The notes under the pieces were generated by a model that did no database searches, was not told where the DNA came from, and saw nothing but the letters and a program-made list of their open reading frames with translations. From Mycoplasma sp. 1018B (GTDB taxonomy: Bacteria; Bacillota_I; Bacilli_A; Mycoplasmatales; Metamycoplasmataceae): a DNA stretch of 64,000 bases. Below are positions 1 through 64,000 of this stretch, piece after piece (position 1 is the stretch's first letter; every line of letters starts with the position of its first letter). The stretch spans positions 62,001 to 126,000 of the forward strand of contig NZ_CP102084.1 in NCBI RefSeq assembly GCF_024582675.1, given 5' to 3'. The translations under genes and the position numbers were made by a program.

Positions 1-315
1 GAAGTAGCAGGAATAGTTGCTTATAAACAGCCGGTTACTCGTTCAATAATTAATAATATAAGAGGTGTTGCAAGCGATCAGGTATTAAATACTTTATTAT
101 TAAAAGGAGTTATTGAAGAAGTAGGTGTAAGTCCTACACCTGGGCATCCTGTTTTATATGGTGTAACTAATAAATTTTATGATTATTTTAAAATTAAATC
201 TATGAATGAATTACCTAAATTAACTGAATTTAATTATATAGATGGTTTCGAAAATGAACACGAAGATTTTAATCTTTTTGACAGTCAAAGAAATGAAAAT
301 AATTTCAACAATTAA
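1..315 (+). CDS. scpB: ScpB, segregation and condensation protein B (C-terminal part)
   Basis: The open frame runs in from the left edge and stops with TAA at 313-315, giving about 104 residues. It matches the second winged-helix domain of ScpB: the AYKQPVTRS stretch, then an IRGV element and the PGHPVLYGVT strand-turn. ScpB works with ScpA and SMC in the bacterial condensin that compacts and segregates the chromosome. The tail after the winged helix is acidic and Asn-rich. The start lies outside the window. A small hairpin terminator overlaps the stop codon, so this looks like the last gene of its unit. Confidence 0.9.
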   Translation, partial: EVAGIVAYKQPVTRSIINNIRGVASDQVLNTLLLKGVIEEVGVSPTPGHPVLYGVTNKFYDYFKIKSMNELPKLTEFNYIDGFENEHEDFNLFDSQRNENNFNN

Positions 316-334
316 GTGTACTTAGTACACTTTT
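314..334 (+). terminator. Short hairpin terminator after scpB
   Basis: The perfect arms AAGTGTAC and GTACACTT flank a TTA loop and are followed by T residues. The hairpin begins inside the scpB stop codon. The next gene starts 14 nt later, so some read-through is possible. Confidence 0.55.
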
Positions 335-347
335 ATTATTTAAAATA

Positions 348-1247
348 ATGAATAAACAATCTAATTGAAAAAAATATATAGTTACTTTAAATAATGATGA
401 AAAAAAACTTTTAAATTATTTAAAAGAAATATTTAGTAATTATCCGTTAAATTTAATTTATAAAATAATAAGAAAAAAAGATGTAAAAATTAATGGTAAA
501 AGAACAAATAATGAAAAACAAAAAATATATTTTAACGATATTATCGAAATATATTTCCCAGAGGAAATAAAAAATAAACAAAAACTCAACTTTAAAAATA
601 TTTCTATTGATTTTAATATTATTTATGAAGATAACAATATTTTAATAGTTGATAAACCTAAAGGTATTAGTATGCATTCAGATGCTAATAATTTAGATCT
701 TCAAGTATTAAAATATTTAGATTACAATGATAAAAATAATAATGAATTTAAACCGAGTCATATTGGTAGATTAGATAAAGAAACTAGTGGAATATGTTTG
801 TATGCTAAAAATTATTATTCTTTAGCTGAATTAAATAAAAAAACTAAATTTTTTGACAAAATTTACACTTTTAAATCAGATTATAATGGACCAGATAGAG
901 AAATTAATTTATTTATTTGAAATAATAAAAATAATTATTTAGAAGCTAAAGAAACTTCGGATAAAAATCTAACTACAGCTAAAACATATATTTATAGAAA
1001 AAATAAAATTTGATATGCCAAAATTTTAACGGGTAAAAAACATCAAATAAGATTATCTTTAAAAACTATTGGTTTTCCTATTTTAGGAGATAAAAAATAT
1101 TCAGGTAAATTATCTGATAGATTATATTTACATTGTAAAACAATAATTTTTCATAATTTAGATGGTAAACTTAAATATTTAAATAAAAAAGAATTTAATT
1201 CCAAAGTACCTTGAAAGGAAACTAATGAAAAACATTGAAAAAAATAA
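348..1247 (+). CDS. RluC/RluD-family 23S rRNA pseudouridine synthase
   Basis: A 299-residue protein with the usual two-part layout. The N-terminal S4-type RNA-binding region (about residues 15-75) is followed by the catalytic domain with the HIGRLDKETSG motif, whose Asp near residue 143 is the expected nucleophile. Further on, GKKHQIRL and FPILGDKKYSG match the family. RluC/RluD enzymes isomerise uridines in 23S rRNA, but the exact target cannot be read from the sequence. Three or more TGA codons are read as Trp. The gene overlaps gatC by 23 nt, so it heads the gatCAB operon. Confidence 0.88.
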
Positions 1248-1527
1248 ATTAGTTGAAATCGTAAGTTCTATTATGTTAAAACCTAACGAAGATGTGATAA
1301 ATCAGATTCTAATAGAGTGAGAGAATATTGAAAATAATTTAAAATTACTCGATAATCTAAATTTAAATAATGTTCAACCTTTAACACATATAAATGAAAA
1401 TCTAAAACATGATTTTTTAAGAGAAGATATACCATCTGATAATTTTGCTATTGAAAAAACAGATATATTAAATAATGCTTTTGCTAAAGACAAGGACTAT
1501 ATATTAACTCAAAAGGTGGTTAAATAA
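1225..1527 (+). CDS. gatC: Asp-tRNA(Asn)/Glu-tRNA(Gln) amidotransferase subunit C
   Basis: A 100-residue protein in the expected place ahead of gatA. It has the amphipathic N-terminal helix followed by a PLTHINENLKHDFLREDIP stretch, which resembles the GatC segment (DVEPLTHV...LREDVP) that wraps around GatA. The start is the ATG after AAAGGAA inside the end of the pseudouridine synthase gene. The stop overlaps the gatA start as TAATG. GatC stabilises the GatCAB complex that makes Gln-tRNA(Gln) from Glu-tRNA(Gln), which mycoplasmas need because they lack GlnRS. Confidence 0.85.
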
Positions 1528-2861
1528 TGGAACTCAAACAAAAAGGTAACTGAAATAATGCTTATAAAGAATTACAAAATGATAATAATAATTCAGTTAG
1601 TACATTATTACATGAAAAAATAAAATTTGAAAAAAACAATAATCGATTAACAGAAGCTGTTTTTACTATTAAAGATAATTATGCAACTAATTTTGCAAAG
1701 AGTTCTGCATCAAGCAAAATTTTAGAAAATTTTTATCCTGCTTATAATGCTACTGTAGTAGAAAAATTACTTCAAGATGGAGCTTTGCCAATTGCTAAAG
1801 TTAATTGCGATGAATTAGCCTTAGGCGGAACAGGAACCTTTAGCGCACATGGTTTAATCAAAAATCCTTTAGATAATAGTAGATTAGCTGGTGGGTCATC
1901 ATCAGGTTCTATAGCAACTTTAACAAATAATGTAAGTTTTGCTTTAGCATCTGACACAGGTGATAGTGTAAGATTACCAGCAAGTTTTTGTGGCAAAGTA
2001 GGCTTTAAACCATCATATGGCGCAATAAGTAGATATGGATTATTCGCTTATGCTTCTTCTTTAGATACTGTAGCTTATTTTGCGCATAATGTTAATGATA
2101 TTGCTTTGATTTCACAAATTTTATATGGCAAGGATGAAAAAGATTTCACAACTGTTGATGTAGATATATCAAATATAACAAAGACAAAACCAAAAAAGAT
2201 TGCCATTTTTAACGTGGATTATTTGTCTTTTGAGTTAAAAATTAAATGAGAAAAATTTACCAAAGATTTAAAAAATATTGATAATTTAGAAATTGAAATA
2301 GTTGATCCTGATATTGATGTTTTAAGAGCGATAAAACCAACTTATGAAATTATTTCTTATTCTGAAGCATCATCTAATTTAGCTAATTTAAACGGTATTG
2401 CTTTTGGTAATAGAAAAGATGGTAATAGTTGAGAAGAAATAATGACAAATACAAGAACAGAAGGTTTTGGGAAAATGGTTCAAAGAAGATTAACATTAGG
2501 AAGTTTTTTCCTTTATCAAAAAAATCAAGAAGAATTATTTATAAAAGCGCAAAAAGCACGTAGAAAAATAAAAAATTATTTTGATAATTTGCATTCTCAA
2601 TATGATTTAATAATTTATCCTGCCTATGCTTCATATGCGCCGTTAATAAAAAATAGAGAAAAAAATTATGATTATATGGAATATATTTTAACATCATCAA
2701 ATTTGACTGGTAATCCATCTATTACATTACCATTTGTTAAAATTAATAATTTACCAATTAATTTAGCTTTAGATGCTCAAATTTATAAAGATGAAAAATT
2801 ACTATCATATGCTTTATGAATAGAAGAATTTATTATTAGAAATAAGGAACATTATGAATAA
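1527..2861 (+). CDS. gatA: Glutamyl-tRNA(Gln) amidotransferase subunit A
   Basis: A 444-residue amidase-signature protein that releases ammonia from glutamine for GatB. The Lys/cis-Ser/Ser triad is visible: Lys in TIKDNYAT (residue 49), the GGSSSG segment (about 123-128) and the nucleophile Ser in DTGDSVRLP (about 147). The family consensus is DTGGS, so the Gly-to-Asp change is a small local variant. SFCGKVGFKPSYG and SRYGLFAYASSLD follow as in other GatA proteins. Trp codons are TGA in several places. It starts 1 nt inside the gatC stop and overlaps gatB by 8 nt. Confidence 0.95.
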
Positions 2862-4278
2862 TTTTGAAGTAATTATTGGAATTGAAATTCATTTAGAATT
2901 AAATACAAAAACTAAAATGTTTTCACCTTCTAAAAATGATTTTAATGCTGTTCCTAATACAACGATTAATCAAATTGATTTAGGATATCCTGGAACTTTA
3001 CCCTTACCTAATAAACAAGCAGTTAAATTTGCCATAATGTTAGCTAAAGCGTTAAATATGCAAATTGATGATGAGCTACATTTTGATAGAAAAAATTATT
3101 TTTATACTGATTTACCTAAAGGTTATCAAATTACACAATTTTATAGACCAATAGGAAAAAATGGTAAATTAAATATAAATATTAATGGAATAAATAAAAT
3201 AATAGATATAGAAAGAATTCATTTAGAAGAAGATACAGCAAGACAATACCACCAAGGAAATACTACCAAGTTAGATTATAATAGAGCAGGAGTACCACTT
3301 ATAGAAATAGTAACTAAACCAGTAATAAGATCAAGCGAAGAAGCAATAGCTTATATCGATATGATAAAAAGAATTGCTTTGACTTTGGGAATTTCAGATG
3401 CTAAAATGGAAAATGGTTCTTTAAGAGCTGATTTAAATATTTCTCTAAGACCGCATGGATATAATGGTTTTGGTACTAAAGTAGAAATAAAAAATATGAA
3501 TACATTTAGTAATGTTAAAACAGCAATTGAATATGAAATAAATTTGCAAACTAAAAATATTTTAACTAATATACCGATTTTACAAGAAACTAAAAGATTT
3601 GATGAAAACACTCAAACTAACATCGTTATGAGAACTAAAACTGGCGAAGTAGATTATAAATATTTTCCAGAACCTAACATTCCGTTTATTAAATTGAGTA
3701 ATGATTTTCTTAATAATATTTCTATACCTGAATTACCTTGAATTAAAGAGCAACGCTATAAAAATGAAAATATCAATACTATTTATATTAATAGTTTGAT
3801 AAACAATATTAATTTAGCAAACTATTTTGATTCAATAAATTATAAAGATCGAGAAAAACTAGCAAAATTATTTTTTGCAGAAATAGTTCAATTGGCAAAT
3901 AGTTTAAATAAAGAAGTAATTGATTTAAATATAAAAACTATTCATATAGAACAAGCTTTAAATTTATTAGATCAAGAAATTATTTCAGGAAAATCATTTA
4001 AAAAATTAATTACTTTATTACCAAATTTTGATCAGGAAAATATTGAAGATTTAGTAGAAAAATATAATTTAAAACAAATAAGCGATAAAAATAAAATAAA
4101 TGAATTTATTTTAAAAAGTTTTAAAGATGAAATGTTGAATGATTATAATAAAAGACCTGAAAGAGTTATAAAACAAATTTTAGGTCAAGTAATGAAATTA
4201 TCTGATGGTCAAGTTAATCCTAAAATTACTAATGATTTAGTAATCGAATTTTTAAAAAATAAAAAGAAAAATAATTAA
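2854..4278 (+). CDS. gatB: Aspartyl/glutamyl-tRNA amidotransferase subunit B
   Basis: A 474-residue protein with the GatB hallmarks: the N-terminal VIIGIEIHLELNT, then DLGYPGTLP, FYTDLPKGYQITQ, and HLEEDTAR with RAGVPLIEIVTKP. The C-terminal third is the helical and YqeY-like tRNA-binding tail. GatB activates the misacylated Glu- or Asp-tRNA and transfers ammonia to it. An in-frame TGA at 3739-3741 reads as Trp, so the gene is intact. It is the last gene of rluC/D-gatC-gatA-gatB and is followed by a hairpin terminator. Confidence 0.96.
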
Positions 4279-4364
4279 TACTAAATTAGATTAAGCAAAT
4301 ATTAAATAAAAAACTATTAAAAATATTTAATTTCTATTTTTAAAATAATTATTCTAATTTTTTT

Positions 4365-4398
4365 ATGCGTTTTGAATATATCACAAAACGTATTTTTT
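4365..4398 (+). terminator. Terminator of the gatCAB operon
   Basis: The arms ATGCGTTTTG and CAAAACGTAT pair with one G-T wobble and are followed by a T-rich run. The hairpin lies 87 nt after the gatB stop. Confidence 0.7.
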
Positions 4399-4492
4399 AT
4401 TTTATTTATATTTTTTAAATTCATTAAACTAAATCTTTTTTAACTGAGAAAAAAGATTTGCTATGTTGTAACAAACGATGATTTTTATAAAA

Positions 4493-4552
4493 AATATCTT
4501 TAGATTACAAATTAAATAAGATTTTTTATTTAATTTGTAATCTAAAGATATT
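4493..4552 (-). terminator. 26-bp perfect inverted repeat, probable terminator of the restriction-modification unit
   Basis: The arms 4493-4518 and 4527-4552 are perfectly complementary around an 8-nt loop. It starts 11 nt beyond the methylase stop on the minus strand and is followed there by a T-rich stretch. The stem is unusually long and perfect for an intrinsic terminator. Confidence 0.6.
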
Positions 4553-4563
4553 AGAAACTATAT

Positions 4564-5670
4564 TTATTCTTTTTTATTTTTTCTGTAAATTTCTCTAATT
4601 TCTTTCAAAGCCACTTTTTGATTATTTCTTTTAACAAATCAATAGTTAAATCCATTCAAACGCTCACTTTTACTATTATTAGCCAATGCTGCAGCCTTAT
4701 GAATATCTAAAATTTGATTATCTATTTTTAATTTAGCATCTTCAGTCAGTATAAATTTGGATTCTTCTTGATTTTTTAAATAAAATATTTCTCCTGGCGT
4801 TAAATAATTATTATTTATAAGATCTTTAAATACTACTTTAGGTGCTTTTTGATCTCAAAAAGCATTTTCTATTTTGTCTATTTTAATTTCAGTTTGATCT
4901 ATTCTTTTTTGTCCAAAATAGCAATATTTTGGATCTTTTTCTATCATAAGATAATTTCTTCCTGTTTGTTTTGCTATTTTAGCTGTTGTCATTGTTCCGG
5001 CAAAAGGATCTAAAATAATATCACCTATTTTTGATGAGATATTAATAATATAATAAAGTAATAATTCCGGTTTTTGTGTGCTATGTAATTTTTTATTATT
5101 TTCATCTTTTAAACGTTCTTTACCGTTTACTACTGGAAATTTTCAAATTGAACCTAATTGTTTACGATTTCCTTTATTAAAATTCTCTATAAATGTATTT
5201 AATTCTTTAGCTGTTTTATAATTAAAAGTATATTTAGAATTAGAACTTTTGGTGGCTCAAATTAAAGTTTCATGACTGTTTGTTAATCTAGTACCTTTAA
5301 AATTAGGTGTAGGATTAGTTTTTTGTCAAATCACATCGTTTAAAATTCAATAACCTAAATCTTGCATTATTCCACCAATAGTATAAATACATTGCATTCC
5401 TCCTATAACTCAAATAGAACCATTTTTTTTAAGTATCCGATAACATTCTTTTAATCATTCTCTTGTGAAATTATTATAATCTTGTGAGGTTGCAAACTTA
5501 TCTCATTCCTCTTTTACACCATTAAATTCTGTTCCATCTACTCTTAATAATTTACCTTTTGTTCTCATTCAATATGGAGGATCAACAAATATTAAGTCTA
5601 TACTTTCTGATGGTAATTTTTTTAATACTTTTATGCTATCATCATTTATTATTTTATTTACATCTATCAT
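4564..5670 (-). CDS. CcrM/M.HinfI-like adenine-N6 DNA methyltransferase (predicted GANTC)
   Basis: A 368-residue beta-class DNA methyltransferase. Motif IV DPPYW is at residues 30-33 and the SAM-binding motif I DPFAGTMTT is near 221-229. Long stretches match CcrM and M.HinfI, including LKKNGSIWVIG, GYWILNDVIWQKTNPTPNF, NSHETLIWA and HSTQKPE. The C-terminal ~95 residues (from APKVVFKDLI, about 274) look like the RAMA domain found at the end of CcrM-type enzymes, with LTPGE and LNGFNYWFVKR. These relatives methylate adenine in GANTC, so that specificity is the best guess. It overlaps the upstream restriction gene by 17 nt, which argues for a restriction-modification partner and not an orphan cell-cycle methylase. 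Confidence 0.85.
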
Positions 5671-6487
5671 TTTTTTCCTTTTGGTTTCTTAATTTTTTTG
5701 CCTTAGAAATATTTATATTATTTGGGAAAAATTCTTTTCTTAAATTTTTATATTTTTCATCGCTAGAAATTAATTTGTTTCATAATTTTTCTTTTAAAAC
5801 AATTAATTGTTTTAAAATTTCAGTGGATTTATCGAAATCAGGAATATAAATTACTTCATTATCTTTTTCGTTTTTATATCTTTTTAAATGATTTAATAAT
5901 TCATCTCACATTTTTTGCATTTTTAAAAAATTAAATAGTTCATTTCCATAAAATAAATAAATATTATTATTTTCTTTTTTAAAAATATCAATTTGATTTT
6001 GATAATATTTATTATTTTTTCTTAAACTAGCATCTAAAAATCACATAAAAACATATATTGTTTTATCTTTATAAATTTTAGAAATTGAATCATATTTTTT
6101 AAATAAATTATCTAATTGCCCTCTTTTTTTAGTACTATCGTGATCATCTCTTATTTTTTGTTCAATCATAAAAATTTGATTATTTTTTTCAAATAAATGG
6201 TCTATAAATAAAATTTCTTTATTATTAATAATCCTTTTTTCTAATTTATTATATTTATTAATCAAAAAATAATTTTCAATTATGTTTACTAAAAAATCTC
6301 CAAATCTTATTTCTTGACTTTGTGTTAAATTTTGTATTAATTTAGTTTTAGAATTAGTTAATCTAAATTCTCCTGTATATCTTTCAGGATATTTTATAAT
6401 ATTTTCAATCAATTTTTTATATTCTGTATCTTCTATTTTAATTTTTTCTTCTAATTTTTTGATGAATTGTTCATAACTGATATACAT
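5654..6487 (-). CDS. Type II restriction endonuclease, PD-(D/E)XK fold, probably HinfI-like
   Basis: A 277-residue protein translated just before the methylase and overlapping it. The nuclease core is readable: Asp96 in FIDH, then Glu109 and Lys111 in MIEQK, followed by a charged IRDDHDSTKKRGQ stretch. Pairing with a GANTC-type methylase suggests cutting at the same site. R.HinfI is of similar size as I recall it, but I cannot align it here, and another site with a central N such as GGNCC is possible. In-frame TGA codons (for example 6041-6043) are Trp. AAAGGA precedes the ATG. A full-length degenerate paralog lies at 29730-30641. Confidence 0.72.
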
Positions 6488-6573
6488 AATTTCCTTTTAA
6501 TGAAATTAAATAAAATAATATAAAAATATTTAGAATAATAAATTTATTAAAAGTATTTTAGAAATATTAACTT

Positions 6574-7491
6574 TTAAAACATACAAATAATAAAAATAAA
6601 GAATAAAATAAACAAAATACTATCAAAACGATCTAAAAATCCGCCATGACCTAGAAGAATTTTTGAATAGTCTTTGATACCATTCAAACGTTTGATTAAA
6701 GAAAAATATAAATCTCCTATTGCAGCAATTAATGGTGCTAATAACACAAAAATAATTTGTTTTATTAAACTATAATTATGCATTTGGAATAGATTTAAAC
6801 TAAAAGTTAAAACACTGGCAATAATAATTGCTATAAGCGATCCAAAGATAAAACCCTCTCATGTTTTATTAGGAGAAATAATAGGAGCAAAAGATTTTTT
6901 TATAATTTTTTTGCCTAAATATTTACCTGCAAAAAAACCACCAGTATCATAACTAATTGCAATTGCAAGAGGAATTAATCATAGTTTATAATCAAAATCT
7001 AGAAAAATCATAAATGATTTCATGACAATAGAAAATAAATACGAAGTAAATAACACATAAAAAGTTCTTAATAATAAATCATTAAAAGTTAATTTTCTAG
7101 TAACTTTTTCAATAATAAAAAATATTAATGAAACAGTTAAAATAATAATTATTGTTTCTCAACTTTGTGCAATATTTTGTATAAAAATAATAATTTGTCG
7201 TGTATCAAAAGGTTGTTGAAAATTGTTCTGATGTATTTGTATTAAGTTAGTAAGAGGAAAAACAATGCTAGCTACTAAAGATAAAGTTAACAAATAAATA
7301 AAAATATTTTTTAAACGCATTGCTTTAAAAAATTCATAACTAAAAATTGCAGTAATAAAACTTATAAAAACTAAAGTTATTATTCTACTTTCATAATAAA
7401 TGGGCGAAAATATAGAAAGAGGTATAACAATTCCTAAAGAAACAACAAGTAATATTAATGCTGGAATGATTCTTTCTTTTAGTAATTTCAT
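6574..7491 (-). CDS. cdsA: Phosphatidate cytidylyltransferase (CDP-diglyceride synthase)
   Basis: A 305-residue polytopic membrane protein that makes CDP-diacylglycerol from phosphatidate and CTP, the precursor of phosphatidylglycerol and cardiolipin. The C-terminal CdsA signature is clear: [16 protein letters not shown] followed by [12 protein letters not shown] chose the ATG at 7491 ([12 protein letters not shown]), which gives the usual CdsA N-terminus. The frame stays open upstream to a GTG at 7563, but that would add an unlikely extension reaching almost to pyrH. The central part needs several TGA-Trp codons. It is divergent from pyrH. Confidence 0.88.
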
Positions 7492-7578
7492 AATATAAAT
7501 TATAACAACTTGAATTATTTTGCTTATTATATTTAAAATTAAATATAATTTAAAAAAATACACAATATAGGGGAAAAT

Positions 7579-8295
7579 GTGAAGTATAAAAGAATTTTAG
7601 TCAAACTCTCAGGTGAAGGTTTAGCTAATAAAGATAAAAGTTTAGCAATTGATTATGAATTAGTTGAAGACATAGCAAAACAATTAAAAACGGTTATTGA
7701 TGAAAATGTGCAAGTCGCTATTGTAGTTGGAGGAGGTAATTTTTGACGTGGAGTAAGCGCGGAAAGAAATGGTATTCCTAGAAATAGAGCTGATTATATA
7801 GGTATGCTTGCAACAATTATGAATGGATTAGCCTTAAGAAGTGGTTTTGAAAAAGTTGGTATTAAGGCGAGAGTGCAATCTTCAATAATGATAGATCAAA
7901 AAGTAGCAGAAAATTATGTGAATGAAAAAACATTAAAATATTTGCAAGAAGGTGAAGTAGTAATTTTCGCTGGTGGAACTGGTAGACCATATTTTACTAC
8001 TGATACTGCGGCAACTTTATTTGCCTCAGAAATTAAAGCAGAAGTAATTTTAATGGGTAAAAATGGTGTGGATGGCATTTATGATAAAGATCCAAGAACC
8101 AACGCTGACGCTAAACATTATGAAAAAATTACTTATGATGAAATTTTGGAAAAAAAATTACAGGTAATGGATTTAACCGCTACAAGCATGGCAAGAGATA
8201 ATAATATTAATCTAATAGTATTTAATATATTAGAGAAAAATTCAATTGTTAAAGTATTAAAAAATGAAATTAAATTCACGGAGGTGATTAAATAA
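7579..8295 (+). CDS. pyrH: Uridylate (UMP) kinase
   Basis: A 238-residue amino-acid-kinase-fold enzyme that phosphorylates UMP to UDP. Visible motifs are ILVKLSGEGL at the N-terminus, VGGGNFWRG (Trp from TGA), FAGGTGRPYFTTDTAA and MDLTATSMA. The start is GTG at 7579 after a good AGGGG ribosome-binding site; the overlapping ATG two bases earlier is in another frame. The stop overlaps the frr start as TAATG, a widespread pyrH-frr arrangement. Confidence 0.95.
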
Positions 8296-8846
8296 TGGAA
8301 TTTGAATTATATAATTATGAATTCGATATAGAAGCACAAAAAGTTTTAGATCATTATGTTTTTGAACTTTCAAAAATTTCTACTGGAAGAGCAAATCCAC
8401 AATTAGTTAAAGGTATAAAAATTAATTATTATGATAGTTTAACTTCTTTAGAAGAACTTGCTAATATAAGCGTACCCGAAGCACAACAATTATTAATTAA
8501 ACCTTATGATGTTTCAATTAATAAAGAAATTACAAAAGTAATTTTAGCTGAAAATTTAAATGTAGCAGTTGCTGATGAAGGTAATCAAGTTAGATTAACT
8601 TTTGCACCTTTAACTACTGAAAAACGTAAAGAATTAGTAAAAGGATTAAATAAATTTACAGAATCAGCTAAAGTTGGTATTAGAAATACTCGTCAAAATG
8701 TTAATAAAAGAATTAAAGCGGATGAAGAATTATCAGAAGATCTTCAAAGAAATTATTTGGATAAAATTCAAAAATTAACTGATGAAAAAATAGCTCATAT
8801 TGATCAATTAACTAAAAATAAAGAAAAAGAATTATTAACTATTTAA
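8295..8846 (+). CDS. frr: Ribosome recycling factor
   Basis: A 183-residue protein, the normal length for RRF. It shows STGRANPQLV near residue 30, the PLTTEKRKELVKGL segment and IRNTRQNVNKRIK, all diagnostic. RRF with EF-G splits post-termination ribosomes. It is translationally coupled to pyrH by a 1-nt overlap and is followed by a hairpin terminator. Confidence 0.96.
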   Translation: MEFELYNYEFDIEAQKVLDHYVFELSKISTGRANPQLVKGIKINYYDSLTSLEELANISVPEAQQLLIKPYDVSINKEITKVILAENLNVAVADEGNQVRLTFAPLTTEKRKELVKGLNKFTESAKVGIRNTRQNVNKRIKADEELSEDLQRNYLDKIQKLTDEKIAHIDQLTKNKEKELLTI

Positions 8847-8861
8847 TCTTTAAAAAATTTA

Positions 8862-8896
8862 AATAATAAAGTTTAAATACTTTGTTATTTTTTATT
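8862..8896 (+). terminator. Terminator after pyrH-frr
   Basis: The arms AATAATAAAG and CTTTGTTATT pair with one wobble, with an 8-nt loop and a T-rich tail. Confidence 0.65.
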
Positions 8897-8943
8897 TAAA
8901 TAATTAAGTATTATAATTTATATAAATTATAAGAGAGGGCCAA

Positions 8944-9915
8944 ATGTTTAATTTAGAAGGCGGAAAATTATTTAAAAAATGAAGTATTAGAAAAATTTCT
9001 TTTGTTGGTATTTTAATAGCAATATCTGTAGTTTTTCTTGTTATATCAGTTGGAATAATGCCATTTTTTTCTTATCCTTCTTTTAAAATTAGTTTTATTG
9101 GTTTGCCTGTGAAAATAACAGGATTTATTTTCGGACCTATTGTTGGTGGATTAGTTGGTTTATTGAGTGATTTGATAAGTTTTTTATTTTTGCCAACTAA
9201 CTATAATCCTTTATATACTTTAGCTACGGCTTCTAATGGAATAATTGCGGGAATTATTGGTTGATTATTTTTAAAACTATTTCACTATTATTTTGGAGGA
9301 GCTTTTAGAGATACTGTTTATGAAACAAAAATTATTCTTTTAAATAAACAACTAATTAAATTAAAATTAACCAATCCAGATTCTAAAAAAATAAAAAAAA
9401 TATTAAACAAAATATTAAATTTTGGTGAAAAAAGAAAAAAAATTAGAATAGTAGGAACTAGAGGAACATTATTAAATTTTAACGTTACAATAGCTACTTT
9501 GTTTTTAATGCTAATTATCTTTTTAATTATTTGATTAATTTATACACAAGTAAGTGACTTGCAAATTACTTCGGGTATTATTAAAAATAGATTTGTTTTA
9601 ACAATGTTAATGATAACTGGTTTTGGTGCAATGATTATTTTTTTATGATTTGCCAGATTTAAAATGAAAGCACGTCATTTCTTTATAATTGTACCAATTG
9701 TAGTATTTTCAGCATTTATTGAATTAGTTAATGTGCCTATTTTATCTTTAGCGGATGCTTTTTCTAATTCAACAGGAACTAATAGTATTTTTGTTTATAT
9801 TTTTACTCATACAATACTTTCACCTGTAAAAATTTGAGTAAATATGATAGTAATATTTTTTACATATAACATTATTAATCCATTAATTAATAAAAATAAT
9901 GGCATTACGTATTAA
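8944..9915 (+). CDS. ECF transporter S component (substrate-binding membrane subunit)
   Basis: A 323-residue membrane protein. The N-terminal half shows typical S-component features: an early TM segment, then SFIGLPVKITGFIFGPIVGGLVGLLSDLISF, the folate-type pattern of a short strand followed by a Gly-rich membrane helix and Asp. About 75 basic residues (105-180) sit between the first and second membrane groups, which is longer than in classical FolT. S components capture a vitamin and hand it to a shared EcfT/EcfA module, which is not in this window. Folate or a related vitamin is a guess. AGAGAGGG precedes the ATG. Confidence 0.7.
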
Positions 9916-9929
9916 GCCGTTATTTTTTT
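9895..9929 (+). terminator. Terminator overlapping the end of the ECF S-component gene
   Basis: The arms AATAATGGC and GCCGTTATT pair with one wobble, followed by seven T. The left arm lies inside the last codons of the gene. The cysS ribosome-binding site comes just after the T run. Confidence 0.7.
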
Positions 9930-9951
9930 GCTAGATTTTCTTAGGAGTAAA

Positions 9952-11208
9952 ATGAAAAATAATAAGATGCTAAAAATTTATGTTTGTGGACCAACAGTTT
10001 ATAATCATGTTCATATTGGTAATTTAAGACCGGTATTAACTTTCGATTTAATATTAAAAGCTGCCCGAGAATTAAATTATGATTTCAAATTCATTCACAA
10101 TATAACAGATATAGATGATAAAATTATTGAAAAAGCAATAAAAGAAAATAAAAACGAAAAAGAAATAAGTAATTTTTTTACTAATAAATATCTTGAATTA
10201 TTAAATATTTTGAATATTAATACAATTACAAATTTAGAAAAAGTAACAGATAATTTACCTTTGATTGACAATTATATTAATAAATTAGTAATATCAAAAA
10301 ATGCTTATTTAGATGAAAATCAAAATGTTTGGTTCGATGTTAAAAAAAATATAAAAGCATATGGTAATGTTTCTAATCAAAAATTAAGTAATATGATTTT
10401 TGAAGATAAATATAAAGCAAAAAAATTTGAAGCAGATTTTGCTTTATGAAAACAAACTAATATAGGTATCCAGTTTAATTCATCTTTTGGTAAGGGTCGT
10501 CCAGGTTGACATACTGAATGTGTGGCATTGATAGATAAACATTTTGCTGAAGAAGAATTAGATTTTCACGGCGGTGGTATGGATTTAACTTTTCCGCACC
10601 ATGAAAATGAAAACATACAACATTGATCATTATATAATAAAAATCTTTGCAAAAATTGATTAAGAACTGGCCAAATAAATTTAGAAGGTGTAAAAATGTC
10701 TAAATCTTTGGGTAATGTTATTTTAGCAAAAGATTTTTTAAATAAATATGGACCTGCAATTTTAAAATTATTATTTTTTAATAGTAAAATAACTGCTCCA
10801 ATTAATATTACAGATGAATTGATTTCTAATATGCAACAAATAGAAAATAAATACAAAAAATTCATTTTTAAATTTTTTGTAGATAAATTAGATGTTAATA
10901 CTGATAATGATAATTTAATAAATAATAAAAAATATAATGATATTTTATTATCGGTATATAATCAAGATTTTGCTAAGTATAATTTTTTAATTAATGAATT
11001 GTTTAAATTAATTAATAAGGAAAATGATATTGAAAATAAAATTGTTCTCTTTAAGATATTCAATTTATTCCACAGTGAATTAACAGATAAAAATAAATAT
11101 TTAAAACATATTGAAATATTTAAGAAATGACAGGAATTTTTAGAACAAAAAGAATATAGCAAAGCTGATAATTTAAGACAAATTTTAATTGATGCTAATT
11201 TAATTTAG
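9952..11208 (+). CDS. cysS: Cysteinyl-tRNA synthetase
   Basis: A 418-residue class I synthetase, shorter than the ~460 residues usual in Firmicutes. It has the zinc Cys in [10 protein letters not shown], the HIGH-type motif HIGN, the second zinc ligand set in WHTECVAL and HHENENIQ, and KMSKS exactly as KMSKSLGN near residue 247. The start at 9952 follows TAGGAG; an in-frame TTG at 9928 would add residues without support. The gene lies directly before rlmB, as in B. subtilis (cysS-mrnC-rlmB). Confidence 0.94.
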
Positions 11209-11241
11209 TTAAACAAAAGACAAAAAAACGGAAGGTATTTT

Positions 11242-11949
11242 ATGGAAAAATTAATATTGTGTGGAAGAAACAGCGTTTTTGATGCTATTGATAATAATTT
11301 TCAAATTGAAAAAATTTTCATAAGTTATGAAAATATTAAATTACTGCAAAAACTTTCACACACTAAAATTAAAATAGAGAAAAAAAGCAAACAATTTCTT
11401 GATAATATGACAAAAGAAAATCATCAAGGGATAATTGCAATTTTAAAATTTTTTCCTATTTATGATATAAATACTTTTTTTAATGATAAACCTTCAAATA
11501 TTTTAATTTTAGATCATATTCAAGATCCACATAATTTAGGCGCAATTATTAGAACAGCTAATGCTTTTGGTATAAAACATATAATAATTCCTAAAGATCG
11601 CTCTGCTGATATTACGGCAACTGTTTTAAAAATTTCTTCCGGCGGTTTTATTGATATAAAAATTGCTAAAGTTGCTAATATTTCTGCCGTTATTAAAAAA
11701 TTAAAAGAACATAATTATTGAATTTTTGCCACTGCTTTATCTGAAAAAGCAATTACCTTAGAAAAAGTTAAATTTAATGAAAAAAATGTTTTAATTGTTG
11801 GTAACGAAGAAAAAGGAATAAGTCTTCCTGTTTTAAAAATGTCGGATCAAGTAATATACATTAAACAATTTGGAAAAGTTCAATCATTAAATGTTTCTGT
11901 GGCAACAGGAATTTTATTATATGAATTAACAAAGGAAAATAATTGTTAG
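11242..11949 (+). CDS. rlmB: TrmH/RlmB-type rRNA 2'-O-methyltransferase (SPOUT)
   Basis: A 235-residue SPOUT protein. The N-terminal part has the GRNSVFDAI start typical of RlmB. The knotted domain shows LDHIQDPHNLGAIIRTANAFG, then VGNEEKGIS and a final QSLNVSVATGILLYE, the SAM-binding knot. RlmB methylates the ribose of a 23S rRNA guanosine; I infer the substrate from family and gene order. The stop overlaps the TTG start of the next gene. Confidence 0.88.
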
Positions 11950-12542
11950 AAATTTTTGAAAAATTCAATTTAGCTATAAATAGCAAAGATAATAATCTGT
12001 TAAAAAATATATTTGATACTTTAAAATTAGATCAATTAATTAGACTTATACACTATGTATATGGTAAAGATTTACAAAATAATATTAAATTTACTTTATC
12101 TAAATACCATTCAAATTTGATAGATTCTTTCGATATTTATAATTCCTTCTTGTTCGATTTAAAGAAAATTTTAAAAAATTATGATCCTAATCTTAATAAA
12201 ACAAATTTTTGAACATATCTTAATAATACTTCAAGATTATATGCAATTAATAAGGTTAAATATTGAAATGCTAAAAAGAGAAACATCAAATGTGTAGATT
12301 ATGATATAGAAGATTTTAGTTTTATTGAAGATATAGATGCACTGAAAGATATTTTTAGTTCTATTGAGAAAGAAGATTTTTTAAAATTAAAAAAACTTTT
12401 AAATGAAGATGATTTATTTTATTTAAATTATTTAAAAAATAAAAATAAACATATATCTGCTCAAAAGATAAATTTATGGCGTAAAAAAATGTTAAAGAAA
12501 TTAAATGCTTATTATGGTGATAAATATAAATTTAATATATAA
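11943..12542 (+). CDS. Probable divergent sigma-70-like factor in the sigH position
   Basis: A 199-residue basic protein starting with TTG, 9 nt after AAAGGAA and inside the rlmB stop. No confident motif names it. The C-terminal ~60 residues (FLKLKKLLNEDDLFYLNYLKN, then a basic LWRKKMLKKL helix) look like sigma region 4, a helix-turn-helix after an acidic-leucine helix. The middle (TYLNNTSRLYAINKVKYWNAKKR) resembles the aromatic and basic region 2. The order cysS-rlmB-[gene]-rpmG-secE-nusG matches Firmicutes, where sigH sits here. MG428 of M. genitalium is a known alternative sigma factor in mycoplasmas. The function is inferred from position and weak resemblance. Confidence 0.5.
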
Positions 12543-12547
12543 TTATT

Positions 12548-12570
12548 AAAAGTCCTTTATGGGCTTTTTT
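12548..12570 (+). terminator. Terminator after the sigma-like gene
   Basis: The short stem AAAAGTCC against GGGCTTTT is followed by T residues. The rpmG promoter begins immediately downstream. Confidence 0.6.
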
Positions 12571-12583
12571 AAATTAAACAAGG

Positions 12584-12589
12584 TATAAT
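12584..12589 (+). promoter_or_regulatory. -10 box of rpmG-secE-nusG
   Basis: A perfect TATAAT ends 6 nt before the rpmG ATG, so the transcript would begin at or near the start codon (leaderless). No ribosome-binding site is possible in that gap. Confidence 0.65.
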
Positions 12590-12595
12590 TTTTAT

Positions 12596-12745
12596 ATGCA
12601 AAAAAGAAAAGTAAAATTAAGTTGTGCTAATTGTTATAACTTTAATTACGTAACAAATAAAAGCTTACAAAATCTTAAAAGAATTGAAATTAAAAAATTT
12701 TGCCCTAAATGTAAATTGCATACTTTGCACAAAGAGGAAAAATAA
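12596..12745 (+). CDS. rpmG: 50S ribosomal protein L33
   Basis: A 49-residue protein of normal L33 size. Two CxxC pairs, SCANC near the N-terminus and FCPKC near the C-terminus, form the zinc-type ribbon. The basic sequence after the first pair and the ending KLHTLHKE match L33. It is the first gene of rpmG-secE-nusG, overlaps secE by 1 nt (TAATG) and appears to be leaderless. Confidence 0.92.
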   Translation: MQKRKVKLSCANCYNFNYVTNKSLQNLKRIEIKKFCPKCKLHTLHKEEK

Positions 12746-12957
12746 TGAAAAATAGTTTAAAAAACGCATCTAAAAAAGAAAAAAAATACTTTTTTCGTAA
12801 ATGAATTAAAGAAATTAAACGGGTTAGATGACCATCAAAAAAAACAAATTGAACCTCTTTTTTACAAGTTATTATTTTTTCAAGTCTTTTTGTCGCTTTT
12901 GTAGTAATAGTAGCTACAGTATTAACTTTAATTTGAAATGCTGTAGGATTTAATTAG
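12745..12957 (+). CDS. secE: Preprotein translocase subunit SecE
   Basis: A 70-residue protein with one C-terminal membrane helix (about residues 42-65). A basic amphipathic helix precedes it, with the conserved EIKRVRWPSKK stretch (Trp from TGA) that lies on the membrane surface and contacts SecY. The size is normal for the short Gram-positive type. It sits between rpmG and nusG as in most bacteria. Confidence 0.93.
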
Positions 12958-12963
12958 GAGTTA

Positions 12964-13572
12964 ATGATGGAACAAAAAAAATATTCATGATATATGATAA
13001 GTACTGTTAGTGGTAAAGAGGATCAAGTAGTTGAAGCTTTAAAAAATAGAATTGTTAGCGAACAGGTTCAAGAATCATTTGATATGAACGCCACAACTGA
13101 AGGACCTTTTAAGATTTTTAAAAAACCGACTATTTCTAAAACAGAATTAAAAAAACGTGAAGAAGGCGAACCATATAAAGTTAAATATATAAATATTTAT
13201 AGTGGATATATTTTTATACATATGGATATGACTGATAAGGCTTGATTCGTAATACGTAATACTCAATACGTAACAGGATTAATTGGTTCATCAGGGAAAG
13301 GTGCCAAACCAACACCTGTATCTTTAAGAGAAATAAAGAAAAGTTTCAATAAGGAAGAAAAATATATGAGAGATTTTCAACTAGGTATTTTTGAAGATGA
13401 ATTTTTTGAAGGTGATATTGTTGAAGTTACAGCAGGTCCTTTTAAAGGCGAAACTGGTAAAATTATAAGTTTAAATAATCAAAAAAGAGAAGCGGAAATT
13501 GAAATCGAATCTAACGGTAAAAAAATACCAGTTTATTTTGAATTTAAAATTTTAAAAAATATTGATAAATAA
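12964..13572 (+). CDS. nusG: Transcription termination/antitermination factor NusG
   Basis: A 202-residue protein. The NGN domain starts KYSWYMISTVSGKEDQV and includes YINIYSGYIFIHMDM and TGLIGSSGKGAKPTPVS. The C-terminal KOW domain is FFEGDIVEVTAGPFKGETGKI. NusG binds RNA polymerase and links it to ribosomes or pausing signals. A ~40-residue insertion in the NGN domain (PFKIFKKPTISKTELKKREEGE) is typical of mycoplasmas. TAGGAG stands 6 nt before the first of two adjacent ATGs. The -35 of the next unit lies in its last codons. Confidence 0.95.
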
Positions 13573-13589
13573 TTTTTTTGTATTATAAT
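13562..13589 (+). promoter_or_regulatory. Strong promoter at the end of nusG
   Basis: TTGATA (13562-13567), a 16-nt spacer and TATAAT (13584-13589) form a near-consensus promoter. The start point would be close to 13596. It drives the non-coding unit that follows. Confidence 0.7.
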
Positions 13590-13595
13590 TATTTT

Positions 13596-13753
13596 AATGC
13601 ATCTTAAGTTAAGATGATTATTCAACTTTGTTGGATTTCCAAGAGTATATTACTCCTTCCCTTAAATAATTTAAATAAATTTATGAGTAAATTTGTTTTA
13701 TGTTTTTAAATATCTCCAATATTTTAAAAAGGACTAAAAACAAGTCCTTTTTT
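13596..13753 (+). ncRNA. Candidate structured small RNA (or terminated leader)
   Basis: About 158 nt bounded by a strong promoter and a strong terminator. The 5' part is a string of small hairpins: CATCTTA/TAAGATG (13600-13616), CAAC/GTTG (13623-13633) and GAGTA/TACTC (13643-13655). No known RNA family is recognised: it does not resemble SRP RNA, RNase P RNA or tmRNA. The only reading frame is a 22-codon one from ATG 13597. The segment ACTCCTTCCCTTAAA (13652-13666) loosely resembles the right side of the terminator, so a leader with antitermination is an alternative. The next gene has its own promoter, which favours a free-standing RNA. Confidence 0.5.
13726..13753 (+). terminator. Terminator of the small-RNA unit
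   Basis: AAAAAGGACT and AGTCCTTTTT pair perfectly around a 7-nt loop and end in a T run. This is one of the clearest intrinsic terminators in the window. Confidence 0.85.
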
Positions 13754-13803
13754 ATTTATTTTAAAGTTATAAAAAAGTTTTAAAAAATTAAAAAGCGTAT
13801 TTT

Positions 13804-13814
13804 TATGCTAAAAT
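13804..13814 (+). promoter_or_regulatory. Extended -10 promoter of the Cys-rich gene
   Basis: TATGCTAAAAT contains a TGn extension before TAAAAT. The identical 11-mer occurs on the minus strand before dnaK (34392-34402). The predicted start is near 13821, leaving room for the TTGGAGG ribosome-binding site. Confidence 0.5.
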
Positions 13815-13844
13815 TTAATTAAAAATAAACTTTTTGGAGGAATA

Positions 13845-14036
13845 ATGGAAAAAGAAAATTGCAAAAAATGTTGTAAAATTGAAAAAACATGCGAAACTCA
13901 AAATGCATGCGAAACTCAAAATGCATGCGAAACCAAAAACGCGTGTGAACAAGCATGTAAAAAAGAAACTAAATCTTGCCCTTGTGAAAATAAAGAACAA
14001 AAAACATGTGAAGCTAAATGCGGATGTGAAAAATAA
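13845..14036 (+). CDS. Small cysteine-rich, metallothionein-like protein
   Basis: A 63-residue hydrophilic protein with 13 cysteines (20 percent), at positions 6, 9, 10, 16, 22, 28, 34, 38, 45, 47, 55, 59 and 61. Nearly all other residues are Lys, Glu, Thr, Asn or Gln. Residues 16-34 are three tandem copies of a CETQNA-type hexapeptide encoded by an 18-nt repeat. CxxCC, CxC and CGC clusters suggest binding of soft metals (zinc, copper) as in metallothioneins; this is inference, since I recognise no family. There is no signal peptide, so it should be cytosolic. The ribosome-binding site TTGGAGG is strong, which suggests high expression. Confidence 0.75.
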   Translation: MEKENCKKCCKIEKTCETQNACETQNACETKNACEQACKKETKSCPCENKEQKTCEAKCGCEK

Positions 14037-14054
14037 TTTATTTTTTATATAATT

Positions 14055-14078
14055 AAAGCACTATAGGAGTGCTTTTTT
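14055..14078 (+). terminator. Hairpin ending the Cys-rich gene and holding the next ribosome-binding site
   Basis: AAAGCAC and GTGCTTT pair around the loop TATAGGA, followed by T residues that run straight into the ATG at 14079. The AGGAG of the downstream methylase gene lies in the loop and first stem base. A TATAAT at 14048-14053 just ahead may start the methylase transcript. Confidence 0.6.
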
Positions 14079-15380
14079 ATGTCTAAAATTAAAATAAATC
14101 AAATATTTTATAATCTTAAAATCGAAAAATTAAGTTATGAATTTTTTGGTAGTATAAAACTTCTAAATAAAACTATTTTAATTGAAAATGTATTAGAAAA
14201 TGAAATTGTTGATATAAAAATTAATATGGTAAATAGCAAATATGCCTTAGCAGAAGTTATTAATTATCATACTTATAGTCCAATAAGAATATCAAAACTA
14301 AATAATGCTTCTTCACCTCTTAATATTATTCATTATGATAATCAAATAATTTTTAAAGAAAAAATGATAAAAGAATTATTTACAAGAAACTTAAATTTTG
14401 AAAATATTGAAAAAATGGTGCCTACAAATAATAATTTTAATTATAGAAATAAATTAAAATTTTTTGTTAAATTAGAAAATAATATTTTTACTTTTGGTCA
14501 TCATCTACAAAAAACTAATAAATTTCAAAAAGAAGAAAATTTTATTTTAGCTAATAATAAAATTAATAATTTAATTAATATCATTAAATTAAAATTAAAC
14601 GAAATAGTAAATAAAAAGGATATTTTTGAATATATAACAATTTATAAAAGTAATTTTAATGATCATTTTCAAATTTTATTTTCAGTAAAACAAAAATTGA
14701 ATGAAGAATATATAAATAAAATTATGGAATTAATTAATCATAAAGTGATCTTAATTGCATTAAAAAATAAAAATAATTTTTTAGATATTGTTTATCAAGA
14801 TAAGAAAAAACATTTTTTACAAAAAATAAATAATTTAAAATTTATTCTATCGCTAGAAAGTTTTTTTCAAGTAAATGATTATCAAATAGTTCCACTTTAT
14901 GAAATATTAAAAAATAATTTAAATTTATCAATAAATGATGTTTTATTAGATGCTTATTGTGGTGTTGGTGCAATAAGTTTATATATATCTAATTTGGTTA
15001 AATATGTATATGGAATTGAAATTGTCAAAAAAGCAGTTGAAAATGCAAAAATTAATAAAATTATCAATAACATAAAAAATGTTGATTTTTATACTGGAGA
15101 TTTAGAAAAACAATTTAACTGAAAACAGTTTAATTATCCAATAAACAAAGTAATTGTAGATCCACCTAGATCAGGATTATCTAATTTATTAATTGAAAAA
15201 ATTATTTTATTAAGACCTAAATTAATTGGATATGTTTCTTGCAATATTCATACTTTAATAAGAGATTTAAAAATTTTTATTAATAATGATTATGTTATTA
15301 AAAAAGTTATACCAGTTGATATGTTTCCACAAACACCACATGTAGAGATTGTAGTAATTTTGCAAGATAAAAAAACTTAA
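14079..15380 (+). CDS. RlmD/TrmA-family RNA (uracil-5-)-methyltransferase
   Basis: A 433-residue protein of the RumA/RlmD type. The SAM-binding motif is LLDAYCGVGAISLYIS near residue 290. DPPRSGL and YVSCN follow, the latter carrying the catalytic Cys; the family usually has SCNP, here SCNI. The C-terminus PVDMFPQTPHVEIVVIL is diagnostic. It would methylate C5 of a uridine in 23S rRNA or tRNA. The four-Cys iron-sulfur cluster of E. coli RlmD is not seen. An in-frame TGA at 15120-15122 is Trp. Confidence 0.85.
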
Positions 15381-15403
15381 AATATTTTTTTCTTTAAAAA
15401 TAT

Positions 15404-15409
15404 TATAAT
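15404..15409 (+). promoter_or_regulatory. -10 box of the BMP-lipoprotein gene
   Basis: TATAAT lies 51 nt before the ATG. The leader carries a small inverted repeat (TGCATTATTGCA) and AAAGG as ribosome-binding site. Confidence 0.5.
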
Positions 15410-15460
15410 TATGTTATGCATTATTGCATATGCATATTAAAAATATAAAAGGTTGATAAT

Positions 15461-16726
15461 ATGAAAAATTATATTAAAAAATTATTATTAGGTACTAGTT
15501 TAATTAGTCCTCTTACAGTTTTAGCTGCAACAGTGTCATGTGGTAATAATTCACATCCTAAAGCACCTAAAGAATTAATAAATCAAATAGAATTTCACAA
15601 TGATTTAAAACTTACAGCTGAAGAAGTTGCAAATATTCCTAAAATAGCTGTAATTCCAGATGGTAATTTATATGATAAATCATTTCATCAATCAGGATGA
15701 GAAGGAGTTATCGGTTTTGCTGAATATAATAATATTCCTTTTGAAAAATATGATGCTTATGAAATAACAGGAAGTACATTAACTGAACAATATGAAGCAG
15801 CTCTTAATTCAGGAGCTAAAATTTTTGTTTTGGTAGGATTTGATAATCAAGCTCCATTTACAGAATTTTATAAAAAGAATAAACAAAAATTCATTGATGA
15901 AAAAATTGTTGTTTTAACTGTTGATTTTGCCACAGATGCACAAGAAACAAAAGGTTCTGTAATTAGTTTATTGTATGATACAAAACCAGCAGCTTTTATG
16001 GCTGGATATGCCGCTGGGGAATATTATAGTAATTTAGAAGAAAGTAAAAGAACATACTCAACTTTTGGTGGCCAAACTTTTGAGGGCGTAACTGATTATA
16101 TGGAAGGATTTATGAAAGGTATTTATTATTGAAATACTCAAAATCCAACTAAAAAATTAACTTGAGCTGCAAATGATAATAATGTATATACAAATGCTTT
16201 GTTTAATATAAATGATAACAACAAACAAAGTGAAGTAAATAATTTTGTTATTAGTCACAAACCTGGAATTATTTTAGGTGTTGGTGGATTATGAACACAA
16301 TGAGTATCAAGTCAACAATCAGTAGATGTTGTAGTAGGAGTGGATACAGATCAAGCTCTAGCAGATATTGCTTCAAGTCATAAATACTTCACTTCAATTT
16401 TTAAAAATATAGCTCAGTCAGTTTATGAAGTATTATCTTACTATGTTAAAGACCAATTTAATAAATTAGATAATTTTTCTTTAGGCTCAGAAAATGTTGT
16501 TATTAAAAGAAGCTATGAAGAAAAATGAGTAGATATTTCTAAAACTCACTTAACTACTAACAATGCTGATAAAGCTACAACAGCAATTAAAAATGCTCAC
16601 AGTGTATATGAAAATCTTTCGGAAGAATTAAAAAATTGAATTAGAAGCCAAAAAGCAACTATAGATTCAGAAGAAATAAGTGATATACAAACTCGTTTAA
16701 ACGCTTTAGCACAAGCAACAAAATAA
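15461..16726 (+). CDS. BMP/PnrA-family nucleoside-binding lipoprotein
   Basis: A 421-residue lipoprotein with a signal peptide ending in a lipobox at Cys 27 (LAATVSC). The mature part starts the periplasmic-binding fold with AVIPDGNLYDKSFHQSGWEG, which matches the DKSFNQS motif of BMP/PnrA proteins. It continues with AAFMAGYAAG and TFGGQTFEGVTDYMEGF, also family-typical. PnrA-like proteins bind purine nucleosides and feed a YufN/BmpA-type ABC importer, but no such importer genes adjoin it here. Many Trp are TGA. It is followed closely by a second lipoprotein gene. Confidence 0.83.
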
Positions 16727-16752
16727 AAATAAATTAAAGGTAAATAAAATAT

Positions 16753-18486
16753 ATGAAAAAATTAAAATTTTTACTCCCACTTACATTGACAACTACTTTG
16801 ATTACACCTGCTTTAGTTATAGCATGTAAAAAAGAAGAAGAAATTAAACCAGAGGAACCTGTTAATCCATCAACTCCAGAAACTCCAAAAGATCCAACAG
16901 ATAATACTCCAAGTGAACAAAATAAAGCTTTAGAAACTGCTAAAACTAATTTACAAAAAGAATTAGCTAAAGTTACCAGTGAATTAGAAAAATCACTAAC
17001 CAAATTTTCTAATTTAGAAGTTTTAAATAAAATTAAAGAAACTAAATCAGCTGCAGAAACAATTTTAGCTGAAGGAACTAATTTAGAAAAAATTAATGAA
17101 AATACTAATGCTTTAAATCTTGTAATACAAGAAGCAACAACATTAATTAAAACTAACACTGACGCTTTAAATAGCTTAACTAATAATTTAACTAATTCTA
17201 AGAAATTACTTGATATTTTAAAAGAAAATTCAACAAGTAAAATTCAATTACAAGCAATTTATAATGATGCAGAAAAAGAAACAAAAGCTGAAGTAACTAC
17301 TTTAGAAAAAATTCAAACTAATAATAAAGAATTACATAAACAATTTATATTAGTTAAAAATTCTCGTGATTTTTTAATTGCTGATACTGAAGATAAAGCA
17401 ACTTCATTTAGTTTTGAAGAATTAGAAGCTCAAAAAGCTAAAGAATTAAAAACAACTATTGAAAAAGCAGTAGATGCTAATTCAAAATATGAAGTAGGAG
17501 AAAGAGCACCATATACTTTTGTTTATGATTATCAAGGTAAAAGAATAGTTCTTTTCGAAGGCAGAGTAAGTTGAAGAGATGGTAGTTATACCGTTATTCT
17601 AAATATTAAAGCTGATGAATTATTACCTAATGGAGAACAATTGATTAATGCTATTGATCCATTAAGCAATAGAGGAAATTTAAGTACATTTTTAGATGCT
17701 GGTATTTTAGATGGTAAATTAGTTCTTAGATTTAAAACAGGTATTTATCCAAAAACCATTAATGAAAATTCTGATTTTCATGCAGCTATTGATTTAAATA
17801 TTTTATTAACACAAGAAGAAGTTAAAAAAGCCGTTGAAAATGCTTTAAATGATATTACTAGATTATTTAGTATAGCTAATGTAAATGATGGTGATACCGA
17901 TTATAAATCACAATTAGAAACTTTAAAACAAGAAGCTGAAAAAATTAAAGGTGAAGAATTTAAAGTTGCAGAAGCTACAGCATTTTTAACTAAATATGAC
18001 AAAATTAAAAAAGATTATGGTTTAGCTTTAACAAATAATATTCTTACTATGATTAATCCAACTTTATCTAAGTATCAAAATATAGCTAATGAAAAAACTA
18101 ATGCTGATAAAGAAGCATTACAAACTTTAAGTCAAAATCTTGATGTAAATACTATTCTTAAAAATGATAATTATAGAAATACTTATGATCAAGCTAGAAA
18201 ATTAGTTTTACAATTGGAAAATAAATATGAAGAAGTAATTTTAGAACAAGAGAAAAAGAACGGTCAAGAAGTAGCAGAAAAATTAACTACTAAATTAGAA
18301 GAATTAAAAGCTAAATATACTGATGAAAAATATAAATCTAATTTAGAAAGTCTTACTAAAACTGTAGAAGAACTTAAAAAAACTTATACTGAAAAAGGTA
18401 TAAATGAAAATAGAATGGTTCAAGCTCTTAGATTTGTTGAGAGAATGGAAGAATTAATAACCAAAAATGTTACTAGTGAAAATTAA
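16753..18486 (+). CDS. Surface lipoprotein, unknown function
   Basis: A 577-residue lipoprotein with a signal peptide and lipobox at Cys 25 (ALVIAC). A short Pro/Thr/Glu-rich linker (about residues 30-55) follows, as in many mycoplasma surface antigens. The rest is Lys/Glu/Leu-rich and mostly helical, with coiled-coil-like stretches around 60-200 and 420-560. A more globular part between (YVFVYDYQGKRI-like strand pattern near 255-300) resembles domains seen in mycoplasma lipoproteins with two-strand repeats. I do not recognise a named family. It lies 26 nt after the BMP lipoprotein and ends at a strong terminator. Confidence 0.7.
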
Positions 18487-18494
18487 TTTAATAG

Positions 18495-18539
18495 TTTAAC
18501 AAAAAAATCACACAAAAATTGTGTGATTTTTTTGTTAAA
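18495..18539. terminator. 21-bp perfect stem, bidirectional terminator
   Basis: The arms 18495-18515 and 18519-18539 pair perfectly around an AAA loop, with A and T runs on opposite sides. It separates the plus-strand lipoprotein unit from the minus-strand SRP RNA. Confidence 0.8.
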
Positions 18540-18547
18540 AATAAAAA

Positions 18548-18625
18548 GTTAGCAAACACTATACTTCTTGATGTGGCTGCTCCATTTCTGACCTGACCAG
18601 ATTACAAGGTTATAGTTTTACTAAC
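18548..18625 (-). ncRNA. ffs: Signal recognition particle RNA (4.5S-like)
   Basis: Read on the minus strand, about 78 nt fold into one long hairpin. The ends GTTAGTAAAACTATA and TATAGTGTTTGCTAAC pair, and the tip carries GGTCAGGTCAGAAATGGAGCAGCCA, the conserved SRP domain IV with the GGAGCAGCC internal loop that binds Ffh. There is no Alu domain, as in other mycoplasmas. TATAAT sits at the right distance upstream on the minus strand, and the T-rich terminator region follows. It partners with Ffh to target membrane proteins. Confidence 0.9.
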
Positions 18626-18631
18626 AAATAA

Positions 18632-18637
18632 ATTATA
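18632..18637 (-). promoter_or_regulatory. ffs: -10 box of the SRP RNA gene
   Basis: On the minus strand TATAAT ends 6 nt before the first base of the folded RNA. Confidence 0.6.
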
Positions 18638-18688
18638 ACAATAATTATTATTTTTATGAAAAAAAATAAAAAGTTTCATAATTTAACT

Positions 18689-18694
18689 TATAAT
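18689..18694 (+). promoter_or_regulatory. -10 box of the LacI-type regulator gene
   Basis: TATAAT ends exactly 6 nt before ATG 18701, predicting a leaderless message. Confidence 0.5.
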
Positions 18695-18700
18695 AAGTTT

Positions 18701-19684
18701 ATGAAAAAAATTAATTATAAAATTTTGGCAGAAAAAGCAAATGTTTCAATTAGCAGTGTCAGTCGTTATTTTAATAGTGGTTATATTAGCAAAAAAACTG
18801 AATTAAAAGTTGAACAAGCTTTAAAAGATCTGAATTATGATTTTTATTTAAATTCACAAACAAATAATAAAACTCCGCTTTCAGATACTATAGTTGTTTT
18901 TTTATCAAACGAATATAATAATAATTTTTATGATATTTTGCAAGGAATAAATTATTCAGCTCAAGCAAAAGATAAAAAAGTTTTAAGTTATTTTGTAGAT
19001 AAAAATCGTGATAAAGCAAAAAAATTATTTATTAAAATAAGAAGCCAATTACCTTTTGCAATTATATTTTTCAATCAAAATTTAATAATTAATAAATTGT
19101 TTAATGAAATTTTTACAAAAAAACAAAACGAAAATGTCAAAATTTTACTCTTTAATACCTTGAGTGATCATTTTAGTTCTTTACAAGTCGATTATATTAA
19201 ACCTTTTCAACAATTAGTTGTTTTATTATCGCCTAATTTAAATGCTTCAACAAATAAAATTATTTATTTAGATGATATTAATGACAATGAACGTTTAAGA
19301 TTTTATAAAAAAGAAGGTTTTTCTCAAGGGATGTTAAGTATTGAAAAAGAACCATTTTTTCTTGAATTTAATCCTAAAAGTAAAGAATCAATAATAAAAA
19401 TAAGTAATTCTATTTTATTAAATGATTATAAATATATTATATGTTCATCGCATGAAGCTTATTTAGCTTTAGCTCACATAAGAGAATTAAAAAACTTTTA
19501 TTTAACAGATATAGGACCAGCAAATTATTTTGATTTTTTTCCACGATATAATTATAAAATCTTAGAAGATTGATTTCATATTGGTATTCAAATGGAAAGA
19601 ATGTTAACAACAAAAGTACCAACTGAAACAAAAATTTTTGTTCTTAAACATTCAGGAAAAATTATCAAAAATGATGAAATTTAA
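18701..19684 (+). CDS. LacI-family transcriptional regulator
   Basis: A 327-residue protein. The N-terminal helix-turn-helix is ILAEKANVSISSVSRYFN followed by the hinge-proximal KVEQALKDLNYD, classic for LacI/GalR. The C-terminal part should be the sugar-binding-type effector domain, though it is divergent. I chose ATG 18701 because it gives the standard LacI N-terminus and a TATAAT ends 6 nt before it; an in-frame ATG at 18656 would add 15 basic residues. LacI-type regulators are rare in mycoplasmas. No sugar genes adjoin it, so the target is unknown. A Trp near the end is TGA. Confidence 0.8.
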
Positions 19685-19760
19685 AAACAGATATATAAAC
19701 TAATATCTAAAAGTTATTTTTAAATAACTTAAATTAAGTTTAAATATATCTGTTTTTTTA
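19683..19760. terminator. Branched terminator between the regulator gene and rmuC
   Basis: The outer stem AAAAACAGATATAT/ATATATCTGTTTTT encloses an inner stem around AAGTTATT/AATAACTT. A and T runs on both sides allow termination in both directions. Confidence 0.7.
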
Positions 19761-19766
19761 TTTCGA

Positions 19767-21101
19767 TTAATCAATTTTTTCTTCGAAAAGTGTAATAGTT
19801 TCCAATTGTTTACTAATATCTTTTTTAGTTTTATCAGCATCCATTGCTTTAGCAGTTATTGTCAGTTGTTTGTAAGATTTATTAAATATAGTAACAATAT
19901 CCATTAATATTTTTTTATTGTCATTATGTTGTTTTATTAATTTACTAATATTATCAGCCATATTGTTATATGAAATATAAACGTTATTTAAATATTTTTT
20001 TACTTTTTCAAAAGCATCTTCACTTTTGCTTTGTCTTATAAGACTTTTAATTTGATCGATATATCAAAAAATAGTTGTAGGAGAAACAAATAAAATTTGT
20101 GGATTTTTTTCCATTAATTTTCTAGTTATATCGTTAGAAATCATAAAAATATAAATAGCCTCACTAGGAATAAACATTAAAGCTTTTTTTATTACTGACT
20201 CATCAGTTATATATTTTTCTATTTCCTTTATTCTTTGATCTAATTGATTAGTAAATTCTTTCAAATTTTTATCATTAGGATTTTTTAAATAATTTAAATA
20301 ACTTGAAGCTTGGAATTTAGAATCAACAGGAATAATAATTTTTTTATTGTCAGCATTATGTGTAAAAATAGCCAAATCAACAATTAAATTATCTTTAATT
20401 TTATATTGAGTTTTAAACATTCCATCAATACTATCATCTTCGCCATAATGATCACTTATAATATCATTTAATAATTTTTCACCAACGACACCGATGCTTT
20501 TATTATTTTTAAAAATATCATTGATGTCTTTTATTTCGTTTTTTACTTCTTCTAATATTGATATATTTTTATTGACTTCATTTATTTTTTCTACTGTTTG
20601 TGAAAATTCATTTTTTATATTTTCATTAATATTATTTGCTAATTTATTTGTTACTTCTTGTCTTATTGTGTCTAAGTTTTCTTTTTGATTATTTTTAATT
20701 TCATTAAAAGAATCATTTAAATCTTTTTTAAGTACTTTAAAAACAGAATTTTCACTTGAAAGAATATTTTTTCTTAGTTCTTCTTCAAAAGAATTGAAAT
20801 TATTTTTTAAATTAATTTCTAAATCTTTTTGATTTCTATGAAATTCTTTAATTAATTCTAATTGTTTTTTTGCCAAATCAGTTTCATTATCTTTTAATAA
20901 CTGATTAAATCTGTTATCAATAGTTTTACTAATATTATCAATTAAATTTATTTCAATATTTTTAATCTTTTCATTGTCTTTTAATTCCATTTTTTTTATT
21001 TTTCTTTTATTTAATAAAAAAATAACAACAAAAAATGTAATAGTTATTAGTAATAATATTAACATTATTACTATAATAAGATTTAAAATCGTAGTTGTCA
21101 A
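19767..21101 (-). CDS. rmuC: RmuC-like protein (putative DNA recombination factor)
   Basis: A 444-residue protein. It has one N-terminal membrane helix (about residues 6-31), a long coiled coil (35-195) and the RmuC core with GVVGEKLLNDIISDHYG, DNLIVDLAIF, VPVDSKF (here IPVDSKF) and ALMFIPSEAIYIFM. The core is related to PD-(D/E)XK nucleases. RmuC proteins limit rearrangements at inverted repeats in E. coli. The start is TTG at 21101 after AAAGGAGATAA. A Trp at 20061-20063 is TGA, so the gene is not split. Confidence 0.87.
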
Positions 21102-21129
21102 ATTATCTCCTTTGTGTTATTATATTATT

Positions 21130-21471
21130 ATGCATTATACTAAATTATATTCTGCAATTCTTGCGCAAAAAGATAATCTAGTTCATATACATAATCAATC
21201 TTTTTATGTTTTATTGGGTATTATTTTACTAATTATTATTGGTGTTCTAATTACTTTTATTCTTTATTTACATTTTTTTCAAAAACATGTTCATTCAGAT
21301 TGAATAAGTTATATAAAAAATAAAAATTTAAACTTAGAAAATAACAATAATCAAAAGAAAAATTATATTAAATATAATATTTACATTGTTATTTTAACTT
21401 TATTATCATTAACTATTTTTATAATTTTAGCTACTATTTCCTTTGATTTATTATATAGTTTATTTATATAA
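21130..21471 (+). CDS. Small protein with two membrane helices, unknown
   Basis: A 113-residue protein with TM helices at about 24-50 and 82-112 and a basic, Asn-rich loop between. The start ATG 21130 has TATTAT ending 6 nt before it, as in the other leaderless genes. It is divergent from rmuC and convergent with smpB. Two helices and nearness to smpB recall SecG, but the hydrophilic N-terminus and long loop do not fit well, so I leave it unnamed. Confidence 0.6.
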
Positions 21472-21516
21472 AAAATTCCTTTTTTAACTGTTTAATAGTT
21501 ATTTTAGGAATTTTTT
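21471..21516. terminator. Bidirectional terminator between the 2-TM gene and smpB
   Basis: AAAAATTCCT and AGGAATTTTT pair, with further pairing inside. It overlaps both stop codons. Confidence 0.7.
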
Positions 21517-21958
21517 AATTTAAATAATTTTTTATTTTTTGAATATATTTTTCTTGATCTTTTTGTTTTATTTCTTCTCTTTTATCTTTTTTAGTCAAGC
21601 CTATTACTAAAGCTATTTCGAGTTTAACAATATTTTTATTATTAAAATAAAGTTTAACAGGAATGATTGTAGAACTATTTAAACGATTTAATTTACTATT
21701 TAGTCTTATTAATTCATTTTTATGTAATAATAATTTTCTTTCTCTATTTTCATCGTTTTTTTGTAACATATAACTTTTAAAATTAGCATTATAAAGAAAT
21801 AATTCATTTTTTCTAAAAAAACAATAAGAATTAGTTAAATTAACTGTTTTAGCCCTTGCGCTTTTAGCTTCTCATCCTTGTAAAACTATGCCACATTCAT
21901 ATTTATCAATAATTTTATAATTATGTAAACCACGTCGATTATCACTAACAATATTCAT
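21515..21958 (-). CDS. smpB: SsrA (tmRNA)-binding protein
   Basis: A 147-residue protein of normal SmpB size. It starts [29 protein letters not shown], the tmRNA-binding OB fold, and continues with RERKLLLHKNE and IPVKLYFNNK. It ends with the basic KKDKREEIKQKDQEKYIQK tail that enters the ribosomal decoding site. SmpB carries tmRNA to stalled ribosomes. I saw no tmRNA gene in this window. Confidence 0.93.
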
Positions 21959-21991
21959 ATAGTTATTATATAAAATAATAAATTAGTAAAT

Positions 21992-22014
21992 AAAAAATCC
22001 GTTTATACGGATTT
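21992..22014 (-). terminator. Terminator of trxA
   Basis: AAATCCGT and ACGGATTT pair around a 4-nt loop; on the minus strand T residues follow. It overlaps the trxA stop codon. Confidence 0.7.
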
Positions 22015-22324
22015 ATAAATGTTTTTCAACGTGTTTTACAAAAGCAGGATAAGGCAAATAACCTAAACCAGGTTGTACCATTTTCCCGTCTTTAAAAATA
22101 AATCAAGTTGGCATTGAAGTTACATTAAATTCTTTTGCTAAATCTTGATTTTGATCAACATCCACTCTAAAAACAGGAATATTATTTTTAGCAACTAATT
22201 CATCTAAAGTGATTTTAAACATTTTGCATGGAGGACATCACACAGCGTGAAAAACTAGTACATATACACCTTCTGTTTTGCTAAATTGTTCTTTATATTC
22301 TTGAGTTGTAATTTCTTTTAACAT
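22013..22324 (-). CDS. trxA: Thioredoxin
   Basis: A 103-residue thioredoxin. The redox motif is WCPPC (Trp from TGA), where most thioredoxins have WCGPC. VDVDQNQDLAKEFNVTSMPTWFIF contains the conserved cis-proline. It reduces disulfides in the cytosol. AAAGGAGG lies just before the ATG. Confidence 0.92.
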
Positions 22325-22650
22325 TTGGCCTCCTTTATAAATTAATTTTATAATATTTTTTTAAATTCAAAAAGTTATTTTTTGTATAAAAAAATGCTGA
22401 AAAATTAACTTTTTGCTGTTTTTTGAAAAATATATTTAATACTTTATTTTTCTAAAAAAAGTATTTATTTTCTATGATAAAAAAAAAAAAAAAAAAAAAA
22501 CTAAAAAAAACATATAATTTAATTATATTAATATATTCCAAATTAAATAATTTAAAGTAAACGATAAAAATATAAATCAAATATTTTCATAAAATATATT
22601 AATATCAAATTTTATAATTATATACGTATATAAATTAAAGGAAAATCTAT
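22325..22650. other. Intergenic region with trxA promoter, A22 tract and two -10 boxes
   Basis: There is no gene here. It holds the upstream region of trxA (minus strand), a 22-base A run (22479-22500), and two plus-strand TATAAT boxes at 22513-22518 and 22613-22618. The second sits at a usual distance from the surface-protein gene at 22651. A weak ribosome-binding site AAAGGA precedes the ATG. Confidence 0.6.
22479..22518 (+). promoter_or_regulatory. A22 homopolymer next to a -10 box, possible phase-variable promoter
   Basis: Twenty-two A are followed by CT, eight A, CA and TATAAT. The run occupies the place of the -35 and spacer. Poly(A) tracts between -35 and -10 switch vlp surface-lipoprotein genes in M. 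hyorhinis. The distance to the ATG (133 nt) and the second TATAAT at 22613 leave open which promoter is used. Confidence 0.45.
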
Positions 22651-24117
22651 ATGAAAAAAAGTAAATTAGTTGGTTCAGCATTTGCTTTATTAACAGGTGC
22701 ATCTGTTGTCGCTGTTCCTTTAACTACTATTTCTGCTACTAATAATGAAACTCAAAATCTTGAAATAGTTAAATATTTTTTAAATGGCGATAATTTTGAA
22801 GTTCAAAAAAAACAATTAATTGATTCATTTGAGAAAAAAATTGCTGATTTAAAAACTAAATACCCAAATATAATAAATTGAGGTAAAGAATGATCAGATA
22901 AACAGAATCAAATTTTAAGTACTTATTCACAAATAATGAAACAACAAGTACAACAAAATCAATTTGCTGCTGCTTTTCAACTTTATGATATAGTTAATCA
23001 AGGTCTTGCGAGTTTTAAAACTCAAGAACAATATTTAACACAAATAGGTGAATTATTAAAATCATTTCCAGATTCAGTTAAATTTGTAGAACAAGTACAA
23101 TCTCAATTAAATGGCCAAAATTTTGCTCCTTCACAATTGTTAGCTAATTATATAGAAGTTGTTAAACAACACAGTGATTATTTAAAAAGAACTAATGAAA
23201 CTAAACAAACTGAATGAAATAAAAAACAAGCTAATTGAGATAAAAAAGTTCAAGAATTGCGTGATTACATTGTTAAAGATCAACAAAATGCAAGTAAAAC
23301 TTTTGTTACTGTATTAAGCAGTATAACTAACGTTTTAACTGAAATTAAAAATAAATATGAAATTCCTACAAGATGATTATCAGCAAATTATTTACAAAAA
23401 ATGCTTGAAAGACAAAATTATTTAGTAGAAGAAATTGGTAAACAATATGAAGCCAAGGAACATATTTTAGCAATTTATCAAATTGAAAATCTTCGTCAAC
23501 TAGTTGATGAATTAGCCTTTGAATTAACTTCAGTTAATTGATTATCAAAATTTTTAAATAACGCAACTACTGAATTACAAACTCATTTAAAATCAAAAGC
23601 ACAACAAATCTATCAAACTGCAGTTCAAGCCAAAAAAACAAAATTAGAAGAAATTAATAAAATAAATGAAACTGATTCAGAAGAAGTTAAAAAAATGAAA
23701 CAAGAAGCAGTTAGTCAAGCACATCCTTCTGTAAGTGAATTATTAAATCAATATTATGTTGAATCATTTAGCTTCTTAAATAAGGAAATTCAAGATTTAA
23801 AAGAAGCAGGAAATAATCCAGCTGCTCTTAGAAAAGAAATAGCTGATGAAGTTAATAAATTATTAGCCGCTAAAGGTTTAAATGAATATTTAATAACTGA
23901 AGAAAATCCGACAGCTCAAGTATTTAATGAGCATTTATCAAAAGCATTAGATAAATTAGTAGAAAATAATTCTCAAAATAATTCATCTGCTAGTGATTCT
24001 ACAACTGATAAATGAAAAACTATTTTAATTGCTGTTTCTGCTATTTCTACAGCAGCTGTTGTTGCAATGATTATTGCTATAGTTGTTTATTTAGCTCGTA
24101 AAAAACAAACTAAATAA
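22651..24117 (+). CDS. Secreted surface protein with C-terminal membrane anchor, unknown function
   Basis: A 488-residue protein. The N-terminal signal peptide (about 1-30) has no lipobox Cys and probably ends near ISATNN. The long outside part is Gln/Lys/Asn-rich and almost wholly helical, with coiled-coil-like segments. A Ser/Asn linker (about 440-457) leads to one membrane helix (about 460-482) and a short basic tail (RKKQTK). So it should be anchored with its bulk outside. I recognise no family. Many Trp are TGA. The A22 tract upstream fits a variable surface antigen. Confidence 0.7.
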
Positions 24118-24135
24118 TACAAATTCATCTTTTTT

Positions 24136-24168
24136 AAATAAGTAATATAAAATATTACTTATTTTTTT
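24136..24168 (+). terminator. Terminator of the surface-protein gene
   Basis: AAATAAGTAATAT and ATATTACTTATTT pair perfectly around AAA, followed by T residues. Confidence 0.8.
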
Positions 24169-24249
24169 ATTTTAAAATTTTAAAAATTAAAAAAAGTTTT
24201 TCAAATTAGTAATTATAAAAGAAATATAATAATCTTAGAGGTGTAAAAA

Positions 24250-25320
24250 ATGAGTAGTTTCCCAAGAATTGTTATTGATGAAAATAAATTTAAAACTAAT
24301 ATTAAACGGGCAATAGAAATATGTAAAGAAAAAAATATTAATGTTTTAGCTGTTACTAAAGGTTTTGTTGGAAATCATAGAATGGTAGAAATTTTTGCTG
24401 AGTGTGGTATTGAATATTTTGGTGATTCTAGATTAGAAAATATAGCAAATTATCAAGACATAAAAGGACACAAACAATTATTAAGAATACCACAAATTGA
24501 AGAAATTCCACAATTAGTTGAATTGTGTGATTCATCACTTAATGGTGATATTAATGTAATTAAAGCAATTAGTGATTATGTAATTAAAAATAACAAAAAA
24601 GCACATCAAATTATTTTAATGATTGATTTAGGTGATAGAAGAGAAGGAATTCTAACTAATCAAATTCATGAAACAGTAAATGAAATAATCCAATTAAAAG
24701 GAGTGCAATTAATAGGTATAGGATGTAATTTTGGCTGTTATGGTGCTAGAATACCATCAGTAGAAAAAATGAAAGAATTTGTTCAAATTAAAAAAGATAT
24801 TGAAACAACTTATAATTTAAAATTAACTCATATTTCAGGCGGCAATAGTTTGAGTTTACATATGGTATGAGAAAATACAATGCCTGAAGAAGTAAATTTT
24901 TTAAGAATGGGTTTTGCAATGATTTTTGGAACAGAAGATAAATATCGTCAAACTATAAAAGGTATGTATAGAGATGCTTTTAAATGTCAAGCGAGTGTTG
25001 TTGAAGTTGATATTAAATCTTCTTTACCTGAAGGAGAAGCAGGTATTGATGCTTTTGGACATAAGCCTGTTTTTGAAGACAAAGGTATTATAAAGAGATT
25101 ATTATTAGCAATTGGCAAACTAGATACTTCTTTTGATGATATGTACCCAATTGATTCAAATTTAGAAATTCTAGGAGGATCAAGCGACTTAATGATTTTA
25201 AATGCTACAAATAGTTCAATTGACTATAAAGTAGGAGATATCATTGAATTTAATTTAGATTGAGGATCATTATTATATTTATTTAGTTCAAAATATGTAA
25301 GCAAAAAATTTATAAAATAA
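24250..25320 (+). CDS. PLP-dependent ornithine/alanine racemase-like enzyme
   Basis: A 356-residue fold-III PLP enzyme. The PLP lysine is in VLAVTKG (residue about 37). DSRLENI, MIDLGDRREGI, LIGIGCNFGCYG, ISGGNSLSLH, LRMGFAMIFG and the C-terminal DAFGHKPVFEDKGI and LEILGGSSDLMIL match the family that includes ornithine racemase (Orr) and YhfX-type proteins. The true substrate is unknown. A racemase is unexpected in a wall-less organism, so a role in amino-acid use is more likely than peptidoglycan. The ribosome-binding site is AGAGGTG. Trp codons are TGA. Confidence 0.8.
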
Positions 25321-25343
25321 AAAATCAAGTTAATCTTGATTTT

Positions 25344-25345
<2 letters not shown>
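25321..25345. terminator. Bidirectional terminator between the racemase-like gene and gyrB
   Basis: AAAATCAAG and CTTGATTTT pair around TTAAT, directly after the racemase-like stop and overlapping the gyrB stop on the other strand. Confidence 0.75.
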
Positions 25346-27302
<1,957 letters not shown>

Positions 27303-27392
27303 TTAAATATTTAAAGAATTTAAATATTTATACAGCGATTATATCATAAATTAACTTTAAAAAAGTTTAAAAAAATCAGTTTTAAAACTGAT

Positions 27393-28793
27393 TTAAAATT
27401 TATTGTCAGGAATATATAAATTACCATCGACTGAAGCAATATGATTAATAGTAATTAGGGCATTTTGATCAATATGTCTAACTAATTTAATTAAACGCGG
27501 TACTTGTTTATACAATGTTATAGCAGTAAGAACTTTCATTTCATTTCCAGAATATCCACCAATTCCTTTGCTTATTGTAAAACTATTAATAGTTTTTTTG
27601 TCTTCCACAATTGCTTTTCTAATAGCACTCATATGAGGTGAAAATATTTTGAATTGTACAACTTTGTATCTTGGGAACAATCTATTTAATACTTGTGCAA
27701 AAACAAAATTACAAATAAAAGTAGAAATCATATTAGGTGAGAAATAAAGTGAAGTTTGTCAGTTAACACTTGTCATTTCTTTAATACCTAATTTATCAGT
27801 TTTACTTAGCTGGTTATAAATATTAGGATAATTAGTTTCTAAATTTACTAAATCATTTAAAACTAAACTTCCGGCAATAAATGTACCTATTAACACTGAA
27901 ATAATCATAATAATAATATTAATGTATGAATTAATGGTGCCAAAATTTTTATGTTTAACAGTTGACATATATTCGCCTATTATACCAGTAACGCCTGCAG
28001 CGCCACCCATAATAGCAATAATAGCAAAGAAAAATGCTAACATTCCACCATAAATAACTGCAAAAAGGATTTGGGCTACAATAGCTCCACCATTATTTCA
28101 TGACAAGGGAATTAATGATCAAATTCCTTCTTTACCACTTCCTAATTGTCCATTTCCTCATAAATTATCTTGTATTAAAATTCTAGCTTCTTGACTAATA
28201 GTATTAGCAGTAAAATCACCAAAAATATTAAAATTAGATATTCCTGGAATTTGTCCAATAGCAAAAGAAACTAAACTACTAATTACTAAAAATTCTAATG
28301 TAAGCATTGTGTATATTTTTCCGACTTTTTTAAAACCAAATCAAAATATAGGGAAACTTAGCACCAAGTATAAAATTCAGAATAATGCTTGATCAATAAC
28401 ATTATAAATAGTAATAGTAATTTGAGGGTTATTTCTTAATAAAACATTAGTTAATTTGGAGATTGCTTGTCCAAAAGCAGCTAAACCGAAGTTATAAATA
28501 CCTGGATTTTTAACAAAAAAGATACCAACAATTCCGTATATTACAGAAAATAAAGCAGTTCATAATACAATTTTTTGAATAGGCATAGGTGCATAAAAAC
28601 GCGAAAACCTAAGCACGAAATTAGATAATTTTGTATATCTATATTGAGTATTTTTTTTCTTAATCACCTTTTTTACTGGTGAATCTGGTTCATTAGTAAA
28701 AATATCATACATTGAAGCATTATCAAAATCATGTTGCTGCGAATGTTCTTCTTCATTCTTATCAAAAGTATGATTATTATTTTCTTTTATCAT
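27393..28793 (-). CDS. YitT-family membrane protein (DUF161/DUF2179)
   Basis: A 466-residue protein. A charged N-terminal tail (about 80 residues, His/Asp/Glu-rich) is followed by several membrane helices and the C-terminal soluble domain with ITLYKQVPRLIKLVRHIDQNALI, the DUF2179-like part. GGAAGVTGIIGEYMS and GMLAFFFAIIAIMGGAAG match the YitT core. The function is not established. I chose ATG 28793, 7 nt after AAAGGA; the upstream in-frame start would lie beyond that site. The gene needs TGA-Trp codons at several points. Confidence 0.72.
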
Positions 28794-28896
28794 AAGACAT
28801 CCTTTCTTGTTTATTTTGTTGGTAATTGCAAAATAAAAAACCAAGAAATTAAATTGAAATAACTTCTTATTGTTATTATATTATAATGAAGGGATT

Positions 28897-28902
28897 TATA
28901 AT
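28897..28902 (+). promoter_or_regulatory. -10 box of the hydrolase gene
   Basis: TATAAT ends 7 nt before ATG 28910. A second TATAAT at 28882-28887 overlaps an upstream in-frame ATG, which argues against that ATG as the start. Confidence 0.5.
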
Positions 28903-28909
28903 ATTAAAT

Positions 28910-29740
28910 ATGTATAAAATCAATTATTTTGAAACCTTAAATATGCAAATTCCAATATATTTTCTTGACAAAAAGAGTAATACTACTTTAGTTTTTTTGC
29001 ATGGAATTAAATCCTCAATAGATTTTATTCAAAATTTAGACAAATTAATTGATAACTATAATATTTTAGCTATTAATTTACCAGGAAGTCATTATTATAA
29101 AACTCTAAATTTAGAAAATATTGATTTAAATATTTGAATAAAAATAACTAATAACATTTTAAATAAACTTAAATCTAAAAATATTATCATTTTTGCCCAT
29201 TCAATGAGTGGTGGTGTTGCTATGGGTATAAATAAGTTTAAAAATATTAAAAAAATTGTAATGTTTAATACTATTCATCCTTTTTTAGAAAAAAATATAA
29301 ATATTAATTTATCTAGTAAATTCCTTTCAAGCAAAAATATGTTTGAAAATTTATTTATAAAAGAAAAATATAAAAATAAAATGATTTCTCAATGAAATAA
29401 AGAAAAAGCTCAAAAAATTAAATATTGAATACCAATGTTAAATAAAACAATATTTAATTCTAAATATTTAGATATTTTAGAAAAACAATATATAAATAAA
29501 AAAAATTTGATAGTACCAATTGTTAGCGAAAATGATAATGTAATTAATTCAAAAAATTTACTTGCTTATTATAAAAAAATAAATCTTAATGCTAATATTA
29601 TTGGTGTTGGACATAGTCTTTCATCTATTTATAATAATGATTTAGCTAATTTAATTAATAAATTAGTTAAAGCTAAAAAACGTTGATTTTGACAAAAAAA
29701 TATTTTTAAATTAAAAAATAAAGGAAAAAATGGAATATAA
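28910..29740 (+). CDS. Alpha/beta hydrolase
   Basis: A 276-residue serine hydrolase. LVFLHGIKSS forms the oxyanion loop, AHSMSGG holds the nucleophile Ser, and GVGHSLS near residue 250 supplies the catalytic His; Asp is probably in VSENDNVI. This resembles small esterases and lipases common in mycoplasmas. The substrate is unknown. The stop overlaps the next gene by 11 nt, so the two are co-transcribed. Confidence 0.82.
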
Positions 29741-30641
29741 AAAATTCGAAGAAAATTTATTGTTATTCTTATCTAAAAATAACAGTTTAAATTTATTGTT
29801 AAAAGTATTAGATAATCCTGAAGTATATTTTTCTTTAACAAATGCTTTAAATGTTCAAATAAAAATGGAACAAACTTTTTTACGTATGCAAGAAAATAAA
29901 TATCATAAATTTATTAAAAATTTAATAGAAGAATATTTGATTAAGCAAAATTATGAAATTATGAAAAATAGAGTTATTTTAACTCATGAAGAAATTAAAA
30001 ATAATCAAAAAGAAACAATATTATTGAAATCTACATTTTCTTTTATTGCTAAAGATGAAAATAAAAAAGAATTTATCTATATTTGAGCTAAAAAAAGAGA
30101 TAATTTTTCATTAAAAAAAATAGAAATCTTATTAGAAAATTATATGTTGATAGCCAAAAAAATAATTAATTTATATCCAGATTATAAACATAAATTCTAT
30201 TTATGATTTATAGAAGAAACGGTAAAAAATAATAAAGAAAATATTTTTAATTTATTAAATAAAAATAACGAAATTAATTTTCAAGTTTGCTATGAAAACG
30301 AATTATTTAAAGAATGAAACGATATAGATTATTTTAATTCTATAAAAGAAAATCAAAAAAGATTTAAGAAAACTAATTATGCTTACTTAAATAATTTTCC
30401 TAATTTTGATAGTGATGAATCAATTTTAGAGGATTTAGTTAATTTGAGTGAAAATAGATGAAATTTATTAATGTCACCAGTCAAGATTTATGAGCAATTA
30501 AGAAATAATTTATTTAATTTAAATAATTCTAATTCTAACTTTTATAAAGCTATTAAATTAAGAGAATTAAAAATACTGGCTGTTGATGAAGAAGATTATA
30601 AAAATAAAAAAATTGCTTTTTTAGAAAAAAATAATATTTAG
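29730..30641 (+). CDS. Degenerate paralog of the HinfI-like restriction endonuclease, probably inactive
   Basis: A 303-residue protein similar over nearly its whole length to the endonuclease at 5654-6487. The N-terminal region aligns without gaps for about 40 residues at an offset of four, with shared PE-Y, QE, F--N-IE-Y. The C-terminal region also aligns gaplessly (FPNFD...WN.L...Y..LR) with about 16 identities in 40. The catalytic centre does not: Glu109-Gln-Lys111 becomes Trp119-Ala-Lys121 in IYIWAKKRDN, and the first Asp is gone. It keeps RD and the basic stretch. It has no methylase next to it and is coupled to an alpha/beta hydrolase. A DNA- or protein-binding role is possible but unknown. 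Confidence 0.65.
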
Positions 30642-30711
30642 AAATTAGTTTTAATATGTTATAAAATTTAGAATATAAAAAATATATTTATATATTTTTA
30701 AGGAGATTAAT

Positions 30712-31452
30712 ATGGCCGGACATTCAAAATGAGCTAATATAAAACATCGCAAAGGCGCACAAGATGCTGCTCGTGGAAAAATATTCCAAAAATTATTTAA
30801 AGAAATCTATGTTGCTGCTACTCTACCAGCTGGAGCTGATCCTGATACTAATCCATCTTTAAAACTTGCTATTTCTAAAGCTAAAAGTAAAAATATGCCT
30901 AAGGCAAATATTGAAAGAGCATTAGCAAAAGCTAAAGGAGAAAGTAAAGAAGGTTCTAGTTTTGTTGAGACATTATTTAATGCTACAATCACTGGTGGGG
31001 CAACATTTTTAATTAAAACTTTAAGCGATAACATGAATAGAACTAAATCACAAATGACAATGTATTTTAATAGACAAAATGCAATTCTAGGCAAAACAGG
31101 GCAAATTCCTTTTCAATTTGATCATAAAGGAATTTTGGAAATAAGTAAAAATAATATTGATGAGGAAAATTTAACATTGGTAGCATTAGATAATGGAGCT
31201 GAAGATATAGAAATTACTGAAGAAAGTTATGTTATTACAACTTTACCAGAAAATTTTACTCAATGTAAAATTGCGTTAGAAGATGCTCTTAATATAAGTG
31301 ATTTTTTACAATGTGAAGTTACTTATTTACCTAATTCAACAGTTAGTTTTGATGCAGAAAAAACTCAAAAATTAAGTGAATTTATTGATTTGTTAGAAGA
31401 TGATGATGATGTTCAAGAAGTATTTCACAATATTGAATTAAATATAGAATAA
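30712..31452 (+). CDS. yebC: YebC/PmpR-family protein
   Basis: A 246-residue protein starting [24 protein letters not shown], the diagnostic N-terminus. MPKANIERALAKAKGE and the acidic C-terminal third follow. YebC proteins act in transcription regulation or, by recent work, in easing ribosome stalling at proline stretches. AAGGAG lies just before the ATG. The ZIP gene starts 3 nt after its stop, so they form an operon. Confidence 0.93.
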
Positions 31453-31455
31453 TTT

Positions 31456-32493
31456 ATGAATAATTTTATTGAACTTTTAAAAAATGCGCATGGCAATTTG
31501 TTAGATTGGGATGCTGACAAAGAAATTTTATTAGCTAAATTCTATTTAGTTTTAATTTCTGCACTTATTATTCTTGGATTACCAACGATAATTATTTTTA
31601 TTTTACCGATTTTTAAAAAAAATCAATTAAGCAAAAAAGCAACAGTTTTGTTATATGCTTTTTCAACTGGTTTTTTTATTTGTTTAGCTTTATTTGGGTT
31701 TTTAAGAGAAGCAATTGAAATAAGTAGTTCTAAAATTTTAGAACAAACTACATGACAAATTTATGGTTGAAATATTTTACTGGTTGGTATTGGATTGATA
31801 ATAGGTTTACTAATAGCTTTTGGACTAAGAGAATTAGTAAGAAAAATTAGTTCTTCACGTTTAATTAAAAATAATTCTCAAGCACAATTATTTATTCATT
31901 CTCATGATTTAGAACATGATAATGATGTACACACTCATACAATTCATGATTATGCACCTGATCATCACATTGATTTAAAAAATAAAAGTAAAAAAACAAC
32001 TTCAGCCCCTAAATTTTTAGCTTTGTTGCTATTATTAACTCATAGAATTCCTGCGGGATTATTAATTGGTTATAGCTTAACAAATTTTATAGATAATAGT
32101 ACTAAACAATTTGGTGCTTTAAATATTGCTTTTATTATAAGTTTTATACTTCATATCATTCCAGAAATTTTAATTTTTTATTATAGACAATTAGAAATGG
32201 GCATAAAAAAATGAAGAGCGGCATGAATAACTTTAGCTTCAATTTTAATATTTATTCCTTTGATGTTAATCGGAATATATTTTGGATCTTTTATTAATTC
32301 TTCACCTAAAATTATTGCTTTAATGCAAGCAATTGTAGCTGGAATTTTTCTTTTTACTGCAATAGTAGAATTTGTGCCTGAATTTTATCATTCTCATCAT
32401 GATAAGAAAATTTTTAAAATGGTTATTTTTGTATTTTTACTTGGCATAGTTTTATGTGCAATTATTTTGTCTTTTCATACTCACGGAATTTAA
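31456..32493 (+). CDS. ZIP-family divalent metal transporter
   Basis: A 345-residue membrane protein with about eight helices. A His-rich cytoplasmic loop (IHSHDLEHDNDVHTHTIHDY, about residues 150-170) is typical of metal transport. Helix 4 has LTHRIPAGLLIG, a variant of the HNFPEG metal site, helix 5 has LHIIPEI, and a late helix has AIVEFVPEF. ZIP proteins take up zinc, iron or manganese; the metal cannot be told from sequence. One TGG Trp codon occurs near the start beside TGA ones. Confidence 0.8.
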
Positions 32494-32506
32494 AAATATT
32501 TTTAAA

Positions 32507-32540
32507 TTAAAAAAGCAGATTATTGAATCTGCTTTTTTAA
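32507..32540. terminator. Bidirectional terminator between the ZIP gene and dnaK
   Basis: A 15-bp stem (arms TTAAAAAAGCAGATT and AATCTGCTTTTTTAA) with a 4-nt loop, directly before the dnaK stop on the minus strand. Confidence 0.85.
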
Positions 32541-34349
<1,809 letters not shown>

Positions 34350-34391
34350 TTATTTTTATTTTTACAAAGATTGTTTTTGTTGTGTGAAATT

Positions 34392-34402
34392 ATTTTAGCA
34401 TA
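34392..34402 (-). promoter_or_regulatory. dnaK: Extended -10 promoter of dnaK
   Basis: Minus-strand TATGCTAAAAT, the same 11-mer as before the Cys-rich gene. It lies just downstream of the CIRCE-like element. Confidence 0.5.
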
Positions 34403-34405
34403 TTT

Positions 34406-34432
34406 TTAGCAGTAATAAGTAAAAAGTGCTAA
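34406..34432 (-). promoter_or_regulatory. dnaK: CIRCE-like HrcA operator
   Basis: TTAGCAGTA, nine bases, AAGTGCTAA. The consensus is TTAGCACTC-N9-GAGTGCTAA, so the outer TTAGCA/TGCTAA positions and the 9-bp spacing are kept while the inner bases of the arms have drifted. It overlaps the -35/spacer region of dnaK. Confidence 0.75.
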
Positions 34433-34580
34433 AAATTTTAAAAATATTTATTAAATATAATTATTCAGTAAATTATTAGTAGAACACAAAATCTAAAAAC
34501 CTAATAAATTAATGCTTTGTTTTTAATTGTGAATATTTTAAAGTAAATAAAAAACACTAATATATTAATAAATAAAATAG

Positions 34581-34614
34581 AAAATATGAAAAAATTTAGA
34601 TTTTTTCATATTTT
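34581..34614. terminator. Orphan 15-bp terminator-like hairpin
   Basis: AAAATATGAAAAAAT and ATTTTTTCATATTTT pair perfectly with a 4-nt loop. No gene on either strand ends next to it. Confidence 0.4.
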
Positions 34615-34668
34615 AAACTAAAATACTATCGCCTTATTTATCTTATTTATATTTATTAAATAAAAAAA

Positions 34669-34674
34669 TATAAT
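34669..34674 (+). promoter_or_regulatory. -10 box of the protease-lipoprotein operon
   Basis: TATAAT ends exactly 6 nt before ATG 34681, predicting a leaderless transcript. Confidence 0.55.
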
Positions 34675-34680
34675 TTAAGT

Positions 34681-36687
34681 ATGAAAAAAAACAGATTAAA
34701 AATACTATTAAAATTATTAACTCCTACAATTTCATTTATACCTTTAGCAACTTTTTTATCAGTTAAAACTAATTATAATAATTTTTATCCGCCAATTTAT
34801 AAAAGTCAGTTAGAAAAAAATATTTATATAAAAGAAATAAATTTTCTAGAGAATTCTGGTTCTGAAAAAATACTTGATAAAGCGGTTAAAATAAACACAG
34901 CTTTAATCGAACTTAAAGAATCAAATTATGTTGATTTATTAATGCTTTCAGTAAACATAAATGATTGATTAGCAAGAATACAAAATAGAAATAATTCAAT
35001 AATTCGAGATTGAAAATATATGTTGTGAAACAAAAAAATAGATAAGTTCAAATTTGATCCATTTTTATCATCTAGTCGAATTTGAATGGAAACTAAAGAA
35101 TATTTTACAATTGAAGACATTGACATTTTAAATCAAATTGCTAGAGATAGTAGTGTTAAAAATATAACACTTTTAAGCAATCCTAAATATAACCCTAATT
35201 TTAAATATGTTTCTTCTAGTGAAAACAAATATAAAAATGATATTACTATAGATATCAATGCATTAGAGAAGCATTTAAAAGCTATTAATGTTTATAATTA
35301 TATTCAATCGAATAAGTATATAAATAATAATAATAATAATAATAATGAACTTATTAAAAATCCAAAAATAGGAATAATTGAACATTTAGCTAAAGTTGAT
35401 GAAAACCATCCTGGTTTTTCATCAAATAAAATAAAGCAGATAGAAATAAATATTAATGATTATCCTAAAATATTTAATTATGATATTCCTGAAGAAAATA
35501 GTATTCATGCATCAAATGTAGCATCAATAATAGGAAGTAAATATGGAATAGACGCTAACAGTGAATTATTAATAGCACCATTTATATCTAGTGTGGATTT
35601 TAAATTTTTAAAAAAAGATCCGCATGAATATTATAAAGCAATTTACTTTAATATATTATTTAAGAGTTGAGTAAAAGCAATTGATTTTTTTGTTTCTAAA
35701 GGAATATCAGCAATAAATCATAGTTATAGTTTGTTTGGAATAAGTGGAGAAAATATATTAACAGAATATTTAAGAAACACATCGTTAAATAATTCAGTAT
35801 TGCATATATTTTCTTCTGGGAATGATGGAATTTGAGGAAATATAAATGATTGAAAATTAGAGCAAAATTCATTAATAGTTGGTTCTAGTAAAATATATGA
35901 AAGTGGTAAATGACATGTTAGTTCATTTAGCACTTTTACAAGTGAAAATTATAATGAAAATTCACATGCCCCATTAATTGTTGCTCCCGGAGAAAATATA
36001 ATATTATTCAATCATGATAGTGGAACTAGTTATTCAACTCCTTTAATAACAGGTTTGTATAGTTTATTTTTAAGAAGATGAGAATTAAAAAATATAGACA
36101 AAAGAGATTATAGATCTTTATTTAAATCAATTTTAACAACTGCGGCAAGTCAAAAAGATAATATAGGTAACAAAATATATAAATCTAACGGCTTAGAATT
36201 AAGAACTGGCGCAGGCATGCCTAATTTTGAAAAAATGATAGAAATATTAGAAAAAAAACAATTTGAGATTTTAGATGGTGATTTTAAAAGTAATAATGAA
36301 AAGATAAAAAGTAACAAGAAAATCTTTTTAAAAAAGGGACAAAGTATAAAAATAACTTTAGCATTTGATAGAATGTATCCTATACGTCATTATAATTGAC
36401 ATTATGATGACAGTGAATATCAAGAATTTAGAACTTTTTCACTTCCGGACGAAAGCGGAGTTAAAAATAGTCATTCTTTAATTTTAAAAAGAGTTGATAA
36501 AAAAGGTAACGAAAAAATTGAAAAATCTATTTATGATGAAAATTCCAATATTTTAACTTTTACATATGTTAATAATGAAGAAGACGCTGAGTTTTTTTAT
36601 GAAATAGATACACTTTTGCCTAGTAAAGATTTAACAACTTCTGATTTTCAAAAATTTATAGTAAGTTATTTGGTGGATTATGAATAG
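34681..36687 (+). CDS. Subtilisin-like (S8) serine protease, surface exported
   Basis: A 668-residue protein with an N-terminal signal or anchor helix (about 8-28) and no lipobox. His is in IHASNVASIIG, the oxyanion Asn in SSGNDG and the nucleophile Ser in SGTSYSTPLITG. Where subtilisins have catalytic Asp (VAVIDTG) this has IGIIEHL, a Glu. An (AAT)8 run codes for eight Asn near residue 215-222. The C-terminal ~190 residues are a separate beta-type domain. It is followed, with an 8-nt overlap, by a lipoprotein gene. It is not the DUF31-type MIP protease of the MIB-MIP system. Confidence 0.75.
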
Positions 36688-37939
36688 AAAAAAATTAATT
36701 TATTTTGGGTTTTTAAGTTGGGCACTACCTATAACTTTTATTTCAGTTGCTTGCCAACATGAAAATTTTGATAAAAAAAATGTTTCAAAAATAAATGAGA
36801 ATAAATTACTACATTATTCACGTGATGAATATTCTTCACCGCCGTTTAATATTTATATTGAAAATTTTAATATTGAACAAAATAATAAAGAAAATATAAG
36901 AATTTTTGAGTTAATTGATTTTGAAAATAAAATAAATGATGATATTTTGGATAAAGAAAATTCTTTATTTATAAAATATTTAAGTGAAAATAACAAATTA
37001 AAATCATATATTGGTAAGGTAGATAGATATGAATACGATTTAATAGAAATTATTTTAAAAAGTAATGTTAATTCTAATCAATTAATTAGTAAAGTGTTAT
37101 ATACTCCTGTTGGAAATAATATGAAAATTGATATTAAAATAAATGAGTTAGAAAATAACGCTAATTTCTCATACAAACGTTTTTGACTTTTTGTGCCTAA
37201 ATTATGAAACATAAATGTTGATAGTATTAAATTAGAAAAAAATAGATATAAAACGTTTAACGAAATTCCTGAAACTAATAATGATTTAATATGAAAAAAT
37301 AATTCTAATTTTGATTATAAAGCTATTTTCGATTTTTGAAATTTACCTTGAAATAAAAATAACTTAAGTTTTAAAATAGAAAATACAACTAATGAAAAAA
37401 TTAAAAGTTTTACCACTCCCACTTTTCGCACTCAAAATTTTAATGACACAGAATATCAATCAATGGAAAAAAAATTAAATGAAGGCTTATTAATAAATAG
37501 ATATGAAATAAATGAACATATTGAATCAATAAATAAGTATTATTGAACAAATAATGAAACACTCATTCCTTGATATGAAGAATTTAAAAACTATCTAACA
37601 AACAATTCTAAACCAGTAGATGCTTTATTGGCAATAAGATTAAATGAAGAAAAAGAATATGGTATTCATTCAATAGAAATTAATAAAACTACTAAAGAAA
37701 TCATTATTAATAAAATCATAGTAAATGTAGATAGAATCTATAGAGGTGGATTTATACAAAATGATGAGTATCGTTATCCTTATAGCGCAATTAAATATTT
37801 TTTACTAACTGATATACATATACATGATATTAGAAACTATAAAATTATTAAAAAAGATTTTAATTATTATTTTTTAGAAAATGAGAAAGAAATTATATGA
37901 TCTCCATATCATTTAAATACTAAAATTATTATAAAATAA
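36680..37939 (+). CDS. Lipoprotein partner of the S8 protease, unknown function
   Basis: A 419-residue lipoprotein with signal peptide and lipobox at Cys 25 (ISVAC). The mature part is Asn/Lys-rich with many Trp codons as TGA; one TGG lies in the signal. No family is recognised. Its start overlaps the protease stop, and the operon ends at a strong terminator just after it, so it may be the substrate-presenting or anchoring partner of the protease. This is inference from gene order. Confidence 0.65.
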
Positions 37940-37943
37940 ATTG

Positions 37944-37980
37944 TTAAAAATGCTTTGTATTAGAAACAAAGCATTTTTAA
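37944..37980. terminator. Bidirectional terminator between the lipoprotein gene and fmt
   Basis: TTAAAAATGCTTTGT and ACAAAGCATTTTTAA form a 15-bp perfect stem with a 7-nt loop. Confidence 0.85.
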
Positions 37981-37986
37981 ATTTTA

Positions 37987-38829
37987 TTAATGTAAAATAA
38001 CTCTTTTTTTACTTTCGAATTGATAATCAATTATGTATAGCGGACCATCCGTAAATTCAATTGATCAAGCATTTTTTATTTTAGTATTTAAAACAGCATT
38101 AAAAATTTTTACTCTTTTATTATCTATAAATATATAAGCCCCAGGATTAGAAGAAAAAGCTTTAATAATGTTAAGTGCCTTTTCTCTTGAATAGGTTAAT
38201 TTTAATTCACCATCTTTTTTATTCAATTTAGGTGATAATGTAACAAGAGAATTATCTTGTTTTATTCTAGTTAATTTATTATTATCTAAGTTTTTAACTC
38301 ACTCTACTATTTTATTTGCAGTAAGTTTACTTAATTTAGTAAATAAAGTATCACTTGTGTCTAATTCATCTATTTTATAAGTTAAAGTAGCAAAAATATC
38401 TCCAGCATCCATATCTTTAATCATTTCCATTAAACTAATACCAGTTTCCTTATCACCGTTTAAAAGTGAATATTGAATAGGAGCTGCACCACGATATTTA
38501 GGTAAAAGTGAACCATGTACATTTAAATTTAATTTTTTAGCAATATTTAAAATATTAGTAGGTATGTATTGTCCAAATGCAGCTGTAATTAAATAATCAT
38601 AATCAAGTTTTTCTAATTCTTCTTTAATATGAGATATTTTTTCTGGTTGAAAGCATTTAATATTATATTTTTTAGCTAATTTTTTAGTGGGAGTTTCTTC
38701 TTTTTCACCATGGCGATTAATTAAACGATCTGGTTGAGAAACAATTGCTACTACATTAAAATTTTTAATTAATTCTTCAAAGATAGGAACGGCAAATTCA
38801 GGAGTTCCTGCTAACAAAATTTTTATCAT
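37987..38829 (-). CDS. fmt: Methionyl-tRNA formyltransferase
   Basis: A 280-residue enzyme that formylates initiator Met-tRNA with 10-formyl-THF. It has KILLAGTPEFAVPIFEEL at the N-terminus, the SQPDR element, and NVHGSLLPKYRGAAPIQ with the SLLP cofactor loop, then GISLMEMIKDMDAGDI. The C-terminal ~70 residues are a short tRNA-binding domain. One TGA-Trp lies at 38296-38298. It is divergent from mnmE. Confidence 0.95.
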
Positions 38830-38868
38830 AATAATATTATAAATATAAATTATCCTTACATTAAATAA

Positions 38869-38874
38869 TATAAT
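38869..38874 (+). promoter_or_regulatory. mnmE: -10 box of mnmE
   Basis: TATAAT ends 6 nt before the mnmE ATG, again a leaderless arrangement. Confidence 0.55.
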
Positions 38875-38880
38875 TAGATT

Positions 38881-40230
38881 ATGATTAATGACACAATAGC
38901 AGCTATAAGTTCAGGAGGCAAAATCAATCAAGCCATTTCTATCATAAGAGTTAGTGGTAATGACAGTGTTGAAATTGTCAAAAAAATTTTTACTGGCAAA
39001 GTAGGAAATAATCGTGAAATTACTTATGGTAATATAATCGATAATTTTAATGACAATTTCATAATTGACGAAGTTTTAATTGCTTGATTTATTGGTACAA
39101 ATACTTTCACAGGAGAAAACACTGTAGAAATTAATTGTCATGGTGGAATTATTATTACCAACAAAATTTTAGAATTAATTTTAGCTAATGGTGCAAGATT
39201 AGCTCAACCAGGAGAATTTAGTAGAAGAGCTTTTTTGAATGGTAAAATGGATTTGATTAAAGCTGAAGCAATTAATGATTTAATTCATGCAAAAACATTA
39301 AAACAAACAGAATTAGCAATCAAAAAATTTGATGGAAAAACTTCTTTGTTAATTCAAAATTTAATTAATAAATTAGTTTATTTAATTGGCGCAATAGAAG
39401 TTAATATTGATTATCCTGAATATGATGATGTTGAAAACGCATTAGGAGATAACTTAAAAAGTAATTTATATGATTTTAAAAAACAATTAGAAAAAATTAT
39501 TCAAGCTAGTCAAAATAGTAGAATGATTTTTGAAGGTATAAAAGTGGCAATTTTAGGAAAACCTAATGTTGGTAAATCTTCAATTCTAAATTGTTTACTA
39601 GGTCAAGAAAGAGCTATAGTCACAGATGAGGCAGGAACTACCAGAGATATTATCGAAGCAAGTTATCAAATTAATGGTGTTTTGTTTAAATTAATTGACA
39701 CTGCAGGATTAAGAAAAACTACCGGTAAAATTGAAAATATAGGTATTGATAAAACATTTGAAACTATTAAAGAAGCAGATTTGATACTGCATGTTTTAGA
39801 CCCGACACAATCTTTTAATGAATTTGATAATAAAATAGAACATTTAGCTCAAAAACATAACAAAAAACTTCTTAAAATAATAAATAAAAAAGATCTAATG
39901 TGTAATTTTGATAATAATTTTGAAGCTATTTATATTAGTGCTTTAAATAATGATATAGAAGCTTTAGAAAATAAATTAAGCAATTTATATAATTTAGAAT
40001 CATTGTACGATAATGATTTATATGTTAATAATACAAGACAATTAGCATTAATATATCAAGCTTATAAGAATATTTTAGAAGCTTTAAAAACTTTAGAAAA
40101 TAATTTAGATTCTGATTTAGTGATTATTGATTTAAGAAGAGCTTGAACTAATTTAGCAGATATAACTGGAAGAGCGGATAATGAAAATTTATTAGATGAA
40201 ATGTTTAAAAATTTTTGTTTAGGCAAATAA
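38881..40230 (+). CDS. mnmE: tRNA uridine-5-carboxymethylaminomethyl modification GTPase
   Basis: A 449-residue GTPase. The N-terminal folate-type domain has [21 protein letters not shown] and [22 protein letters not shown]. The G domain has [15 protein letters not shown] and NKKD, with the G2 motif in AGTTRDI. The C-terminus is FCLGK, with the catalytic Cys of the FCIGK tail. With MnmG it modifies wobble U34. The next gene starts 12 nt later. Confidence 0.97.
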
Positions 40231-40241
40231 GAAAGGAAAGA

Positions 40242-41012
40242 ATGGGAATTAAATATGTTGATGCTCATACGCATCCGATAAAAGAATATTATCAAAATAA
40301 TTTTGATGTAATTGAAAAAGCTAAAAATAAAGGTGTAGGAGTTATGCTTGTAACTGGATGTTCTTTAAAAGAAAATGAGGAAGTCAAAAAAATTTGTCAA
40401 AAGTATGATTATACCTTTGCAGTTATAGGTGTGCATCCTACTGAAGTTACTGGTAAAAACGATGCTCTTGAATTAGAAAAACAATTAGACAATAATATTG
40501 TAGCAATTGGAGAAATTGGATTGGATTATCATTGAGATATTCCTAAAGCAATTCAAAAAGAATCATTTATTGCTCAAATAGAATTAGCTAAAAAATATAA
40601 TTTACCAGTAGTTATTCATATGCGTGATGCTTATGAAGATTTATATGAAATAATAAAAGAATATCCAGATGTTAAATTTATGATTCATACTTACAGTGGG
40701 AATTTAGAATGAGCTAAAAAATTTTACAATTTAGGTTGTTATTTTAGTTTTAGTGGTGTGATAACTTATAAAAATAATCAAGATAGTTTAGATGTTTTGA
40801 ATTGATTACCAGTTGAAAGAATTCTAACAGAAACAGACGCTCCTTATTTAAGTCCAGCACAAAAAAGAGGTCAAATGAATTATTCAAATTACGTTATTTA
40901 TATTACAACTTATATTGCTGGTATTAAACAAATGCCAGTAGAAAAATTTGCAGATCAAATTGTAAAAAATGCTAAGGAATTATTTAATTTAAATGTTTCT
41001 AGAAAAAAATAA
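40242..41012 (+). CDS. tatD: TatD-family metal-dependent DNase
   Basis: A 256-residue TIM-barrel hydrolase. YVDAHTHP binds metal at the start, IGVHPTEV and AIGEIGLDYHW carry more ligands, VVIHMRDAYED and MIHTYSG follow, and LTETDAPYLSP near the end holds the last Asp. AGAAAGGAAAG precedes ATG 40242, so I chose it over an in-frame ATG at 40215. It overlaps ksgA by 20 nt. Confidence 0.94.
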
Positions 41013-41784
41013 TATACAGGCAAAGAAAAAATTTGGGCAAAATTTTTTAATCGATAAAAAAATTATTCAAAGAATTATTGATCTAGTAGAAAGTAAAAAT
41101 AAAAAAATTTTAGAAATTGGTCCTGGATTAGGAGCATTAAGTAAATTTTTGGTAAAAGAATGCACAGAATTTAAAGCTTTGGAAATTGATAATCAAATGA
41201 TTGATTATTTATTAAAAAATCAAATTCTTCAAGAAAAACACTTGATTAAAGGAGATTTTTTAAAAATAGATTTAACCCCATTTAATGATTATGAAATTGT
41301 AGGTAATATTCCTTACAATATAACTAGCGAAATTTTGCTTAAAATATTTGAATACAGACATTTATTTAAAAGAGCAATAATAATGATGCAAAAAGAAGTA
41401 GCTGATCGTTTAGTGGCTAAATACAACACAGTCAATTATTCTAAATTAACAATTACTGCTCAATACGTTGCAAATATTAAAAAACATTTTTTAATAAGTA
41501 AAAATGCATTTAATCCTTCTCCAAAAGTAGATTCAGCAATAGTAGAATTTAAATTTAAACAAATTAAAAATGATAATTATGAAACTTTAAAAGATTTTTT
41601 TAAACTTTGCTTTTTTGCTAGAAGAAAAAAATTAAATTATTCTTTGAAACAAAAATATAAAGAAAATACAATTCAAAAAGCTTTTCAAGAATTGAAACTA
41701 AATTCTAATGTAAGAATACAACAATTAGATTTAGATCTTATTTTAAAACTTTTTTCATTATTAGAAAAATATAAAGAGGACTAA
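40993..41784 (+). CDS. ksgA: 16S rRNA dimethyladenosine transferase
   Basis: A 263-residue methylase. It starts KKKFGQNFLID and has LEIGPGLGALSKFL (SAM motif), the catalytic NIPYNITSEIL and NPSPKVDSAIV. It dimethylates two adjacent adenines near the 3' end of 16S rRNA. The start lies inside the tatD end and the stop overlaps the next start as TAATG. Confidence 0.96.
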   Translation: MFLEKNNIQAKKKFGQNFLIDKKIIQRIIDLVESKNKKILEIGPGLGALSKFLVKECTEFKALEIDNQMIDYLLKNQILQEKHLIKGDFLKIDLTPFNDYEIVGNIPYNITSEILLKIFEYRHLFKRAIIMMQKEVADRLVAKYNTVNYSKLTITAQYVANIKKHFLISKNAFNPSPKVDSAIVEFKFKQIKNDNYETLKDFFKLCFFARRKKLNYSLKQKYKENTIQKAFQELKLNSNVRIQQLDLDLILKLFSLLEKYKED

Positions 41785-42200
41785 TGTATATTAATCACAT
41801 TTATGAATATGATTTTTATGAAATGCTAAATACTTATAAAAAAGCTAATTTTAAAGATAATAATTATAAAAAATTAATAACAACTAAAATTATTTTCTTT
41901 ATTATGCAAATAATTGTGGCGTTGATGTTTTTTGTTGCTCCACATATAGTAAATAAATTTGATCAAAGTTTAGATAATAATTCTAAATATGTAATTTTAA
42001 TTATTTTAACTTTTTTAGCCAGTTTGATTTTATTTTTGATTATTTGAACAACAATAAGTTTTATTTTAATGGTAGTTTCTTTAAAAACAGCCTTTAAAAA
42101 TGAAAAAACAGCTTTAAAAATTTATCGTTATCATTGCATAATGCAATTTAATTTTTCAGCTTTAAAACCAATTTCAAATAACAGAGGTAAAAATGAGTAA
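41784..42200 (+). CDS. Small two-TM membrane protein, unknown
   Basis: A 138-residue protein with TM helices at about 34-58 and 67-95. The N-terminus is charged and the tail after the second helix is basic. It is coupled by 1-8 nt overlaps to ksgA and gpsA. No family is recognised. Confidence 0.7.
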
Positions 42201-43188
42201 AATTACATTTATTGGTACAGGAGCTTTTGCTAGTGCCTTAGCTTCAGTTTTGGCTTATAATAATCACAATATAAAAATGTGAGGAATAAATCAAAGTGAA
42301 ATTGATGATATAAATAATGGAATGAATAAAAAATATTTTTTGAATAAAAAATTTAATAATGAAGGAAATATTTGAGCAACAAATGATTTAAAAAAAGCTT
42401 TAAAAAATAGTGAATTTTTGATTTTGGCTGTTCCTTCTGAAGCTTTTAACAATGTTATTCCGAAAATTAAAGAAATAATTAAAAAAAGAAAAATTAATAT
42501 TATAAATGTAGCAAAAGGTATTGATTCCAAAACTAGAAACTTTTATTCTCAAACACTAACTAATGAATTTGGAAAAAATTTAAAAAATTTTTGCACTTTA
42601 GTAGGACCTTCCTTTGCAATAGAAGTTTTTAATAATGAATTTACAATGGTTAATGTTGTAGGCAAGAAAAATAATTATTTAAAAAAGGTTAGTGCATTAT
42701 TTAATAATAATTATTTTTCAGTTGTAACTAATCAAGATGAAAATGGAGCACAATTATTTGCCTCACTAAAAAACGTTTATGCAATAGGTATGGGTATTTT
42801 AAGTAATATTAGTGATAGTAGAAATACTTTAGCCGCATTATTGACAGTTGCAATTAAAGAAATGTTTTTATTGAGAGAATTTCTTTTTGGAAAATCAAAA
42901 AAAGATATAGGTATAAATTTTGCTTCAATTGGAGATACTTTTTTAACTTGTACATCCGAAAAAAGTCGCAATTATTCTTTCGGTATTAAAATTTATCAAA
43001 AAGGTATACAACAAGCTTTAGAAGAAAATAAAACGACAGTTGAAGGTTATAGAAATGCTTTAATTTTTTATGATAAATTAAGAAATAAAAAAATTGATTT
43101 ACCATTTTTATTCAATATTTTCAAAATATTATTTGAAAACAAAAATGCTGATTTATTATTAGATTTTTTATCTAAAAAGAAAAATTAA
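42193..43188 (+). CDS. gpsA: Glycerol-3-phosphate dehydrogenase, NAD(P)+
   Basis: A 331-residue enzyme. The Rossmann start is KITFIGTGAFASALAS, then LAVPSEAF, NVAKGID and LVGPSFAIEV. The substrate site is in FASLKNVYAIGMGI, and SIGDTFLTCTSEKSRNYSFG is the C-terminal signature. It makes sn-glycerol 3-phosphate for lipids. It overlaps the preceding gene by 8 nt and ends at a strong terminator. Confidence 0.94.
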
Positions 43189-43231
43189 AAATTAGAATTT
43201 AATATTTCAGTAAATATTAAATTCTAATTTT
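43188..43231. terminator. Bidirectional terminator between gpsA and rpoE
   Basis: A 20-bp perfect stem with the 4-nt loop CAGT. It overlaps the last base of the gpsA stop and the rpoE stop on the other strand. Confidence 0.85.
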
Positions 43232-43490
43232 ATTTAAAACCTAATTTTATTGTTCAAAGTCCATCGACATTTCTAACAAAACGTGAATCAACGGTCAATA
43301 AACGATATAATTCTCCTACTTTATTAAATCTAATATTTTCATAAGTAGTTTCTTTTTCTTCTACTTCTAATTCTCATTTTGCTTTTAATTCTTTTTCAAC
43401 TACATTAAATATTTCTTCAAAAGTAACATATTCATAATTAGCACAATTAGTTTTAACAAATTCTAAAGTAATGTCTAACATTGTCTTCAT
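43230..43490 (-). CDS. rpoE: RNA polymerase delta subunit, short form (HARE-HTH only)
   Basis: An 86-residue protein. It matches the folded N-terminal domain of Firmicutes delta: MLDITLEFVK, YVTFEEIFNVVEKEL, NKVGELYRLLTVDSRFVRNVDGLWTIKLG. The acidic disordered C-terminal tail of B. subtilis delta is absent. Delta loosens RNA polymerase from nucleic acid and speeds recycling; without the tail the strength of that effect is unclear. GGGGT precedes the ATG. Two Trp are TGA. Confidence 0.8.
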
Positions 43491-43601
43491 TTTTACCCCA
43501 ATTCAAAATTGATTAATTTTATTTAATAATTATACGATAAATTTGCAAGCATTAATATATCTTAATTATAATATTAATAATAACGTTTATAAGGAATAAT
43601 T

Positions 43602-44141
43602 ATGTTAAATATTGTTTTATTTGAACCTGAAATATCACCGAATACAGGTAATATTATACGTACATGTTATGCGTTAGGGGCTAAATTGCATATTATCAAA
43701 CCAATTGGTTTTGATTTAGACCCAAAATTTTTATCAAGACCTGCTGCTGGAAGATTGTTAAGTGATATTCCGCATGAAATTCATTCATCTTATGAAGAAT
43801 TTAAAAAAATTTATGGTAAAAAAAGAATTTATTATTTAACTCGCTATGGTAAAAAAACATATTGTGATGTTGATTATAAAAACGAATTAAAAACAAAAAA
43901 AGAAATTTGAATAATGTTTGGCAAAGAATCTACAGGAATTGACAAAGAAATTTTAATTAAAAATTTATCTAACTGTTTGAGAATACCTATGATTTCAAAT
44001 ATGCGTTCTATTAATTTAGCAAATACTGTAGCAATTGTAGGTTATGAAATTATGAGACAATTAGATTTTAAGAATTTAAGTTTATATGAAGTACAAAAAG
44101 GGAAAGATTTTCTTAAAGAATATGTCAAACAAGATAAATAA
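43602..44141 (+). CDS. trmL: tRNA (cytidine/uridine-34 2'-O)-methyltransferase TrmL-like
   Basis: A 179-residue SPOUT enzyme of the YibK/TrmL type, with no extra domain. It starts NIVLFEPEISPNTGNIIRTC and has IIKPIGFDLDPKFLSRPAAG, MFGKESTGID, and IPMISNMRSINLANTVAIVGYE. The ribosome-binding site is AAGGA. It overlaps the next SPOUT gene by 20 nt. Confidence 0.88.
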
Positions 44142-44862
44142 TAAAATTACTAGCGTTCAAAATTCTACAATTAAAAATTTAATAAAAATAAAAAACTCAA
44201 AAAAATCAGAATATTTTTTAGTTGAAAATTATCATCTTGTAGAAGAAGCACTAAAATTAAAAATAGTAAAAAAAATATTTGAATTAGAAAATAAAAATCA
44301 TTTTCCAGAAGCTATTAAAATTAGTGACAATGTTTTTAAAAAAATAACAGATTTAAAAAATCCTGAAGGTGTAATTGCGCTTTGTGAAAAACCTAAAAAT
44401 TTTAATTTAACTAAGCAAATAGTATTTTTAAATAATGTACAAGATCCTGGTAATGTAGGCACTATTATTAGAACCATGTTGGCTTATAATTTCACTACTT
44501 TATTTACTAATATTAATATATATAATTGCAAAATTATAAGATCTACTCAAGGAGCTTTTTTTCATATTAATTATTTCAATGTTGCAAATAATGATTATGA
44601 AATATTAACTAATTTAAAATCACAAGGTTATCAAATTGTAATATCTTCTTTAAGTAAAAATAGTATATCCTATAACAAAATTAATTATAAAAATATAGAA
44701 AAAATAATTTTAGTTTTAGGTAATGAAGGCAAAGGAATTGATAAAAAAATATATTCTCTTGCTGATTATATTATTTATATACCTATAAATTTTGAAAGTT
44801 TAAATGTAGCAATTGCTAATGGAATAATTTTAAATGAAATTTATCAACAAAAGGTGAAATAA
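44122..44862 (+). CDS. TrmH-family RNA methyltransferase (SPOUT)
   Basis: A 246-residue protein with a short L30e-like N-terminus and the SPOUT knot: FLNNVQDPGNVGTIIRTMLAY, RSTQGAFF, VLGNEGKGID and LNVAIANGIIL. I chose ATG 44122 as the start; an in-frame ATG at 44086 lies deeper in trmL. RNA target unknown. This is the third SPOUT enzyme in the window. The next gene begins right after the stop. Confidence 0.84.
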   Translation: MSNKINNKITSVQNSTIKNLIKIKNSKKSEYFLVENYHLVEEALKLKIVKKIFELENKNHFPEAIKISDNVFKKITDLKNPEGVIALCEKPKNFNLTKQIVFLNNVQDPGNVGTIIRTMLAYNFTTLFTNINIYNCKIIRSTQGAFFHINYFNVANNDYEILTNLKSQGYQIVISSLSKNSISYNKINYKNIEKIILVLGNEGKGIDKKIYSLADYIIYIPINFESLNVAIANGIILNEIYQQKVK

Positions 44863-45111
44863 ATGCGTAAAGAATTAAATAAATTATTAGAAAAGAAAAA
44901 ATTTAATTTTGAAATCAATGGATATCAAATAGATGAAGTAGAAATTTTTATTGATGAATTAATAAAATTTTCATTAGATTTAATAAAAGAAAACGAAAGT
45001 TTGTCTGTTAAATTTAAAAAAATTATAAACGAAAAAGATCAGCAAATATTATCTTTGGAAAAAGAAAAAATAAACCTTAATTTGGAATTGGAAAAAAATA
45101 ATGCAAGATAA
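44863..45111 (+). CDS. DivIVA/GpsB-like small coiled-coil protein
   Basis: An 82-residue protein. FEINGYQIDEVEIFIDELI resembles the DivIVA/GpsB membrane-binding domain (usual pattern F...GY...EVD.FLD). The rest is a coiled coil. There is no C-terminal extension, so it is close to GpsB in size. In Firmicutes this family directs cell-division and wall proteins; its job in a wall-less cell is unknown. It overlaps rbgA by 11 nt. Confidence 0.6.
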   Translation: MRKELNKLLEKKKFNFEINGYQIDEVEIFIDELIKFSLDLIKENESLSVKFKKIINEKDQQILSLEKEKINLNLELEKNNAR

Positions 45112-45949
45112 CGAAATTTTAATTAACTGATATCCTGGACATATGGCTAAAGCAATGAAAGAAATCAAAGAAATATCTAATTTAGTTGATTTGATGATAA
45201 TAATTTTAGATGCTAGATGTCCGATAAGTTCTTATAATGAAGATTTTGACAAAATAGCTTCGAACAAAAAACGTTTATTTATAATAACTAAAAGCGATTT
45301 AATGGATACTAATAAAAAAGAATTAATCAAAAAGCGTTTTCAAAACGAAACATTACTTTGATTAGATTTAAGAAATAATAAACATAAAAATACTATAATT
45401 AATTCAATTAACAAAATGACAAAAGAAAAAAAACTCAAAGATATTAATAAAGGATTTATTTTATCAAAAATAAGAGTTTTTGTTTTAGGTATTCCTAATG
45501 CTGGTAAAAGTACATTGATTAATTTAATATCAAATAAAAAAACACTAAAAGTAGCTAATTATCCTGGTGTAACTAGAGTAAAAAAATGAGTTAGTGTAAA
45601 TAATATGTATTTTTTAGACACACCAGGTATTTTACTACCTAAATTTGAAAACCAAGAAGCAGCCATTAAATTATTAATGATAGGATCCATTGAATCAAAA
45701 ATTTTTCCCAATAGTTTTTTAGCCTTTAATTTCTTAAAAATATTAGTAAAATTTTATCCTGAAAAAGTATTTAATTATTGAAATGAAATAATAGAAAACA
45801 AAGAAATAGATGATATAGATTGTCATAATTTTTTTAGTAATGTTGCCAGAAAGAAAAATTATAAAATTAATAATAAACTTAATTTAGAAAAAGTTTATAA
45901 AGAATTTATAATATGAACAAAAAATTTAAAAGGAGTAACTTATGATTAA
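45101..45949 (+). CDS. rbgA: Ribosome biogenesis GTPase RbgA (YlqF)
   Basis: A 282-residue circularly permuted GTPase. It starts INWYPGHMAKAM, the family mark. ITKSD (G4) comes before GIPNAGKST (G1), then YPGVTR (G2) and LDTPGIL (G3), confirming the permuted order. RbgA matures the 50S subunit around L16 and the A site. Several TGA-Trp codons split the frame on paper only. It overlaps the next gene by 8 nt. Confidence 0.93.
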
Positions 45950-46370
45950 AAAAAAATATAGTTTAGAAGAAAAAATAATTGCTTGAAATAAAGTATTTAA
46001 AATTAATAATGAAAATTTTAGATTACGTATTTTCACAGTAATTTCTTCCACTTTATTTTTAACTTTTGCTTCATGAGCAATAGTTATATTTTCTTTAGTA
46101 ATTTTAATTAGAAAAAACGATAATCCTTCTGTAATTAATCAATTTCCTATTATTATTAGTTTTTTAATTTTATTTATTATTTTTGGTTTTACTAGTTTAA
46201 TATTTTTAATAGGATTATTTATTCAATTAAACATTTTGAAAAAAATAAATAAAAATGATTCTAATGAATTTCAAATTAAAAAGTTAATTAAAATTTGAAT
46301 ATTTATGCATTTAAAAAGTTATCCTTATAAATATATTGAAATGTTAGAAGATTTAAATACTACTTTTTAA
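45942..46370 (+). CDS. Small two-TM membrane protein, unknown
   Basis: A 142-residue protein with TM helices at about 33-57 and 68-95. The last 45 residues are charged. It has three or more TGA-Trp codons, which breaks the frame under the standard code. Coupled to rbgA with AAAAGGAG as ribosome-binding site. No family is recognised. Confidence 0.7.
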
Positions 46371-46389
46371 TAGCTATAAAATGCAAAAT

Positions 46390-46447
46390 AAAAAAACTGA
46401 TTATTTTAAAGTTGTTATTAAAGAGAACTTTTAAAATCAGTTTTTTT
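46390..46447. terminator. Bidirectional terminator between the 2-TM gene and the ABC ATPase gene
   Basis: A-rich AAAAAACTGATT pairs with AATCAGTTTTTT, with further pairing of the inner TTTTAAAGTT/AACTTTTAAAA. A and T runs on both sides. Confidence 0.7.
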
Positions 46448-46462
46448 ATATTTTAAATTAAA

Positions 46463-47425
46463 CTATTTTGTATGAATGTAGAAATCTTTTGGATGCAAAG
46501 GATTTTCATTAACATGAATATTTTCTATTTTACCATTAGCAATTGTTATTATTCTGTCAGCCATGGGTTTAATCTTAGAATCATGACTAACCATAATAAC
46601 TGTAGTTTTATTATTTTTATTTATATTATATAAAGTATTTAAAACAATATTAGTAGTAGAAGGATCCAATGCTCCAGTGGGTTCGTCAGCAAAAACAATA
46701 TCTGCATTTTTAGCTAGAGCTCTAATAATGGATACTCTTTGTTGTTGACCACCAGACATTTGTGAAGGAAATTTATTCATTTGATCCTTTAATTCAAATT
46801 CTTCGAATAATTTAGTAATATCAACTTTTTTTCTTTGATCTTTTTGTAAATAAGCTCCTGTTTCAGCATTATCGTAAGCATTTAAATTATCTAATAAATT
46901 ATAACTTTGAAAAATAAAACTTACATGATCTCTTCTAAAAAGTGTTAGTTTATAATTGGGTAAAAATGGTAAATTTTTATTGCAAGCTATAATATCTCCA
47001 CTATTAGGACGATCAAGACCAGAAATAAGGTTCAAAAGAGTTGATTTACCGCCTCCTGAAACACCAAAAATAAGAATTAACTCACCTTTTTTAATATCTA
47101 ATGAAACATTATCTAAAACTTTATTAACTAATTGTCCTGTTACATAATATTTTGTAACATTTTTAATTTCAATTATGCTATCAGGTTTATTTTTTAATTT
47201 AGCTCTATTATTTTTTTTATTTGTTTTGTGTTTTTTATTACCACTTAAATTTAGACATTTAGCAATTTTTTTTGAAACAATAATATTACGTTTTTCTTGA
47301 TCTATTTTATCTAAAAAATCACAAACGTTACTTGAATTTATTTTATATTTTTTTAAATTTGTCGGAATATTTAAAAGCTTATAATTTGAAGTATTTGTTT
47401 TAATAGTTTTTTTTATTTTTTTCAT
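46463..47425 (-). CDS. ABC transporter ATPase of the MacB/LolD type
   Basis: A 320-residue ATPase with an unusual ~85-residue basic N-terminal extension. The ABC domain has Walker A GVSGGGKST, the Q-loop in FIFQSYNLLDNLNAYDN, the signature MSGGQQQR, Walker B IVFADEPTGALD and VSHDSKI. LolD/MacB-type ATPases drive FtsX-like permeases without transporting across the membrane in the usual way. The permease gene lies directly upstream on the same strand, its stop 2 nt before this ATG. Confidence 0.88.
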   Translation of the reverse strand: MKKIKKTIKTNTSNYKLLNIPTNLKKYKINSSNVCDFLDKIDQEKRNIIVSKKIAKCLNLSGNKKHKTNKKNNRAKLKNKPDSIIEIKNVTKYYVTGQLVNKVLDNVSLDIKKGELILIFGVSGGGKSTLLNLISGLDRPNSGDIIACNKNLPFLPNYKLTLFRRDHVSFIFQSYNLLDNLNAYDNAETGAYLQKDQRKKVDITKLFEEFELKDQMNKFPSQMSGGQQQRVSIIRALAKNADIVFADEPTGALDPSTTNIVLNTLYNINKNNKTTVIMVSHDSKIKPMADRIITIANGKIENIHVNENPLHPKDFYIHTK

Positions 47426-47426
47426 T

Positions 47427-50400
47427 TTAACCTTTCAATAATTGAATAGCTTTTATTTTTCCAATTGAATATCATGTTAAAAATGTAGTTATTAAGAAAA
47501 TAATAAAGAACGTTAATGAAACAATAGCTACATACGAGAATTTTAGAGATATCATTAGAGCAATTGAACCAGCTTGCAACATAAATATATTGAACAAGTA
47601 TATAAGTAATAAAACAGCAGGTATGGAAATTAAGATTGCTAGAATAATAAATGGAATAAATATTGAGAAAAACATTCTTATTTTTTCTTTTTCTGAATAT
47701 CCAAGAATAGATCAAATGGCAATATTCTTTTTATTTTCATTAATAATGATTGTTGAAATAATAACAAGAATAGTTAATGATATTAAAATTGTTATTCAAA
47801 TAATACCTGTAGTAACATCATTAACTGTTTGTCCAATTTTGCTAACAAAACTAACTTCTATATCTTTAGCATCTAAATTTGAAGCTAATAATGAATATAA
47901 GGTATTATCATAAATATTAGCAAATCTATTAACAATATCTTTAGCATTTGTTAAATTTGCTTCAAATATATTATCAACGTCTTTATTATTATTTTCAGTA
48001 TTTGGTTCTAAGAAATTAATTAATTTTTCTTGAGCTTCTTGCAGAGAAAAATTATTTTTTTGTAAATTGGTTACAAATAAACCACCGTGAGGATCAAAAA
48101 TACTTTTATACATAGCTGAAGCATCATTATCAGTAGTATTAAATGAAGTTAGAATTGATCAATAATTACTTGGAGAATAAAGTGAAGTAGAATTAATAAT
48201 TTGTTTTGGTGTATTTGAATTAGTTAAAATACCATTAAAAGGGACAAAATTATTTAATTCGCTAGGAACAATATCTTTTAATCCTGTTAAGTTGTTTGCT
48301 ATTGATTGACTAGTAATCATTTCTTCATTTATAAAAGTAGAGTTAATACCAACTATTTCAAATTGATAGGTTAATTCTCTTTTATTATCAAGAATTTTAT
48401 CTAAATAACGATTAGTATGATTTTGAATTTCTAAATCAATTATTTGGCCTTCTTTTCATTTATTTTTCTTAGCAACAACTTCGTTTATTATTAAAGGATA
48501 AACATTTTCTTTATTATATTGTTTTAAACGGTCAAATAAATCATTATTAGAACTATCAGTTAGTTTAACATATTTTGAATTTAAATTATAGCCGTTAATA
48601 TATCCTTTATTAGTTTGAATATATGTAAAAGTCTCGTCCATGTTTTTATCAAAATAAACTCCACTAAAACTAATAAAATAGTCATTAATAGTTGGTTCAG
48701 TTTTGATTAAATTAGAATTTAATGTTTCTTGGTCAATTTTATTTTGCAATTCTTTATATGCTTCTACTAAGAATTCACGATATTCATTTCTTAAATCTGT
48801 GGTTAAAGTTATTGCATTATATTCTTTACCGTTTCATTGCATATAAACAAAATGGCCATTATTATCATTAAATAAATTAGTAAATTTAAAATAATTTTTA
48901 ATTTCAGAATGATTATTTTCATTCACATATAATAATTCATCATTTTTATTAGGATTATTAATAAAAATGTATTTGTTATTATCAATTATTTTGTTATTTT
49001 GTGTTTCTTCTAATAAATTACCTACTATTTTTCTTGAAGAATCAATTTTTGATTTTTGCGTATCTGGTAAAGAATTATATGAAATATCTCATGGGTTAAT
49101 TGATACACCACTAGCCAATGTTAAATCTAAACTAAATTGAGTAATAACATGAGGATCTAAAATAGTAGGATTACCATTTTTATTGTCTGCGTTGACAATT
49201 GGTGAATAACCAGGCGCAAGATAATTTCATAATTCCTGTTGAATTTCTGAAGAAGATCCTAATGGTGTATAAAGTAAATTTTTCAAATTAGAACCATTAA
49301 ATGTTTTGTATAAACCGGCCTCAATAGTAGGAGTTTGTAAATTTAATTTATATTTGTAATTTCTGTTATTGTAAGTTAAATTTATAGTGTTATTAAATAC
49401 TCCTCTATTTGAAACTCCAAATAAAGCAGAAGTAGTTACTAAAATTACACTAATAACAAAGGATAATAATTTTCAAATTCCAATGTAACTTAAAATAAAA
49501 GAAAAACGTGTTTTAATATTAAATTTTGATATTTTAGCACTATATCAATAAAATAATTTTTTTGTAGGTAAAAATTGAGAACCATTTATTAAAGTTAATG
49601 GTTTAATTCTTAATGAAATTAAGGTAATTATGTAGATAATAGTTGCCATGATGAAACACGGTGTAACGATTGTTAAAACAGCAGCTATAGGATTAAATAA
49701 TAATGTGTTTTTTGGTAAGGTTCAATAACCAGAAAATGTTTCTAAAACTAAAAACTGCATTCTATTACCTATGGCATATCCAATAGCCCCTCCAATTATT
49801 GCAGTAGTAATTGCAAAAACAGATAGTGATAAAGCTATTTGGGTTCGAGTATATCCTTGGGCTATTAAAATACCTAAAACTTTATTTTTACTGTTAATAT
49901 ATCTTTGAATAATGAAAATAATTGAAACAATCACTAAGAAACTAAATAATAAAACTAAAGCTGTTGTAGAAACAGAAATGATTTTTATAATATTAGTAAT
50001 AGTATTTATTCTTAAAGCTCTTTCAGGATTAATTAAATCAGTTTCATTATTAAGAAAAACTCTTTCTATATTATTAGCATTTACAATTGAATTGTCAACA
50101 ATTGTTTTTATTTCATTTTTTAATTCTTTAATATTTGAATTTTCCGGAGCTTTTACTAACAAATTATCTTTAACTACATTGCCTGCATATGCAGCTTTTA
50201 CTCTATCAAAACCAAGATTATTAACATATACTAGCGCTTGATGTTTAGTATCAACTTGTAAATTATTTTCATCTATAACAGGATACATATAATCAACTGT
50301 AGTTTCTTCACCGATGATAATAAATTTTAATCCGTTAATGTTAATTAAATATTCTTCAGGGATATTAGCTGTAAAATCTTTAGTAACACCGATTCAATTT

Positions 50401-53400
50401 GGTAATAATATATCTATAGGAATTTTCCCGTTATAAATTTTTTTATTATTATTTACTAAGAAAGCAAAATTCACTTTAGATAAGAAATATTTTGGCAACT
50501 GAAAAGCGACATAATCAGTATTAATTTCTTCAAAAATTTTGTTTAAAACATCATATTGAATTTGTAAAACGTCAATTCCAAAAATAGGTTTAGTATTTAA
50601 ATTTTTAGTATGTTCAAATCAACTAAAATCAATTGTAATATTTTCACCATTGTCTTCTTTAAATGATTGTATTTGATTGAACTCTTTATTTAAATGTTGT
50701 GATAATTCTTCATAAAGTAAAGTATTAGTAGGTGAATTTTTTTTACCTAAAATTTCTAAATTTGTTCTTTTGTTTAAAACTAAATAAGCCAAATTGCCAT
50801 TTATTTGGTTATTATCATTAATACTAGTTTGTGTTTGAGAAACTAAATAAGATAATGCTATTTCTGGAAAAAGTAATCTTAACACAGGATTTAATAATGT
50901 TGAAGAGATACCAATTATATCTGTAGGTAAATATGTATTAATTTGATTTGCTAAATTAACAGCAATAAATCTAATATCAAAAAATTCACTTGTTTGTAAA
51001 TAATTTTCAATAAAATTATTAATCAAAATATAATATGCACTAGTTTTAGGATTATTTACATCTATAGAACTATATTTAACACTTTGAGCAAAATAACCTA
51101 ATTGCAAAATCAATTCTAATTGGTGAGTTAAAACAAAATTTTTAAATTTAGGATTAATATCAATTAATTGCTTAACTGCTAAATTTTTAAATTCATTATT
51201 TATATTCAATTCAAAAATATCAATGGATAGTGGTTGATTAATAAATTTATTTATAGAATAATTTGTAGAATTATTAAAAGGTATATTTGTGCTGTTATCT
51301 TCTTGTTTACTTAAAGCTAAAATTTCATTAGAAATAGCGAATTCAATAAAATCTTTAACAAATTTATTTGTTTCTTCAAAAGTCGCATTTTCTAATTGAT
51401 ACATTTTTAAATAAGGAGTAAATAAATTAAAAGCTTGGTTAGCAATGCTGTATTGATTTATTTGTTTTGTTGGTATTAAATTATCAATAATTGATTTTAA
51501 TAATAACCTAAATGAATTTCCCGAATAGAAATTTTTAGCGTCATTTAATAAATCTGCTCCAGTTTTTAATTTAGTATCAGTTACAAAATTAACTCCACCA
51601 ATAGCTTGATTAAGGAATAAAATTATCTTATCTATTTTATCAAGAATATAATTTTTATTAAAATCAGAATTTATATTTAAATAAAAGTTTAATAAATTTT
51701 GTTCATTAAGCGTTAATTTTCTAAATTCAATAGTATCTAAACTATTTTTTGTTAAATTATTTTTTAATGATAAAAATTCTAATATTAAATTTCGTGTTGA
51801 ACTATTTATTTGATTTTCATTACCGTTAGTAACATTATAACTTTTATCATCTTGATTTAAAAGAGATAATAAATCATAAAAAGATATTTTTTCATCATCT
51901 TTAGCTGGAATTCATACAGTTTGATTATCATAATTAAAAGATGTAGTTTTGCCTGATAAATTTAAAAAAGTAATAATATTTTCTTTAAAACCTTTATCAG
52001 ATCCTATTGCATGAAACAAACTTTCTATACTTAAAGTTATTAATTTGGCTTTATCTAGATATAAGATATTAAATTTATTATCATTATTAAAATTTATTAA
52101 TTTAAAATTAGTATTAAATTGTTCAATGAAATAAAAGAAATCAAAGTAATTTATAATATTTTTTAAACCGTTTTTAAAATTATCAAAACTATTATTAATT
52201 TTTAATTTGTTTATTATTGAATAAAGATTTGAATTTCAATTGTAATTAGTTAAAAATGTATTTATTAAAGAATTAGTATTATTAGCTAATAAATTTTCAA
52301 AATTTAAATTATCAATTAAATTTAATAATGCTGTTTGTAAATTTTTGGCTTTAATATTAGGTATTAAAAGATTTAATATTCTATTTAAGCTAAAAATTTC
52401 TTGTGTTTCACTTTGTATATTTTCTTGATATCAATTTAATAACTGTTTAGCAAAATTTTTAGTATCTATTGAATTAATTATTTCTTGAATAAAATCAAAA
52501 AGTTTTACAGGATCATTTATGTAATTTACAAATATTTTGCCATAATTATAATTTTGATTGCTTTTTGAATTATTTAATTTATTGAATAATAAGAATAGAT
52601 TATCAATTTGTTCTGCTAAATATTCTTTTTGTTTTTCTAAGCTTTTTATTGTTGAAATTTCTTTTTTTATAGCATCAATAAAATCATTAATTAAAATATT
52701 TAAAAGATCTCCGTTATTATGATTAGTTAAATAAAAAATTATTTTAGTTAAAAAATCATTTATTGTTTTAGAATATATTTTTCCTGTGGTTAATACAGAA
52801 GCTAAATTTACATCATCTAATGCTGTTTCTAAAAGAGGAATAATTTTATAAATAATATTAGATTTAATATAACCTTTTTTAACAATATCTAAATCTACAA
52901 TAATTTTTTCGCCTTCTTTTACTAACGGTGCAATACTATTGTTTTTTAATACTAATTGATTTAATTCATTTTTAATTGAAACAAATGCAAGTGGGATATA
53001 TGCTTTATCATTTGAATATTTAACTCAACCTGTATCTTCAGTTCTTATATATTTTGTTGCTATTGTAAGATTATTATCCTCAAATCATTTATTTAGATAA
53101 TTTATTGAAACGCCTTTTTCTCAATCTTGATTAGGATAAAGAGAATAATATTTAATTTGATTGTTTTCTATTATTTCTTTAACCAAAAAGAATTTTTTAT
53201 CTACTTCATATATTGCTAAATTTAATTCTTTATAATTTGGCAAATCATCGTGTTTTTTTATTTGATTTTGATTTTGTTGATATTTATTTAATCAAATAAT
53301 TTTTTTGTTAGTTAAATTAGAAATTTCTCCAGTATAAATATTGTTATCATAAATATTTACATAATCAATAACTGTTTTAATATAATTTTTATTAACATAT

Positions 53401-55457
53401 TGATTTTGTTGAATTTCTAAAATTAATTTAGCGGCCACAATTGGTGGAACTTGGAATGTGTTAAAAATATTTAAATGTGTTGGGAAATTATTTAATGCAG
53501 TTGGATTAAATAATTCATTGTAAAGTTTACCCACATTAAGTTCTATACCTTCAACTTCCCTTTTATCATCCCCTGCATTTATAAAATGATAAACATTCTT
53601 TGCACCGTCATTGTCTACAGCATCAACGGTTATTGTTCTTCTTAAACCAATATTATCTTTTCCAACAAGCTTTTCTATTTTATCAACGATACTATTTCTA
53701 GTAAATTTTAAAGAATTGTTTTGAATTATTTCAAATTTTTTATCTTTAACATTTTGTTGGCTAATCGAATTATAAAATTCTATATCATTATTTAATAAAT
53801 CATCTTTTAAATAAGGATTATTATATTTTTCAATTTCTTTTATATTCATTGAATTTATTTGTTCAATAAAATATTTATTTCTATTTTCATTAGTAATTGG
53901 CAAAGTTCTTTTATCGTTTGTAAATAACTTAACAAAATTTAAATCTAAAAAATCAAAATTAGGATTTAGTTGTACAATTGTTTCACGTTCAAAAATTGGT
54001 TTATTTTGTAATTTTCATTGATTATTTTCATATATATATTTAAATCCTGTTTCAGTTCTTTTTTTAGTTCAATAAGAAAAAATTTCAATATCATCTCATA
54101 TTAAATTTCTATTTGTTATTTCAGAAGAACCAAGATTTTCAATAAATGTTTTATAAGATCCTGTCCATAAATCTTTTGCATATATTTTTTCATCAACAAT
54201 TTCGATGCTATTATCTTCTTTTACGATTCTTTTTGGAATGGAAGATAATAGTTTATCAACGTAACTAATATAATAATTTGTTCTTAAAAAATTATTTTTA
54301 CTTCTAAGATTAATAATTCAATTTTGATCTAAACCATAATTTTCATTTGTTATAAATTTATAAGTGAGATCTGAATTAACATAATTATTATTTTCATCAA
54401 TTAATAATTTAGCAAAAAATTCTTTTCTAAACTTAGTTGAACTATCAAAATTATCAAAAGGAGCTATCATTAAAATATTTGATAAATCTTTGTTTTCGAT
54501 TTTTTTATAAAGATAATTATCATTATTTACTTTATCAAATCCAAGTAATTTCATTATTTTAATTGGTTCAATTCTAATTGCTTGTTGTTCATCAATTCAT
54601 TTATTACCTAAAGAAAAATTTAATGTAGCAGTATTAGTGTAAACATTAATAAAAATAGGACTTACTTGTGAAGCTAAAATATTATTAGCATTATCAGTAG
54701 TTAATCTTAATAAATCATTAATCTGATAATCTTTATCAAAAACAATTAAAGATTCTAAATCAATTGTTTTCTTTGTTTGCTTTTTCTTATATTGATTATT
54801 ATTTGTTAATTCATAGAGATTTAAATTAAAATTGTTATTAATAATTTTAAAATATGGATTATTTATATCATTAATATTTAAAATAATATTTTCTAAAAAA
54901 TTAGAATTATTAAAAAAATTTTGTAAATCGCTTTTTGCAAAATATAAATTTTTAAATTGTTCTAAATCTTTGTGTTTTATATTATTTGCTGGAATAAAAT
55001 CAGTATTAATATTTTCAAAACTTAGTGTATTAGTTCCTATAGGATCATTTTTATAAGAATTTATAATATTATCTAATTCAATTTTTTGAGTTTGATTTAA
55101 TTGTTTTTTTCATTCTAAAAATGCAGAATTATGAAAAGATTTTTCAAAGTCAATAGAATATTCTATAGGTGAATAATTTGCATTATTTCCTTTTGTGTTT
55201 AATTCATAACTACTTTCTCCATTGATGAAATAACCTCCATTAAATGCAAAACCATTATTTGGCAAGTTTAAATCAACATTAATATCGTGCAATTTAGAAA
55301 AATTTTTATAATTTTCAAAACTTCTAGTCATTGAATTTTTTACACTAGTTAATAAAGTAAAAATTGCACTAGTTAAAAAAACTAATATACTTAATCCTAT
55401 AACCATGACTTTATTTTTACTTAATGATTTAAATACTTCTTTAAATAATCTTCACAT
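47427..55457 (-). CDS. Giant FtsX/MacB-type ABC transporter permease
   Basis: A single 2676-residue frame (8031 nt) when TGA is Trp; I checked the frame across its listed segments, not every codon. One TM helix near 18-40 is followed by an extracytoplasmic part of about 1750 residues. Then come an FtsX domain (helices about 1819-1851, GILIAQGYTRTQIALSLSVFA, and more to about 1960), a second TM and ectodomain (about 1990-2530), and a final FtsX domain ending WYSIGKIKAIQLLKG. It pairs with the ATPase that follows. Such systems pump or release exported proteins, lipids or peptides; the substrate is unknown. Confidence 0.8.
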
Positions 55458-55619
55458 AAATAACCTCTATGATGGATATTAAAAATTAATATTTTTAATT
55501 AGACATATTAAAGTATATAAAATATAATGTTAATTATTTTAAAATTTTACCTTATGAATATAAATTTTTAATAATATTTAGTTTAAATTAAAAAAATATT
55601 ATAATATTAAAGATATTAA

Positions 55620-55695
55620 GCCGTCATAGCTCAGCAGGTAGAGCACATCCATGGTAAGGATGGGGTCGCAGGTTCAAGTCCTGTTGTCGGCACCA
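55620..55695 (+). tRNA. tRNA-Thr (GGT)
   Basis: A 76-nt cloverleaf with encoded CCA. The D stem is GCTC/GAGC, the anticodon stem CATCC/GGATG with loop ATGGTAA and anticodon GGT, and the T loop TTCAAGT. The acceptor stem GCCGTCA/TGTCGGC has one T-T mismatch at pair 5-68. It reads ACC and ACU. Confidence 0.93.
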
Positions 55696-55766
55696 TTTGT
55701 TTTAACATCTAACAGAAGCTCAAAAAGCTTTTGTTTTTATATTATTCATAGAAAGGAGGAATTTAT

Positions 55767-57536
55767 ATGAAACAAACTATTAACAAAGAATCAAGAGCTG
55801 AGTTATTATTTTCTCAAATGCCAATTAAAAAAGCAATATGAATAGTTGTTTTACCATCATTAATTTTAACTTTAATGATTGGTTTATATTCTTTTGTTGA
55901 TCAAGTTTTTATACAGCAATTCGTTCCTGAAACTAAACCTGTTTTAAGTAGTAATGGAGTTGGTGAAATTGCTAATTATTTAACTATTTCCCAAGCAAGT
56001 ACTTCTGATTATTTAAATCTATTTAATAATTACAATAAATTAACTTACATTGAAAATGGAATGATTAAACATTTAAATTTATTAGGTAGAATAACTTCTA
56101 ACACAATTGTTTCTACTACAAACGCAGCTTTTCAACCTTTAATTATTTTTTCTAATTCTATAGTTTTTTTAATACCAGTTGGAGCTTCAGTTTACTATAC
56201 TAAATGTTTATCTAAGAAATTAGATAAAGCTACTAAAAATGTTTGAGCGACAATGTTTTGATCTACTTTTACTTTATCATTAATAGCTACAATGTTTTCC
56301 TTTATTTTTGTAACATCAGGAATAATGCAATTGTTTGCTGGAAAAACGATTTTAGAAATCGACAGAGCTCAAAGTTTAGGAATGTCACAAACAGATTTAT
56401 TAAGATTACAAGATTATTATGACGCAGCTTACAAACTAAGTATTCAATGAGCTAACGAATATGTTTATGTATATGCAGCAGGAACTATTTTACAAGGCTT
56501 AGTAACATTATTTTCTTATTTTATAAGAGCAGAAGGTTTTAATACTTATGTAATGTGAATAGGTATAGGGGCTAATTTAATAAATATTGCTTTAGATGCT
56601 GTTTTTATAATAGTTTTTAAAATGGGCGTTTTAGGCGGAGTATTAGCAACAATTATTGGTTGAATTTTTAATTTAAGTGCTTGTTTAATTTATACTTATT
56701 TAAAAAGTAAACAAAAGCATTTAAAAATGAATCTTGGTGTTTTATTTAAATTTAAATTTAAATTTAATAAAGATTTACTTATACCTACTATATTGCTTGG
56801 TTTAAGTGGTTTTATTAGATCTTTTGGTGTAGCTTTTTCTTTTGCTATGATAAATATTGTTTTATCTAAGCCATCCTTTGCCGATCCAATTCATTTTCAA
56901 TTTTATTGAGCTAAAGCAACACCAATAATTACTTTATTTTTAATTTCTATTTTTGGTATAAGTGATGGTGCTAGAAGTTTATTATCATACAATTACACTA
57001 GAAGAGATTTTCAAAGATGTAAAGAAATATATTTATGAACTCTCTTGGTTTCAGTTGTTTATGCTGTGATAGTTTATATTTTTGTTGCTATAACTGCTGG
57101 TAATTTATGAGTTTTAGCATTAAATGTAGATGAAAATTTAATTAAAGATACAGCTAATTTTATAAGAATTTTAACATTAAGAATTATTGCAACTTGTTTT
57201 TCTGTTAGTTCATTATTAGTTTTTCAAGGAACAAATAATATTGAAAAATCCATTTTAGCAACTTCATTAGAAAATTTTATAACTTTTTTAATAATTATTC
57301 CCATAGGTATAGGTATAGCATATAGTGTTTATAATAGTAATTTAGTAAAAGAAACTGCTAATTGAATTATTATTGGAGCGTTTATTTTTAATACTTTATT
57401 TGCTTCATTAATTCTTTTAAGTTATTCATACTATTACATAAGCAAAAAATTACCTAAAATTGATCAAAATAAAATCAGTTGATCAAGAAAAATAGAACAT
57501 AAATTTTTTGCAACCATAGAAAAAGAAAATATTTAG
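55767..57536 (+). CDS. MATE-family efflux transporter
   Basis: A 589-residue membrane protein with about 12 helices and a long, partly hydrophilic loop (about 50-110) after the first. PIKKAIWIVVLPSLILTLMIGLYSFVDQVF opens a MATE half, and FIRAEGFNTYVMWIGIGANLINIALDAVFI is the typical middle. The second half starts near residue 320 with LLIPTILLGLSGFIRSFG. MATE pumps export cationic drugs with Na+ or H+ exchange. AAAGGAGG is a strong ribosome-binding site. It stands alone between the tRNA and a long hairpin. Confidence 0.85.
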
Positions 57537-57566
57537 TTTATTTTTCAAAATATTGTTTTTTTTAAA

Positions 57567-57640
57567 TTTCAAAAATAGACAAAAAGAAGGAAAAAGATAA
57601 AAAAAGATGTTTTTTTCCTTCTTTTTGTCTATTTTTGAAA
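57567..57640 (+). terminator. 29-bp perfect inverted repeat after the MATE gene
   Basis: The arms 57567-57595 and 57612-57640 are fully complementary around a 16-nt loop. It is placed 30 nt after the stop and ends in AT-rich sequence. Its stem is the longest in the window. Confidence 0.7.
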
Positions 57641-57850
57641 AATTCTAAATATTTTTTAATTATTTATTAAATAAATTTTTTGATAATTTTTATATTAAAA
57701 CTGAAAAATAAAGTTTTTTTTCAGACTAAAAACACTCTTTTTAATTTTCTTTTTTATAAATAAAAAATAACATATAAAATGTTAATGAAATAATTAATAA
57801 ATAAGTTAAAAGAATAAATAAATTCTAAAAAGCGAAAGGTAAATTATTTT
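57641..57850. other. Upstream region of the P80-type lipoprotein operon
   Basis: There is no gene. A TATAAA near 57772 may be the -10, and GAAAGG precedes the ATG. I see no other clear structure. Confidence 0.4.
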
Positions 57851-60208
57851 ATGAATAAATTTAAAAAATCAATGTTTGCAGTTGCTACTTTAGCCGGAGT
57901 GCTTTCGCCACTTGCCTTGGCTGTAGCATGTACTGATGAAACCAAAAAACCAATTGATGAAAAAAAACCAATTGATGAAAAAAAACCAATTAGTAATTAT
58001 TCATTGTATGCTAATAATTCTCCTCAATCATTAGCTAAAAGATATGATTCACCAGATATTAAAAACGTTCGTATCGGAGTTACTTTCTCACAAGATGGTC
58101 CTCAATGAAATGCGTTGCAAGGAATAATCGATAGATATAATGCTATTGCAACTAACTGAAAAAATCAAGTTGATGCTTGAAATAAAAAATCAGAAAATGA
58201 CTTAACAGAAGATGAAAAAACTAAAAAAGAAGAATATGAAAAATTCTTAAGTTACTATAGAACTGTTGAAATAAAAAGTTTAGGTTCTGGTGGATACAAT
58301 GCAGGTGCTGAATCTATTAGAAATATGGTAAGTAATAAGAATAGACAAGAATTAGTTAGTGTTATTTTAAACTATCCAGTTGTTGCTTCAAATTTAGCAG
58401 AATCAGGTATGTTGCTAAACTTTGATAGCGAAGATGAATATTTAAGAAATACTTTAACTGATTTTAATCACAATTTTACTGTTGCTAACCAAAGAACATC
58501 ATATATTTCAAATCAAGGTACATGAGTTATTCCAGGTTTAGTTTCATCAAATGTGCAAGGTGTTAACTCTCCTGTGTTATCATACATTCTTGAAACAATG
58601 GAATCTTTAGGCGCAAAAATTGAATTATCTCAATGAGATGCTATTAAAGCAGCTGGTCAAGGAGATAGAGAATCTGTAAAACAACTTTGAGGCGAAAAAG
58701 TTGAAAATGCTGAAAGTTTAAGTGGTTATACAATTAAAGATTCAACCTTTACAACATTTAAACCATTAATAGATTTTGCTCAAAAAGCTAAAAAATTATT
58801 TAAAAATGCTGTGGACGCAAAATCACAACTTCATATTTTAGGTATAGATGATATAGCAGGATTTTTACAAACAGTAATTTTCTCAGCTGTAGGTGCCGAT
58901 ACATCTGAAATGCTTGTTAGAACCAAAACAGAAGGTGGTAACATTTTAGCTGACTATTCACCAATTAGAAATACTGAATCATTAGTTGGTACTAAAATGC
59001 AAGAATTCTACCAAATTCTTGGTGATGCGATTAAAACTGGTGCTGTAGTACTTAAAGGTGATGGAGAATATACTTCTAATGATCAACGTAATCATAAATT
59101 TGCTTTAGGTATCGGTTCAACTGCTGGATATACAAACAACTTTGTTCAAGACAACAGATCAACAACTGAATATGTCATTGAACATGAAGGTAAACAATAT
59201 GCTGCAGTAAAAAGAGAAAGATTCTTCCTTAAAGAAGAACAAGGTAAAAAATATCTTAAAATCACAACAAATTACAGCAGATACCCACAAAATGGAATTT
59301 ATAAAACTGATGAGATTTCACCTACTTTAGTAAATGATCCACATCAAGATAGATATTCATATTTTGTACATGGTGAAACAGAAAAAGCTAAATTTGATGA
59401 ATTATACAAATTTGCAGAAACTTCTAACATTACTTCGCAAAATAACAAATATGGATTATATTTATTTTCTACCACTGATGCAGCTTCTTTAGAAGCAGCT
59501 GAAAAACTTGCTAAGGAAGATACTAATTTTGTAAAATTAGGTACTGTAACTTCTAGTCGTAAACAAAATGAAGGAGCTGAATTTGTAGCTTATTATACTA
59601 AAGATACCGTTTCTAAAATTAAGACAGTTACAAGAAAAGGAACTCAAGTATTAAACCAAAATGAATTGTTTGTTTTTGATACAGCAAATAAATGAGAAAA
59701 AGATAGTGATCCAAAAGTTTCATATCTACAAGGTCCTTCATTTATGGGCGTTCATGTAAACGATGAAGTAGATAATGCTACTAGATTATTTGTTAAATTC
59801 TTACTTTCAAATAAAGAATATGAATTTGATATTAAGGCTAGAAATAGTACACAAGAAGATCCTAAATTTGATAAAAAAACTGGTAAACCAATGGATATTC
59901 TTTCAGCAACTGGATCATATGTATTTCCTTCAAGTGATTTTACAACTAAAAACACTGAAGATTTTAATGCTTATTTAAAAGTAACACATGATAATTTCAA
60001 AAAAGTTGTTGAAGCTGACACAACCGGAAATAATTGAGTTTCATATTCAGAAATTGGAGATCCAAAAGCTAATGAATTTAGAAACGCTCTAAAAAGTACT
60101 TTTATTTCTTATGCTAAAGCTATAGTAAATAGTGGTAATTTATCAGGATCATATAAAACTGAAATTGTTGATAAAATTCTTGCACAAGCTAAAGATATTT
60201 TCCAATAA
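57851..60208 (+). CDS. MG185/P80-type lipoprotein, probable ABC substrate-binding protein
   Basis: A 785-residue lipoprotein with lipobox at Cys 27 (ALAVAC). Residues 32-47 are two and two-thirds copies of KKPIDE. The mature part has IGVTFSQDGPQWNALQ near the start, GGYNAGAES, IGSTAGYTNNF and QGPSFMGVHVNDE with a following TRLFVKFLLS, as in the mycoplasma MG185/MG260 and P68/P80 family. It is followed by an SNase-type lipoprotein and an MsmK-like ATPase, the order of MG185-MG186-MG187 in M. genitalium. It is probably the ligand-binding part of the importer. Confidence 0.8.
57944..57991 (+). repeat. 18-nt tandem repeat coding KKPIDE
   Basis: Two full copies and a partial third, in frame just after the lipobox. 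Copy number could vary by slippage without changing the frame. Confidence 0.8.
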
Positions 60209-60243
60209 TTAAGTTTGTTAAATATATAAAAATATATAAAATT

Positions 60244-60270
60244 AAACATGATAGCTCTGCTATCGTGTTT
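60244..60270 (+). terminator. Weak hairpin between the lipoprotein and nuclease genes
   Basis: AAACATGATAGC and GCTATCGTGTTT pair with one wobble and a 3-nt loop. The T run is poor. It may lower read-through into the nuclease gene. Confidence 0.5.
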
Positions 60271-60289
60271 ATTTATGAAATGAGGTAAA

Positions 60290-61888
60290 ATGAAAAGTAA
60301 TTTTAAAAAACTACTTTTACCTGTTTCAATAATTTCAGTACCTTTGTTTTCTTTAACTTCTTTTATAGCGTGTGAAAATAATAATGATAAATACACATAT
60401 AATCCAGTTCAAGAAGATAAAGAAAATATTCAAAATATTAATCTTAGATTAAATGGTAGAAGCGAATTCTTATCTACTCCTATCAATAAAGCGCTAGGAA
60501 TAAAAGATAAAGTTAATTCCCAAGCTATTATCACTTTTAATAATGGTACTACTATTGTTACTTACAATTTAAAATATAAAAATTCACAAGTAGAAACCAT
60601 TGTTAATCCAGGACAATCTAATAATTCTTCTGTAAAAGCTGAAGATTACGAGATTCACACACATAATTATCAAATTGCTTTTGCTGAAAATTCTGATAGT
60701 TCTATCTATAATATTTATCCAGAAGATAACTATTATAAATATACTTTAACAAAAGTAGCAGGACATTACATTGATAATTCAAGAGTCGAAACTAATATTA
60801 GTGGTTTTAATAAATCAGAATTAAATAAAGCAATTCAAGATGCAAATATTCAATTAAAAATTAAAGGTTTAGAAAAGGACAATAGTTATGTTGTACCTAA
60901 TTATTTAGTAGAAAATAAATATTATAGTTATACTGCTTCAGATAATAAAAAGTATTTATTGGTTTATCATGGTAATTATCTTTCATCTAATAAATTAGTC
61001 AATGTTAATGAAAGAACTACAGAAACTAATAAAGATCTTCAAACTACAAGAAACATTGAATGAAGTACATATACATTAGTTGATAATAAATGAGTTCTAC
61101 TTATAGGTGCTCAAACTTCTAATTATTATGATACTGTAATTAACTTTTCTTTATTAGATAAAATTGATACTAAATTTAATAAATCAATAGCTAAACCAAT
61201 TAAAATTGATTGAAATCAATTAAAAAATATTTCTATTGACGCTGAAATTACTTCTTGATCAGATGGAGATACTTTAAACTTTAAAGTTGCAAAAGATATT
61301 GATGCTGATTCAGTGTTATATAATGAATTTCATGATTCTTTTGTAAATCAAGAAATTCATCGTTTAAGAATTGTTGCAATTGATACTCCTGAAAAAAGTG
61401 TTGGTTCAAATAGATCAACTGAATTTGAATATCAATACGCAGAATTACCTTCAAAATTTGCCATGGATAATTTACCTGCAGGAACAAGAATTAAAATATT
61501 TTTTCAAGGAGCAGGATCAAAAGATACTTTTGGCAGATATACTGGGGAAGTATTTTTCGGAGATAATTTTGAATATAATTATTCTACTGAATTAATTAAT
61601 GCTGGTTTAACCTTACCGTTGATTGAAATTCAAGAAATTAAAGGAGCATTAAATAATAAATCAACAGCTTTACACTATACTGTGCCTTATTTAGCTGATG
61701 CATTTAATGAAGCAATAGCAGCGAGAAGAGGATTTTATGTTAATTTTCTTGATGCTTATGCAGTTAATTCAACAATTTATATACAAAAACCTTCGTTAGT
61801 ATTTGCTTGATTAGATAAAAATTCTGATCTTAATATCTATAATACTGGTTGATATGAGAAATATATTAACTTACACAATCAAAAATAA
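60290..61888 (+). CDS. Staphylococcal-nuclease-like surface lipoprotein (MG186/Mhp379 type)
   Basis: A 532-residue lipoprotein with lipobox at Cys 28 (SFIAC). About 300 residues of unknown fold precede the C-terminal SNase domain. That domain has SDGDTLNF, RLRIVAIDTPEKS (Arg and Glu of the active site, with calcium-binding Asp) and GRYTGEVFFGD with the second Arg. MG186 and Mhp379 are calcium-dependent membrane nucleases in similar loci. It should cut host nucleic acid at the cell surface to feed the adjacent importer. Trp codons are TGA. Confidence 0.85.
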
Positions 61889-61939
61889 AATAACAAACTA
61901 ATTCAATTTAAGTTTATTAATAATTAATTAAAGGAAAAA

Positions 61940-64000
61940 ATGAAAATAATTAAAAAACTTAATAGTTTAGTAAAATCTAAATATACTAAGTTCACTGAAA
62001 ACGATGAACAGGAATATTTAAGACTTACTGAAAAATTAACTGATGAGAAAAATAAAAAGAATCATCCAGCTATTGAATTAAAAAATATTTTTATAGATTT
62101 TGGAGAAACTTTAGCTGTTGATGATGTTAGTTTCAAAATTCCAGAAGGAGCCTTAGTTACCTTATTAGGTCCGTCAGGATCAGGTAAAACTACAACTTTA
62201 AATGCTATTTCTGGTTTATTAACCATTACAAGTGGAAATGTATATTTTAGAGGTAAAGATGTAACCAAATTGCCTCCACAAAGAAGAAAATTAGGTTTCG
62301 TTTTCCAAAATTATGCACTTTATCCACATATGAGTGTTTATGCTAATATAGCATTTCCTCTTAAAAATGATATCGAATGACAAAATAAAGTAATTTTTAA
62401 AAGAAAAACTGCTACAAATGAAATTAAATATATTTACTTAAAATCATTAGGTGTAAGCGAAGAACAAATTGCTAAATTGAGAAAATTATGATTTGTTTAT
62501 GGCCATATTGCACAAGAAACATCTTTAGAATTAACTAATAAATTAATTAACCAAAGAGAAGAATTAGAAAAAGCTGAAACTAATTATAAAATGGATAAAG
62601 TCCATTATACAGCTGCTCTTTCTGCTGTTTCTAAAGAAGTGCTTAAAGGTTTAGAAAGTCTTAAAAAATCATACGAATCTAAAAAAATTCTTTTGAATGA
62701 AGAATTAGTTTTACTTAAAAATACAGGTGAATTATTACCGGAAGAAAATTATTCTCAATCAGAATTTATAAATGTTGAAATAGATGAGTTAAAAAGAATA
62801 AAACCTTTAGATTCTCAACAAGCAGAAGAATTAATTGAACAAGTACAAAATAAATTAGTTCAAATAAGAAAAGAAGATCAAACTAATTTTTCTGTTAAAA
62901 CTAAATTAACTTTATTAAAAATAGAAAATCGATTAATGAAAAATTTACTTTACTATAAATATTTTAATAATCAAAGTAAAGTGATTACTCAATATGAACC
63001 TAAAATAAAAGATAAAAAAATTAAATTAAAAGAAGCTAAACAAGCATATAAAGAATTAAAAACAGATAAATCTTTTACTTCTCAATTGGTGAGAAATAAT
63101 AAATTGCAAGTATATTTAGCTTATAAAAAATTTACAGATTTATTTCAAACTCTAGCTAAAGAACATAATTTAGATCAAGTAATGTTGAGTGATAAACAAA
63201 GAAAAGATGCTAATTTAACTCAGGAACAAAGAGAAGAAATAGCTCAATGATCAAAAAATAATGTAACTATTAGAAGAGCAATTCATGAAGAAGTTATGGA
63301 AGTGGCTAAAAGAGTTGAAATTCTTCCTATTTTACAAAAAAAACCTACTAGATTGTCTGGTGGACAACAACAACGTGTTGCTATTGCCAGAGCTATTGTT
63401 AAAAAACCACAAATTTTATTAATGGATGAACCATTATCTAACTTAGATGCTAAATTACGTATTTCAACGCGTCAATGAATTCGTGAAATTCAACAAAAAT
63501 TAGGAATTACTACTGTTTTTGTTACTCACGATCAAGAAGAAGCTATGTCAATTAGTGATATTGTTGTATGTATGTCTATGTCTAAAGTTCAACAAATTGG
63601 TACACCTATGGAACTTTATAGAAAACCGAAAAATAAATTTGTTGCTCGTTTCTTAGGTATGCCTGAAATGGCTATGTTCCCAGCAACTTATAGCAATGAT
63701 ACTTTAACAATTTTTGATAAAACTATAAGTGGTATAAAAATTAATAATGTTGATAAAGCTACTTTTGCAGTTGGTATAAGAGCTGAAGATTTTATTATAA
63801 AAGATCAAGAAACTGGAATGTTCCATGGAATTGTTAAAGCGGTGGAAAATTTTGGTAAAGAAAGTAAATTAATTGTAAAAGTAGAAGAAAGTTTCCAAGC
63901 TAATTTCTTAATTGATAATCGTTTAAATTATAAAGTAGGAGATACTATCTACTTCGATATGCCTAAAGATCGTCTTCACTTATTCGATGAATTAACTGAA
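61940..64000 (+). CDS. MsmK/UgpC-like ABC ATPase with large insertion (3' end cut off)
   Basis: At least 687 residues, running off the right edge. After a 45-residue N-terminal extension, Walker A is GPSGSGKTT (about 77-85), followed by [21 protein letters not shown]. About 300 residues of charged, helical coiled-coil sequence (about 147-445) then interrupt the ABC domain. It resumes with [16 protein letters not shown] (about 472), [13 protein letters not shown] and [11 protein letters not shown], and a TOBE-type tail. MG187 of M. genitalium, at this place in its locus, also has an enlarged ATPase. The permease genes should follow outside the window. Confidence 0.9.

Follow-up and report, generated by a model that had tools for sequence, protein, structure and literature searches.

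The window analysed here, a stretch of 64,000 nucleotides, contains a gene for a full-length member of the HpyAIV family of type II restriction enzymes whose catalytic motif has been lost (Table 1). The gene belongs to a group of single origin that is present throughout one Mycoplasmopsis subclade, where it is under purifying selection and holds a conserved place beside a gene for an alpha/beta hydrolase. We tentatively regard its product as a pseudo-restriction enzyme that has a binding or scaffold role without catalysis and probably works with the hydrolase.

Table 1. Features of the window discussed in the text (positions are those of the window).
Feature	Position	Strand	Remarks
Putatively catalytically dead HpyAIV-family (type II restriction enzyme-like) protein	29730..30641	+	303 aa, code 4
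Q54-E55-N56	29889..29897	+	on long predicted helix
S104	30039..30041	+	position of first catalytic Asp (D96 in active enzyme)
W119-A120-K121-K122-R123-D124	30084..30101	+	remnant of E-x-K-x-R-D; Glu lost
Site of D-H-D-S-x-K-K-x-G block	30102..30131	+	(nearly) invariant in active enzymes, replaced in dead clade
Alpha/beta hydrolase	28886..29740	+	Ser/Asp/His triad; stop overlaps start of dead gene (29730)
yebC-family gene	30712..31452	+	next conserved neighbour
Intact HpyAIV-family endonuclease with D..E-x-K	5654..6487	-	comparison homologue; GANTC, HpyAIV/HinfI-like
CcrM-like N6-adenine methylase	4564..5670	-	partner of active endonuclease
Largest open reading frame of the window	47427-55457	-	2676 aa

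The open reading frame begins with ATG and contains four TGA codons for tryptophan. BLASTP aligned its product with the intact endonuclease of the same window at 73/260 identities (28%, E = 6e-16), and a profile-profile comparison between alignments of the dead and active groups gave E = 1.5e-37 across 272 columns; by these sequence comparisons the homology is far above chance. Both proteins are recognised by the NCBIfam model of the HpyAIV family (NF045832, cut-off 160), with 271.9 bits for the endonuclease and 195.7 bits for the dead protein, whose match spans positions 1-269 and covers the full model above the curated cut-off. All 29 dead members are in fact recognised by this 'equivalog' model (alignment A2). 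The first-pass annotation, which had described a full-length homologue of the HinfI-like endonuclease, was correct on this point, and profile searching places the two proteins in one family. In Pfam neither of them scored above any family cut-off. In the PDB, sequence searches with the dead protein by itself and with its family profile retrieved no relatives; those with the active-family profile gave weak, unrelated and partial matches only.

The catalytic residues were also read correctly in that annotation (Glu-x-Lys turned into Trp-Ala-Lys, first Asp gone, RD kept). Compared with the endonuclease of the window, D96 is replaced by S104 and E109 by W119, while K111 corresponds to K121 and R113-D114 are retained as R123-D124. 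The whole family divides in the same way: active enzymes carry D, E, K, R, D, D, H, D and S at the motif positions in 18/18 cases, and an acid at the first catalytic Asp and at the ExK Glu is kept in 18/18 active but 0/29 dead members, so that 'dead' is an apt label by motif for the entire clade. The position of the catalytic Lys is occupied by K in 17 and R in 12 of the dead proteins, and conservation has disappeared from the DDHDS block and the subsequent K, K, G, N and K positions. The motif thus lacks its Asp and Glu, in many members also its Lys, and the conserved block behind it has disappeared, from which we infer that the dead protein no longer cuts DNA.

AlphaFold2 models built from within-family alignments reached a pLDDT of 92 for the dead and 91 for the active protein. 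The dead model comprises a helix (42-72), strands (81-121), a second helix (128-148) and a further strand (153-160), in which the core PD-(D/E)XK nuclease fold is present. Its top VIA-align match was the type II endonuclease EcoO109I (Z = 10.3, 197 residues, 4.8 A), which also led the PDB matches of the active model (Z = 9.7, 224 residues, 5.7 A, with other nuclease folds within one Z unit). With one leading match for both models, the different folds that the first-pass annotation had named as a refutation were not seen. Foldseek returned no match at E <= 0.001 for either model; the link to this fold is based on the VIA-align Z scores together with the sequence homology to the active family.

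We searched 61 genomes of the genus for family members, sorted these into dead and active by motif, and found members in 33 of them. The dead type is represented by 29 proteins in 27 genomes, all from one Mycoplasmopsis subclade (named carriers include M. agalactiae, M. bovis, M. iners, M. primatum, M. lipofaciens, M. felifaucium and M. opalescens), and by none in the remaining 34 genomes searched. When the genomes are ranked by their match to the ParE/GyrB protein of the window, the top 27 are precisely the carriers, and these form one clade in the ParE/GyrB tree (27/27 versus 0/33 others, SH-aLRT = 98), from which one non-carrier genome is omitted, having no ParE match above threshold. This distribution is explained by one gain and no loss. 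In a phylum-wide draw of 392 genomes the dead type did not occur beyond the genus; full-length family members there retain E-x-K, the others being fragments or weak matches.

The dead and active groups separate at 100/100 in a maximum-likelihood tree that includes 30 dead rows, one of them (L057_12) on a very long branch, and no outgroup. As this family tree is unrooted, the descent of the dead gene from a mycoplasma endonuclease by duplication is not established, and the first-pass proposal that it arose by duplication of the endonuclease of the window is left unsupported. One carrier (G001) has two additional copies of the dead gene, 97% identical, outside the usual neighbourhood (L056:3094-3957 and L057:3177-4040). 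The same genome encodes a relative that is very divergent and reads R-K-S-D at the motif (L057:8282-9178), near genes for an N6/N4 methylase, a RuvB-like ATPase and a DUF4116 repeat protein.

The full-length frame of the dead gene is intact in 27/27 genomes. Among close pairs, dN/dS amounted to 0.06-0.20 for the dead gene, 0.07-0.15 for nadE and 0.04-0.14 for the hydrolase, ratios that are rough since dS exceeds 1 in some pairs. The dead gene is hence under purifying selection, similar to that on nadE. Since it is kept in 27/27 genomes, mostly in the same neighbourhood and under strong selection, its product must do some job other than cutting.

The typical gene order among relatives is hydrolase, dead gene, nadE and yebC. 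The hydrolase adjoins the dead gene in 20/27 carriers, with a gap of -23 to +16 nt in the 11 pairs measured, and lies elsewhere in one (G081); together with the overlap of the two genes in the window, this amounts to an operon-like arrangement in most relatives, much as first annotated. The orthologous hydrolase is missing in 6/27 (G025, G035, G063, G064, G075 and G078), G075 having no detectable hydrolase homologue, and it occurs without the dead gene in two genomes outside the clade (G060 and G026). Co-occurrence of the two genes is pronounced (21/27 versus 2/34, Fisher P = 4e-9, with no correction for ancestry). The hydrolase triad (H-S-M-x-G, an E/D-x-D motif, and G-H-S or T-H-S/N-H-S) is conserved in 12 aligned orthologues; the score with PF00561 is 20.9, below the cut-off of 25.8. 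Alignment of the orthologues suggests that translation of the hydrolase really begins at an internal Met, some eight codons downstream from the start of the listed frame (28886-28909). In the window, nadE is missing from its usual place between the dead gene and yebC (30642-30711), and this genome has a single nadE match, short and broken, that scores below the family cut-off (G000:C1:432267-432545).

Evolutionary rates of the dead gene and the hydrolase covary (r = 0.54-0.58), and with all species included no other pair does so more strongly. However, CdsA, an unrelated fast-evolving control, also covaries with the dead gene (r = 0.35-0.59); a hydrolase-specific covariation was accordingly rejected, and the signal is counted as suggestive only.

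A CcrM-like (GANTC-type) methylase adjoins 18/18 active endonucleases. No dead gene, including that of the window, has an adjacent methylase of its own, as had been remarked for the latter; the neighbours are the hydrolase, nadE or yebC. In the carriers G063 and G064 the dead gene has an intact GANTC-type restriction-modification pair nearby, which follows yebC directly (L054:2250-4188 and L055:6127-8065). Between these two genomes dS is 0.07 for the endonuclease and 0.04 for the methylase, versus 0.15 for the dead gene and 0.22 for nadE, as if the restriction-modification pair had been shared recently. In three genomes (G027, G019 and G068; loci L062, L063 and L061) an active-type endonuclease is found in fragments, with a methylase whole or partly left. 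A GANTC methylase is present in 12/27 carriers versus 6/34 other genomes (P = 0.03), a difference that carries no ancestry correction and is not relied on.

Sequence, tree and synteny show that catalysis was lost a single time by an HpyAIV-family endonuclease, no later than in the ancestor of one Mycoplasmopsis subclade, and that the gene settled beside that of the serine-type hydrolase and nadE-yebC. The old endonuclease fold would most likely serve a non-catalytic binding or scaffold role, the protein being produced along with the hydrolase, which it would probably assist in genomes that have both. Some additional, hydrolase-independent job may exist, because six species keep the dead gene alone. 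We hold the hydrolase-linked role with less confidence than the loss of nuclease activity. In its widest form, in which, across a whole mycoplasma lineage, the scaffold of a type II restriction enzyme has permanently joined a serine hydrolase as its non-catalytic partner, outside nucleic-acid cutting, the proposal is possible but doubtful.

A non-cutting DNA-binding protein, such as a transcription or nucleoid factor that has kept the endonuclease groove and possibly recognises GANTC or a relaxed site, is a conceivable alternative, though we think it rather unlikely. The fold is retained, several basic residues are conserved (K213, R258 and R278), and GANTC is methylated in all tested strains of M. 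agalactiae by the orphan methylase MAG6680, no endonuclease being listed (PMC9465063). However, the dead clade is mostly acidic, with a median pI of 5.45 versus 8.78 and a median net charge of -6 versus +4.5 in active enzymes (P = 2e-6, uncorrected), although the window's own copy, at +4, is unlike most of the clade. Moreover, R42, Q56, G63 and the DDHDS..KK..G..N..K block, (nearly) invariant in active enzymes, are lost, and 15/27 carrier genomes have no full-length GANTC-type methylase. The first-pass annotation had suggested a repurposed enzyme that binds DNA or modulates restriction: repurposing is supported, and DNA binding is weakened by the acidic shift and by the missing block after ExK. 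A protein that modulates the resident HpyAIV-like endonuclease, perhaps as a dominant-negative subunit, is disfavoured further still and strikes us as very improbable. It would suit the window genome, which has both genes, and G063 and G064 with their pair after yebC, but an intact family endonuclease occurs in only 5/27 carriers and is lacking in the other 22, while three genomes have an intact endonuclease and no dead gene (Fisher P = 0.45 for the association). Relative to that annotation, conservation now is the stronger element, and DNA binding, restriction and origin by duplication are the weaker ones.

Could the protein still cut through a rearranged site, made of E55, K121/K122 and D124? 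We consider this unlikely. Catalytic residues are known to have migrated in the PD-(D/E)XK superfamily, which lends the idea support, and E55, K122 and D124 are invariant in 29/29 dead members, as is Q54; E55 is shared by 18/18 active enzymes as well, and K122 is strictly kept clade-wide next to K121, whose own position is the variable one. Yet the motif has lost the two carboxylates that bind metal, and in the nearby sequence no other acid is conserved that could replace them. In the active enzymes, Val or Ile stands at the position of K122, and D124 occurs as a non-motif residue. A decaying, functionless relic is the least credible explanation of all. The window copy is indeed divergent (branch length 1.13), with the clade-conserved R32, W202 and K246 among the residues changed, but its genome is also fast in ParE (0.16 versus 0.08 for its sister), and a relic is already contradicted by the intact frames, the conserved synteny and the dN/dS of the relatives.

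We found no paper describing the dead gene in a literature search that included locus tags of M. agalactiae and M. bovis. A match of the G027 methylase (890592-891686) to ORF 0766 (890583-891707) of a transposon study (PMC4045577) makes it very probable that this carrier is M. bovis PG45. Between ORF 0749 (874811) and ORF 0766, the transposon table of that study has no entry in the dead gene or the hydrolase (881.8-883.6 kb); the library comprises 129 disrupted genes and is far from saturated (PMC4045577).

Gain and loss of restriction enzymes are usually rapid. In this case, however, a dead one has persisted in all sampled species of a lineage that has very small genomes and includes the M. 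bovis and M. agalactiae group. The clean split between dead and active members, with one apparent gain, makes the family a test case for a nuclease fold turning non-catalytic. Annotation by NF045832 would credit the carriers with a restriction enzyme, and correcting this label matters for counts of defence systems.

Among known systems, EcoO109I (PDB 1WTD/1WTE) is the leading VIA-align match of both models; unlike the dead protein, it is an active endonuclease, and it has another specificity, 9-11% identity and poor coverage of the C-terminal helices. With the HpyAIV family (NF045832, GANTC) the dead clade shares full-length homology and predicted fold, and every dead member matches the model, but it lacks the Asp, the Glu, the DDHDS block and the methylase partner, often has Arg in place of the Lys, is mostly acidic and occupies a conserved syntenic place. 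Precedents for a nuclease-type core of this kind outside restriction are the N-terminal domains of RPB5, in RNA polymerases, and of YqgP. Chains of RNA polymerase subunit E were found lower in the list of VIA-align matches of both models, as was, for the active model, the YqgP domain (6R0J), whose fold is type II endonuclease-like (PMC7231995). The likeness of RPB5 and YqgP to the dead protein would be one of fold only, with middling Z scores, and their lineages and partners are unrelated. Finally, MAG6680, the CcrM-like orphan GANTC methylase of M. agalactiae, is likewise half of a restriction-modification pair within a core genome (PMC9465063), but it keeps its methylase activity, whereas the dead gene represents the endonuclease-type half without its catalytic motif.
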